A stretch of DNA of 64,000 nucleotides from NCBI GenBank assembly GCA_964036195.1, contig OZ038453.1, positions 4,975,469 through 5,039,468 on the forward strand, given 5' to 3'. The DNA comes from Sphaerolaimus hirsutus. Lineage: Eukaryota; Nematoda; Chromadorea; Monhysterida; Sphaerolaimidae. The number at the start of each line of letters is the position of its first letter. The stretch's first letter is position 1. The notes below the pieces were generated by a model that saw nothing but the letters and a program-made list of their open reading frames with translations, was not told the origin of the DNA and did no database searches. Below are positions 1 through 64,000 of this stretch, in pieces. Position numbers and translations under genes: made by a program.

Positions 1-351
1 TGGCTCACTTGAACTGTGGCAACTTCTAACTTTCCATGATTTGGGTTTTTTGGCACTGTTGGTACTAAGTAATGTAGTATTTTCTGCGGAATGAGCGATT
101 TAGTCGCACCTGTGTCTAGTATTGCTTCCACTGTGTGATGGAATATTTTTAATGGAATTTTAATTAATGATGGTGCTGTCTTTTTTGGTTGCTCTACGGA
201 TTGTTTTTGTTTTTGATTTTTCTTTTGTTTTAGTGTCTTCTTTTTCACGTTTTTGTTCATTCGCAGTGCACGAGTAGAGACGACATTTACGTTCTGCACT
301 GCAGAACCAGACAATTTGGATAATTTATCACATCCGGTTGTTGGGATCACA
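1..351 (-). CDS. pol: Pol polyprotein start with retropepsin (partial, LTR retrotransposon)
   Basis: Translation of the minus strand gives an aspartic protease core with LDTGATKSLIP (active-site D at 114-116), preceded by a lysine/glutamine-rich linker. DTGA is the catalytic signature of retropepsins, which cut the Gag-Pol polyprotein inside retroelement particles. This frame is open back through the 3' end of gag and lies one base further downstream than the gag frame, so Pol would need a +1 shift or be made separately. The rest of pol (RT, RNase H, integrase) runs off the left edge, so the element type (Ty3-like or BEL-like) cannot be told. No internal stop is seen in the visible part. Confidence 0.75.
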
Positions 352-2262
352 TTAGTTTTGGCCAAAACATTTTTCAAAATCATCAAAACCATCAAAATTA
401 TCATTTTCGGGGCCTGAAATCCTTGCATTATTGCGACTGGCAGTTTCTTCCACGAATTGTAGCAGGTTGAATTCGTCTGTGATGGTGAAACTTTTTTGTT
501 TTTTTGTGCAATTGTAGTTTGTGCAATTGTAGTTTGTGCAGTTGTAACTTTTCTCTGAAAAGGACTCACCATTTTCAGTGTCCAAGTTTTCGGTCAAAGT
601 GCCATCGTGCTGGTCTTCCGTCCCATTCTCGTCATTGTCTTCATCTGCATCTGGGGTTTCTTCATGTTCAATTTCATTTTCACCCTCATTGGTTTCCACA
701 TTTGCCAGTAGCAGTTGTTGCACTGCGTCAATTAGTTCTGACACGTTCACTTCCACTTTCCTGGGAGCGAGTGGTCCAGTCATGGGTTTTTTCTCCGCAT
801 TCTGGTTTTTCTCCATGGATGGAAAAAATCTCGGAAATGGTGTGTTTTGTTTTTTGATGATTGGATTGTTATGGGTGGCAGTAGGGCCCACCATTTTGAC
901 GCCACTATAACCTGCGGATGGTGGCAAACGGGTTACATTCCCTTTTTCGGTGCAATTTGCTGCCCGGTGTCCCATTTTGTTGCAATTCAAGCACTTCAAA
1001 AATCGGTCCCTATTAAATGGCTTTTGCTGCCCCCCTGGAGTGGTTAGCGTTTTCCCAAAATTGGGGTTATTTGGCTTTGCCACGCAGCCCCCTGGCTGTG
1101 TTGTTTCGTTTTTGAACTTTGGCCCTTTGACACCGGCCATGCCTAGCCTTTTCAAATTGAACAAATACGTGTCCAAGCGGAGGGCCGCTTCCCTTGGTTG
1201 GGTCACAGTTCCTTCTTCGATGTCATTTTGCAAAGCCAGCAAAATAGTTTCGTCAAACCAGGCGGTTTTCACTCCATTCATGAATTGGGTGAGAATGATG
1301 AAGTTTTTCTCTTCGTCCGCCATTCTTTTGTGATATTCCAGTGGCAACTTTGCCATTAGTCTGGCGCAGAACATGATGCAGGTGTCGTTTTCTTGTTGAA
1401 CTAGCCGCCACCATTGGTGCACTGTCAGGCGTTGGGTGTGTGTTTTGAACATGGCGGAGAATTGTTTGTTGATGAATTTGTGGTCATTTTTCTGCTCGTT
1501 GGAATAAGACTTGTAAACGTCTTTGGCACAGCCCTTGAACTTGGCTACGAACACCATTCGCCAAAAACGATTCATCAGTGTGTCAGGCACCATAAATAAG
1601 TGCCTCTCAACTGTTTCCACCCAGTCTTTAAAATCATCCCCATTGCCATTAAAATCCGGAATGGTTGTTATGACCACTTGCAATGGCATTGCTCCACAGC
1701 TTGCCATTTTTTCTCCATCCGAAAGTTGGCTCGGCAGGGCCATTTCATCCAGGTTTACCACATTTTCTTGTGGTGGGTTTTCCGTTGGGTTTGTTTGATT
1801 TGCTGTGCCATGTGTGCTATTTGTCAACTTTTTTAGCGAGTTGATTTGTGTGTCGATGTTTTCAAATCTGTCATGCATGATGGCGGTGGTATTTTCAATG
1901 GACTGTTTTAAGTCCTGCTGCATGTTTTGCAGCCACGACCACAGCACATCATTGTTTTGGGTATTCAATGTCTGATTGGTTGCAGGCATGGCACTCGAGG
2001 ACTGTAACAAAGTTGTGTTATTTTCGGTTTCGCGTGTGATACTGTGTCCCTCGGGATTAGTGAATTCGTCCAATTGTTGCCATACAGCAGTGTGCACACT
2101 GTCTGGCGAGTCAGCGGTTGCGTTTGTCGCATTTCTTGCGTTTCTCTGCCGCGCAATAGCAGAGTTCACGTTACTGAAAAATTGCTCATACGTTTGCCCG
2201 TTGGCAATATTCGGATTTTGCGAACGCGTGATTCTATCCGTGTGTGGCGGGGTTCGCTCCAT
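352..2262 (-). CDS. gag: Gag protein of an LTR retrotransposon
   Basis: An intact 636-residue frame that reads from an ATG at 2262 to a TAA at 352. It carries a retrotransposon Gag capsid-like region around residues 200-380 (DFKDWVETVERH to a leucine-rich helical end). A zinc knuckle of CCHC type follows at about residue 424 (CLNCNKMGHRAANC, spacing C-X2-C-X4-H-X4-C), the RNA-binding nucleocapsid motif. The C terminus is strongly acidic (about 535-565) and holds three YNCTN repeats. The N-terminal third is Asn/Thr/Gln-rich and low in complexity. Gag forms the particle that packages the element RNA. Overlap with the protease frame downstream on the same strand confirms the gag-pol order. An intact frame suggests recent activity. 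Confidence 0.85.
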   Translation of the reverse strand: MERTPPHTDRITRSQNPNIANGQTYEQFFSNVNSAIARQRNARNATNATADSPDSVHTAVWQQLDEFTNPEGHSITRETENNTTLLQSSSAMPATNQTLNTQNNDVLWSWLQNMQQDLKQSIENTTAIMHDRFENIDTQINSLKKLTNSTHGTANQTNPTENPPQENVVNLDEMALPSQLSDGEKMASCGAMPLQVVITTIPDFNGNGDDFKDWVETVERHLFMVPDTLMNRFWRMVFVAKFKGCAKDVYKSYSNEQKNDHKFINKQFSAMFKTHTQRLTVHQWWRLVQQENDTCIMFCARLMAKLPLEYHKRMADEEKNFIILTQFMNGVKTAWFDETILLALQNDIEEGTVTQPREAALRLDTYLFNLKRLGMAGVKGPKFKNETTQPGGCVAKPNNPNFGKTLTTPGGQQKPFNRDRFLKCLNCNKMGHRAANCTEKGNVTRLPPSAGYSGVKMVGPTATHNNPIIKKQNTPFPRFFPSMEKNQNAEKKPMTGPLAPRKVEVNVSELIDAVQQLLLANVETNEGENEIEHEETPDADEDNDENGTEDQHDGTLTENLDTENGESFSEKSYNCTNYNCTNYNCTKKQKSFTITDEFNLLQFVEETASRNNARISGPENDNFDGFDDFEKCFGQN

Positions 2263-2620
2263 TTTTGTTTTTAAATTCTGTGTGGAGAGATCTTTTTCAG
2301 TGCCCGATGGCAGTGTCTATGATCACTCCAGACGAATTTTTCATTCAATTGCCCCTATTCCATATTCTGTGTGGAAAGATCTTTTTCAGTGCCCTTTGGC
2401 AGTGTTCACGATCAGTCCAGACGAATTGGATGGCATCAAATTGTCCCAGGGACAATTGTGTAGCTTGTTGTGGGAGTCCCTACCCCGCCCGAAAAGCGTA
2501 GAAGTGCTCGTCCACCAAGTGTTTAGAGCGCAGTTCTATTTTTATGCTTTATTCGAGTCCTCACAACAGCTGCTCATTGTACCCGTTTGAGCTCTTAAAT
2601 GGCAAAATCACAGGATTACA
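2263..2620 (-). other. Leader region upstream of gag with a direct repeat of about 66 bp
   Basis: The stretch ahead of the gag start (downstream in plus coordinates) contains two copies of a roughly 66-bp sequence, at about 2274-2339 and 2364-2429, both with GATCTTTTTCAGTGCCC and CCAGACGAATT. It also holds a small perfect palindrome, AATTGTCCCAGGGACAATT, near 2436-2454. This is the position of a 5' untranslated leader, primer-binding site and LTR, but no clear LTR border (TG...CA) or tRNA-primer match was found, so the element end is not called. Confidence 0.4.
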
Positions 2621-2794
2621 CAAGAATCACATTTACAGGAAATATCCATATGATCACAATATCATATCAAGGGTACCTTACCGTATTACCTCGAATTATC
2701 CCCCCAAACTGCAAATGTGTGGAATACCACCTAAATAAATATACTTCAGAAAATGGCACTTTAATATTGAAAATGTTAACTCTCATCCCGACAG

Positions 2795-2965
2795 TTTGGC
2801 GCCATTTCTGGCACCATCCAAGACAATGGCGGCCGGCGCTAAATTGGCGCCAGCGAAAATGGCGCCAAGCGCCAAGGGCGCCATTGCGCCATTCGAAATA
2901 ACGGCGCCAGGAGCCAGATGGTGCCACAAAAAAGGGCGCCATCGCCATGGCGCCATTCCATCACT
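2795..2965. repeat. GGCGCC-rich palindromic MITE fragment
   Basis: A short block made almost wholly of GGCGCC and GGCACC words, ending at CCATTCCATCACTA. That right end matches the terminal inverted repeat (TAGTGATG...CATCACTA) of the hAT-like family seen complete at 40949, 47483 and 54003. The left end is not recognisable. A related block lies at 22613-22723. Confidence 0.45.
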
Positions 2966-3069
2966 AGTTCAAACATGTTCAAACGTAACACAATCATTGT
3001 TTTTAACGCGTGTGATGCATTGCCTGGGTCATAAACTGCACCTTTTGTCTTTGGCGTTCTCTTTACACT

Positions 3070-3110
3070 CCCATGGGGGGGGGGGTATTTTGAGGAAATA
3101 CGGTATCCGG
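3070..3110. repeat. Solo end of the CCGTATT poly-C/G MITE
   Basis: A run of ten G followed by GTATTTTGAGGAAATACGGTA, which is the right terminus of the abundant CCGTATT family described at 39941. A left-end-like sequence (TACCGTATTACCTCG) is at 2687-2701, so 2688-3110 may be one degraded copy carrying the GGCGCC block inside it. Confidence 0.5.
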
Positions 3111-3181
3111 CTTTCATCGTTCCAATTTGAAAACTGTTCTAAAACTGACTGGCGTCGCGAACACTGATTGAGTCTTCCACC

Positions 3182-5053
3182 ATGCCACAACTGACCATGT
3201 CGTGGTCTATTAGAGGAAAGGATAAATCCACAAAATTTCTGCGAGAGATCGAGAACGTCATCAACCCGACGGATCCCCCATCCAGCTATGACGCCCTGCT
3301 TGAATTTTTACAGCAATGGGCAAAGTACTGGTTTGGGGTAAAACAGCGGAAAAGGAAAGAAACAAAGTATGGCAAGAAGATACAAGAGATCAAACGAATG
3401 CTCAAGCAAAAAAGACGCACACTGCATGAAGGTAGACTTGGTATAATAGAATACCGAGAATACCGGAAAAGGGGACTTGGAGACATCAGACAACAAGAAA
3501 TAGCCGCACATGATGACAAACTGGAGCAAATAATGGAAAATGAGCTGCAGTACGGAATCGAGAACACTAATCTGTACAAGATGGCTCAGAAACTACGAGA
3601 GGCTGATGTTAAGTACCCAATGCTCAAAATCGGAAATAGACCATGCAAAGATGACATGGAACTGAAACACGTTCTAAACAAATTTTGGAAGATAATACAA
3701 GCACCAAATCCAGCAAAAGCGAATTTCAGAACCGACAGTGGAATGATAGGAATTATTGACAAAGCCCTGGCTGACAAATTGGATACAGAAATTTCGACAG
3801 CAGAAACAAGAGAAGCTTGCAGGCGACTAAAGCTGGGAAAATCGGCTGGCACAACAGGGATATCGCACGAGATGCTAAGGATGCCGGGACCGAACCTAGT
3901 TGTCACGCTGAAAAACCAAATGAACTGGTGGTTTAGTGGCCAGGAAAAAATACCAAGAAGCGCACAAACGTGCAAACTGGTCCTGCTACATAAAAAGGGC
4001 TCAAAATCAGACGTTAATAACTACAGAACAGTTGGGATACAATGCAACATCCTAAAGCTGTACTGTTCAATCCTACATAAACGACTGATGGACGGTTTTG
4101 AATGCAACAATTCCTTTGGTGATATGCAAGCAGGATTCAGGGCGAACAGGAGAACAACAGACAACCATGTGATACTACAGGGGTGCCTGGCGGAAACAAA
4201 CCGACTGTCAGCATGTTTTGTGGATGCAGTGAAAGCTTTTGACAGGGTTGAATGGGGACGCCTCTGGGTGAAGTTAAGAGACTACGGATATGGCAAAAAT
4301 CTGTGCAAGGCAATAGAAAGCACCTACACGGATCAAAAATGCTATCTGCAGTACAACGAAGTCTGCACGGATGAACTTGACTACCCGCTAGGGGTGCGAC
4401 AGGGTTGCTGCCTAAGTCCAACACTATATGTGCTGTATATGGCCGACCTAAGAACAAAATTGGAAAGAAGCGGACTTGGAGCCAAGTTAGGAAACGAGAG
4501 AATACCAGCCGGGTTCTTTGTGGATGACGTGGTTCTCATGGCAAATATAGACATGGACCTGCAGAAGATAATGGACATTTTCACAGAGTGGAGTCACGAA
4601 TGGGGGATCAGGATCAGTGAACAAAAGAGCATGATCCTGCATTTCAGAAGGAGTGCAGTTGCAAACAGAGAGTGGTACCTGGGGATAGGGGCAGATGGAA
4701 ATAAGCAGATCATAAGAGAATGTGACAAGACTAAATATCTGGGCATCCTTCTGTGCAGCGGCCGTGACCCATTTCAAAAACAAAAAAGCGGATATATGGA
4801 TAAGCTAACAAAAGGGCAATTCCTCGCAAAAGAAGTCACAAAACACAGCCGAAGACAAATATGGGCGCTAAATATGCTCTGGGGGGCATATGTGGCCAGT
4901 ACAGTGATGTACGGCGTCGAGATAACAGGACTCTCAAAATCTGCGCTAAAACAAATGATGACGTCACAGATGGGACTCTATCGACAAGTGGGAAATGTAG
5001 GAAAACACATCTCAAACAAACTGCTTTACAATTCTGAGGTTTTTAGTGTGTGA
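3182..5053 (+). CDS. Non-LTR retrotransposon reverse transcriptase
   Basis: Intact 623-residue frame with all reverse-transcriptase blocks in order. They are LGKSAGTTGISHEML (about 217-231), LHKKGSKSDVNNYRTVGI (about 273), QAGFRANRRTT (about 318), FVDAVKAFDRVEW (block A, about 347), PLGVRQGCCLSP (block B, about 402), FFVDDVVL (block C, about 444) and a GIRISEQKS block D. The catalytic Asp residues are present, although block C is FVDD where most LINEs have YADD or FADD. The first 160 residues are basic and helical. There is no apurinic or restriction-like endonuclease upstream or downstream, and no zinc knuckle. The ATG has CCACC in front of it. Either the copy is 5'-truncated and by chance keeps an ATG, or the endonuclease is absent. 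The product would copy element RNA into DNA at the target site. Confidence 0.85.
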   Translation: MPQLTMSWSIRGKDKSTKFLREIENVINPTDPPSSYDALLEFLQQWAKYWFGVKQRKRKETKYGKKIQEIKRMLKQKRRTLHEGRLGIIEYREYRKRGLGDIRQQEIAAHDDKLEQIMENELQYGIENTNLYKMAQKLREADVKYPMLKIGNRPCKDDMELKHVLNKFWKIIQAPNPAKANFRTDSGMIGIIDKALADKLDTEISTAETREACRRLKLGKSAGTTGISHEMLRMPGPNLVVTLKNQMNWWFSGQEKIPRSAQTCKLVLLHKKGSKSDVNNYRTVGIQCNILKLYCSILHKRLMDGFECNNSFGDMQAGFRANRRTTDNHVILQGCLAETNRLSACFVDAVKAFDRVEWGRLWVKLRDYGYGKNLCKAIESTYTDQKCYLQYNEVCTDELDYPLGVRQGCCLSPTLYVLYMADLRTKLERSGLGAKLGNERIPAGFFVDDVVLMANIDMDLQKIMDIFTEWSHEWGIRISEQKSMILHFRRSAVANREWYLGIGADGNKQIIRECDKTKYLGILLCSGRDPFQKQKSGYMDKLTKGQFLAKEVTKHSRRQIWALNMLWGAYVASTVMYGVEITGLSKSALKQMMTSQMGLYRQVGNVGKHISNKLLYNSEVFSV

Positions 5054-5735
5054 CACAACAACCGCGATGTTGATGATGCATTTCTGGTAATGATGGGAGT
5101 GATGGGAAGTGAAAAAGGTGATAAATGTGACACTTGGGAAGGTCTGATGAGTAGCAAAATGAAGTAAGAGATGTAGAGCAACTGAGAAAATATTTCACTT
5201 AACAACTCAAACCCTTGGAATACAACCAATTTGCAAACCAGTTTTCAATAATGGCAAACTCACCAAATAATCGGAACAACCCTGGAATAGTAAGAGGAAA
5301 ACTCTACATGACAAATTGGATTTTTGTGACTAACGAGATTTTCTAATGACGATAGTGATTTTCACTTAACATCAGAATGTATCATGTTGATTTTTCACTT
5401 CATTCCTATTTTCGTTATTTTGCTCAAACGCTGTCAATTGTTTTTTATGTGTGGACAAACCCGGGTCGTGGGGTGCTAGAGTGTTGTGTTTTTCGGTGAA
5501 TTTGGCAATGTTGTCTGCCGCTCACTCTATAGTAAGGTTGTAAGTAGATTAGGTGTTTTCTCTATATTTCTCCCACGTCAACTATGTCTTCAATGTGCAC
5601 GCAAACTCACCTATTAGGACCGCAACTAGGAGTAATCGATGGGTATGTATGGTGTATCTTTACTTGCATTTGGCTTTTGAGGTCTGAGACAAGTAAACCT
5701 ATTTTGATTTGACCACTTGGACTCAGCCCAGTAGT
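5054..5735. other. Stretch after the RT frame with no recognised gene
   Basis: This may be the 3' untranslated tail of the reverse-transcriptase element. No poly-A tail, tandem 3' repeat or target duplication was found to mark its end. Short open frames here have no protein-like features. Confidence 0.3.
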
Positions 5736-5739
5736 ATTT

Positions 5740-6427
5740 GAAGGGTGTGCTTCTAAAAGTACCGAACTAAAAAAAATCGATTTTGAGATTATCGCAATTG
5801 AAAGTTTGGAGTATGCAATACCCATACATGGGTATTGGGTATGGGAATTTTGGGTATGGGTATTTCGGCCATATTATTGGGTATCCACATGCATGGGTAT
5901 AATCATTGTTTATACATATAACACTGGCTATATAACATTTAGTGAATCGTATATTTTGTAGTACAGTACATTTTAAAGGAACAAATTGGTAATAGCATGT
6001 AGGTCGGTACATTTTAAAGCACAAAATCAGATAGATGTAGATCGGTACTTTTACCCATAGTAAAAAAGCACAAATAGAGTTTTTGCTGCTGATGATGCCA
6101 AGCTGACATCGGTACTTTTAGAAGCACAAAAAATAAAGTGCAGATCAGTACATTTAGAAGTACAATTTTTAAAAATGTGTGTAGATCGGTACTTTTAAAA
6201 ATACAAAAGCTGAAAAAGCTTGTAGATCGGTACTTTTCAAATTTCAAAAACTGTATTTTGCGACTTTTTTTGCTTTTTTCGACCCCCCATATCTCAAAAT
6301 TGAATTTCGCACCACCCACATATTATTTATACATTTTTTCGAAGCGAATTTTTATAGGGACCCCAAAAATGGTCCTAACTCAAATTTGAAAAATTTGTAG
6401 ATCGGTACTTTTAGAAGCACACCCTTC
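5740..6427. mobile_element. Inverted-repeat MITE with 4-bp target duplication (copy 1)
   Basis: The ends are inverted repeats: GAAGGGTGTGCTTCTAAAAG at the left and CTTTTAGAAGCACACCCTTC at the right. Flanks are ATTT (5736-5739) and ATTT (6428-6431). The interior is filled with many copies of a GATCGGTACTTTTA-like word in both orientations and a block rich in GGGTATTGGGTATGGG. There is no transposase. A second copy at 45195-45873 has a different 4-bp duplication (ATAT), which supports a real transposon boundary. Confidence 0.8.
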
Positions 6428-7585
6428 ATTTATTAGGATGCAATGAATGCCGCTGCACACACTAGTTTACTAACGGAAAACTAAGTATTTTGTAAACTCA
6501 TTTTTCAGCTTCTGAGGGCATCTGAGTTTACCGGAATGTGTTTTTTTTTATCTCCATCAACTGTAGTTGACAAACAGCTCATTTCGGTAAACTCAGATGC
6601 GCTGGTCTAATACATGTACTACTGCAGGAGTCGGTGTGTCGCGCAGATTTCAAACGTGTTATATCGATGTTAAATGGTGTGTTCCTTATAAAGCACAACT
6701 CACTGATTATGGATCCGCTTAGAATTCCAAATAACAAAAATTTATGGAAGATGACTTACTAGCGCATGACACTATATTGTCTCATAATATATAATTTTTT
6801 TAAATGTTGTGCGATCGCTCTTCAATTTGCCATGCGCATTTGAAAACATTTCCTGATATCGCATGCAAAAAATCACATTCCCAGGTCATCTGTGTCAATA
6901 GTTATGACACCGGGCTAATTCAACTTGTGCACAAGTGGAATAAGAATATCACTTGTGCACAAGTAACTGCATTTGCGGAGACAGCTTTTTTGTTTTGTAT
7001 ACAAAGCAAAATGCACTTGTGCACAAATCCACGTGACTACCGGACCGGAGTACCGGAACTGTAATTAAATGAAATTTTCTGGTCCGCCAGTGAAGTGTGT
7101 TGCGGAGAGATAAATTGTGGAATGTATTTAAGCAGATTTGGCCTGATCCGCAAGTGAAGTGTGTTGCGCATCGGCAAACTTAGGGGTGTAATTAAAGAGA
7201 CATTGTGTTGTGCACTAGTAGCTCATATCGCGCATCTCAAGTTCGATTTGGCTACTGATAGAAATGCAAAAAAGAGGTCATAAATAGATGAAAACATAAG
7301 TACAAGTTCAGGAATCGTTGAATGTAACACACTTAGGTGCCGCAAATGAATAAATTTGCAAATGTAAACCACTAAGTAGCAAGTTACGTAAATTAAGCAG
7401 ATTAATGCGTGTGAACTGGAAATAGAACACACATTGTACTTAAAATGCACTTGCATATATAAATAGAGCAATCGATAAGTGTGCCAGCGCACCCAACCCA
7501 CTTTAATTACTCACTCGATGCATTTATCGATGAATATATGCAGTCAATTGTAGGAATGTGAAATTAGCAGATGTAGAGATTGGGG

Positions 7586-7643
7586 ACACGTGTGCGTGTG
7601 CGTGTGCGTGTGCGTGTGCGTGTGCGTGTGCGTGTGCGTGTGT
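7586..7643. repeat. GTGTGC microsatellite
   Basis: About nine copies of the hexamer GTGTGC/GCGTGT in a row, directly at the inner border of the left inverted arm of the 6450-9482 element. It produces a meaningless Cys-Val frame. Confidence 0.9.
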
Positions 7644-7704
7644 GTAATGATTAATTCAATGCTATTTCCCAAAAAGTTCAATCACACTCTTTTCATTCTC
7701 CCAG

Positions 7705-7851
7705 AATCCGTCGTCCAGACACATTGCCGCCTTGGATGTACTGCTGGTGGTCCAAGTGACAATCATCGTTTTTGTAATTGTTTCCGCTTTAATTTTTCTA
7801 ATTAACAAGAAGAAAGCGGCTCATGTTCCAAATATTGTTCAACATGTGTAA
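7705..7851 (+). CDS. Terminal exon of a single-pass membrane protein
   Basis: After a good acceptor (TTTTCATTCTCCCAG) the sequence reads 48 codons to a TAA at 7849-7851. The peptide starts NPSSRHIAALD, has one hydrophobic segment of about 21 residues (LLVVQVTIIVFVIVSALIFLI) and then a basic stop-transfer NKKKAAH and a short tail ending VQHV. This is the pattern of the C terminus of a type I membrane protein with a tiny cytosolic tail. No upstream exon with matching features is seen between the inverted arms, so it looks like a gene fragment carried inside the element. The protein family is not recognised. Confidence 0.55.
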   Translation, partial: NPSSRHIAALDVLLVVQVTIIVFVIVSALIFLINKKKAAHVPNIVQHV

Positions 7852-9784
7852 ATACCTCGTTCCTCGTTATTTTGCCCATTATTTTGACCGTATATTTTGC
7901 GCAGTTGGTGAAAATGACTTATATTGACATTAGCAGAAATCAGAAATTCAGTTACAAAAACGTATCACCTCTGCTTCAAGTCATGGCGACTTGTGCACGA
8001 CACACGTGACTTGTGCACAAGTCTAATTGTTGACAAAATGATTTAATTTGATTGATTTGAACGAAAACGTATCTCCTCTGCTTCAAGTCAAAGCGATTGA
8101 TGTTGATGACGCACGGATGTTGATTATGGAAAATTGACTTCTGCACTAGTAACATGTGTTGTGCACAAGTCTCTTTGACTTGAAATATGAAAAATGTTTT
8201 CAAAAAGGTGTAAAACGTTCACCAATGTCCTACTAATTAATTCTCTAATGTTTGTTTATTTTATGTCTATTTGAATTAGAAATTTGTCACCTGTACTTCC
8301 AATAAACACTTCACACATTCCAGTTGCAACACAAATTTATACTTGCACAATCCGCATTTGATGCAGTCAATAATTCTCTGCACCAAATGTCCCCAATCTC
8401 TACATCTGCTAATTTCACATTCCTACAATTGACTGCATATATTCATCGATAAATGCATCGAGTGAGTAATTAAAGTGGGTTGGGTGCGCTGGCACACTTA
8501 TCGATTGCTCTTTTTATATATGCAAGTGCATTTTAAGTACAACGTGTGTTCTATTTCCAGTTCACACGCATTAATCTGCTTAATTTACGTAACTTGTAAC
8601 TTAGTGGTTTACATTTGCAAATTTATTCATTTGCGGCACCTAAGTGTGTTACATTCAACGATTCCTGAACTTGTACTTATGTTTTCATCTATTTATGACC
8701 TCTTTTTTGCATTTCTATCAGTAGCCAAATCGAACTTGAGATGCGCGATATGAGCTACTAGTGCACAACATAATGTCTCTTTAATTACACCCCTAAGTTT
8801 GCCGATGCACAACACACTTCAATGGCGGACCGGAAAATTTCATTTAATTACAGTTTCGGTACTCCGGTCCGATAGTCACGTGGACTTGTGCACAAGTGCA
8901 TTTTGCTTTGTTTATACCACAAAATAATAGCTCCACAAGTCATGTTTACTCGTGCACAAGTATATTTTGCTTTGTATACGAAACGAAAAAGCTGTCTCCG
9001 CAAATGCAGTTACTTGTGCACAAGTGATATTCTTACAAGTGTAATCGTGCGCGAGCAAAAGTCCATTTACTTGTGCACAAGTTGAATTAGCCCGGTGTCA
9101 TAACTATTGACACAGATGACCTGGGAATGTGATTTTTTGCATGCGATATCAGGAAGTGTTTTCAAATTCGCATGGCAAATTGAAGCGCGATCGCACAACA
9201 TTTAAAAATATTATATATTATGAGACAATATAGTGTTATGCGATAGACAGTCATTTGCGGACATTTTTGCCATTTTGTCTATTTCGAGTTCTAAGCGGAT
9301 CCATAATCAGTGAGTCGTGCTTTATAAGGAACACACCATTTAACATTGATATAACACGTTTGAAATCTGCGCGACACACCGACTCCTGCAGTAGTACATG
9401 GTGCGCCCTAGATGCGCTCAGAAGCTGAAAAATGAGTTTACCATATTCTTAATTTACTGTTAGTAAACTAGTGTGTGCAGCGCCATTAGTTTACAGAAAT
9501 GACCAGTCATGAACTACTGTCTAAGGAGATTGACAAGTTTTCGATCAAGTTGTAAATTGGAACCATGAAAACTAGCTTGTGTGGCGCCATTATTAAGAAA
9601 ACATTTTATGAATTTCAGAATTTAAAGAAAAATGTGGACTTTTTCGAAACAGTTATTACTACAAAGGGAGCTGCTACACTTGGCATGATGTGAGTCATAT
9701 TTATAAATGTGATATTTACTTTCACTTCAAACACAAATTACACAAATGGGTCAAATTTTGTCAATAAACAATTTGAATGCTTGC

Positions 9785-10140
9785 ATAGGCGGCGCAAACT
9801 CCCGATTTGCACCTGTGACATTCACCTTAGCCAAAATTTCCCATTGTGACACCTTTTTATTGCAGCAATTGATGTGAAGTTGGCTGCCAGCCAAAAATTT
9901 CAAAATGACTATAAATATAAGTAAAGTTGGCTTAAAATAGGTATATAACCATGTATATAAATAAAGACAGTGATTATAAAGGTGAAAATTAACAAAATGG
10001 AGCAAATTTTAGTGATTTTGAGCTTATTTTGAGCTTTCACTCTTGTTTGTAAGATACATGCTTCTGAATGTCACAATTTGACAGCGAAATTTCTGCTTGT
10101 GACACCTAAAAATTCTGCATGTGACATTCACGAGCGCCTC
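9785..10140. mobile_element. Degraded CATAGGCGGCG hAT-like MITE
   Basis: Starts CATAGGCGGCGCAAACTCC and contains the family's repeated TTGTGACATTCAC and TGACACC words. The right end (CATTCACGAGCGCC) is incomplete compared with the copies at 11636-11945 and 45988-46605. It is followed at about 10148 by a C-run from the CCGTATT family. Confidence 0.6.
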
Positions 10141-10296
10141 TCGTTTACTCCCCCCCCCCCCCCTTCAAAAATCTCACTCTGAAAAAATAAACCCCCAGGG
10201 AGTATTTCGAGGCAATACAGTAACTTTAATGGTTGACCTTCAATTGGAGATAATATGGTTGTAAAACAATGTGACGTGCCCCATGTCGATTCTCCA

Positions 10297-10458
10297 GGTG
10301 CCAATCCCAGACCCTGTAAAAAGACCTGTAAAATCTCAAATATCATGCAAAGTGTCGATCACTCGGTCGCCATTTTGCATGGCATTTTCCATGACTTTTG
10401 ACACTTTGCATGACATTTTACATTTTACAGGGCTTTTTACAGGGTCTGGAAGTGCCTC
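10297..10458. mobile_element. SLM foldback MITE (splice-site-like ends), copy 1
   Basis: A near-complete hairpin: GTGCCAATCCCAGACCCTG at the left is matched by GGTCTGGAAGTGCC at the right, and the interior reads GTCATGCAAAGTGTC-type sequence against its own inverse. The left end contains the donor-like CCT|GTAAAAAG and the right end the acceptor-like TTTTTACAG|GGTCT. Removing that interval would join two flanking open stretches without a stop at the join, but no further coding evidence supports an exon here. Confidence 0.8.
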
Positions 10459-10680
10459 CAGATGAAGCAATTTCATGAAACTCCACACATAATTTTTTTT
10501 GTGCCAGAGGACCTTTCACTGCATGTGTGAATGCTCCAAGCGACTGAGCTTTCACAGCTCACAGCTGAGTAGAGGCTTATAGCAGCTGTTTTACTTATGT
10601 TGGTATAACAGTAGGATTCAAGTCACTCCCACAACAGATCACATATGACACCATGAAACCTGTTTATGAATTTTTTGCAG

Positions 10681-10797
10681 ATTTGGTCAGCTGAATTCCC
10701 AACACTTGAGTCAATGTTTGCTAATCAGGCTTCTCTGTGCACTGACATGGTTGGCTTCACTTCTGGCTGGGCAGTGATTCCTGACAGAACAACAATG
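10681..10797 (+). CDS. Internal exon of an unrecognised protein
   Basis: The acceptor TTTTTTGCAG is followed by 39 in-frame codons (IWSAEFPTLESMF to PDRTTM) and a GTGAAG donor. Phase is 0 at both ends, and it joins in phase with the exon at 11511. The peptide is non-repetitive with well-mixed composition, unlike the surrounding repeats. The donor is the first base of a GTGAAGCG repeat block, so the intron begins exactly at a repeat element. No family was recognised. Confidence 0.5.
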
Positions 10798-11483
10798 GTG
10801 AAGCGTGTGAAGCGCATGGTGAAGCGTGTGAAGCGCATGGTGAAGCGTGTGAAGCGCATGGTGAAGCATGCAGAAGGCACTTCACACAGAATCTCGCGAT
10901 CTTGGTGGAAGCGTGTGAAAGTGTGTGGAAGCGCGCAGCTTCCATGCGCTTCACGAGCCCATTTTTTGCTGTTACTCAAAGTACCTCCTGTCATCAGAAT
11001 GACAACTGTGAATCAATAACCCCCCCCCCTCGAAATACCCCATCTTTCAGTTAACCCCCCTCTCAAAATTTGCACTATGAAAGTGTGTGAAAACATTGGT
11101 ATCTAAAATTTCTGCAAGGGTCATACCAAACAGTAACCAATTTAACTCGACTCAAGACTCGAAATTTTTGTCTGACTCGAAACTCGATTTTCACTGACTC
11201 GCCCTAGACGATTCACCGACTCAAATGGAAATTTTTTGGAGTCCCGACTTGAACTCAAGAAAAAAATCGAGTTTCGAGCCCTGCTGGGGAAGCGTCAACG
11301 TCGGGAAGCGCGCTTCACACAATTTAAAGTGCCGTGAATCGTGATGATAAGTGAAGTGTGTGGAAGACAATCTCCTAAAATCTTTAGAAGTGTGTGGACG
11401 CGTGTGGAAGTGACTCACAAAGGCTGCTTCACGTGCATCCAACCTGCTTCACCACGCTTCACGAACGCATTTTTGCTGTGTAA
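10798..11483. repeat. GTGAAGCG repeat element (foldback type)
   Basis: Begins with three copies of a 21-bp unit, GTGAAGCGTGTGAAGCGCATG. Further on it has the inverted form (CTTCCATGCGCTTCACGAGCCC, then ATTTTTTGCTG). The same family recurs at 18520-18760, 20050-20420, 53479 and 57430. A CCGTATT-type C-run lies inside it (about 11019) and an ACTCGA-rich repeat fills 11118-11280. Confidence 0.6.
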
Positions 11484-11510
11484 TTTGTGTATGACTGTAT
11501 TCATTTGCAG

Positions 11511-11623
11511 TTGGCACTGGGACACATAGAATCTGGCAAAAAGATGCCCAATGGATATGTCCGATATGCACTGCGCAGGCTTGACTACCCAAAACACATG
11601 GGGAATAGACTTACATGGCACTG
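11511..11623 (+). CDS. Internal exon continuing the 10681 exon
   Basis: The acceptor TCATTTGCAG leads into LALGHIESGKKMPNGYVRYALRRL and on to a donor at 11624 (GTGTGT). The start is phase 0, which fits the end of the 10681 exon, and the end is phase 2. A MITE insertion 4 bp after the donor (11636-11945, duplication GTTCCATG at 11628-11635) would then be intronic. If the donor is wrong, the frame would run on to a stop near 11980 across the insertion site. Family not recognised. Confidence 0.5.
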
Positions 11624-11635
11624 GTGTGTTCCATG

Positions 11636-11945
11636 CACAGGCGCAAGGTCCCAATTTGTGCTTGTGACATTCACATTAGCCAAAATTCCACCTTGTGACA
11701 CCTTCTCATCAGAGCCCTTATGTGAAGTTGGCAGCCAGTCAAATAATAATAATACAGATGTAAATAGTGATTATAAAGGATAAAATTGACAAAATTTAGC
11801 AATTTTGAGCTAATTTTGAGCTTTCACTCTCATGTGTACAATACACGCTTGTGAATGTCACAATGTGACAGTGAAATTTCTGCTTTTGACACCAAACATT
11901 CTGCTTGTGACATTCACAAGCATACAAGCACTTACGCCGCCTATG
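11636..11945. mobile_element. CATAGGCGGCG hAT-like MITE
   Basis: A 310-bp element ending CTTACGCCGCCTATG, with a mutated left end CACAGGCGCAAGG. It is flanked by exact 8-bp direct repeats GTTCCATG (11628-11635 and 11946-11953). The 8-bp duplication and short inverted repeats are those of hAT-superfamily elements. The interior repeats GTGACATTCACA-type words. No transposase is encoded. Confidence 0.85.
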
Positions 11946-12147
11946 GTTCCATGGTTGCATGGGCTACTGATTGAATGATAATAAATTGGGCAAAATTGAC
12001 TTGTCAAAAAGCAGGTCCACCATATATTGAAGTGAATAGTGAAGGCAGTAGTGTGAAAAGATTAAGTGTAGTCAGCAGTAGGGTGTCAAAAAAATTCAAG
12101 GAAAAAATTGGCAGAGATTTTACTGGAAACAGAAAAAAAAACATACC

Positions 12148-12838
12148 ATATTTCCTCGAAATACCCCCATGGGTTTATTTTTTCAGAGTGGAAATTTTGA
12201 GGGGGGTATTTCGAGGGGGGCTTATTTCGTCAGAAATTATCAGGAAACTCATAGTAAACAGTATGCTTTTTCATACCCAAAACCAGTAATAAACATGGGT
12301 AAATAAACACCTTCCCGGTTACATCCGGCACCCTGTTTTTGATCTTACTTGTGACACCCTATCTCCAGTTCTGGGGCGTGCCAGAAGCTGAAACTTGGGG
12401 GAGATATTGGCGCAACCCCCCTCTACTTCGCATGAATTTGGGGGGTCGCCGCGACCCCCCAAATTCATGCGAAGTAGAGGGGGGTTGTGCCAATATCTCC
12501 CCCAAGTTTCAGCCTCTGGGGTGCCCTAGAACTGGGGATAGGATGTAAGAAGTAAAATCTAAAAATGGGTGCCGGACGTGACCGGGAAGGTGTTTAGGAT
12601 ATATCGGGACATATCGGGTATTTAGACGTACATCTGTACACATATTAACGTATATGTGTATCTGCGATGCAAATTGGCATCAATAAATACATCATGTACA
12701 TTGCATTCATGATGTATATCATTTCAGACGGGGTATTTTGAGGGGGGGGGGGTATTTTTTCCTCAGCTCAAAAACACCTGGCGGTATTTCGAGGGGGGGT
12801 TAATTCAAGGGGGGGGCGGGTACATCAAGGAAATACGG
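12148..12838. mobile_element. CCGTATT poly-C/G MITE with a nested foldback
   Basis: The left end is TACCATATTTCCTCGAAATACCCCC and the right end is CATCAAGGAAATACGGTA, with G-runs and TATTTCGAGG units at both sides. A separate hairpin (12305-12596) interrupts the interior. Confidence 0.7.
12305..12596. mobile_element. Near-perfect foldback (palindromic) element, copy 1
   Basis: Almost the entire 292 bp is one inverted repeat: CACCTTCCCGGTTACATCCG at the left pairs with its inverse at the right, meeting near 12450 at GGGGTCGCCGCGACCCC. It lies inside a CCGTATT MITE. A longer member of the same family is at 23272-24369. Confidence 0.85.
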
Positions 12839-13073
12839 TAGTTGGAAACATGCATGCTTGTTTACCAGTTAGGCAGAAACAGAAAAGTGAAAGTTGAGCT
12901 GGAAAATGAAAAAAATGAGGTGAAAAACCCGCAAATTGAACCTGAAAACAGAAAATGAGCCAGAAAAATGGGAAAAACTATGTGACCACAAAATGGAAAT
13001 GAAACTGGAAAAAAAATTGACTGCTGGGAGCTATGATGATGATATGATGATGATGAAAACAGTTATGATGATC

Positions 13074-13312
13074 ATAGGCAGTGCAAGGTCCCATTTCACG
13101 CTTGTGACATTCACATTAGACAAAATGTCACCTTGTGATATCTTTCCATTGAAGCCCTTATGTGAAGTTTGCAGCCAGTCAAAAATTACGAAATCACTAT
13201 AAATATTAAAAAAACTGGTTAAAAATAGCTATATAACCATGTATATAGATAAAAATAGTGATTATAAAGGTGAAAACTAACAAAATGGAGCAAATTTTAG
13301 TGATTTTAAGCT
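13074..13312. mobile_element. CATAGGCGGCG-family MITE, left half
   Basis: Starts CATAGGCAGTGCAAGGTCCC and continues with the GTGACATTCACATTAG word of the family. It is cut off at 13313 by a CCGTATT element and lacks a right end. The 235 bp upstream (12840-13073) hold nothing recognised. Confidence 0.5.
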
Positions 13313-14521
13313 ACCGTACTACCTCGAAATACCCCCATGGGGGTTTATTATTTTGCCAGCAAAATTTGAGGGGGGTTAATTCGAGGGGGGGTTTCTTATT
13401 TCGTCAGAGATTTTTGAAAGGATCGTAGTAAATAGTAGGCATTTGCATACCCAAAACAGGTAATAAATGTGTCCAAACAGGATATATTTGGGCATAAAAA
13501 TGTAGATATCTACACAAACTAGTCTCTGTGTAGCTGCAATGCAAATTAACAATAATATATATAATGTACATTGCATACATGACGTATTTATTATGTGCAT
13601 GACCATGGTTGGTTTTAGTAAAATTCTTTTTACTACAATTGTATTTTATTTTTAATAAAATTGTATTTTATTTTAATTTTATTCATGTTTCATTTTATTT
13701 TATTCTGAAATGTCATTAATAAAATAAAATGAAACCATTTTACAAAAATTTTACAATAATTTTACAAAATTTTTACAAAAAATTGGAATCTTCGATGCAA
13801 GCCCATAAAACAATGTGCACACTAGAAACATGCAGATGAATACAAAAAAAATTTAATGTAGACTTGTGACCCTCACAGCAGCCGGATAGTTATGTAGCTA
13901 ATTGCTCCTCCAGATGGAAGATACCTAGCTAAAAATTTGTTACTTATGGGGGGTGGGGGGGGGCTTGCAGGATTCAGTGTATAGGCTTTTTCAAGTATGG
14001 AATGAAGAAAATAGGAAAAAATCACATAAATGAGTGATTTTAAAGGTGATAATGTACTAAAATATCTGAAAATTTGCGAGTTTGAGCAAAAATATTTTTC
14101 AATCAATACAATGAAAGGAACAACAAAGCACCAGTTATGCAAATCGGCAGCTAAAATCTTAAGCAACAGGATAGAAAACTTTTTATAGGGTTTTACAGAC
14201 ACTCAAGTTTTTGTAAAATTTTACTAAAACTACAAAAATTTGAATTTTTGTACAATTTTACTAAAATTTTACAAAAATTTGAATTTTGGTAAAATTGTAT
14301 TATATTTTATTAATTTTCCATTTTATTTTATTTTATTTTATTCTTCAATTTTCCATTTTATTTTTATTTTATTTTTATTTTTTTCTGAGATTTTGCCAAC
14401 CCTTTGCATGACGTACATCATTCCGAAGGGGGGGGGGTATTTCGAGGGGGGGTTATTATTTCCACAGCCCATTTTGAGGGGGGGTTAATTCATGGGGGGG
14501 GTGTAATTCGAGGTAATACGG
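13313..14521. mobile_element. CCGTATT poly-C/G MITE with AT-rich insert
   Basis: The left end TACCGTACTACCTCGAAATACC and right end AATTCGAGGTAATACGG bracket an AT-rich core of TTTTATTTTATT and AAAATTTTAC words that can itself fold back on both sides of 13620-14340. Short minus-strand frames here are not protein-like. Confidence 0.65.
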
Positions 14522-15970
14522 TCATTTTGAGCTTTCACTCTTGTTTGTAAAATACATGATGATTTAGTGGGATTTTTCGCTTCTGTCGGGTATTTGAAAT
14601 TGGAAGTTTAAATCTAGGTATTCAAAAAACTTCACATCAAAATTTCACTTTGCTTTTCACTTCTCATTCATTTCACTTCGCTTTTCACTGCTCACTCATT
14701 TCACGCATTTGCATACCCAAAACAGGTAATAAATGTGTCCAAACAGGATATATTTGGACATAAAAATGTAGATATCTACACAAACTAGTCTCTGTGTAGC
14801 TGCAATGCAAATTAACAATAATATATATCATGTACATTGCATACATGATGTATTTATTATGTGCATGACCATGGTTGGTTTTAGTAAAATTCTTTTTACT
14901 ACAATTGTATTTTATTTTTATTAAAATTGTATTTTATTTTAATTTTATTCATGTTTCATTTTATTTTATTCTGAAATGTCATTAATAAAATAAAATGAAA
15001 CCATTTTACAAAAATTTTACAATAATTTTACAAAATTTTTACAAAAAATCGGAATCTTCGATGCAAGCCCATAAAACAATGTGCACACTAGAAACATGCA
15101 GATGAATACAAAAAAAATTAATGTAGACTTGTGACCCTCACAGCGGCCGGATAGTTATGTAGCTAATTGCTCCTCCAGATGGAAGATACCTAGCTAAAAA
15201 TTTGTTATTTATGGGGGGTGGGGGGGGGCTTGCAGGATTCAGTGTATAGGCTTTTTCAAGTATGGAATGAAGAAAATAGGAAAAAATCACATAAATGAGT
15301 GATTTTAAAGGTGATAATGTACTAAAATATCTGAAAATTTGCGAGTTTGAGCAAAAATATTTTTCAATCAATACAATGAAAGGAACAACAAAGCACCAGT
15401 TATGCAAATCGGCAGCTAAAATCTTAAGCAACAGGATAGAAAACTTTTACTAGGGTTTTACAGACACTCGAGTTTTTGTAAAATTTTACTAAAACTACAA
15501 AAATTTGAATTTTTGTACAATTTTACTAAAATTTTACAAAAATTTGAATTTTGGTAAAATTGTATTATATTTTATTAATTTTCCATTTTTATTTTATTTT
15601 ATTTTATTCTTCAATTTTCCATTTTATTTTTATTTTATTTTTATTTTTTTCTGAGATTTTGCCAACCCTTTGCATGACGTACATCATTCCGAAGGGGGGG
15701 GGGGTATTGCGAGGGGGGAGTATTATTTCCACAGCCCATTTTGAGGGGGGGGTTATTCATGGGGGGGTGTAATTCGAGGTAATACGGTCATTTTGAGCTT
15801 TCACTCTTGTTTGTAAAATACATGATGATTTAGTGGGATTTTTCGCTTCTGTCGGGTATTTGAAATTGGAAGTTTAAATCTAGGTATTCAAAAAACTTCA
15901 CATCAAAATTTCACTTTGCTTTTCACTTCTCATTCATTTCACTTCGCTTTTCACTGCTCACTCATTTCAC
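13439..15970. repeat. Tandem duplication of a 1266-bp unit
   Basis: 13439-14704 and 14705-15970 are direct copies in tandem. Both start GCATTTGCATACCCAAAAC and end CTCACTCATTTCAC, with only scattered substitutions and one- or two-base indels. The junction is abrupt, inside unrelated TTTCACTTC-rich sequence. The unit contains most of the CCGTATT element above, so this is a DNA-level duplication after insertion. The high identity points to a recent event or an assembly artefact. Confidence 0.85.
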
Positions 15971-16545
15971 TTCGCTTATTTTCACTTCCCATCTCACTTC
16001 TCACTTCCCATTTCAGTTTTCATTTCACTTCTCACCAGTGTTGGTTTTAGTAAAATTCTGTTTACTAAAATTGTACTTATGTACTTACAATTATTTTTTA
16101 AGTTGTATTTTATTATTATTTTTTTTTACGTTTCATTTTATTTTATTCTGTAATGTCATTAAGAAAATAAAATGAAACATTTTACAAAGAAAATTACAAG
16201 ACATAAGAATCTTTCATGCAAGGACATGAAACAATGTGCAGGCTAGAAGCATGCAGATGAATAGAAAGTTTTTTGAACATGTGAAGTTGCGGCATGGGTT
16301 GTCTTGTGACACATGTATCTTGAATTTTGACCCTCCGGGTGTTTGCATAGACAGCAAATCTCTCGTTACTGGAAGGATCGAAATTTATGTTTAAAATTGG
16401 AGCTAAAAAACTTTTTTTTTTTTTTTGGAGGGGGTGTTTGGGGGGAGGGGGTTCATGGATGTTCAATATATAGCCTGTATATAGTATGAGGGTAAAATCT
16501 TGCAACCACTAATTTTGATCAAATTTTTGGGTAAATCACTCCAGG
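15971..16545. other. Repeat-derived sequence without a gene
   Basis: TTCACTTC low-complexity sequence to about 16035 is followed by another copy of the AT-rich TTTTAGTAAAATTCTG...AAAATGAAAC repeat (16043-16200). The rest, to 16545, has a T-run at 16411 and a G-rich patch but no recognised feature. Confidence 0.4.
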
Positions 16546-17279
16546 TGCCGGTTCCGCAAGTGGACAAGTTAAGAGTTAAAAGTTAAGAGTTGAGTAAAAA
16601 GACAAATGGCGAGTTAAGAGTAAAGTTAAAGTTTAAGAGAAAAGTTAAAGTTTAAGAGAAAAGTTAAAATTTAAGAGAAAAGTTAAAAGTTAAGTTAAAT
16701 GTTAAAAGTTGAGTTAAGAGTTAAAAGTGGAGTTAAGAGTTGAGTTAAGAGTTGAGAGTTAAGAGACAAGTGGAAAATGATGGTAAAAAATAAAAAAAAA
16801 TAAAAATATGAAATTGGTATCGATACGGCTGTTCGCTGGCATGGTGCCAATGACGTATGCACGTCATTTGAAAATAACGTATCCAAAAAAATTATCGCTA
16901 AAAAAAGAAAAAATCGCCGAACGTTGTTTCAAAATGGCCGTGCGGGGACAAAATATGATTGAAGATCAGCGTATCGCGCTTCTGCAACGAATGAATCTGT
17001 CTTTTGTCTTTTGAATCAACTTTTAACTCAACTCTTAACTTTTAACTCAACTTTTGACTTAACTTTTAACCTTTAACTCAACTCTTAACTTTTAACTCAA
17101 CTTTTGACTCAACTTTTAACCTTTAACTCAACTCTTAACTTTTAACTCAACTTTTGACTCAACTTTTAACCTTTAACTCAACTCTTAACTTTTAACTCAA
17201 CTTTTGACTCAACTTTTAACCTTTAACTCAACTCTTAACTTTTAACTCTTAACTTGTCTACTTGCGGAACTGGCCCCAG
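16546..17279. mobile_element. Hairpin element with AGTTAAGAGTTAAA arms
   Basis: The outer inverted ends are GGTGCCGGTTCCGCAAGTGG and CCACTTGCGGAACTGG-like sequence. Inside these, long arms of the degenerate AAGTTAAGAGTTAAAAGTT minisatellite (16564-16770) face its inverse (17010-17262, with a regular unit of about 60 bp). The arms would form a stem of more than 200 bp around a unique centre of about 230 bp. Confidence 0.75.
16808..17014 (+). CDS. Open frame in the loop of the hairpin element
   Basis: A 68-codon frame (MKLVSIRLFAGMVPMTYARH...) occupying nearly all the unique centre of the 16546-17279 hairpin. The base composition, with ATCG, GCG and CGT codons, differs from the AT-rich arms. 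The peptide is basic with a predicted helical C-terminal half (IAERCFKMAVRGQNMIEDQR). It could be a remnant of an element protein or a captured gene piece. No family is recognised. Confidence 0.3.
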   Translation: MKLVSIRLFAGMVPMTYARHLKITYPKKLSLKKEKIAERCFKMAVRGQNMIEDQRIALLQRMNLSFVF

Positions 17280-17627
17280 ATATCTATTTGAGATCCCTGT
17301 TTTGTAATCCATTTGAACTACAATGATGGACACTGATCCTGAATCCAATCATCATTCCAACCACAGAAGTGCAGTAATGTTCAAATCCAACCCAATTATA
17401 TTAGATAAAAGCACATGCACATTGATACAATTTCACAAAATTTTTACAAAAATTTGACTTTTACTAAATTTTTACTTTGATTAATTTTCCATTTTATTTT
17501 ATTTTTTGTTCAATTTTCCATTAAAAACTTTTTTTCAGAGATTGTGAAGACACTGCCCATTTTCTCACTACCCATTTCACTTCTCATTTCACTTCTCACT
17601 TCCCATTTAATTTCTCACTTCACCAGG

Positions 17628-17710
17628 TGCCACTCCCAGACCCTGTAAAAAGCTATGTAAAATTTAAAATGTCATGCAAAGTGTCAAAAGTCATGTAAAA
17701 CCCTCTGGAA
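17628..17710. mobile_element. SLM foldback MITE, left half only
   Basis: CAGGTGCCACTCCCAGACCCT|GTAAAAAG followed by GTCATGCAAAGTGTCAAAAG. The right arm is missing: the sequence passes into unrelated DNA at about 17705. An adjacent fragment at 17817-17907 (GGGGGGCC... CTCAAAAATCCTGGCTACGCC) belongs to another MITE family also seen at 36990 and 45075. Confidence 0.6.
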
Positions 17711-18095
17711 AATGGCTACTATAGTGCAGATAGTGTATTGCGTCAATGTGCACAAATATGATGCGCGATCAATCCCGAGACAGCGCCAGCGCCATGGCGC
17801 AAGTTCCCTTCTACAGGGGTCAAATTTGAGGGGGGGCCCCCCCGTTCGCCGGGCTCCGTGAACAACCCCCCTCCCCCCGCTCAAAAATCCTGGCTACGCC
17901 ACTGACAGTAGTGTGTTGCTGTCAATGTGCACAAATACATATTTATGATGCAGGATCAATCCCGATGGGAGGATGTGGCCGCAAGTATATGATAACAGGA
18001 TTGTCAATGATGGCTGGGATGGTAGTGGTGTAAATAGTGGCATGTGGCTTAATAATGCTGGTATTGGTGACCTGTGAGTTTTAAGCAGTGAATCT

Positions 18096-18507
18096 ACCGT
18101 ATTACCTCAAATTATCCTCTCTCTTGAATCAATCCCGTCCCCTCGAATAGTCCCCCCCCCTCAAAATGGGCTGGGGAAATAATAAACCCCCCCTCAAATA
18201 CCCCACTCCAGTATGATGTACATCATGTATGCAATGTACATGAAGTATTTATTACTGCTAATTTGTATTGCAGCTACACATAGACTAGCTTGTGTAGCTA
18301 TCTACATCTTTATGTCCAAATATATCCTGTTCGGACACATTTATTACCTGTTTTGGGTATGAAAATGCCTACTATTTACTGCGATCCTTACGAAAGTTTC
18401 TGACGAAATAGTAACCCCCCGCGAATAAGCCCCCCTAGAATAATCGGCCCATCAAATTGTGCTGGCGAAATAATACATCCACATGGGGGTATTTCGAGGT
18501 AACAAGG
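18096..18507. mobile_element. CCGTATT poly-C/G MITE
   Basis: Runs from CCGTATTACCTCAAATTATCC to GGGGGTATTTCGAGGTAAC. It includes the family's conserved middle (CTACACATAGACTAGCTTGTG and ATTACCTGTTTTGGGTATG). The right end has lost ACGG. Confidence 0.6.
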
Positions 18508-18519
18508 AGGTTGCCTGAA

Positions 18520-18760
18520 GAGTAATCCACACACAACAAGAAGATGAAAAAAGTGATCTGCCGTGATCTGTGGTGAAGTGCCTTCACGGAGGCACTTCAA
18601 CACGCTACACAAATTTGAAGACACTTCGAATGCATCACGAAATTTTTTGTGAAGCCAATTCACGGATGTCCAGACACTTCACGAATCAGTTGTGCATTCA
18701 CAAATGATGCACGATGTGTGGAGTGCGTTCATGAAGGGAAAGATCTAGTGAAGACACTTC
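18520..18760. repeat. GTGAAGCG repeat element, diverged copy
   Basis: Rich in GTGAAGTGCC, CACTTCAC and CACGAAT words in both orientations, a diverged member of the family at 10798 and 20050. No clear ends. Confidence 0.45.
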
Positions 18761-18990
18761 TTCATGAACAGAAACTGCAGTAACATGTCAGCGTGAAAAA
18801 ATATAACAAAATGCATCGTGCCTTGCGGTTGCCTAACTGACTTAATTTTGTTGAACAATCGATACATGCAAGTAAATTACAAATTGGGATGCAGCCGGTG
18901 CGCAGAAAAATCAAAAATACAGCTGCATTATTTCCCATAAAGTATTTGCATGAACTCATTTTTTATACAATCAACGCAGATATGTAACAT

Positions 18991-19187
18991 GGCCAGGGGG
19001 CACTCCCAGACCCTGTAAAAAGCTCTGTAAAATGTCAAATGTGATGAAAGGTGTCGAAAGTTACGGAAAATTCCCTGCAAAATGGCAACAGAGTTCATTT
19101 TGCAGGGCATTTTCCATCACTTTTGACATTTTCCATGACATTTGACATTTTCCAGGGCATTTTCCAGGGTCTGGGACTGGCTCCAGG
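18991..19187. mobile_element. SLM foldback MITE abutting an exon
   Basis: The left end reads GGCACTCCCAGACCCT|GTAAAAAGC (donor-like GT at 19015). The right end reads TTTTCCAG|GGTCTGGGACTGGCTCCAG (acceptor AG at 19166-19167). The middle is a clear hairpin of GTCATG.AAAGTGTC type. The coding-like frame of the next feature starts at the element's acceptor, so the right terminal repeat may supply the splice acceptor and first codons. Confidence 0.75.
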
Positions 19188-19374
19188 TGTGTATGTGTGC
19201 CAGTACAGGGGGCCAATGCGTGCGGTTGGCAAGGCTAAAGGAGCCATTGGGAGTGAAACAGGTCCAGAGGCTGCCTTTCAATTGGAGCTGCATGAGGCTG
19301 TGCGGAATCTAGGCGATTGCACACTTTTGTGCTATGGCATCCGGCTGTGCCAATCGTTCAGCTATTCTAAGCAG
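19168..19374 (+). CDS. Exon of an unrecognised protein beginning at a MITE acceptor
   Basis: 69 in-frame codons from the MITE acceptor to a GTGTGT donor at 19375, phase 0 at both ends. The first codons (GLGLAPG) come from the MITE terminal repeat; then VYVCQYRGPMRAVG and AAFQLELHEAVRNLGDC follow. The sequence is GC-richer than its surroundings and looks coding. It joins in phase with the exon at 20467. No upstream partner exon could be matched in phase with confidence. Family not recognised. Confidence 0.5.
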
Positions 19375-19564
19375 GTGTGTTGAAAATTATGTCATTATGC
19401 ACTTTTACTCCCCCCCCCCCACAGCAATTGAATATGATTACCACCCACACAGTAAAATGATAAAGATATAATGTGGCATGTTGTAAGCTGTAATTTTCAA
19501 AATTGTTGAAAAGTAGCAAAATAACAATATAATTGTTTTCATATTGCTAGTCCTGATAGTTTAC

Positions 19565-19935
19565 CTATAATTTCCCCAATATACTGTATTACCTCGCATT
19601 ACCCCCCATTGAATTAACCCCCCCCCGCCTCGAAATACCCCAGGTCTGAGTGAGCTGATGGCAAAATAGAACCCCCTAGGAATAACCCCTGCCTGGAATA
19701 TTGTAAATATGGCACATCATGTATGCAATGTAGGCCGATGTAATTTTTGCTGCTAATTACCATCGCAGCTACACATGCACACTTTTGTGCTATGTTTGTA
19801 TACTGTATTAACCTCGAAATGCCCCCGTGGGAGTTTATTATTTTGCCAGCAAAATCTGAGGGGTGGGGGGTTAATTCGAGGAGGTGGGCTTTTTCGAGGG
19901 GGTCATTATTTTCATCAGAAATTTTTGTAAGGATC
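19565..19935. mobile_element. CCGTATT poly-C/G MITE fragments
   Basis: TACTGTATTACCTCGCATTACCCC with C-runs, then a second left-end-like motif at about 19800 (ATTAACCTCGAAATGCCCCC) and G-rich TTCGAGG units to 19900. Probably two overlapping degraded copies lying in the intron between the 19168 and 20467 exons. Confidence 0.55.
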
Positions 19936-20049
19936 ATTGTAAATAGTAGATGTTTTCATACCCAAAATGGGTAGTAAATGTGTCAAAAGAGGATATATTT
20001 GGACATAAAAATGTATATAGCTGTACAAATTACTCTATGTATATACTGC

Positions 20050-20420
20050 AAAAAATGGGTGTGTGGATGCGCGGTGAAGCGTCGGGAAGTGTCTTCACAC
20101 CGACGCTTCCCCATGCTTCACCAAGCATGCTGGCGCTTCCCCACACATCACGAAAATCTGCGTGAAGGCACTTCACGCTTCCTTATATGGTGCTCCCACA
20201 CACATGTATACGTACGGGAACCGTGTGGACACGCCAGCGCCCTGAAGTGTCTTCCACATTTTGGATGCGCGTGAAGCTTGCAGTGAAGCTATGTGAAGCG
20301 TGTGGAGACACTTCACCGAGATTTTCATGATGTTGGTAGAAGTGAGTGGAAGCGTTCCGCTTCACGCGCATCCAGGCCGCTTCCACACGCTTCACGGATC
20401 CATTTTTTGCTGTGATAGCT
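20050..20420. repeat. GTGAAGCG repeat element, complete inverted form
   Basis: The left CTGCAAAAAATGGGTGTGTG is matched by CACGGATCCATTTTTTGCTG at the right. Between them are GTGAAGCG / CGCTTCAC words in inverted order. This is the clearest full copy of the family. Confidence 0.6.
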
Positions 20421-20466
20421 GTGATGTAATACAAATTTGCAGTAATAAAAAAATGCTTGAACGCAG

Positions 20467-20580
20467 CTACTGCGCTGCAAGCTGCACCGCCTGGTCGCGA
20501 ATGACAGCCACATGCCCCTGCTGCTGGAGACAAACCCCCTCTTTGACCACTATGAACTGGTGGCCGATGACCAGTGGTGA
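20467..20580 (+). CDS. Exon, possibly C-terminal, of an unrecognised protein
   Basis: After the acceptor TTGAACGCAG there are 37 codons with strong GC-rich third positions (LLRCKLHRLVAND, then PLLLETNPLFDHYELVADDQW) and a TGA at 20578-20580. Alternatively GTGAAT at 20577 is a donor and the gene continues. Start phase 0 matches the end of the exon at 19374. The codon bias stands out against the AT-rich repeats on either side. Family not recognised. Confidence 0.5.
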   Translation, partial: LLRCKLHRLVANDSHMPLLLETNPLFDHYELVADDQW

Positions 20581-20606
20581 ATGTAGACGTGTATCAGTAA
20601 TGTAGG

Positions 20607-21072
20607 TGCGGGCGTAAAATTCCAGCATAAAATTCCATCACAAAGTTGATTACATGAAAGTGGATGATGATACAGGTCTGTAGTTTTTCATGGACAATAC
20701 GTTAATCAATACCTTCATTGTGACCAAGGGTCATCATCCACAGTCACTTCTATTTGATTCTTAAAATTCAAAAATTTCGATTTTACACTGAAATTTTACG
20801 CCAGCTGAAGAAAAATCAATTCTATGCTATGTCATTGCATGCAATCACCTGACGTAGAATTGACTTTTCTTCAGCTGGCGTGAAATTTTAACGTAAAATC
20901 GAAATTTTCGAATTTTCACAATCAAATAACAGTGACTGTGTACGATGACTCTGTGACCCAATGAAGGTATTGATAAACATATTCTCCATGAAAAATTGCG
21001 GACCTGTATCATCATATAATTTCATGTACCTAATCAATTTTGCGATGGAGTTTTACGCTGGAAGTTTACGTC
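20607..21072. mobile_element. Foldback element with about 215-bp arms
   Basis: The two halves are inverted copies: GCGTAAAATTCCAGCATAAA at the left against TTTTACGCTGGAAGTTTACG at the right, meeting at a loop near 20845. Each arm also contains TTTTACGCCAGCTGAAG and its inverse near the centre. No coding content. Confidence 0.8.
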
Positions 21073-21119
21073 GAGCTGTAATCGTAGCATAACAACAATG
21101 TAACGCACTTAATTGCTGT

Positions 21120-21338
21120 GGCGCCATTGGCCCTGCGCACACCAGTTTTCACACGAAGCTTCGAAAACTTCGAAAACTTTTAAATGAGCTTTAGATGTGT
21201 TTGAGTTTACCACAATGGGTTATTCTTTATCTCCTTCAACTGTAGTTGACGGCCATTTTATTGTAGGAAACTTGAATGCATTCTATGCTGATTTGTGAGT
21301 TTTCGCAATTTCGTGCGAAAACTAGTGTACGCAGGCAC
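21120..21338. mobile_element. Short MITE related to the 3-kb inverted element
   Basis: The ends CTGCGCACACCAGTTTTC and GAAAACTAGTGTACGCAG are inverted repeats. The interior TTTATCTCCTTCAACTGTAG matches sequence in the left arm of the 6450-9482 element. It may be a deletion derivative of the same family. Confidence 0.55.
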
Positions 21339-21347
21339 ATTGGCACC

Positions 21348-21750
21348 TGGGGCCAGATTTAATTCTCCCTACAGATTTGTAGGGTAGGGCGTACGCCCGA
21401 TAGATTTTTTAAAGTTCAGCCGCATCGACGCACATGCACTAAGAGCAAGGCGGTTTCTCAAATATACGAAACCATCCCTTAAGGTCGCCGATATTGCAAT
21501 ATGACGGTTATCGCTTTGATTTCGGCTCGGAAATAACTATTTCGTCATTTCTTGGCCGTCTGCCAATTCGCTTTTTTTATTTTGTCGGGCGGGTTACTCG
21601 CATAAGTCGCGCTTTTGTACGCTCGTGCATGCATTTCTTTCTTGTCGCTGCCCTCATGGTTTCGGTTGCAGACAGTGAACACTAAAAAAGTGACCACCTG
21701 ACTACACAAAAGCGCGACAAATCTGTAGGGAGAATGAAATCTGGCCCCTA
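21348..21750. mobile_element. MITE with CTGGGGCCAGATT ends
   Basis: Inverted ends GGGGCCAGATTTAATTCTCC and GGAGAATGAAATCTGGCCCC with TACAGATTTGT continuing the repeat. The 60-80-codon frames inside are on opposite strands of the same DNA and have no protein-like pattern. Confidence 0.65.
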
Positions 21751-21759
21751 GCGTCATAG

Positions 21760-22612
21760 TATTAGAAAGCTCACACTTATTACTCACACATACAAAATCA
21801 TACAGTCACATAGACATAATTGTGTTTATCAACATATATCTTTCTTTCTTTATTCTTTTGAATTTGTATTTCTAATTCAATCATTTGTATAGATTCACCC
21901 CAATAAAAAAACGTTTAGGAATTCTTAATTCCTATGTTCCTAAACTAAACACTTCAGCCTGCTGCCAATTTTTTTTGGAATTGGCAGCGTGCCAGCAGCG
22001 TTCAACACTTTATCATTGCATTATGGAATTTGGCTAGGAAATGGAGGTTGGTATAGGCACAGGCCGCAGGTTTGCGCGCATGCATGGCGAGCGGAGCGAA
22101 GCTGTACTCACCCTGCATGCTAGTAGCTGTATATGGGCATAAACCCTGCGGTAACGTCACTCAGTCTCTGGTTTGAACGTGTATTCTGCATCATACATAT
22201 TACAAACTGCGATATTTGTCGTGTACATACTCTTTACACTAAATTTGGGTGGCGGTGTTTCGAGGGGGTAAATTTGAGGTGATTTGGTATATTTTTTATT
22301 GTTGTTGAAATTTTGACACAATACACAAATGTGCATGTATTTAACCTCAACGATGAGAGAAAAAATGCAGAAATTGTTTGGCAGTTGGTTTTTAGTGTAC
22401 AGCATAACAACAGATTTTTTTGTACTGTTTGAAAATTAATGTCCCCATATGATTGCGCATTTACAGGGTGTTGCATGTCAGGTGGATAGCTTTAATCTGC
22501 TCCCAACGCGTCAATTTTGACCGAAAAGTACTCAAATCTGGTATGGTAGTAGATAAATCCCATTTAGTATGTTAAGTACACACATTCATATGTCGCGAAA
22601 AGTTTCACATTC
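21760..22612. other. No gene recognised; one CCGTATT-like end
   Basis: AT-rich sequence with a short GC patch around 22050-22120. At 22195-22295 it has the conserved inner block of the CCGTATT family followed by GGGTGGCGGTGTTTCGAGGGGG and TGATTTGGTA, a decayed right end. Confidence 0.35.
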
Positions 22613-22723
22613 TAGTGATGGAAAAGCGCAAGAAAAAATGGCGCCAGGCGCCAATGGCGCCATGGCGCGGCGCCCTTTGGTGCCCTCAAATGGCGCCAGC
22701 GCCATTGCGCCATTCCATCGCTA
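22613..22723. repeat. GGCGCC-rich MITE (TAGTGATG family, decayed)
   Basis: Starts TAGTGATGGAAAAGCGC, ends GCGCCATTCCATCGCTA, and is filled with GGCGCC words. It is a short relative of the elements at 40949 and 47483. The flanks are only roughly repeated. Confidence 0.5.
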
Positions 22724-23271
22724 ATCACATCATATGCAAAACAATGTAAGTCCACATAACCACCATCATTATCCATGGCAATATGAAAATGATTAATCAA
22801 TTTGACTTAGTTTCCTTGAAGCATGCAGCTACAAGGAAACACTGCTGATTTCTCAGCTTGAAAGTGTCTCAAAAGTAGAAAATTTTGCTGTTTGTGTTGA
22901 ACCATAAGCACAGAATGCACATTCATACATAATGGAACATGTTCAAGCACATATGAAACTGTGTTTCATGTTCAATATGAAAATCTTGTGATATGAAACT
23001 GTGTACTTAGCAGAACAAATTGGGTAAAGATTTATCAACAGACCTACCAAATTTGAGTATATTTGTAAAATTTGTGAAGTACATGCCATCTGTGTTCTGG
23101 GGGCAGTCCCATACCCTGTAAAGTGTGAGTGTGATGACAAAAAATGCAATTTTTTAGCAACTTTTGAGGGATACATATGGAATAATTTACATGTGTGAAG
23201 CCTCAATTGATCATGACTTGATCAGCCTCACTGCCTAACACAAACATCAAATTATATAATTGCCTTCCCGG

Positions 23272-24369
23272 TCACATCCGACACGCTATTTTTGATGACA
23301 CTTGTGACATCCTATCTCCAGTTCTAGGCGCGTCAGAAGCTGAAACTTGGGGAAATATTGACGCAACCCCCCTCTAGATCCGATGAATTCGGGGGGTCGC
23401 AGCGACCCCTTAGAGGGTGGTTTGGCATAAGTGCAAAAATTATATTGGCTTTTCTGGTGTCCAACGCAGGTCCGGCACCCACTGATTTCTGACCTGTGGG
23501 AGGGGTATAAATCTAAAATTTTGGGTATGTGTTACCAACACCCCTACCCTACTGTACACTATTCAATATTGTGATATTAATGTGAAAAATTAATAAAATT
23601 TTCTTTTATTCTCTAAAAAAACATGACCACCTAATAGATGGATACAATAATTCACTTTTTGGAACTTTTTTATTAGACACTTGAATAGCTGATTTATGAT
23701 ACTTTAAAGTGAAGGGTTTGATGATTAAAGTTATGTAAAGAACCACACCTCTAAAACACTTGCATTACAAAATTTACTTGGGGGGAATTTCAAAGTGTAA
23801 ATTTTGTAAATTTTTGTTCCTGCAAATGATCTCATTATGGTGTCATAAAATTCCCCCCAAGTAAATTTTGCAATGCAGGCATTTTAGAGGTATGGTTCTT
23901 TACATAACTTTAATCATCAAACTCTTCCCTTCAAAGTATCATAAACCAGCTCTTCAAGCGACCAATAAAAAAGTTCCAAAAAGTGAATTATTTGTCATCC
24001 ATCTAATGTAGGGTCATGTTTTTTAGAGAATAAAATAATATTTTATAAATTTTTCACATTAATCTTGAATAGTGTATAGTAGGGGAGGGGTGTTGGCAAC
24101 ACATCCCCAAAATTTTAGATTTATACCTCTCCCACAGCTCAGAAATCAGTGGGTGCCGGACCTGTGCGGGACACCAGAAAAGCCAATAAAATTTGGTGCA
24201 CTTATGGCGACTTACCCTGTAAGGGGTCGCCGCAACCCCCCGAATTCATGGAAAGTAGAGGGGGTTTTCGTCAATATTTCCCCCAAGTTTCAGCTTCTGA
24301 CGCGCCCTAGAACTGGAGATATGATTTCACAAGTAAAATCAAAAATAGGGTGCCGACGTGACCGGGAAT
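23272..24369. mobile_element. 1.1-kb foldback element, copy 2
   Basis: The outer ends CCTTCCCGGTCACATCCGAC and GTGCCGACGTGACCGGGAA are inverted. The whole interior is also inverted around about 23820, including GGTCCGGCACCCACTGATTT and its inverse. The outer arms match the 292-bp foldback at 12305-12596. The left and right halves differ by small indels. Confidence 0.8.
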
Positions 24370-24472
24370 ATGTATCCCACAGTTTCATATGTATCCCACA
24401 AAGATGACTGAAAAATTGCATTTTTTAAAAGGGGCTTAAAGTAAAGTGTCAAATGTAAAGTCAAATGTCAAT

Positions 24473-25885
24473 TAGGGTTGGGAATTTCAAAATTTTCAGG
24501 TTTGGGTATTGGGTATCGGGTCCTAAAAATACTGGAACCTGAAAAAAAGTTACATCATTCTTGGGGCCTTAGCAGCCATGTGCCCCAACAGGTGGAGCCA
24601 TCACAATTCAGTGATCATGCTTTTTTTAACTGCTGTCTCCATGTGTATATGCACTGAGTTATACATCTTGTGATAGATACACTACACTGTGCTGTATTTT
24701 TGTTGTTCAATCCAATACCAGATGATTTTATTACCTGATACACAACAATTCTATTACTCAATAGCCAACAATTATCTTACCCGATACCATACATTTTGAC
24801 CTGGATACCCGACACGATACCCGACCTCAATACCCAGACCCGAACCTGAAACCAGCAAAATTTTTGGAACCAATACCCGATACCCGACCCAAAATTTTTA
24901 GGACCCAATACCCGATACCCAAACCCGAAAATTTTGAAATTCCCAACCCTAATGGAGATGCGACAGTTATTCCAAAAAAATCGACTTGCTCAAGAAAAAA
25001 GCATAACCATTGAATTGAAGCATTGAAGCATATTTTTGGTGGATTCAGATTGGCTTACAGTGTTACCTCAACTTGCTTGGGTAATGACTGTCAAAGCCAT
25101 TGCACTGCGAATCTAAAATAAATAAGTTTCAATGATTCTTAGCAATGATTTCCAATTGTAGCAATTGAGCTTTACCAAAATTAATTGACTAAACCTTGAG
25201 CTGAATTGACAAAACCCACCAAAAGGTTTTAGAAGTGCTTGAAACATCTTAGTTAATGGTGGCAGTGGCATTCACAGGATCACAATAAGGTTTAACTCAG
25301 AATATCAAGTCTCATTGCCTGATTACAAAACAGTTGCAAACTCAACTGTGTGGAGTGTGGACATTCTGCAGTTGAGCAAACAACTTTTTCTAAGTTTCTC
25401 TGGCACTGTGCCTGGCAGTGCACCCAGTCAGACTGTCTACCTCACTGAACCAGTGCAACTGAACACACTCTGATGGGAAAACTGGAAAAAAGTGCACTCA
25501 GATATCTGGCAGCCATTTTGGCCAATGGAAATGCTCCTATCTGGATTGTCTCCATTTGAATCAACTCTTTCAAATGTGAATGAAAACATGCAGTACAAAA
25601 TAAAATCATATCTGAACTAATTGAAAAAAGCCAATTAGAAGTGTCTAAATTACAACCAAGCCAAACAACTGGGAGTTGTATTCACAACACTTCCAAACTG
25701 CTTGAAAGGTTGAACTGTGGGAAATTTTTGCAGGTATTTTTAGGTATTGAGTGCGGGTTTGGATATTGATGTTGAGTGTCAGGTTCGGCTAGCAGAGTCA
25801 GGTTCAGGTATCGGGTTTTGGTTCTAAAAAGTGTGCAGGTATCAGGTTGGGGTCAAGTCCAGTCGGCATGGGGTTCCCAACCCTA
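24473..25885. mobile_element. hAT-like element with TAGGGTTGGGAA ends
   Basis: The ends are TAGGGTTGGGAATTTC and GGGGTTCCCAACCCTA. Exact 8-bp duplications ATGTCAAT flank it (24465-24472 and 25886-25893). The first 480 bp form an internal hairpin rich in ACCCGATACCC words. The rest has no protein-like frame and no transposase. It is inserted in a run of TCAAATGTAAAGTCAAATG sequence that resumes after it. Confidence 0.8.
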
Positions 25886-26192
25886 ATGTCAATTGTCATG
25901 AAAGAGTCAAATGTAAAGTCAAGTGTCAATTGTGTATCCAAATCTTTTTTTTTGTATTCAAATCTTCAGTTTTGTGTCCAAATTGTGTCTTTCGACATAT
26001 GATTTGGATACACAATTAACATTTTGCTTTACATTTGACACTTTGCATGACAATTGACATTTGACTTTACATTTGACACTTTCTATTACACTTCACAAGG
26101 CTTGGGATTGCCACCAGGCATGATCAGACTCTGGAGGGGGTGCTTCAGACAACATATAGTTGGCACCAGGTCAATAATAGTCATAGGTAATT

Positions 26193-26355
26193 ACCGTAAA
26201 TTCTCTAATAATGCGACAGCTCTCCAATAATGTGATGTCTCCAATAGTGCGACACCCTTGGGCGCGTTGTGTGAGTATAATGCGACATCTCCAATAGTGT
26301 GACACCGAAGAATGTGCTGAAAACAATAGTACAACAGTCGTATTATTAAAGAATT
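26193..26355. mobile_element. Tc1/mariner-like MITE with CCGTAAATTC ends
   Basis: TA|CCGTAAATTCTCTAATAATG at the left and TTAAAGAATTTACGG|TA at the right form a 163-bp palindrome-like element flanked by TA. It contains repeats of CCAATA.TGCGACA. Confidence 0.7.
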
Positions 26356-27105
26356 TACGGTAAATGCAGCTGCGTAGGATGGAATCACTGGAGTATTTAC
26401 ATATTTACATAATAAAGTGGTAGGACATAAGTTTTTGAACAGCCTATACACTGAACGAAATGGGCCTTGCAAACAAACGTGAACCCGCGCTAACAAATGT
26501 TATTATAATACGCATATAATTTGTTCTAGAAAATACCAAATACCAAAACATCCAGGAGCAGCATAGAACGAATAACGACTTGCACTGAACATTATCAAAT
26601 TTGTCAAAGTATTGAAAAAATTTTTTTCTTTACAAAAAAAGGATTATTCATTTCTTTCTTTGATTTTAAGTTGTAAAAACAATCTTTGTATAAATGCATT
26701 TTGTTATCGTGTGGAACTTAGACTGGCACTTTGAATTTCTAATAATTGTTCCATTATATCACTTCTTATTAATTACAATAGTGACTGTGGTATTTTTATA
26801 CAACAGGTTTTGTAAAGTATTTGTTCAAGAGCATGACTTTTGTGGTTTACACATTTCAAACATTATCATCCATTTTTATTATCTTAACATGTTTTTTTCA
26901 TCAATTTATTGTTGTTGTTACTCTTTATCACACTTTGCGGCTAGATATTTAAAACTGATAAATGTTAATGGAGCAAAAAATTCATTTCAGGTGTGAAAAG
27001 TGATTCTTCACGTGATTACGTCGTTTTGATTCAAAATCATTAAAACACCGAAAAAAATGCTTTTGTAAAGTAAATCTGATATAAATTCTATAAAAAAACT
27101 TTAAA

Positions 27106-30100
27106 ATGACTTGGATTGAAACTATTTCTGCAGCCATATCATTATTTTTGCTGAGTTACTCCTCACGTTACGTTGAAAATACACCCGTTTCACAAGGAAA
27201 CGTTTTAGATGAATGCCTAAATGCACCTGGTGCCTGTCCCAGACCCTGTCAAATGCTTTGTAAAATGTCAAATGTCATGCAAAGTGTCAAAAGTCATGGA
27301 AAATTCTCTGCAAAATGACAACCGTTGCCATTTTGCAGGGCATTTTCCATGACTTTTGACACTTTGCATGACATTTGACACTTTACAGGGCATTTTACAG
27401 GGTCTGGGACTGCCCCCTGATTTTCTTAGATTTGGTCAGTGTGCCAGGAAATTTTACCACGAAAAGGCAACACTTTCCGATTTGGAATGGAATCAAATGT
27501 TGCCAAATGAAAATGAAGCGCAGGCTTATAATACTGTGAGTTGACATTTAGCTGATTTTGTTCTTATGAATTTTTCCATCATATCACATTGTTATTTTCA
27601 TAATTTCCCATTTTTCAGCTGATATTTGATGTTGTGAGAAATGGTGAATGTGATAACTCACTGCTTTCAGGGGCACATCCCAGAGTATGTAAAAAGCCCT
27701 GTAAAATGTAAAATGTCATGCAAAGCGTCAAAAGTCCATGGAAAATGCCCTGTAAAATGGCAACTCGCATTTTGCAGGGCATTTTCCATGACTTTTGGCA
27801 CTGTTTGCATGACATTTTACATTTTACAGGGCTTTTTTACAGGTTCTGGGAGTGGCACCACCATGCTCTGTTTTGAATGGGCAAATTCTATTGAGTACAT
27901 TTTTGGTTTGTTCCTCTAATAATCTGTTCATGTTCAAAATACGTAATATAAATAGTGTAGTGTCATCAAAAACATCCTAAACATCATACAAATTTCAGAC
28001 AAAACACTGTATAATTCACGAATCTCAATTAAATTCGCAAGGAAAATTCAAGCGTGCCATGCCAATTGTAGTGATCAACGTTTACAGCAGCAAAGTTGGC
28101 AAGTTGCCAGAAAATGGTGTTTACAACAGGAATATGACACATGTGTATGATGCTTCTGTTCATTCCAGGTTTGCTTGTAATATGTAGAATTGGAAGGGAT
28201 CAATTTAACATTGTAATCATTTGAATTGATACTGAATTCTTTTTGTGTAAATCTTCAGTTATTTTTTGTGCGTACTGTAAGACCTGAATAAATCCCCACT
28301 CAAAAACTGACCCTTTTTGTATAACTCCCCCCGGTTAGTTGGCTGAGGCAAAAACACCCCCTCGAAACCCCCCCCCCTCCTCTTTGAAGTGTGGGAAAAA
28401 CATCCATGTACAAAAACGTCTTACATTTACCAAAAAACCGACAAGGTAATGAATGCATTTACCTATTTAACGTGCATTTTGCTTTTTATTCTGAAGAAAT
28501 GACAAATCAGGAACGTCTGACTGACGAAATAACGACCTGGGTGCACTCCCAGTCCCTGTAAAAGATCCTGTAAAATGTCAAATGTCATGCAAAGTGTGAT
28601 AAGTCTTGGAAAATGCCCTGCAAAATGGCAACTCGGTTGTCATTTTGCAGTGCATTTTGCCTGACTTTTGACACTTTGCATGACATTTGATATTTTACAG
28701 AGCTTTTTACAGGGTCTGGGGGTGGCACCTGGGCACTTGTTCGAGGCTTTACAATAAATCAAAGTAAAAAAACCCATGACTGCAAATTTTCAGCACCACA
28801 GAAAACGCGCCATATTTCCTGCACCATTCAGCTGCGCACTATAAATCCGATGGCGCTGTGGATCTGCAGGCGTTTGCAATTTATGGTGCATCGAATTCTG
28901 ATTCGGTAGTTGTGTCTACCGTGAGAAGGGATGCAAGCATGTGGGTACATAAGTACAGAGATATTTATGTTTTTGTGTTGGCAGTGTGCCAGGATTTGTT
29001 TACGTGAGGGACCACTGTATTGTTATGAGAAATGTTCTAAGTTGTTTGACTACCACAAACAAATGAATACACACAAACCACAAATACCTTTATAAATATG
29101 CTGAAAATCGAATTTAAAGTTGCATTTCAAAAGTAGCCACTTAAATCCAAAGTCAAATATCATTATAAAATCCTTGATTCACAACCACTCAGGGACAAAC
29201 ACAGCACATGTCAGCCAAAATACTGGCCGACAGATGGAGCACACAACAACAACACATTTTATTTCTTTGCAAATTTGGTCATTTGGCAATATGCCATTGT
29301 TGCTGGCAATTGTCCAAAATGTGCCTTCATTGAGTGGCATGGAAAGGCGAAAAGTTGTAAAAATGTCACTGCCTTTGTTAGTGCTGGACTGAGCAAGGAA
29401 GGTGGCATTTATGAGAGAAATGATTTGGCTGTGAATAAGGTGTGCTGGAGGTAAAAATACACCCCCCCCCCCTCCAGTTTCTGCCATGGAGGCTTAGAGA
29501 AGATATTCCCTCAAGTGAACACTGCTTTGAATTAACCCTCCCCATTGAATTTTGTCACTATCACACTTGTGTCCATGCTGTCCTGTATGTAATGTTGGCA
29601 GATAAGGTACCAACGAAATGTTATGTAGTTTTATTTATAAGGCTATTTCAAAAGTCAATAATTGGCGTGTATGTGTTGTTTGCATGTTAATAAGGTGAAT
29701 TTTAACCAAATTAGCATGCACAAAATTTTTGCGAGATGGTTACACGCGCTGATGCGTAAACAGCCTATTTATAATGAAAAAAATAAAATATGTTCAATAC
29801 AATTTTAACTTATAGGATATAAGTGTTGGTATGTAATTGGTCCAAAAAGCACAGCATTGAGTCACCCAACTAAAATTGTTTGTTGTAATGCCAATAAAGC
29901 ATTTTCAACCAATGCTTGAAATTTGGAAATTTTACCACAATAAATTTTCATTTAAAATTTAACAGAAGCTTGTCATTTTTTTCGAACATTGCATATTCAT
30001 TCTTACAGTTGGTCAGGGCAATGAAAGAAATTTGGAAAAGGGATGGTCAGAATTACACAGGATTTACACCAGTAAATGACACGTGCATTTTGAAGGCAAC

Positions 30101-30486
30101 TAGAAATTGCTTTGGCAGAGTTGTCAATGGATATGCTTTGGATGATGTTTGTGCTGGACCAGTCAAATTGGTTTGTTTAATTTTCTACTGTTAAACACAC
30201 AAATTGCAATAAAATCTACCATAATCCATCTGAATGAAAAAAAACATTTTTATACTGAAACGGTGTTGCCACTTTTACACTTGACAATAGTTGACTCGGT
30301 CAGACGGTAATTAGATTAGTTAGTATGATTTGATGTTAAATCAATCATTATTTAAAATGCCATTGGTGTTTTTTTCAGACAGGCACTGGTTTCTTTGTTC
30401 ACGTCGAAACATCTGCAATTCTGAGGGAAACATGGCAATTCCCTAGGTGGGCAGATATTGTCAATTTGGCTTTTGAAATGAATTGA
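27106..30486 (+). CDS. Multi-exon gene for a predicted secreted glycoprotein, family not recognised
   Basis: Exons read from the sequence: about 27106-27230 (ATG and signal peptide MTWIETISAAISLFLLSYSS), 27401-27535 (or from 27430), 27619-27684, 27843-27905, 27999-28168, 28794-28940, 29193-29439, 30009-30170 and 30379-30486 (TGA). Phases agree at every junction from 27401 onward and all sites are GT-AG. The protein is about 400 residues with several N-X-T sites (NRNMT, NNNT, KNVT, QNYT) and paired cysteines (GNCPKCAF, KSCKN, DTCILK, DVCAG). The last 110 residues contain EWHGKAKSC, VSAGLS, and near the end GFFVHVETS then WADIVNLAF. This His/Glu pattern could suit a metal-dependent hydrolase, but that is a guess. 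The join of exon 1 to exon 2 is blocked by a MITE and is unresolved. Confidence 0.65.
27226..27418. mobile_element. SLM foldback MITE between exons 1 and 2 of the 27-kb gene
   Basis: A full hairpin from CCTGGTGCCTGTCCCAGACCC to GGGTCTGGGACTGCCCCCTG with the GTCATGCAAAGTGTCAAAAG interior. The acceptor TTTTACAG|GGTCTG is intact and in phase with exon 2. The donor position reads GTCAAATG instead of GTAAAAAG and is out of phase with exon 1, so this copy may simply lie in an older intron. Confidence 0.8.
27670..27857. mobile_element. SLM foldback MITE that fits an intron exactly (candidate introner)
   Basis: Left end GGGGCACATCCCAGA|GTATGTAAAAAG, right end TTTTTTACAG|GTTCTGGGAGTGGCACC. Taking GT at 27685-27686 and AG at 27841-27842 removes 158 bp. 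The upstream exon (27619-27684, 22 codons) and downstream exon (27843-27905, 21 codons) then join in phase 0 with no stop. The terminal repeats supply codons GAHPR before and VLGVAPP after the junction. The arms are inverted copies, so the intron itself is a hairpin. Confidence 0.75.
28534..28732. mobile_element. SLM foldback MITE inside an intron
   Basis: CCTGGGTGCACTCCCAGTCCC|TGTAAAAG at the left and TTTTTACAG|GGTCTGGGGGTGGCACCTGG at the right, with a full hairpin middle. It lies in the intron 28169-28793 of the 27-kb gene, 61 bp before the next exon. The CCGTATT-like C-run at 28275-28385 lies in the same intron. Confidence 0.8.
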
Positions 30487-30942
30487 TGATTTATGAATGT
30501 GATTTGAAAAACGTTTTTAAAAGGCAAATAATTTTGTGTTGTAATTTTTAATTTTTACCAAGACCCCAATCCCGATCACAATCCTGATTTTGAAAATTCG
30601 AAGAAAAGAAAGCTTTATAAAATGAATGGTCAGTATCAGTCCCATTTGAATGCCACTACACCCATACCACTACATAAACATCTAGAAAATAGAAATAGTG
30701 TTACAGTCCAGCTCAAAAGATTTCTATGATTGTGGACGCAGAAAAATTAAAGATAAAGCTATAGATATCGGAACGCACAGAGAAAAACACCCACATTTTT
30801 ACCCACTTAAAACACTTTTACCCCCCCCCCCCCTCCAAATAATATCAACTACTACATAAGTCTGCAAGCCAATTAAATTCACGAAGCGTCAGTAAAAATT
30901 ACATAAACCCAGCCAAGTATAAGCATAATACAATACAATAAC

Positions 30943-31587
30943 TGAGGCGTCTACTTCTAAAAGTCGACAAGTGCAAAATATGAAATTTTCGAGTTAGGCC
31001 CGGAAAAGTCATATGGGGCCACTTTCGCACATTTTTTATTATTTTCTATATATTTTTTGACCTCTCATGCCCATATGACAAAGTGCCAAATTTGACATTT
31101 TTTGGGAACAATGCAAAAAATTGTGCAAGAAGTGGACAAGTCCACTTAGTTTCAGGCTAAAAGTCAACAAGTCCACCCTTTGTCTTCGTTTTTGTTGGGA
31201 AAAAAACAGCAAGAAATGTGATAAGCCCATCATGGACAGCTACTTCTAAAAGTCGACAAGTCCATAAATAGCCCATAAGGCAGGCGCAACGCCAGCGGGA
31301 ACAAAAATGTTCTTGAGTGCAGGAAGTCGACAAGTTCATTTCCCTCCCAAAAACAGTTTTGCTCTGACCAAATGGAAATTTATGGACACCCCATTTTTCA
31401 CACAAAAGGTTGAGAGCAGGGGCTAAAAATTTGGCACTTTATTGTCAACATATGGAACTTAATGGAAAGCATGAGAGAGCCAAATTGGACACGCACCACG
31501 GGCCTGGAATTGGATCAGAAGCTTAAAATGCGATTTACTCAAAAGCACATTTTGTGGACTTGTCGACTTTTAAAATTAAAGGCCTCA
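30943..31587. mobile_element. MITE with AAAAGTCGACAAGT ends
   Basis: GAGGCGTCTACTTCTAAAAG then TCGACAAGTGC at the left is the inverse of ACTTGTCGACTTTTAAAATT...GGCCTC at the right. The interior repeats the AAGTCGACAAGTCCA word at 31234 and 31326. A partial relative lies at 34790-34970. No transposase. Confidence 0.65.
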
Positions 31588-31990
31588 ATTGTCTGGCCAC
31601 AAAATGCATGATTGCTTTTAGTATAATCATGCATAATTTTGTTCAAATATTATGACTGGTTGATTGATTGCCCCCAAACAGGTAATAAACGCTCAATGGT
31701 GGGTAAGTTTTAAAAAATTTTTTCTGTGTTTTGAGTCTTCATCAAAGATGAATTGTTTGCAATTTGCATTGGCATTTGCAAAAACGTGCAGTCACACTGT
31801 TTGTATTTATGAAAACGTTTTCAGCGAAAGCGTTTTCAGTGAAATCTCAAGCTACCTATTTTTGTAAAAAAGAAACTCCATGCAAAAACAATGGTGATCA
31901 AGACAGCAACTTGTTTCATGCATATTATAATAAAACTAAAGAAAACTCAAACTGTCAACCGTGTGCTCCCTTTATGGTTGCTTGACAATT
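31588..31990 (+). other. Region with two overlapping short frames, coding status unclear
   Basis: A 73-codon frame ends in a Cys-rich peptide (FCKKETPCKNNGDQDSN... QPCAPFMVA) at 31985 and looks more protein-like than most frames here. A second frame overlaps it. Acceptor-like GAAAACGTTTTCAG lies upstream, but the phase does not match the end of the 27-kb gene, which already has its own stop at 30484. Confidence 0.25.
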
Positions 31991-31996
31991 TATTTT

Positions 31997-32427
31997 ACCG
32001 TATTTCCTCGAAATACCCCCCGGGGGGTGATTGTTTCATAGTGGTCCCGAGAGGAGGGGGGGGGGGGTTAAACGAGGGGGGGGGGGTATTTCGAGGGGGG
32101 GGGTTTATTATTTCACAAGAAATTTTTTTTAAATCCCAGTACGAAATTGTCGTCTGAAACGTACGCAGACGTCGAAAAATACAACAAAAACCGCCATTTA
32201 TAAGGTTATGTAGACTAATATTAGTACGTAGATGGTATAAACACTGTTCTAACGTGATTCCGACATTGTTTTAACGTGTGTTCTGCACTACGCAGAACAC
32301 AAACTGCAGTATTTGTCATGTACGTTCTCTTTACACTCAATCTGGGGGGGGGGTATTTCGAGGGGGGGGGGGGGGATTGTTTCATAGTGGTCTCGAGAGG
32401 GGGGGGGTATTTCGAGGAAATACGGTA
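31997..32427. mobile_element. CCGTATT poly-C/G MITE, near complete
   Basis: TA|CCGTATTTCCTCGAAATACC at the left and TATTTCGAGGAAATACGG|TA at the right. The long G-runs separated by TATTTCGAGG and TTAAACGAGG are a tandem minisatellite inside each end. The conserved middle (GTCATGTACGTTCTCTTTACACT) is present. Confidence 0.8.
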
Positions 32428-33311
32428 AATATAATTGAACATGCATAATGCACATCAGTGTAGTCTCCAAATTTTTAGCTACCACTTTGAGACAATACTC
32501 AAAAATCACACACTCAGTAACAACAAAGGACAGATAATGGGTTCATTTCATATGAAATGTCTAGCACAAATTTTCACAGTCGCTGGGCGTATGCTTGGAG
32601 CACCTGCTACTCGATTATTTTAGTCTGTGTTTCCCCAATAAAAAAACTTATTTGCCTGAGTTTTTAAAAACATTCATGTGTTTCCATGTAAATCAAAAAC
32701 ACAGAAACTGTGTTTGAAATCTGTGTTTTTGCCATCATTGATCATGGGTAATGATGCAAAAATAATAGTAGACCAATTTGATGTGAAAGATGGCATAGAT
32801 ATAGGCACGTAAAATCACCATGGCACTAGCAGCAGAGCAAAACCAAAGCCAAAGCAGCAATACAAATGCAACTCTGATTTTGGCACATGGGCATCATTTT
32901 TATGTGCTGTCAATAGCACTTAGTCAATAGGGGCGGATAAGTAGTATACTCGGATGACATTACGCCGTACATTTTTCCGGAGGAAACACTCCATCATGAC
33001 GTCATCACTTTCGTCGTCATCATCTCTCGTCATCACGTTATCATCACGTTGTTTCATAAGTCTTCGGCTGGCCGTCTGCCAGCCGAAAACATAACTCCTA
33101 TCTGTTTGCCGAGTATAGCATTTTGCATTGAGCTCTTGGTTCTACACTCTAGACACATTTACATCACTAATGTTTGCATCACTTTTTCCAATGTACTTTT
33201 TAGGTATATATAAATACACACCACTGGGTGTAAAAAGTTCAGTTGGTACTTATGAATGAATGTACTGTACAAATAAATAACACAACATTCAATTGCTCAC
33301 AGAATAAAAAA

Positions 33312-36300
33312 ATGTATCGTCCAGCTAAAACTGCTGCATTTTCAGTATTTTCTACAATCACAATTTTGGTTCAATACACCAGAAGTGAATTTATTATTAA
33401 AGAACAAGAACGATGCCCCAGGTAGCAATCCCTCACTCTATCAAGTTAAATGTGCAGTGACAAATATAACACAAGCTTTCAAATTACGACTAAACTACAC
33501 AACACAATCAATTGTCATATTTTCTTTCAGTTTGAAAGAAATTGTTAAGTGATAATGTTATTGATGAAGATTCTTTTACACAATTCAGAAGTCATCACAA
33601 CACATACAGGATTGGAGTTTTTTTCCCTCACTCAGCTTCCAGGGGTGTATTCGTAGGGTTCCCGATCCCAAAACCTGTGAAATTTAGGGATTTTGCAGTC
33701 CTGATCCTGATCCTGCAACCGCAATCCCGATCCCAATCCCGAAATGTCCAAAAAGCCAATCATGATCGCAATCCTGATCACGCAACATTTTAAACCCAAT
33801 CCCGATTTTGAAAACTTTTTCCTCATCCGGATCCCAATCCCAGGGTATTTGCCAAAAAAACTCTTTTGCACCAACAAATATGTTTGAAAACATCCAGTGA
33901 AGCATCTTTTACCACCTCTCTGGCATCCTAAATGTTTTAGGCCCTTTTTATGCAAATTTATTGAAAAACCTTCAATACCAGAACATTATCCAAAGTCCTG
34001 ATCCTGAATCCAATACAATCCTGATCCTGAAAAATTGCCAATATCGATCCAGATCCTGTGACCCCAATCCCGATCGACATCCTAATCCCAAAATCTCAGA
34101 AAGGCAATCCTGATGGTTATTTAGTGTTATTTGGACTAACACCAGGCTACCAATGAAAATTAAATTTAACTGGCAGTGGAAATGTTGTTGAATATAATCT
34201 CTCATAATTATAATATCATTTAATCTCTCTGGGAAGTGTAAATAATGAAAATATGTGAAGAAAAATCTTATATCCTTGATATTTTTAGATATTTTGAACA
34301 TATAAATCTCTTTAAATAAATATCAATAATGTTTTCAATGCTAATCACATCTTATTATTGCATAAGAGCATGTAGAAATGGAATATTTAAAAAATATACA
34401 ACAGTTTTATGAAAACAACAATCAATGTTGATGTGTATCATTGCAATAGATAATTGATGTACAATGTCTGAAATTTGTCACTGTTCTCTAAAAGCTTGTT
34501 GGATTGCCCTCAGGATCAAAAATGCATACTACAAGTTGCCAAGTGTGATGGAAAATAATGAGATTTGTTACTGGCTGGTTGAAGACTTGCACACAAGGAA
34601 AGAGATTGCTTCAATTTGTTCTGAACAAGGAGGAATGATGGCATGGTTCACTTCTATGGACCAATTAACTTTTGGCAGTGAGTGGGTGGGGTGTTTTTTC
34701 ATTGAATATTTGAGGTGTCCAAGTCTGAAAGTTGATAGGTTAAAAATATGAAAATTGCATGTTATTACCAGAAACGCCATCCGGGGCTATGCTACTCCCG
34801 CACATTTTTAATTATTTTCCATACGTCATTCATAGTGCCAAATTTGACATTTTTTGGGGAAATTTGTCAGAAACTGACAGGAAGAATTTGGTGACAATTA
34901 CACTTAGTTTTGACCTAAAAGTCCACCTTTTGCAGCAAGAAATGTGATAAGTCCACTATTTGCAGATGCTCTGATAGCAAGAATGAGGAACCATTCTGTA
35001 CTATGGTTGGGAACATCACAATTTTTCGATTTAGGTATCTGGTTCTGGGTTCAAAAAGTGTGGGTCAGTCACCGGGTATTGGTTCCAAAAATCTCAGATA
35101 TTGGATAAAGATCTCAGATAAGGGTATTTACATGGTCGGGCTGAAAAGTCACCAGGCAGTGCTCGCCATTCGCGCTAGGGGTAAGTTACGGTTATAAAAT
35201 TATAACACGTTAATATATCAGGTGTTTTGAGTTTTCACCCAAAATTTCACCCCTCTAGCTCCACCCACTGCGGAACTGCGGGGGTTACAATTTTGGTCAT
35301 TTTGTACTGATGTACAAATGGTGCTCTAGCTCAACGCTGCTTTAAGTTGTGATCATGAAACTTTGGCTAGTGTAAGCCACCAGTGTTGGTAATGTGCTGA
35401 TAGTATTCAACACTTTCATCAACATCATTGCTATTAAGGTAAAATTAATATGCAGATCAGGGTGATGTGCAAGAAACGTGGGAACTGTGATGGATGTTTT
35501 TGGTGATCATCTGAGATCATGTTGTATTGCAGTGATTTTAATGTTAGCTTTGAAATGTGCAGTAAATTATTATGTCAATTAAATTTCATTTGTGTCTCAT
35601 TACTAATCTGTAGTGGACACATTATCTGTGTTCAACAGCAGTGTGCATGAAAAACGCCCCCTGTATTGACCTGTATTGACCAACCTTAGAGGCAGAATGA
35701 TGAATTTGGTAGTGAGAGTAGTGACAGTAANNNNNNNNNNNNNNNNNNNNNNNNNNNNNNNNNNNNNNNNNNNNNNNNNNNNNNNNNNNNNNNNNNNNNN
35801 NNNNNNNNNNNNNNNNNNNNNNNNNNNNNNNNNNNNNNNNNNNNNNNNNNNNNNNNNNNNNNNNNNNNNNNNNNNNNNNNNNNNNNNNNNNNNNNNNNNN
35901 NNNNNNNNNNNNNNNNNNNNNNNNNNNNNNCCACCGCATATCAATTGTTGCTTTATTTAGTACGCTGAACTTAAGATAGCTTTTGTCACCTTGAATTCCC
36001 TGAAAAATTCGAAAACTATTTTCGAATTTTTGAATTTTTGAATTTTCGAATTTTTTAAAAAATAAATCGATTTTTAAGTGTTTTTTTCCAGGGGTGGAAT
36101 AAAAATTCGAAAATAATGAAAAAATTCGAAAATTCGAAAATATTTTCGAATTTTCGAATCTTTTTTTGCCATCGTTAGTGACCATACTTCACAATGCTTC
36201 ACCATGCATCCACAAACCCGTTTTTCTCTGTGTTTGGATCCAAAAACTGTGGCATAAATTTATTGATGGTTTGCATCAGTTCTGTTCAGGTCTGGTCAGG

Positions 36301-36380
36301 TCCCAACCCTAATCTGTAACACTCAATACCAACGAAAAACGAGATATTGATGAACGATTCTGGATTGGAGGCAAGGCAGC
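33312..36380 (+). CDS. C-type-lectin-like secreted protein (5' part, three exons)
   Basis: Exon 1 (33312-33421) encodes a signal peptide (MYRPAKTAAFSVFSTITILV) and ends ...ERCP plus two bases. Exon 2 (34514-34677) continues in phase with KNAYYKLPSV, CYWLVEDL and ASICSEQGGMMAWF. Exon 3 (36344-36380, only 37 bp) gives DERFWIGGKAA. The order CYW, a helix with C.EQGG.(M)AWF, then FWIGG matches the first half of a C-type lectin-like domain, whose second strand carries the WIGL motif. Phases 2/2, 1/1 and 2 are all consistent. The second half of the domain was not found. An alternative open stretch at 33550-33655 does not splice in phase. Confidence 0.55.
33646..34120. repeat. GATCCCAATCCCGATCC degenerate repeat in an intron
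   Basis: Repeats of ATCCCAATCCCGATCCTG on one side and their inverse-related forms to 34120 lie in intron 1 of the lectin-like gene. A fragment of the same family is at 30560-30600. The ends are not clear. Confidence 0.5.
35731..35930. other. Assembly gap of exactly 200 N
   Basis: A round-number run of N, so the true length is unknown. It lies inside intron 2 of the lectin-like gene. Confidence 1.
35936..36177. repeat. TTCGAAAATTCG repeat element
   Basis: Begins CGCATATCAATTGTTG, then a palindromic run of TTCGAATTTTTGAATTTTCG, and ends TTTTTTTGCCATCGTTAGTG. The inverted copy at about 47040-47290 has the same two ends. Related runs at 48540-48810 and 56625-56910 end in GCCATCGTTACTGAGCG. Confidence 0.65.
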
Positions 36381-36432
36381 GTAAGTTTATTGTTTTTTTG
36401 ATCGAATGTAATACTATCATGATGGGATACTA

Positions 36433-37448
36433 CCGTATTTCACTGTTTATAGCACCCACCATGCATAACACTCGGGTGTCAGGGCCGTATCCAGGGGGGG
36501 GGGGGGCGGGGGGGGGGGGGGTGCTGCAGCGTCAACTGCAGCGTTTTTCAACGTCAGCGTACAAATTTTTGCGCGCAAGCGCGCATTTTTCACCAGAAAT
36601 GAGTTAATTTAATTTAATTAAAGGGTAGAAATATATATTCATAGTCAACACAAGAATGAACAAAATTCCAATGTCAACAAAAACATAAAGAACCTCACCT
36701 AACAATGTGTCAATCACCAATCATCAAGCAACTTGCCAATGGCACACCACCCAAATCCAAAGTGATTTATGACCCGAAAATGACGTTCATCCCATGATCA
36801 GAAAAAATGTGCTGCACCTGATATTTTTTATATCATAAGATTTGCTCCCTGTGGCCGCCTAATCTTTATAAATACACTCAATGGTGCATTTTTTGCTGTA
36901 TTCATATGTTTATTTACATATATATACAGTGTTCCATGGCGTTGGCGCCAACGCCACTGGCGCCATTCCGCCACTCTGTAGGTAAAATTTTAGGGAGCCC
37001 CCCCCCCCGTTCGCTGACCTCCGTAAACAAGCAGCCCCCCCCGCTCAAAAATCCTGGATACATCCCTGCGGGGTGTTACACAGTTGTATAGCACCCCGGG
37101 GTGCTATGCTAGGTTCCAAAAAGCATAGGCTTGCATTGAACAGTTTAAATATTGTGCGTGGCGCCATTCATTGTAATTCCGTGGCACGCACATTTTTCCA
37201 TTCAATTAGCTGCGCTCCTGTGTGTTGGGAACCCACACGCTGAAATTTGGCGCTATTTTTTAAAACACTTTTCCATTGCTTATTACAAAAGTCATAGATA
37301 CAACGTTAATAAAGTGTAATGAAATGTGTACCATGTATAACACCCCATTGACCTAACACCTGGGTGTTATACAAGTTTTGAAAAAAGATTGCTGAAAATT
37401 GCTCCAATAATGTATAACACCCTGGTGTTATAAACGGAGAAATACGGT
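36433..37448. mobile_element. Tc1/mariner-like MITE with CCGTATTTC...GAAATACGG ends and a nested element
   Basis: Left CCGTATTTCACTGTTTATAG and right TATAAACGGAGAAATACGG are inverted, with TA just outside the left end. Inner words GTGTTATA and GCACCC repeat. A second element with GGGCCGTATCCAGG...CCTGGATACATCCC ends (about 36483-37067) is nested in it and holds a 20-base G-rich run. Confidence 0.6.
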
Positions 37449-37663
37449 TCACCGCATAACCACGTATTAATGTTTATGCTTATGCTTACACTTTCATGAA
37501 ATACCCTTACACTTTGTTACGTTTTTCTGGCCGTGTTAGGATAAAGCAAAAAGTGCTGGTAAAAAACCAGGTAGAAGATTCATATCAGAATGCACTTTCA
37601 AGGAAATGTCGGAAACAGATACTTGAAGAAAGCATAAAGGTATCTAGGCATAAAGGTACCTAT

Positions 37664-38512
37664 CAGAGTTGGAAAAACGTATTTACGTTTACCCAAAGTA
37701 CCCGGTTATTCGGGTATTTATACTTACGTTTACGTTTCCGTTTTCCAAAAATACCATTATGTTTTGTTACGTTTTCCTAGCCAAAATACCCGGGTACTAG
37801 GGAAAACGTAAAAAAAACTTGTGATCGTTCACATGTGCACAGGTTCAAATGGGCCGCACCTCCTGCAGCCAACAATATTATTATGTTTTTGCATAAATGT
37901 AACATGTATACATACAAACAAAAAAGCGGTATATGAAAATGTGACTGCACGCTTGCACTTACACATGGAATACTGGGTACATATTCATAAATGTGTTCAA
38001 ATGCTGAACACAGAAACCTTTTTGTTTGTTTGTGGAGCCTTGCGTTAATATTTTTTTTGTGATGAATTCCGACAACGCCACTTGCAACAACTGTGAGTAG
38101 CCCACATTTTGAAACTGGCAGGGCGAGTGCAACCTCTGGTGCCAGCCAATCCCAGACTCTGTAGGATGCCCTGTAAAACTCATGTGAAATGCCCAGCAAA
38201 ATGGCAAAGATTTGCCACCTGCCTGAGCATTTTGCATGCCTGTTTAGACACTTTGCATTACATTTGACATTTTACACGGCATTTTATAGGGTCTGGGAGT
38301 GACGCCAGTTGTGACGTGTGAAAATAATGGTATTTTCCAAAGCACAATGGCAAATACTGTGTGTAAAATTTTTTTACGTTTACGTCTTTTTTTTACGTAT
38401 TCCTTGGTATTTTAAAAATACCTTACGTTTTAGTATTTATACTTTTGATTTGGAAAAGGTATTTACGTTTACGTTTACGTTTTCCAAAAATACCAGTATT
38501 TGCACAACTCTG
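37664..38512. mobile_element. hAT-like MITE with CAGAGTTG ends (copy 1)
   Basis: CAGAGTTGGAAAAACG at the left and TTGCACAACTCTG at the right, flanked by GTACCTAT and GTACATAT (7 of 8 identical). The subterminal regions are made of TTTACGTTTACG repeats. An SLM MITE is nested at 38138-38315. Copy 2 is at 62053-62918. Confidence 0.8.
38138..38315. mobile_element. SLM foldback MITE with decayed splice motifs
   Basis: Ends GGTGCCAGCCAATCCCAGAC and GGGTCTGGGAGTGACGCC. The donor-like site is GTAGGATG and the acceptor-like site TTTTATAGGG, so both have drifted. It is nested in the CAGAGTTG element, away from any exon. Confidence 0.7.
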
Positions 38513-38702
38513 GTACATATGGAGCAAAGCACTGCAACATTAATGGTTTAAAAACTCTTTTGTTTTACTTAAAGAGTATGTATACTCAATAATAGAGTAC
38601 CTAGATTGATTCGTGTTTTTTTCCCACAGCACAGTAGTATTTAGTAATTTAGTCATATTACTAAAATACTTAAAATAACATATTACTAAAATGAAAATTT
38701 AG

Positions 38703-39214
38703 GGCTATTTACAGAGGCCCGGGCCGGGCACCAGTGCCCAGCAAAAAAATCAAAATTTTCAAATATCTATAATTGGTGTGTATGGGTTGTTTGCATGTTA
38801 ATTAGGTTAATTAACACCAAATTTGCATGCACAAAATTTCTGCAAGACGGTTACACATGCCAATGCAAATTTTTTTTGGGGGGTGTATAATTTTTGTCGA
38901 TTTGTCTCAAATTTGGCATGCGTGTACTCCTTCGTTTAGCGAGTACGCATGCCAAATTTTAGCTCAGAGCGGTTAGTAAGTCTTTTTTATTGATACTTCA
39001 ATATTTGTCAATCACTGTATTTCTGTATAGTGATTGAAACCCCACCAGGGACCGGTCCCTGGTGGCAATAGAAATGGCCCCGACCAAGGCCAAACATCCC
39101 AGTGATTAACACACAAACAACCCATACACATCAATTATAGACTTTTGAAAATTTTGCTTTTTTTGCCGGGGTGTGGTCCCCAGCCTGGGCCTCTGTAAAT
39201 AGCCTAAATTTAGG
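38703..39214. mobile_element. MITE with GGCTATTTACAGAGGCC ends
   Basis: Inverted ends GGCTATTTACAGAGGCCC and GGGCCTCTGTAAATAGCC, with AAATTTAG-like flanks on both sides. The interior contains TAATTGGTGTGTATGGGTTG and its inverse. A partial relative starts at 60252 and a third fragment lies at 29645-29770. Confidence 0.75.
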
Positions 39215-39940
39215 ACAGCAAATGTACCTTTTTCAGTGACATTTGGCACTCAGTTTTCAACTATAGCAAATATGTTAATAAAAGTACTGACTTGCCGAAA
39301 CCAACACACAAAAATGCATGCCATTTCTGAAAAGTGAATTTTTACTGCATGCAATAGTGGAAAGCTGGATGGTGACACATCAGCATTTTTTGCCATTTGA
39401 GTTTTCCAAAAAGGCACAGTGAAAAGCAATTTAATAGTGTGTCATAGTGTGTGTAGTAAGCACATTGACTCACTGCGAAAAACAGTTTCATATCATGGCA
39501 TGTGCTGGCATGTACCGTTTTTGGCATGTATGGTATGATAGATGTCATTCATGTTAGTCCACATGCCACATGGGGCGAAATCAATGCCATGCGGGTCCAC
39601 ATGCTATTCGGTTCAGATGCCATCAGGCATTGATTATTTGACATTAGAATTATTGCCCTGCATCCAATATGAGACATTAGTAACAGCATGTGCAGACGAG
39701 AGAGTGTGGTGTCATTGAAGTATACCATGCAAAATGACAGAATAACACAAATGTCATGTGTCATATTACTATTTGGCACCAAGCCACTGGTAAATGCAAG
39801 TGTTATACACAACTGACTACTGAATGGACCCAAATAGCTACAAAACAGTGAGTTACAGGTGGATGATAATTGAGGCATCTAGTTCCGTATGTCGGTAAGG
39901 ACCAAAATGACAAAAAATGAGTTAGGTGCAGATCTGATAT
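39215..39940. other. No gene recognised
   Basis: Moderate-complexity sequence with two minus-strand frames of 68 and 109 codons (39342-39548, 39549-39878). They lack splice context, conserved motifs or a coding-like composition. No repeat ends were found. Confidence 0.3.
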
Positions 39941-40388
39941 ACCGTATTTCCTCGAAATACCCCCCCCCTCGAAATACCCCCCCCCTCGAAATACCCCCCC
40001 TCAAAATGGACACTATGAACTTATAAACCCCCCCCTCGAAATACCCCCCCCCCAAATTTAGTGTATAGAGAACGTAAATGACAAAGGCTGCGGTTTGTCA
40101 TCCCGACAATGCAGAACACACGTTAAAAACGATGACTCTGTTATGTGAGAACAGTGTTTGTACGTCTACACACTTATAAATGTCTTTAGAGTCTTATAAA
40201 TGGCGATTTTTGTTGCATTTTTCGACGTCTGCGTACGTTTCAGACGACATTTTAGTACTGGGATTTCAAAAAATTTCTGGCGAAATAATAAACCCCCCCC
40301 TCGAAATACCCCCCCCCTCGTTTAACCCCCCCTCAAAATTCTCACTCTGAAACAATAAACCCCCCGGGGGTATTTCGAGGAAATACGG
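39941..40388. mobile_element. CCGTATT poly-C/G MITE, reference copy
   Basis: The clearest copy: TA|CCGTATTTCCTCGAAATACC ... GGTATTTCGAGGAAATACGG|TA, flanked by TA as in Tc1/mariner-type elements. Inside each end are tandem units of CCCCCCCTCGAAATA. The middle has a conserved block (AACGTAAATGACAAAGGCTG, CAGAACACACGTTAAAA). It has no coding content. At least twelve copies or fragments occur in this window. Confidence 0.85.
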
Positions 40389-40435
40389 TATGCATATATA
40401 TTTGTTCATTATAGAACAATTTTTTCTCAATATCT

Positions 40436-40840
40436 CACTCCATTCCCGAGATACAGAGACACCGATTCTTGAAAAAACAACAAAAAAAATCATCCGAATG
40501 TCAGTATGTCCACCGTGAAATTGATGAAATTTCACTCGAATCTCGGTTTGTCCAAAAAAGCCAACATTTATTTCACTCAAAACTCCGTATCTCCACTGCC
40601 AGAAATCTATTTCCGAATTACGGTATAGAATTGAATGTAGATTTGTCTAAAACACCATACAAAATTGGAAAAATCATCGGAATTACGGTATAGAAATCTG
40701 AACCTGTTTTTTGAAAAAATCACTCAAAACTCGTTATCTCCAAAAAAAACTTTTTCCGAATGTCCGTATCTCCAAAAAATCTTTGTCCGAATGTCGGTAT
40801 GTCCACTCATAGATTTACTCTCAGATGACACCATTTTTAT
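40436..40840. repeat. Degenerate TCCGAATGTC.GTATCTCC repeat
   Basis: Loose repetition of CCGAATGTCGGTATGTCCA and CACTCAAAACTCGTTATCTCC words. A similar phrase occurs at 44765-44815, just beyond the other end of the 39-bp array palindrome, which suggests that both flanks come from one older element. Confidence 0.45.
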
Positions 40841-40948
40841 AGAGTGGCTTCTTATGGAGTGGCGCCATGGACATGGAAATGGCGCCATTTTTATGGAGTG
40901 GCGCCATGGACATGGAAACAGCACCTTTTTATGGAGTGGCGCCATGGA

Positions 40949-41863
40949 TAGTGATGTTTAAGGCACCGGGAAAAATGGCACCGCACCGCACCGGCACCTT
41001 TGCCAACGCATGAAAAGGGCACCTGGCACCCTGGGGCACCGGCCAGAAAATGGCACCGCACCGCACCGGCACCGGTGCCTTTTGGAAAAAATGGCACCGG
41101 CACCGAAGGGCACCGGCGGGTTGCCGGTGCTAGCATCGAAAGGCACCGCACCGGGCTGGAATTTCTGAAGTAAATATCGGGCAGTTTCTCAGTGGTCTCA
41201 CCTTTGGAAGTGCATATTTCCATGACATTTCACTTAAAATGATCAGAATTATGTGGCAATCACTTTTATGAAGCAATTACAATGATTACTAATGAAAGAT
41301 AAAATATTTAATTCACTGCAATGTCCATAGCCACTATTGTCTACTGATCGGAGTCGTTGCTGTACAGAGAATGGAACTTTCTCTGTCATAAACTGACAAC
41401 AAATTTTGAACACACAAGAAAGATGAATATAAAATATAAAAATGATTTAAAATTCGACAAAATTTTAGATTCGCTCATCAGATCATGTATCGGTATAATG
41501 GATTTCACAGTAGGTATATTTATTTGATGGGAGGTTTACAAAATAGGCAAAAACGGTTGGGTAAATATATCACTGTTTTTTGAAATATGAATAAGCACAT
41601 ACTATGGACAAAATTGCACAGCACATGAAGCCTTGGCCGGTGCCTTTCCCGGTGCCTTTTACTTGGCCCTGGTGCTAGCACCTTTGGCACCGGTTAAAAA
41701 ATGGCACCGCACCGCACCGGCACCGGTGCTATTCTGAAAAAAAATGGCACCGGCACCGGCATGGCACCCCTGAAGATTGCAATGGCACCGCACCAGCACC
41801 GGTGCTGGTGCCCTTCGGTGCCCAGCACCGGGGCACCGGTGCCCCGGTGCCTTTACATCACTA
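40949..41863. mobile_element. hAT-like MITE with TAGTGATGTTTAAGG ends (copy 1)
   Basis: TAGTGATGTTTAAGGCACCG at the left and CGGTGCCTTTACATCACTA at the right, flanked by exact 8-bp repeats GCCATGGA (40941-40948, 41864-41871), which is a word of the 39-bp array. The subterminal regions are dense GGCACCGCACC/GGTGCC repeats. The middle of about 450 bp is unique and closely matches the copy at 54003-54939. Confidence 0.9.
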
Positions 41864-42510
41864 GCCATGGACTAGGAAATGGTGCCATTTTTATGGAGTG
41901 GTGCCATGGACTAGGAAATGGTGCCATTTTTGTGGAGTGGTGCCATGGACTAGGAAATGGTGCCATTTTTATGGGGTGGCGCCATGGACTAGGAAATGGC
42001 GCCATTTTTATGGAGTGGCACCATGGACATGGAAATGGCGCCATTTTTATGGAGTGGCGCCATGGACATGGCAATGGCGCCATTTTTATGGAGTGGCACC
42101 ATGGACATGGAAACAGCGCCATTTTTATGGAGTGGCGCCATGGACTAGGAAATACTGCCATTTTTATGGAGTGGTGCCATGGACTAGGAAATGGCGCCAT
42201 TTTTATGGAGTGGCACCATGGACATGGAAACAGCGCCATTTTTATGGAGTGGCGCCATGGACTAGGAAATACTGCCATTTTTATGGAGTGGTGCCATGGA
42301 CTAGGAAATGGCGCCATTTTTATGGGGTGGCGCCATGGACTAGGAAATGGTGCCATTTTTATGGAGTGGTTATGGAGCGGCGCCATGGACTCGGAAATGG
42401 CGCCATTTTTATGGAGTGGTGCCATGGACTCCAAAATGGCGCCATTTTTATGGAGTGGTGCCATGGACTCAGAAATGGCACCATTTTTATGGAGTGGCGC
42501 CATGGACTCC
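41864..42510. repeat. 39-bp minisatellite array, left arm
   Basis: About 16 units of the 39-bp repeat, with GGCGCC/GGTGCC variants. Because 39 is a multiple of three and the unit has few stops, frames of 219-276 codons stay open on both strands. They are repeat artefacts, not genes. Confidence 0.9.
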
Positions 42511-42746
42511 AAAACTCAGGTTATTCTGTAGATGTTTCACAGCAATTTTGAAATATATGTAAAATTGGTTCTGATCAAAATTGCTGTGAAACATCACCAG
42601 AATAATCATCTGCTGATCAAGCAGAACCAATTTTACATATATTTCACTTTTGTAAATTTTTTAACAAATGTGAAATATATGTCAAATGGGTTCTGCTTGA
42701 TCAGCAGATGATTATTCTGGTGATGTTTCACAACAATTTTGAAATA

Positions 42747-44007
42747 CACTACCGTGCAGAATAGTTGAGACCTTTTGAGCTGCGTGATTAATGTTGCCAG
42801 AATTTTGAAATGGTTGACATGCAAAACATTTGGATACCATACATGGGTACCCTGGGGGGTTGACTACACATTCCCAGGATGACTGCCCTTCAAGTTCAAA
42901 TCTGTGTATATTCCTAGTGTACAAACATATTAACTCAGTTTGTTCATGTTTCAGAATAGTTGAGACTTTTCTTGTTTTGGGCAGTAGCCACCCAGTATCT
43001 CACTTTAAAGTCTATATCCAATTCTATTTTCATTTTTTAACAAAAATTTTACCATGGGAACTGCTTACCTGCATCGCTGAGCTCTGTGTGCAGCAAGATA
43101 CATTCTAAGCATGAACAGCATATGGCAATGCATATATGGAAATGTGGCATTTATTTATTTTTGCTGCAGTTTTGCATCCATTGCCAGCAACTCAGAAATG
43201 GGGGTAGGCATTCTACCGAGTGGGGCTATTTGGTGTGTAAATTTGAGGTTTTGGCTTTGCTCTATTAGGGAGAAAAGTTGGCCCAACTGTGAATGAGTAA
43301 TGTGCAATTATTTTGTATGGAATGAAGATGGAAGTTTGTAAGTGCTATAACTTTTGATTGGAAAGAGATATTGAAAAAACTTTTTTGTCATATTAATTAT
43401 TTTTGTCTAAAGAATGTTATAGACTGTTCAATAACAAAATTTTGATGCTGCAAACCCCAGTAAAATAAGCATAAAGTATTTAGACACCATTGAAAAATTT
43501 GAAGTGCCATAACTTTTGATTGGAAAGAGATATTGAACTCATTTTTGTTTTAAATGAATCCTCGTTGTCTAAAGTATATGATAGCATGTTCAAAAAAAAT
43601 GTTTTCATGGTCAAAAACTGGGTCAAATTGACATATGTAGTTTAGACATCACTAAACCGACCACAAAAATAGAATTTGCATGTTGTCCCGATCATTTCAA
43701 GTGTTGAATGATTCAAATCAGCCCAGAAATGGTTGAGTTATTAAGCTTCAAACACACCCATCCAGATTGCCCATTTTTTGTATATTTATTGACGATCTAT
43801 TTATAGACCCCCCTTATCTTGGGCCTGGGCGATTATTTGAGCAAACAAAAAATTTCCGTAGTAGCCCCAGCATCAAACCCCAACATACTCTTAACGGCAT
43901 CAAAATTGGGCAAGGGACAAGCAATTGGGAAGCAAAAAAAGTGCGATGGACCCCCAGCCTACTGTTTCTCTATGTGTGAAAAGTCTCAACTATTCTGCAT
44001 GGTAGTG
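42747..44007. mobile_element. Tc1/mariner-like non-autonomous element
   Basis: TA|CACTACCGTGCAGAATAG then TTGAGACC at the left, and GTCTCAACTATTCTGCATGG then TAGTG|TA at the right. Joining the flanks restores GAAATA|TATGTCAAATTGG, which matches the uninterrupted paralogous sequence at 42548, so the insertion site is confirmed. The 1.2-kb interior lacks a DDE transposase frame. Part of another copy is at the right edge of the window. Confidence 0.85.
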
Positions 44008-44209
44008 TATATGTCAAATTGGTTCTGATCAAAATTGCTGTGAAACATCACCAGAATAATCATCTGCTGATCAAGCAGAACCAATTTTACATATATTTCA
44101 CTTTTGTTTAAAAATTTTTTCAAAATTGGCATGAAAATTGCACTATTTTGGAGTTGATAGTGGAACTCCATGAAAGTTGCACAATTTATGAGTTGATAGT
44201 CCAGAGAAA

Positions 44210-44615
44210 TGTTACTGCTCTGGAGTTTATGGCACCACTCCAGAAAAATGGTGCTGCTGTGGAGTCCATGGTGCCACTCCAGAAAAATGACGCTTTTTCT
44301 GTGTCCATGGTGCCACTCCAGAAAAATGGCACCATTTAGGAGTCCATGGTGCCACTCCATAAAAATGGCGCCATTTTGGGGTCCATGGTGCCACTCCATA
44401 AAAATGGCGCTGTTTCCGAGTCCATGGCGCCACTCCAGAAGAATGGCGCCATATTGCAGTCCATGACACCACTCCATATGAATGGCACCGTTTCCAAGTA
44501 TATGGCGCCACTCCATAAAAATGGCGCTGTTTCCGAGTCCATGGCGCCACTCCATAAAAATGGCGCCATTTCCAAGTCCATGGCGCCACTCCATAAAAAT
44601 GGCGCCATTTGGAGC
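44210..44615. repeat. 39-bp minisatellite array, right arm (inverted)
   Basis: About ten units of the same 39-bp repeat in the opposite orientation (GAGTCCATGGCGCCACTCCATAAAAATGG). Together with 41864-42510 it forms the stem of a large palindrome. Confidence 0.9.
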
Positions 44616-45194
44616 CACTATACATGAAAAAAGCATAATTTCCCCACCATTAATGCAATACATAACAAGTCCTTTGTGTAGTATGCCAGCATCAATATAT
44701 GAATTTTAACACCTTATAGATACGGTATGATGAGGTGGAACAGGTAATAAATAGGAAGTGGAGATACCAACATTCGAGTGATATTTCACCCAAAACTCGT
44801 TATCTCCACTGAATCTGCTGAGGTGATGTCAAAAAACTCATCATAACTATGAGTATATATTCCGGCCAGAGGGTTTTAAATATGAAAAATGTAGACAAAT
44901 TCATAAGCTTTTCAAAAAGTTTGGGGCAAAACTTGTCACTTCAAAGTTGCCTGCTCGGACCAACTTTGAAATTTCAAATGCAATTTTGAAAAAACCCAAA
45001 ATGATGGACTTAACGACATTCAGAACTAGACGCCCCAATTGTTAAAATATTCTCTACATGGACAAATTTATCCAGGATTTTTGAGCGGGGGGCTACTTGT
45101 TTATGGGGGCCGGCAAACGGGGGCAGGGGCTCAGCCCCCCCTAAACTTTTTCCCTATATAGGGACAGAAAAGCGTTTTGACGCCAGCGCCATAT

Positions 45195-45873
45195 GATGGG
45201 TGTGCTTCTAAAAGTACGGATCTACAAAAAATCTATTTTGAAAAAATCGCAATTGAAAGTTTGGAGTATGCAATACCCGTACATGGGTATTGGGTATGGG
45301 AATTTTGGGTATGGGTATTTCGGCCATATTGTTGGGTATCCACATGCATGGGTATAATCATTGTTTATACACATAACACTAGCTATATAACATTTAGTGA
45401 ATTTTTTGTAATACAGTACATTTTAAAGGAAGAAATTGGTAATAGCATGTAGATCAGTACATTTAAAAGCACAAAATCAGATAGATGTAGATTGGTGCTT
45501 TTACCCATAGTAAAAAAGCACATATTGAGTTTTTGCTGCTAATGATGCTGAGCTGACATCAGTACTTTGAGAAGCACCAAAAATCTTGTGCAGATTGGTA
45601 CATTTAGAAGTACAATTTTTAAAAATGTGGGTACATCAGTACATTTAAAAATACAAAAGCTGAAAAAGCTTGTAGATCGGTACTTTAAAACTTTCAAAAA
45701 CTGTATTTTGCGATTTTTTTGCTTTTTTCGACCCCCCATATCTCAAAATTGAATTTCGCACCCCCCACATATTATATATATATTTTTAAGCACATTTTTA
45801 TGGGGACCCAAAAAATGGTCCTAACTCAAATTTGAAAAATTTGTAGATCGGTACTTTCAGAAGCACACCCTTC
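45195..45873. mobile_element. Inverted-repeat MITE with 4-bp target duplication (copy 2)
   Basis: Ends GATGGGTGTGCTTCTAAAAG and CTTTCAGAAGCACACCCTTC, flanked by ATAT on both sides (45191-45194, 45874-45877). Collinear with the copy at 5740-6427 throughout. Confidence 0.85.
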
Positions 45874-45987
45874 ATATAAAGGCACCACACCATGACTGTG
45901 TATACGTATATGACTGTATATACACATAAACCATGTGCTAACGTCACTCAGTTATTGGTTTCAATGTGTGTTCTGCATCATACAGAT

Positions 45988-46605
45988 CATAGGCGGCGCA
46001 AGATTCAAATTTTACCTTGTGACAGTCACATTGGCCAAAATTTGACCTTGTGATACTTTTTATGAGCCCGTGCCATCCGACATCTAAACCCATCCAACAT
46101 GTAGACCAACCACACATCTAATTTCCAATCACACATCGCACCAAACTGCCCAGCGATCTATCTATCCCAGGGGCAAATTTTTTTGGCTGCTTTCCCCTGA
46201 AAAAACCCCACCCCGCTAATTGCCTAGCTATCTAGCTATCTGGAGCGCTTTTGAGCAATTTTACTCTAATTTGCACCAAAAATCTCTAATTTTCATACTT
46301 CTTATAGTTTTTCACCTTTCAAATCATTAGGTCATGTGTTTTATTGCCTATTCTCAGCATGCCGGGTATAATTAAATGTGTTCCATGTCAACATGTTCTG
46401 TGTGTATATTTCGAAAAAGCGATTTTTAGGTGAGACTTGATAAAATGGAACGAGGATTCACAGTTTTGAGTGGAAATTTGGGAAAAATCGCTTAAAATTT
46501 TGCTCTGCTTGTGAATGTCACATTGTGACACCAAAATTTCTGCTTGTGACACCAAAAATTCCGCTTGTGACATTCACAAGCGCCCAAGCACTTACGCCGC
46601 CTATG
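45988..46605. mobile_element. CATAGGCGGCG hAT-like MITE
   Basis: Ends CATAGGCGGCGCAAG and CTTACGCCGCCTATG, flanked by exact ATACAGAT repeats (45980-45987, 46606-46613). It is inserted in the middle of a CCGTATT element whose right end follows at 46690-46758. The interior has TTGTGACACC and GTGACATTCACAAG words in both orientations. Confidence 0.9.
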
Positions 46606-46892
46606 ATACAGATCACAAACTGTTCTTATTATTAACATTCTAATCTTAATATTCTTATTAGCATTCTAACGGATATTCTCTTTACACTAAACTTTGGTGG
46701 GGGTATTTCGAGGGGGGGGTGTTAATTCAAGGGGGGGGGGTATTCGACGTGATATGGTATACGAAAATTCAAGCTGGCTGGATTTATTTGCATAAATTGA
46801 TGAATCCCAATCCAACAATAAAAGTTATCCTTTAACTTGAACTTGAAAATTGCAATAAAAAATAATTGCAGATGTAAAATTTGAATTTACAG

Positions 46893-46985
46893 GTGCTCGG
46901 TGATGGTACAGTGCCCATTTCATTTAAATATAAAATGCCTAATGCTGTCGCTGTGACATTGCAACTCATGGACCACAAATCTAAG
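46893..46985 (+). CDS. Isolated internal exon, unrecognised protein
   Basis: Acceptor GAATTTACAG, then 31 codons in phase 0 (VLGDGTVPISFKYKMPNAVA and TLQLMDHKSK) and a GTAATA donor. The alternation of hydrophobic and polar residues is protein-like (beta-strand pattern). No neighbouring exon could be matched; a TTCGAA repeat follows at 47040 and MITEs lie on both sides. Confidence 0.4.
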
Positions 46986-47039
46986 GTAATATAAACATTT
47001 GTTGTCAGTCGGTGGCCCACTTTAAAATTTACAGATGTT

Positions 47040-47290
47040 GTCTGAGCGTTAACGATGGCAAAAAAAGATTCGAAAATTCGAAAACATTTTCGAATTTTCG
47101 AATTTTTTTGGAATTTTCGAATTTTTATTTCACCCCTAGAAAAAACACTTAAAAATCGATTTATTTTTTTAAAAATTCGAAAATTCAAAAATTTAAATAA
47201 ATAGTTTTCGAATTTTTCAGGGAATTCAGGGCAAAAATGCACTCTTAAGTTCAACGTGTGAAAAAAATTGACAATTGATACGCGGCGCAT
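47040..47290. repeat. TTCGAAAATTCG repeat element, inverted copy
   Basis: From AACGATGGCAAAAAAAGATT to TTGACAATTGATACGCGGCG. This is the inverse of the copy at 35936-36177, which defines both ends of the family. Confidence 0.7.
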
Positions 47291-47482
47291 ATGAAAAATC
47301 GAAACGTTAAGCAGCGTTTACACTTTCACATGTGCAGACACAAAATTTCCTGACTTTCATGTCATGAAAATTTAATATTTGTTGTATCTGACAAGTGTAT
47401 TTTGGAAGGCATTCAGCCCCAGGGAAAATGGTGCCGCATTGTGCCTACACACAATAGTCTTCTCCATGACTTCAGTGAAAAC

Positions 47483-47629
47483 TAGTGATGTAAAAGCACC
47501 ATGGCATGGCTTTTTGGCCCTTGGCACCATTTTGCTCTGGCGTCATTGACGCTTGGCGCTAAGGGTCGGAAAAGCGCCATAGCGCTTTTGGCGCTTGGCA
47601 CCAACGTTCTGGCGCTTTTAACATCACTA
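47483..47629. mobile_element. Short hAT-like MITE of the TAGTGATG family
   Basis: TAGTGATGTAAAAGCACC...GCGCTTTTAACATCACTA, 147 bp, flanked by exact GTGAAAAC duplications (47475-47482, 47630-47637). The body is GGCGCC/GGCACC-like. Confidence 0.9.
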
Positions 47630-47776
47630 GTGAAAACTGAAAATTTTCCAAATGAAAATTAATCATCAGAGTGGGATGATTCAATATTATTTTAGTTTTG
47701 ATCAAAGAAAGTTGAAATAAAAAAATTTGAAAACTAAACCACATATAGTATACAATATCATACAGTAACCTGAATG

Positions 47777-48389
47777 CAGGCTGTCCGTGAAAATGTAGCA
47801 TTTTCTATACCACGTATAACCCGCAAATGCTACATTATTAAAAAAAAGTCGTAACACGTAACACGTTTCTAATGATCCCCAATGTGAGAGCATAATTGGG
47901 TAACACGATGCAGTGCGTGTTATATAAGACAGGCACACACGCAGCAGAAGGTCATCTTTTGAGTGACCTCTGCACTTACCACGCGTCAACCCGGCCAAAC
48001 TGTGTACAGTGTGCGTCAGAAAAAAAACCTATTTTGAAAATCGGATTTTCAATTTGCAATAACATAATTTTGCAAATCAAAATGCTAATCGATCATTTTC
48101 AAATTTGAATTTAAATTTGTATGTGTAAATACATTTTTAATATAACTTATTGACTAGCCAGTGTGAGACACCTGGCATTTTAGTTTACCTCTGGCTACGT
48201 GTGGAACAAATGCCATATCACGTTGCACAGTGGTATGCAATTTATGTTGCACACACTCAAGTAGTGACCACGTGTTTGCACAATGCATTCAACAAGTGCA
48301 ATTTTTCTGGTGCGTGTTACGAAAAAAGGTGTTCGCGCCTTGTTATACCACGCTTGTATACCACGGGGTATACTCTCACGGACAGCCTG
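47777..48389. mobile_element. hAT-like MITE with CAGGCTGTCCGTGA ends
   Basis: CAGGCTGTCCGTGAAAATG and ATACTCTCACGGACAGCCTG are inverted, and exact CCTGAATG repeats flank the 613-bp element (47769-47776, 48390-48397). ATACCACG and GTTATA words repeat near both ends. No transposase. Confidence 0.9.
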
Positions 48390-48495
48390 CCTGAATGTCA
48401 TCATGTTGTCATTTCAGTTTTCACCCAAGTCGCGGTGAAAACTAGTGTGTTTAGGGCCAATGTGCAAACACACAATGCAGCACACTGGTCCCCAT

Positions 48496-49123
48496 AACTC
48501 CTTCCTTCCACCATTTTTATGCTAAATTATGGTGAAAATAAGGTTAAAAAGTGATCCAAACATTCAAATGTCCAAATTCTGTGTTTTAAGCTTCAGATTC
48601 AATATTTTTCAAAAAAATTCGAAAATTATTTTAAAAAATTCAAAAAATAGCCTAAAAAATTCGAAAATTGCCAAAAAAGATTCGAAAATTCGAAAATTAA
48701 ATTCGAAATTTGAATATTATTTTGGGGAAAAATTCGAAAATATGAAAATTCATTTCAGAAAAAAACACATAAAAATTTAAATACTTTTTTTTTGACTGTT
48801 TGCCATCGTTACTGAGCGTTACTGAACTTTTATTGAATTACACAGGGACACGGGCACGCGAGAGCGCATGCACGTGAAGCTAGGTAGGGTGTCAAAAAAC
48901 GTTTAGGGAAAACAGAAATACTCTGTATTTCCTCAAAAAAATTACCAGGGGTTTATTTTTTCTGAGTGATAATTTTGAGGGGGGCTTATTCAAGGGTGTG
49001 ATTATTTCATCAGAAATTTTCACGAAAATCATACAAATGAATACGATTTTACATACCCAAAACCGGTAATCAACGTGACAAAAACGTGACAAATAGGATA
49101 TAGCGAGGCATATAAACGTACAT
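48496..49123. repeat. Segmental duplication, block A (first copy)
   Basis: Collinear with 56581-57215: AACTCCTTCCTTCCACC, a TTCGAAAATT run, GCCATCGTTACTGAGCG, then a CCGTATT-like half element to ATAAACGTACAT. In the second copy block B follows directly. Confidence 0.85.
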
Positions 49124-49599
49124 CTCCACCTATACAATTTCGAGAGAACTGCACGCTAAGGATGCTTCAATGCAAAAGATAGGAGGCACAATCACAGGCC
49201 TCATTGTGCCCGATTCGTGTGTGTTTTTGCACACAATGCAGTCACTATTTATTAGTACAAATGCCCTTTACAAACACGATCCACAATCTTGACAAACAGG
49301 GTTAGTAGATGGCAGAGTTGCTTCCCAAGAATGCAATTGCACATGTATAGGGGGTTGACTTGAGTTTTTAGGGGCTGAGTTTACAATTCAGGGTTGAGTT
49401 GATGGGTGTTGATAAATTAGGGTTGAGTTGACAGAAGTTTAAAGATAAGGGGCTGTTGACACAAGTTTAAAAATTAGAGGCTGAGTTTATGGGAGTTGAG
49501 TTGATGGGTGTTTGCCAAATTAGGGGCTGAGTTTATGGGAGTTAACAATAACATTACCATAATCCTTAAGTGAGGCCCCCGGGGCTAAAAAATATAAAT

Positions 49600-51790
49600 T
49601 GTGATATAATGCATTTGTGGGTTACTGATTACAATGATTTGAAATATGCACTCCATTCTGACAGTACATTACGATAACCCTGAAATTGAACCCAAAATGG
49701 GGCCAAAATTTTCAAATTGTGAAATGATGCATTGTGGGTTTCTAATTGCACTGATTTGATATATAATGCACTCCATTTTGACACTACATTACCATAACCC
49801 TGAAAATGAACCACTGGGGCCAAAAACTTTCAATTTGTGAAATGATGCATTTTTGGGTTTCTGGTTGCACTGATTTCAAATTTAGGTTTCTGATTGCACT
49901 GATTTGATATATGCACTCCATTGACACTACATTACCATAACCCGAAAAATGAACCCATGGGGCCAAATACTTTCAATTTGAGAAATGATGCATTTTCAGG
50001 TTTCTGATTGCACTCATTTGAAATATGCACTTCATTTTGACACTACATTACCATAACCCTGAAAATGAACCACTGGGGCCAAAAAAGTTCAATTTGTGAA
50101 ATGATGCATTTTTGGGTTTCTGATTGCACTGATTTCAAATTTGGGTTTCTGATTGCACTGATTTGATATATGCACTCCATTTTGACACTACATTACCATA
50201 ACCCTCAAAATGGACCCATGGGGTTAAATACTTTCAATTTGAGAAATGATGCATTTTCAGGTTTCTGATTGCACTCATCTGAAATATGCACTTCATTTTG
50301 ACACTACATTACCATAACCCTAAAATGAACCCCCTGGGCCAAAAACTTTCAAATCATAAAATGATGGATTTGTGAGTTTCTGAGTGTAGTGATTTCAAAT
50401 ATGCCCAGGGCTTAAAAAATTAGAAATTGTGAAATGATTCAATGTGGGTTTCTAATTGCACTGATTTGAAATATGCACTCCGTTTTGACACTACATAACC
50501 CTGAAAACTACATAACCATAACCCTGAAAATGAACCTCTGGAGCCAAAAACTTTCAATTTGTGAAATCATTCATTTTTGGGTTTCTGATTGCACTGATTT
50601 CAAATTTGGGTCTATGATTGCACCAATTTGATATATGCACTCCATTTTGACACTACATTACCATAACCCTAAAAATGAACCCATGGGGCCAAATACTTTC
50701 AATTTGAGAAATGATGCATTTTCGGGTTTCTGATAGCACTCATTTGAAATATGCACTTCATTTTGACACTACATTACCATAACCCTAAAAATGAACCCCC
50801 TGGGCCAAAAACTTTCAAACCATAAAATGATGGATTTGTGGGTTTCAGAGTGTAGCTATTTCAAATATGCCCAAGGCTTAAAAAATTAGAAATTGTGAAA
50901 TGATTCGATGTGGGTTTCTAATTGCACTGATTTGAAATATGCAATCCATTTTGACACTACATAACCCTGAAAACTACATAACCATAACCCTGAAAATGAA
51001 CCTCTGGAGCCAAAAACTTTCAATTTGTGAAATCATTCATTTTCAGGTTTCTGATTGCACTCATTTGAAATATGCACTTCATTTTGACACTACATTACCA
51101 TAACCATAAAAATGAACCCCCTAAGCCAAAAACTTTCAAATCATAAAATGATGCATTTGTGGGTTTCTGATTGTAGCGATTTCAAATATGCACTCCATTT
51201 TGACACTACATTACTAAAACTCTGAAATTGAACCCCTAGACCCAAAAATTTCTATTTGTAAAATGATGCATTTTGCAGGTTTCTTATTGCACTGATTTGA
51301 AATGACTCAATTTCAACTCTACATTACTGTAAGCCTTAAATTGAACCCATGGGGCTAATAAATTAGAAATTGTGAAATGATGCATTTGTGGCTTTTTGAT
51401 TGCCTTGATTTGAAATATGCACTTCATTTTGACACTACATTACCATAACCCTGAAAATGAACCCCCAGGGCCAAAAATTTTCAAATCATAAAATGATGTG
51501 TTTGTGGGTTTCTGATTGTAGCGATTTCAAATATGCACTCCATTTTGACACCACATTACTAAAACCCTGATAATGAACCCCTGGGCACAAAAACTTTCAA
51601 TTTGTGAAATGATGTGTTTGTGGGTTTTTTATTGCAGTGATTTGAGATGTGCACTCCATTTCTACTCTACATTACCATAACCTTTTAAGTCTAACCCTTG
51701 GGGCTAAAAAATTGAAAATTGTGAATTGATGCATTTGTGGATTGATGATAGTGATTTTTTGAAATATTCATACCATTTTCACACTACATT
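49600..51790. repeat. Satellite array, units of about 115-145 bp
   Basis: Some 18 units sharing GACACTACATTACCATAACCC, TTTCAATTTGTGAAATGATG and GGGTTTCTGATTGCACTGAT. Units of about 116 and 144 bp partly alternate because a 28-bp segment is duplicated in some. Divergence between units is considerable. Confidence 0.85.
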
Positions 51791-52210
51791 ACCACAAACC
51801 TGAAAATGAGTTTACGGGAGTTTCCAAATTAGGGGCTGAGTTTATGGGAGTTTCCAAATTAGGGGCTGATTTTAAGGGAGTTTCCAAATTAGGGGCTGAG
51901 TTTATGGGAGTTTCTAAATTAGGGGCTGAGTTTATTGGAGTATCCAAATTAGGGCTGAGTTTACAGCAGTTTCCAAATTATGGGTTGAGTTTACAGGAGT
52001 TTCCAAAATTGGGGGCTGAGTTTATGGGAGTTTTCAAATTAGACGCTGAGTTTATGGGAGCTTACAAATAAGTGGCTGAGTTTATGGGAGTTTGCAAGTT
52101 AGGGGCTGAGTTTACGAGAGTTTGCAAGTTAGGGGCTGAGTTTATAGGAGTTTCCAAATTAGGGGCTGAGTTTACAGGAGTTTCCAAACTAGGGGCTGTG
52201 TTTACAGGAT
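51791..52210. repeat. 30-bp minisatellite
   Basis: About 14 units of GGGGCTGAGTTTATGGGAGT + TTCCAAATTA. Degenerate related units occur at 49350-49545, on the other side of the satellite array. The unit is a multiple of three, which leaves spurious frames open. Confidence 0.9.
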
Positions 52211-52745
52211 TTAGAGGGGGTCCCCATGGGGTGCCATTTTTGGGGGGTCTCCAGGGGGTGCCATTTTCTGGAGGTACATATGGGGGTGCCATTTCAAGGG
52301 GGTCCACATAGGGTGCCATTTTTTGGGTGGTCCCCAGGGGTGCCATTTTTTGGTGGTCCTCAGGGGGGTGCTATATTTTTTTTTGCAGGGGGGTCCGAAG
52401 GGGGTGCCATTTTGGGGTGGTCCCCAGGGGGTGCCATTTTTGGAGAGTCCCCAGGGGGAGCCAACTTTGGGTGGGTCCCCAGGGGGTGCCATTTTTGTGG
52501 GGGTTCCTAGGGGGTGCCATGTTTTGGGGGTCCCCAGGGGGTGCTTTTTTGGGGGGTCCCAAGGGGGTGCCATTTTTGGGGGGTCCCTAAGGGATGCCAT
52601 TTTTTGGTGGTCCTCAGGGGGTGCCATATTTGTGGGGCCCTAGGGGGTCTCATTTTTGGGCGGTTCCCAGGGGGTGCCACTTTTGGGGGGTTCCCCGGGG
52701 GGTGCCATTTGGAGGGGGGTCCCCATTGGGGTGTCAGTTTTTGCA
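52211..52745. repeat. G-rich minisatellite of about 28-30 bp
   Basis: About 19 units of GGTCCCCAGGGGGTGCCATT + TTTGGGG. Strongly strand-biased G-runs. The several 60-138-codon frames are repeat translations. Confidence 0.9.
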
Positions 52746-52770
52746 AGCCTCTGAGTAGTGGGTACCTATA

Positions 52771-53239
52771 GCAGGATTTTCTCCAACCTTCAGTTGGGTT
52801 TTGTGGTTCTCTACAATTAATACCACAAGGATTTACAAACACAAAAAGAACAGCAAAGCACAAATGTAACCAATTGAAGATTACAACAAAGTTTGACACC
52901 TTGCAAAAACCACACTATCATATCACAAAACCTATACCACACAGAATGCACACTGCACACCATCATACCAAATCGCAAACTGTCCACATTTTACTACCGA
53001 GTTTCATGCCCAACCATTTTACAGTTAACAGTTTTACATTTTACCAACCAAGTTTACAAAAATCCATTCCAAAACATTGCATCTTTGGTATTGGTCGTGT
53101 TATTGTTGGTACATTACATAGTGCATTTCAAAACACATGCCTAGCATGTGGGCAAACTTAACTAAAGTATCATATTTTCTCCAATGGTATTAATTGTAGA
53201 GAACCACAAAACCCGACCGAAGGTCGGAGAGAATCCTGC
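52771..53239. mobile_element. MITE with about 60-bp inverted ends and TA flanks
   Basis: TA|GCAGGATTTTCTCCAACC ... GGAGAGAATCCTGC|TA. The inverted repeat extends to ATTAATACCA on each side. The interior is AC-rich without a protein-like frame. Confidence 0.8.
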
Positions 53240-54002
53240 TAGTTTCTACACAAATCTGCGATGCAAACTAGCATCAATAAATACATCATGTACATTGCAT
53301 ACATGATGTACATCATTCCAGATGGGGGGTATTTCGAGGGGGTTTATTTTCTCCTCAGCTTGAAAACACCTTGGGGGATTTTGAGGTGGGTATTTTGAGG
53401 ATACATGGTATTTATATTTTGCACTTGTTGGAAATTGTTTAAGTGACACTACATTTTATTCTATTTTACACTCTATTCACGGCGAAAAATGGGTTCGTGA
53501 AGTGTGTGGAAGCGTGCTCTGTGAAGACACGTCCGCTCACTTCCACACACTTCATGAAGTTCTCAGTAAAGTGTCTTCCACTCACTTCACCTAGCTTCAT
53601 GACAACACTTCACAAACATTGTGCAGCGTGGTGACACATGTGTCTGTGATGTGAAGTGCCTTCACAGCAATATTAGTGAAGCGCTGGGAAGCGCCACCAG
53701 CTTCGTGAAGCGTCGGGAAGTGTAGGCATGAAGGTACTTCAAGATGCTCACGACTAGGGTGTCAAAAAAATTGTTTTATGGAAAACGGAAAAGGGAAAGG
53801 TAAAAATGTTTAACTTTATGGAAAACGGAAAACGGAAAGGTAAAAAAAAAATTATCAGCCAGAAAACGGAAAAAATTTGATGCCAGATTTATAAAAAATT
53901 TAAACGGAAAACGGAAAGCGAAATTTTCATGGAAACGGTAAAAATAAAGGTAAAATTTGCACGGAAATGGACAAATTTGCAGGAAGAAAACCTGGATGCA
54001 AG

Positions 54003-54939
54003 TAGTGATGTTAAAGGCACCGGGAAAAATGGCACCGCACCGCACCGGCACCTTTGCCAACACATGAAAAGGGCACCTGGCACCCTCGGGCACCGGCCAG
54101 AAAATGGCACCGCACCGCACCGGCACCGGTGCCTTTTGGAAAAAATGGCACCGGCACCGAAGGGCACCGGCGGGTTGCCGGTGCCAGCACCGAAAGGCAC
54201 CGCACCGGGCTGGAATTTCTGAAGTGAATATCGGGCAGTTTCTCAGTGGTCTCACTTTTGGAAGCGCATATTTCCATAAATTTTCAACCGATTTTGATGG
54301 TTGAGCACTTAAAATGATAAGAATGATGTGGCAATCACTTTTATGAAGCAATTACAATGATTACAAATGAAAGATAAAATATTTAATTCACTGCAATGTC
54401 CATAGCCACTATTGTCTACTGATCGGAATCGTTGCTGTACAGAGAATGGAACTATCTCTGTCATAAACTGACAACAAATTTTGAACAAACAAGTAAGATA
54501 AATATAAAATATAAAAATGATTTAAAATTCAACAAAATTTTAGATTCGTTCATCAGATCACGTATCGGGTATAATGGATTTCACAGTAGGTATATTTATT
54601 TGATGGGAGGTTTACAAAAAAGGCAAAAACGGTTGGGTAAATATATCGCTGTTTTTTGAAATATGAATACGCACATACTATGGACAAAATTGCACAGCAC
54701 ATGAAGCCTTGGCCGGTGCCTTTCCCGGTGCCTTTTACTTTGGCCCTGGTGCTAGCACCTTTGGCACCGGCAAAAAAATGGCACCGCACCGCACCGGCAC
54801 CGGTGCTATTCTGAAAAAAATGGCACCGGCACCGGCATGGCACCCCTGAAGATTGCGAGGGCACCGCACCAGCACCGGTGCTGGTGCCCTTCGGTGCCCA
54901 GCACCGGGGCACCGGTGCCCCGGTGCCTTTACATCACTA
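54003..54939. mobile_element. hAT-like MITE with TAGTGATGTTAAAGG ends (copy 2)
   Basis: Flanked by exact GATGCAAG repeats (53995-54002, 54940-54947). The second duplication copy has the empty site (a single GATGCAAG at 57944-57951), which proves the insertion and shows it is younger than the segmental duplication. Confidence 0.95.
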
Positions 54940-55257
54940 GATGCAAGTTTGCCTGTTTGGCTTTGATCGTGGTAGCTGTACATTCTGCAACTATATATCA
55001 TGCCAGTAACTTCACTTGTAGTTCAAGCTTAACTGAACCAACCAAAAATCATCAAAAGGTAGCAAAAGTACACTACAACAACAATAATAATTTAGCAAAA
55101 GTGAACTTAGATGTATATGTACAGTAAAAAGTATACTCAGCAGACTGCAAAGTATGTGTCCAAAATGACTTTGTGTTTTTTACAGATTTGGATACAGATA
55201 AAAATTATGAATGACACAAGAACCTGGTAGTTAAAAACACCATAGTGAAAAAAAGAT

Positions 55258-55686
55258 ACCGTATTACCTCGAATTATCCCCCCCTTGAATTAACCCCCCC
55301 CCCCTCGAAATACCCCCCCCTAAATTTCGGCTGAGGAAATAATAAACCCCCCCCTCGAAATACCCCCCCTAAAATTGAGTGTAACGTGAACGTACATGAC
55401 AAATACCGCAGTTTGTGATCTGTACTATGCAGAACACACGTTAAAACTGATGATTAAGTGACGTTAGGGAAGGGTTTTTGTGTATATACAATAATATATG
55501 CCTATAAACACATATAAATCTATGTGATTGTTTGATTTTTCTACGTCAGCGTATGGGGAATTTCCGAAAATTTCTGGTGAAATAATAGACCCCCCCCTCA
55601 AATAAACCCCCCCCTCGAATTATCCCCCCCTCAAATTTTGCTGGCGAAATAATAAACCCCCTGGGGGTATTTCGAGGTAATACGGT
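55258..55686. mobile_element. CCGTATT poly-C/G MITE nested in the TAGGGTGTC element
   Basis: TA|CCGTATTACCTCGAATTATCC to TATTTCGAGGTAATACGG|TA. Present at the same place in both duplicate copies (58264-58692), so it predates the duplication. Confidence 0.85.
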
Positions 55687-56580
55687 AAATACAGATTGGA
55701 AAAATAATGGAAAAATGCCAGAAAACTGAAAATTGAGCCAGAAAATGCAAAAACGGAAACGGAAAGGTAAAATTTTTTGGCTGCTGGAAAACGGAAAACG
55801 GAAAGGGTAAAAAAAATTTTCAGCTGCCGGAAAACGGAAAGGTAAAAAATTTTCAGCTGCCAGAAAATGGAAAATGGAAAGGTAAAAAATTTTCCTGCAG
55901 AAAAGCGGAAACAGAAAACGGGAATGGAAATTTGACACCCTACTCACGATGCATCACACACTAATTTTTTTGCTGTGATTCTATCCTACATATTCTGTAT
56001 TCTAATTTATGTTAGTAGGTTTTTAGGTAATGTGATGAAGCCTAAACTTCACATTTCAACCAAATCTTTATAAGTGGGTATTTTTTGTGTTGAATTAGGT
56101 AGTTCAGTTTCAGTTAAATTAGTTCAACGAAGTTTGGGCACATTCATTTTGTTGACCTGGCCATGTTTCAAATTGAAAATATGAAGAGAAATTAAAGAAC
56201 GTTGGCATGTCACAAGGTGACATTTGGAAATCACATTTCTCTCTTCTTGCTGGCTATGGTGAGCTCTGCTTTGAAGTGTAGGCTCAGAGCCAGATAACAC
56301 GTTGGGTGAGCCTGCCTCTTAGCGCTGCCAGCGTGGTTTGGTAGCGCTGCGCTGGCCAGCATGTTACAAATCTGAGATGGATTTATTTAGCACTTGTGTG
56401 TAAACCAGAGTTGTTAAAAGTACTGAACTTTTTTGAAGTAAACATAAATGTGAATCACTTTTTTGCTCACCACTCAGTACAGAAAACTTAAAGTATTTTT
56501 TAGGAATTTTGCCCCAATTTACAGACAAAATTACTATTTTCATATCGTTTTGCCAATATCCATCCTCAAATTCAATAGTT

Positions 56581-57215
56581 AACTCCTTCCTTCCACCATT
56601 TTTATGCTAAATTAATGTGAAAATAAGGTTAAAAAGTGATCCAAACATTAAAATGTCCAAATTCTGTGTTTTAAGCTTCAGATTCAATATTTTTTAAAAA
56701 AATTCGAAAATTATTTTAAAAAATTCGAAAAATAGCCTAAAAAATTCGAAAATTGCCAAAAAAGATTCGAAAATTTGAAAATTTGAAAATTAAATTCGAA
56801 ATTTGAAAATTATTTTGGGGAAAAATTCGAAAATTCGAAAATTCATTTCAGAAAAAACACTTAAAAATTTAAATACTTTTTTTCTGACTGTTTGCCATCG
56901 TTACTGAGCGTTACTGAACTTTTATTGAAATTACACAGGGACACGGGCACGCGAGAGCGCATGCACGTGAAGCTAGGTAGGGTGTCAAAAAACGTTTAGG
57001 GAAAACAGAAATACTCTGTATTTCCTCAAAAAATTACCAGGGGTTTATTTTTTCTGAGTGATAATTTTGAGGGGGGCTTATTCAAGGGTGTGATTATTTC
57101 ATCAGAAATTTTCGCGAAATTCATACAAATGAATACGATTTTACATACCCAAAACCGGTAATCAACGTGACAAAAACGTGACAAATGGGATATAGCGAGG
57201 CATATAAACGTACAT
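56581..57215. repeat. Segmental duplication, block A (second copy)
   Basis: Nearly identical to 48496-49123 (TTCGAAAATT run, GCCATCGTTACTGAGCG, CCGTATT-like half element). It passes directly into block B at 57216. Confidence 0.85.
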
Positions 57216-57703
57216 TTCTACACAAATCTGCGATGCAAACTAGCATCAATAAATACATCATGTACATTGCATACATGATGTACATCATTCCAGATGGGGG
57301 TATTTCGAGGGGGTTTATTTTCTCCTCAGCTTGAAAACACCTTGGGGGATTTTGAGGTATTTATATTTTGCACTTGTTGGAAATTGTTTTAGTGACACTA
57401 CATTGTATTCTATTTTACACTCTATTCACGGCGAAAAATGGGTTCGTGAAGTGTGTGGAAGCGTGCTCTGTGAAGACACGTCCGCTCACTTCCACACACT
57501 TCATGAAGTTCTCAGTAAAGTGTCTTCCACTCACTTCACCTAGCTTCATGAAGACACTTCACAAACATTGTGCAGCGTGGTGACACATGTGTCTGTGATG
57601 TGAAGTGCCTTCACAGCAATATTAGTGAAGCGCTGGGAAGCGCCACCAGCTTCGTGAAGCGTCGGGAAGTGTAGGCATGAAGGTACTTCAAGATGCTCAC
57701 GAC

Positions 57704-58949
57704 TAGGGTGTCAAAAAAATTGTTTTATGGAAAACGGAAAAGGGAAAGGTAAAAATGTTTAACTTTATGGAAAACGGAAAACGGAAAGGTAAAAAAAAAA
57801 ATTATCAGCCAGAAAACGGAAAAAATTTGATGCCAGATTTATAAAAAATTTAAACGGAAAACGGAAAGCGAAATTTTCATAGAAACGGCAAAAATAAAGG
57901 TAAAATTTGCACGGAAATGGACAAATTTGCAGGAAGAAAACCTGGATGCAAGTTTGCCTGTTTGGCTTTGATCGTGGTAGCTGTACATTCTGCAACTATA
58001 TATCATGCCAGTAACTTCACTTGTAGTTCAAGCTTAACTGAACCAACCAAAAATCATCAAAAGGTAGCAAAAGTACAATACAACAACAATAAGAATTTAG
58101 CAAAAGTGAACTTAGATGTATATGTACAGTAAAAAGTATACTCAGCAGACTGCAAAGTATGTGTCCAAAATGACTTTGTGTTTTTTACAGATTTGGATAC
58201 AGATAAAAATTATGAATGACACAAGAACCTGGTAGTTAAAAACACCATAGTGAAAAAAAGATACCGTATTACCTCGAATTATCCCCCCCTTGAATTAACC
58301 CCCCCCCCCCTCGAAATACCCCCCCTAAATTTCGGCTGAGGAAATAATAAACCCCCCCCCTCGAAATACCCCCCCCTAAAATTGAGTGTAACATGAACGT
58401 ACATGACAAATACCGCAGTTTGTGATCTGTACTATGCAGAACACACGTTAAAACTGATGATTAAGTGACGTTAGGGAAGGGTTTTTGTGTATATACAATA
58501 ATATATGCCTATAAACACATATAAATCTATGTGATTGTTCGATTTTTCTACGTCAGCGTATGGGGAATTTCCGAAAATTTCTGGTGAAATAATAGACCCC
58601 CCCCTCAAATAACCCCCCCCCTCGAATTATCCCCCCCTCAAATTTTGCTGGCAAAATAATAAACCCCCTGGGGGTATTTCGAGGTAATACGGTAAATACA
58701 GATTGGAAAAATAATGGAAAAATGCCAGAAAACTGAAAATTGAGCCAGAAAATGCAAAAACGGAAACGGAAAGGTAAAATTTTTTGGCTGCTGGAAAACG
58801 GAAAACGGAAAGGGTAAAAAAATTTTTCAGCTGCCGGAAAACGGAAAGGTAAAAAATTTTCAGCTGCCAGAAAATGGAAAATGGAAAGGTAAAAAATTTT
58901 CCTGCAGAAAAGCGGAAACAGAAAACGGGAATGGAAATTTGACACCCTA
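57704..58949. mobile_element. hAT-like element with TAGGGTGTCAAA ends (copy 2)
   Basis: Same inverted ends as 53755-55942, with exact CTCACGAC repeats on both sides (57696-57703, 58950-58957). At 1246 bp it is the uninterrupted form apart from the CCGTATT MITE at 58264-58692. Confidence 0.9.
57917..58132 (+). CDS. Small secreted-type open frame carried by the TAGGGTGTC element
   Basis: 71 codons. After MDKFAGRKPG comes CKFACLALIVVAVHSATIYH, a typical signal-peptide hydrophobic core with an A-X-A-like end, then a Ser/Thr- and Asn-rich tail (SNFTCSSSLTEPTK, NNNKNLAKV) to TAA. The same frame persists in the other element copy (54945-55127), where the upstream part was cut by a MITE. It looks like a captured first exon of a secreted-protein gene, since the natural start would be just before KFACLAL. 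It may not be expressed. Confidence 0.35.
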   Translation: MDKFAGRKPGCKFACLALIVVAVHSATIYHASNFTCSSSLTEPTKNHQKVAKVQYNNNKNLAKVNLDVYVQ

Positions 58950-60251
58950 CTCACGACGCATCACACACTCATTTTTTTGCTGTGATTCTATCCTACATAT
59001 TCTGTATTCTAATTTATGTTAGTAGGTTTTTAGGTAATGTGATGAACCCTAAACTTCACATTTCAACCAAATCTTTATAAGTGGGTATTTTTTGTGTTGA
59101 ATTAGGTAGTTCAGTTTCAGTTAAATTAGTTCAACAAAGTTTGGGCACATTCATTTTGTTGACCTGGCCATGTTTCAAATTGAAAATATGAAGAGAAATT
59201 AAAGAACGTTGGCATGTCACAATTTGACATTTGGAAATCACATTTCTCTCTTCTTGCTGGCTATGGTGAGCTCTGCTTTGAAGTGTAGGCTCAGAGCCAG
59301 ATAACACGTTGGGTGAGCCTGCCTCTTAGCGCTGCCAGCGTGGTTTGGTAGCGCTGCGCTGGCCAGCATGTTACAAATCTGAGATGGATTTATTTAGCAC
59401 TTGTGTGTAAACCAGAGTTGTTAAAAGTACTGAACTTTTTTGAAGTAAACATAAATGTGAATCACTTTTTTGCTCACCACTCAGTACAGAAAACTTAAAG
59501 TATTTTTTAGGAATTTTGCCCCAATTTACAGACAAAATAACTATTTTCATATCGTTTTGCCAATATCCATCCTCAAATTCAATAGTTCATCTGCTTTCTG
59601 CCAATTTTCAGCTATTGTTGTTCATATATCTGCTTTCATAACACATTTTGACCATTTTCCCTCATTTGAGATTTTTTCTTACTTTTTCTCTACTTTGCCT
59701 TGAAAAAGCCATATAAAACGTTTCCTGTACTCACTCGTGTGCTTCCAAAAAGTAAAGCAGAACCAGTATTTTTTCAGGAGGAAACATAGACATATTTACG
59801 TAGTACTCGAGTATACGTAATTATCTAATAAACATAAATATGTTTTAACAACTATGGTGGAAACCTCAAAGTATAACATAAAGTGGAACATCGCAGGATA
59901 CCAAGTGGGGTGTGTTCATGAGACATAATATGAGTCTCGATCCTACTGAACAGGTCTGATTTTATGCAATAACTACATTTTTTTAATGTAAAAAACGTTT
60001 TTCTCTTCAAAGATCTACACAGAACAATCCATTAAAATATACTAAACCAGCAATTTTGTGTTTACTTAAAAAATGCAGTCCAGAAAAATATAGGGGAGGG
60101 TTCTGCAAGTGGCTGAGTAAAATTACAGGTAATTCACAATTTTTACTAAACTTACCAGGTAAATTAAAAGTAAAACTTTTTTCACTAAAATTGTATGCAA
60201 ATTGTATTTTATTTTAAAATTATTGATGTTTCATTTTATTTTATTTTATTC

Positions 60252-60725
60252 CAACGGCTATTTACCGGCTATTTACACAGGCCCCAGCTGGGGACCCGAC
60301 TGGTCCCCAGCAAAATATTAAAATTGTCAAAAGTCAGTAATTGGTGTGTATGGATTGATTGCATGTAAATTAGGTTAATTAACACCAAATTTGCATGCAC
60401 AAAATTTCTGCAACACGGTTACCCCCACCATGCATATTTTTTGGGGGTGTGTGTAAATGAGTGAGTTTGCATGCTTAGTGAGTTTGCATGCCAAATTACA
60501 GCTCAGGGTGATTAGTGAATCCTGTTATTTACACTTTAATTTTCATCAATCACTGTATTTTTGTATAGTGATCAAAATCCTGCCGGTGACCAGTCCCCAG
60601 CAATGTCAAAATGGCCCCGACCGCGGTCAAACGTCCCTGGTGAGAAAATGTTTTTTCAGTAAACAAAGAATTTTTGTCCCTGACCGGGGACATTGGTCCC
60701 TGGCAGGGGACAAATTTTTAGTTTG
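60252..60725. mobile_element. GGCTATTTAC-family MITE, left part
   Basis: Starts CGGCTATTTACACAGGCCCC and holds the family interior (TAATTGGTGTGTATGGATTG, CACCAAATTTGCATGCAC). Its GGTCCC-rich right half is diverged and no matching right terminus is visible. An AT-rich TTTTATTTTATT repeat precedes it (60165-60255). Confidence 0.55.
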
Positions 60726-61540
60726 ACAAAGAACCAGTTGCCACACTGAGCTGAAATTTGGCATGTGTACTCAGTTAACAAAAAATTATACACCCCCATG
60801 AATTTATGAACAAAATTCCAGCCTTCATTTGACCCAAAACACTTTTCACAAGGTGGTGATGAAATATTATGGTAAAAGACATGCAATATAATGCAAAGGT
60901 TGGTAAAAATTGAGGCAATGAGAAAACATAAAAAGCATAATGATAAAGCAAAAAATCATGTCAAATGACTAAATTGAGAATAACAACTGGAAAAATGACT
61001 ATACAAATGTCCTTAGTGTAGAAAGTGTGGACTTCTCACAGCAGTATTTTACAATACCAATCAGAATGTGACCCTTTCTTCTCAACAGTGATGTGTCTGC
61101 AAAACGATATGTCAATAAAAATGTAATAATGTTGTATAATTCTAAATTTGCCATAATAAACATTCATTCATTTTCTGCACTCATCTTTGATTATACATTT
61201 TATGGGTCAAAACAATTTGTACACACTTGCATAAAGTGCATGTGGTGCAAATTACATTCAACTTGGTGACAACTCGCTGCCAGCTGTGCAGCTGCATGGG
61301 AAAATGCACCCCAACTTTCTGCCACTCGCTGACAACTGTGTTCCAACTCGCTGCCACTTGCTGACAACTATGTTCCAACTCGCTGCCAACAGTAAACAAA
61401 TCGTTGTCAGCTAGTTGGAAGCGAGTTATCGGACAGTTGTCAGAGAGCTACCTTTCACTGTGGGGTAAAATTAGATGTGCCGTCGGTTTAGATGTGGGAT
61501 GGGTTTAGATGTCGGATAAGCATGGCCTGTATCATTAGCA
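60726..61540. other. No gene recognised; CAACTCGCTGCCA repeats
   Basis: Mostly AT-rich single-copy-looking sequence. At 61258-61430 a word close to CAACTCGCTGCCA recurs about six times, the last in inverted form, suggesting a small MITE. No coding signal. Confidence 0.35.
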
Positions 61541-62052
61541 TTGAAAAAATCTCTGGGAGATTTATATTTAAGAAATCTCAGAAAATCTCTGAAAATATAA
61601 AATTTTCTGAGATTTATATTTTTTCCATGATTTTCCAGAGAGATTTAATTATATTTTCTCTGATTGAGAAAATCTCTCAAGAAAATCTATCTATACAACA
61701 TGTGTGATGAATTGATTTTCAGCAATGATTAAATATTCAGCCAACAAAGCGAACAATTTTAACTGGTGGAAAGTGAAAATTTGGTGATAGTGCCTATTTG
61801 CAGGGTGATGAAATATTTGATGCACCCCTTTTGGTAGTTTGTCCCCATTTTTTGAGGGTATTTCTTCCCCTTTTCCATTCTATGGCTTGAAAAAGCTTAT
61901 GTAAAAACTTATCTGAAATACGTTTTCTGTACTTGTGTACTCTCAAAAAGTATACATAAAGGTGAGTACTGGTACCTTTTTCAAAGGAAATGTAAATGTA
62001 TTTACTCAGTACTCAAGTATATGCATGTTTGAGTAAATGTAAATATGTTTTA

Positions 62053-62918
62053 CAGAGTTGTTCAAATACTGGTATTTTTGGAAAACGTAAACGTAAACGT
62101 AAATACCTTTTCCAAATCTAAAGTATAAATACTAAAATGTAAGGTATTTTTAAAATACCAAGGAATATGTAAAAAAAACGTAAACATAAAAATTTCAAGA
62201 AGTGCCCCATATGAACAGAGCTTCTGAAAATACCATTGTTGTGACATTTTCAACAACATATACATAATTTCCATCCATATTTTTCACTTACATTAATAGA
62301 AAACAAAAAAATCTTATTTAAATTTTTGTCTATTTGTTTACGAATGTTGGTGCTGATGGCCTCGCAGTTTAGCACATGGATTAGCACACTTCTTCATCAA
62401 AAATTCCATTACTGCAAAACTTCAGCAGGATATGAATAACACAAAACAGTGAATGATTGTAAAATCCACAACACAAATGCATACACATTCCACTTTTCTG
62501 CTTGTATTTATAGGTAACACATTCCTAGACACTGTTCATATTCCAAAATTGACACATTGAATACATTTACAATTGATTGATTGCACTTATTTACAATATT
62601 TTCACTGTCAAAAAGACAATTACACAACATAATTGGCATTATTTAGGTCCAGTGTTTAGGCATTTTTTAGGCATTATTTAGGTATTTAGGTCCAACTATT
62701 TACACAAAATCAATGTGACTGCGGTAATAGAGCACATTTCACAGACGCGTGGTTTCGTGTAGCTAGATTTTTACGTTTTGTCTGGTACCCGGGTAATTGT
62801 GCCAGGAAAACGTAACAAAACGTAATGGTATTTTTGGAAAACGTAAACATAAACGTAAGTATAAATACCCGAATAACCGGGTATTTCGGGTAAACGTAAA
62901 TACGTTTTTCCAACTCTG
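62053..62918. mobile_element. hAT-like MITE with CAGAGTTG ends (copy 2)
   Basis: CAGAGTTGTTCAAATACTGG and TTTTTCCAACTCTG are inverted, and exact ATGTTTTA repeats flank it (62045-62052, 62919-62926). TAAACGTAAACG repeats fill both subterminal parts. Inverted relative to 37664-38512. Confidence 0.9.
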
Positions 62919-63114
62919 ATGTTTTAACAACTATGTTGACTGCATGTTTTGCTATAATTACCAAAATTTGGTGAAAAAAGTCATCTGAAAAATTCTGTTG
63001 GAATTGTCACACTTGAAATTCGTGTATTATTTTATGAGGAAACATGTACCTAAATACTTTTATTATTTTTTCAGATGGTGGTATATGGTAGAGAATGAGT
63101 GCAAAATTGCAATT

Positions 63115-63188
63115 GCCATAGGCGGGAATCGAACCTGTGCCTCTCGTATAGAACACGAGCGCCCTAACTGCTGGACTACTGTGGCGGC
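63115..63188 (-). tRNA. tRNA-like sequence (tRNA-Arg, UCU-like), probably decayed
   Basis: On the minus strand the 74-bp sequence has a perfect 5-bp anticodon stem (CTCGT/ACGAG) with loop GTTCTAT (anticodon UCU), a typical A-box region (TCCAGCAGTTAGGGC) and B box (GGTTCGATTCC). The acceptor stem pairs at only four of seven positions and the T stem has two mismatches, so it is likely a pseudogene or the head of a tRNA-derived SINE. The plus-strand peptide read from it is spurious. Confidence 0.5.
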
Positions 63189-63623
63189 TGGGCTCTAGTC
63201 ACTATTTGGGCTGACAAGCTGCGACGATCGATGGCAATGCCCTTAACAGTAGTATACAAAGCGTGCTGTCGGTAGATAATGTGTTGATCAAATTGTTGAT
63301 GAAAAACGTAAACAGAACTAAAACTTTTGCAACTAAAGTAAAAAAAATTAGCTTAAACTTGAAATACCAATTAAAACATAATTCAAGTTGAGAGATTTTC
63401 TGAGATTTTTTCTAACTGAAAGAGATTTTCTCAGAGATTCAATCATATTTTCTAAAATGATCCAAGAGATTAAATTATATTTTTTCTGAGATAATATTTA
63501 ATTATATTTTTTCAAAGTTGACCGTTTATTTCAATGCTACGTATCATGCACAAATATTTGTTGAATTTAGAAAAATTTTATTTTAATTCATTAGGCCAGT
63601 GATGTAGTCATTGCATACTCGCT

Positions 63624-63681
63624 ATGGTGGATATTAAAGGAGGATTTATCGATAAGTCTGTGATTCAGGCCATGCGTGAAG
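63624..63681 (+). CDS. Possible first coding exon at the right edge
   Basis: ATG followed by 19 codons (VDIKGGFIDKSVIQAMREG) to a GTATTG donor at 63682. Composition is protein-like but the stretch is short, and no second exon is seen before the window ends. Confidence 0.3.
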
Positions 63682-63810
63682 GTATTGTTTTTCATGAATT
63701 GATATTTGCTACTATTATTTTGGCTCAGACATCATTATGTTCTGGAGGCAGAATTATTCTAGGAGGCAGGCCATTATGTTGGTTATAAGAACACTATAAG
63801 AACACTGTTT

Positions 63811-64000
63811 GCTCAAATAATCCCCATGCCCGAGATAGGGGGGGTCTAAAAAAGGGATTCGATAAAAATACAAAAATGGCCAATCTGCATTTTTTATTTT
63901 GAAGCTTAATAACTCAACCATTCCTGGGCCAATTTGGCTCGTTCAACACTAAAAATGATCGGCAAAACCCGAATATGCCATTTTTGAGGTCGGGGTTGTT
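63811..64000. mobile_element. Partial copy of the CACTACCGTGC mariner-like element
   Basis: Inverse of about 43690-43850: GCTCAAATAATC...GCCC, TAGGGGGGGTCTA, AAGCTTAATAACTCAACCAT. It runs off the right edge. Confidence 0.6.

Follow-up and report, generated by a model that had tools for sequence, protein, structure and literature searches.

How new introns originate has long been debated, and few introner families have been reported in animals. In the available part of the survey by Gozashti et al. (2022; PMC9860276), introners are non-autonomous DNA elements in coding genes, many with terminal inverted repeats (TIRs) or target duplications; some families carry one splice site and draw the other from the target duplication. 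Most of them leave the mRNA at its original length, and of the animals and land plants surveyed just two groups, each of them animal, had such elements. The introner elements of Amoebophrya, as far as the accessible description extends, are MITE-like hairpin introns with direct repeats of 3-5 nt over the exon borders and non-canonical ends (Farhat et al., 2021; PMC7789003). NuwaI transposons (PHIS superfamily), in the portion of their account at hand, are confined to animals, duplicate a CWG target and have TIRs that usually start with GGG (PMC4482050). The literature searched contained no paper combining introners with NuwaI, and none combining introners with bryozoans.

Here we describe SLM, a foldback family analysed from copies in a 64,000-nucleotide stretch of an invertebrate genome (the window) and genome-wide. 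Within the available part of each source, SLM resembles the surveyed introners in being a DNA element with TIRs and a duplication in coding genes, and differs in its thousands of copies, 3-bp CWG duplication, full-length foldback, invertebrate host and a splicing that is so far predicted (PMC9860276). With NuwaI it shares the CWG duplication, whereas the GGG start occurs at one SLM end only; the accessible NuwaI account does not describe those elements as introns, and SLM copies are candidate introns (PMC4482050). Amoebophrya introners form hairpins as SLM does, but belong to a dinoflagellate and have variable splice motifs, in contrast to the GT 5' end of sense SLM copies and their favoured 3' AG (PMC7789003). 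Euglenid nonconventional introns, from what of their description was available, have variable borders and, in common with the SLM foldback, a stable secondary structure that draws the two intron ends together; SLM differs in its GT start, its TIR transposon features and its lineage. As to the host, the invertebrate mitochondrial code, with AGA as Ser and TGA as Trp, suits 900 bases of COX1 on the mitochondrial contig (C762, 14,754 bases), judged against residues presumed typical of COX1, which would make the host neither an ascidian nor a vertebrate.

Like introners, SLM is a repeated, transposon-like family of similar copies: genome-wide, its left end (CWGGTGCCANTCCCAGACC) has 4083 exact matches and CWGGGGGCANTCCCAGACC has 2945, with none for either reversed pattern. 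We compared 134 copies, merged after removal of duplicates from a set of 64 (drawn by similarity to the window copy at 27671-27858, from the window itself and from 30 loci chosen by position) and a set of 86 (position on contig C1), with right ends set by a scoring rule that leaves some uncertain. Flanking 3-mers were CAG/CAG in 46, CTG/CTG in 31, CTG/CAG in 11, CAG/CTG in five and others in 41; matching CAG or CTG flanks, the CWG target-site duplication of NuwaI, thus occur in 77 of the 134. One terminus reads GGGGCA, as NuwaI TIRs usually begin with GGG, and the other GTGCCA. Window positions 34464-34711 match locus L037 minus its element and one CTG, with 82% identity across the site. The element-free open reading frame there (34464-34751), which gave no Pfam match, is a paralogue of the SLM-bearing L037 (around 2003-2191), about 80 kb away. 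By its CWG duplication and one TIR end SLM looks NuwaI/PHIS-like, which would assign it to that transposase group, where a PHIS DDE transposase with a Myb/SANT partner does the mobilising. DDE_Tnp_4 (PF13359) transposases have 163 matches in the genome, none tied to SLM termini.

Several loci hold more than one relative: at least two lie within about 4 kb at each of L009, L019, L021, L032, L034 and L038, and the flanks of L021 and L023 look paralogous by eye, with the element at the same place. Separately, of the full-length DDE_Tnp_4 matches listed, most cover roughly 633 bases, include some 190 extra bases and have 3-5 stops, mostly TGA. We rejected an SLM copy inside the transposase gene (L135), since in the part read from one copy the extra stretch opens with other sequence; that part suggests a start at GTGTGT after an open frame, perhaps that of an ordinary intron.

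The copy that drew attention to the family has the following parts.

27671-27858, minus strand: SLM foldback MITE, antisense to the gene (element sense being GTGCC end first)
27668-27670, plus strand: left target-site copy CAG, by copy comparison
27859-27861, plus strand: right target-site copy, decayed to CAC and without an AG acceptor, by copy comparison
27671-27861, plus strand: interval of exact removal, which keeps the frame (NSLLS^ACSVLNGQ) and lacks GT-AG ends
27685-27842, plus strand: candidate intron, AGA^GTATGT...TTTTTTACAG^G, in frame

The earlier note had presented this copy as a foldback MITE at 27670-27857 that created an intron upon insertion. The foldback stands, as the 188 nt pair with themselves almost perfectly (hairpin energy -125.1 kcal/mol, z -20.5, none of 200 shuffles as good), and the limits become 27671-27858 by comparison with other genomic copies, to which identity reaches 90%. 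The splice sites it named, GTATGT from 27685 and TTTTTTACAG ending at 27842, are both there; deleting 27685-27842 joins 22 to 21 codons free of stops, reading LIFDVVRNGECDNSLLSGAHPR and then VLGVAPPCSVLNGQILLSTFL, and the phase agrees with both neighbouring exons, which end at 27535 and start at 27999. This junction keeps 33 nt relative to exact excision. The putative target-site flanks, CAG and CAC, are a CWG duplication decayed on one side, and with CAC as the 3' copy exact removal yields no GT-AG. The arm has GTATGT where relatives read CCCTGT, and GT occurs at that place in two of the 134 copies, one apparently misaligned; the secondary donor would be a product of mutation. For this antisense copy, with its target AG lost, the secondary pair GTATGT...TTTTTTACAG is a plausible exit, and in the predicted scheme set out below the copy is a decayed exception to the family rule.

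The in-phase junction is in itself unsurprising, and weak evidence. We took the 88 of the 134 copies that are flanked at each end by CAG or CTG and have a length up to 215, in two orientations and three phases (528 cases), and counted an exit if it was GT-AG, in-frame and stop-free with at most 33 nt kept. Such an exit was present in 376 of the 528 cases (71%). With CAG on the 3' side it was found in 159/159 sense and 117/120 antisense cases; with a CTG 3' target copy, in 46/105 sense and 54/144 antisense cases.

The predicted host gene carries three copies of the element and comprises four exons joined by GT-AG introns in a phase-0 chain, with a possible fifth exon seen by eye near 29.98 kb.

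27106-27535, plus strand: first coding exon, interrupted by SLM at 27230-27416 and followed by donor GTGAGT
27230-27416, plus strand: second SLM copy, sense, with CTG target copies at 27227-27229 and 27417-27419
27619-27905, plus strand: second coding exon, interrupted by 27671-27858, with TTTTTCAG before and GTTTGT after
27999-28168, plus strand: third coding exon, phase 0 in and phase 2 out
28540-28728, strand not assigned: third SLM copy, with CTG target copies, within a putative ordinary intron (28169-28793)
28794-28944, plus strand: fourth coding exon, phase-compatible

Deleting 27230-27416 and one CTG rejoins ECLNAP^DFLRFGQC. Pfam gave no domain in the later gene model and one sub-threshold match with the first, and a search with an earlier model, its third exon in another frame, returned no paralogue beyond the gene itself; the gene model therefore rests only on phase and composition, and the predicted gene is an orphan. 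Stop-free length alone was discarded as a coding test, being too weak and misled by strand, and codon models were discarded as driven, in our judgement, by G+C, with the wrong strand in L012, L115 and L117; because of these faults we used only a composition score for the window exons. The first exon scored 8.2 and the fourth 6.8, against 95% levels of equal-length open window stretches of 8.2 and 4.3, and the third 2.3 (95% level 4.8). The second exon scored 0.15 with exact removal (95% level 2.8) and 2.8 with the 27685-27842 junction, a longer version without a matched level.

The element might instead lie within an ordinary longer intron, for example from donor GTGAAT at 27644 to the acceptor at 27998, with 27619-27905 noncoding. 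The orphan status of the gene agrees with this, as does the composition of the exactly excised exon, which is near zero where the junction of the earlier note gives 2.8. Such an intron, however, leaves a remnant exon of 25 nt and shifts 27999-28168 to a frame with a stop before donor 28169 (a further GT sits immediately ahead of the stop), whereas the four-exon phase-0 chain requires the interrupted exon and its first and fourth exons score at or above their 95% levels. We consider the longer intron unlikely.

Elsewhere in the window we observed a retroelement reverse transcriptase reading frame at 3182-5053 (RVT_1, E 1.8e-28), a run of about 200 N inside listed open reading frames at 35603-36185, two pairs of near-identical reading frames, probably from other repeats (7223-7501 with 8475-8753, and 55546-55947 with 58553-58954), and a minus-strand tRNA-Arg (TCT) gene at 63114-63185.

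The argument for SLM as an introner comes from conserved domains that other copies interrupt. At 39 loci chosen by eye, giving 40 joined peptides, we deleted the element and one target copy and searched the product against Pfam; a domain ran across the junction at E <= 1e-3 in nine, five above the Pfam curated cut-off and four below.

L007: WD40, below the curated cut-off
L012: trypsin, above the cut-off
L027: AMP-binding, above the cut-off
L033: lustrin, below the cut-off
L017: ASK_PH, below the cut-off
L117: CBS (AMPK-gamma), below the cut-off
L065: Neur_chan_LBD (3e-18), above the cut-off
L115: PAN_1, above the cut-off
L107: CHGN (9e-11), above the cut-off

Removal from coding exons thus restores protein at 9/39 loci, as with introners. 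L063 gave LRR_6 (2e-12), whose best stretch lies on the right-hand side of the join; weak spanning matches (E about 0.006 to 0.009) came from L029, L089 and L108, with a partial OrsD (3e-4) in L089 as well; and the remaining loci of the 39 gave no junction-spanning match at E <= 0.05. Against solved structures, L117 aligned to AMPK-gamma (3e-25) and L065 to the nicotinic receptor (1e-14), both without a gap at the junction, the L007 peptide aligned to WD-repeat chains, the alignment of L027 with acyl-CoA ligases had a gap of four residues at the junction, and the L012 trypsin peptide had no solved-structure match. On the opposite strand, 20 joined peptides, drawn from 19 loci, gave no Pfam match at E <= 0.05, in a control set that is not matched to the tested one, the tested peptides having been picked by eye and the controls largely by score. 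Element sense agreed with gene sense in seven of the nine domain loci; L027 and L017 are antisense.

We suggest the following rule, read from the ends of these copies. From a sense copy at CAG, the ordinary spliceosome would remove the element by the pattern CAG^GTGCCA...CAG^, the donor GT being the first bases of the element and the acceptor AG that of the duplicated target; with GT from the edge and AG from the duplication, the mRNA would be restored exactly. We take GTGCCA to be a weak donor relative to the consensus. An antisense copy at CAG would use an internal donor eighteen bases in (CCT^GTAAAA) with the target CAG, adding 18 nt; antisense copies at CAG begin with GGGGC or similar, and the 18-nt exit was read in L017 and L027.

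The 3' target copies follow this rule in part. AG is present there in six of the nine domain loci, and changes that made or kept it are seen in L007 (CTG to CAG) and L012 (CAG to TAG). Genome-wide, CAG stands at the 3' target copy in 1760/2945 (59.8%) and at the 5' copy in 2183/4083 (53.5%; p = 1.6e-7), an excess that is a statement about averages because the 3' and 5' counts come from non-identical sets of copies. Linked CTG/CAG and CAG/CTG pairs in the sample, 11 to 5, point in the same direction and are not significant alone. The other three domain loci have non-AG edges (CCG in L065, CTG in L107 and L117) and their domains are rejoined nonetheless; the window copy at 27230-27416 is of the same CTG-ended kind as L107 and L117. 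The L107 CHGN domain is a single locus in the assembly, that is, no spare copy was found. In-frame GT-AG exits with an insertion can be read from these sequences, of 9 nt in L065, 51 nt in L107 and 18 nt in L117. The CTG- and CCG-ended copies would either leave through a 3' site other than AG or by some other exact mechanism, or exit at internal AGs and so add residues, or else sit in assembled alleles that are broken.

Three alternatives to the GT...CAG scheme were weighed. Exonic copies may be unspliced insertions, young or still segregating, by which the assembled allele is broken, their exact rejoining reflecting clean insertion only. A clean MITE insertion does give an exact empty site when the MITE is deleted along with one target copy, and CTG-flanked exonic copies (L107, L117, window 27230) do lack AG at the edge; yet L007, L012 and L065 combine diverged target copies with an intact flanking frame, and both the genome-wide 3' AG excess and the agreement of orientation in 7/9 loci speak against it, so that we regard it as improbable. 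A second reading is exact removal whatever the last bases, with structure-guided or relaxed choice of the 3' site (GT-TG or hairpin-bridged), as in non-canonical introners. The domains rejoined in L065 (CCG), L107 and L117 (both CTG), the hairpin of the window copy (z -20.5) and the Amoebophrya introners, which in the accessible account have hairpins and no fixed splice dinucleotides (PMC7789003), all accord with it, but the preference for AG at the 3' target copy and the existence of in-frame GT-AG exits of 9, 51 and 18 nt speak against it; we find it not very likely. A specific form, which we hold to be slightly more doubtful, is that SLM is removed exactly from mRNA even with CTG or CCG at its 3' end, that any CWG trimer can give rise to an intron still lacking an AG, and that later T-to-A changes in the duplicated target turn such an intron into a standard GT-AG one. 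Finally, a transposase could excise the DNA exactly in the soma, the assembled DNA keeping elements missing from the expressed genome. This mechanism would be indifferent to splice dinucleotides, and the DDE_Tnp_4 matches (163) offer candidate enzymes, but it leaves the strand agreement in 7/9 loci and the 3' AG excess unexpected, and we think it very improbable indeed.

We conclude that SLM is likely, as a whole scheme, a NuwaI-like, non-autonomous foldback transposon of about 189 bp that takes CWG trimers, exonic ones included, as targets and is predicted to be spliced at its edge GT and the duplicated CAG. As to kind, SLM is probably an introner, in keeping with the earlier note, since other copies interrupt conserved domains; the mechanism proposed there gives way to the edge GT and duplicated CAG that we infer. 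Internal splice sites as intron ends would not be the rule of the family, where the typical sense copy presents GT at its edge and CAG beyond it, nor would terminal repeats become codons in such a copy. SLM probably represents a new family of introners, formed by a NuwaI-like MITE of an invertebrate host. If so, a family numbering thousands and obeying one simple rule at its edges would make intron birth, orientation bias and splice-site maturation countable in one animal genome, and the CTG-flanked copies would show how far AG is needed at intron birth.
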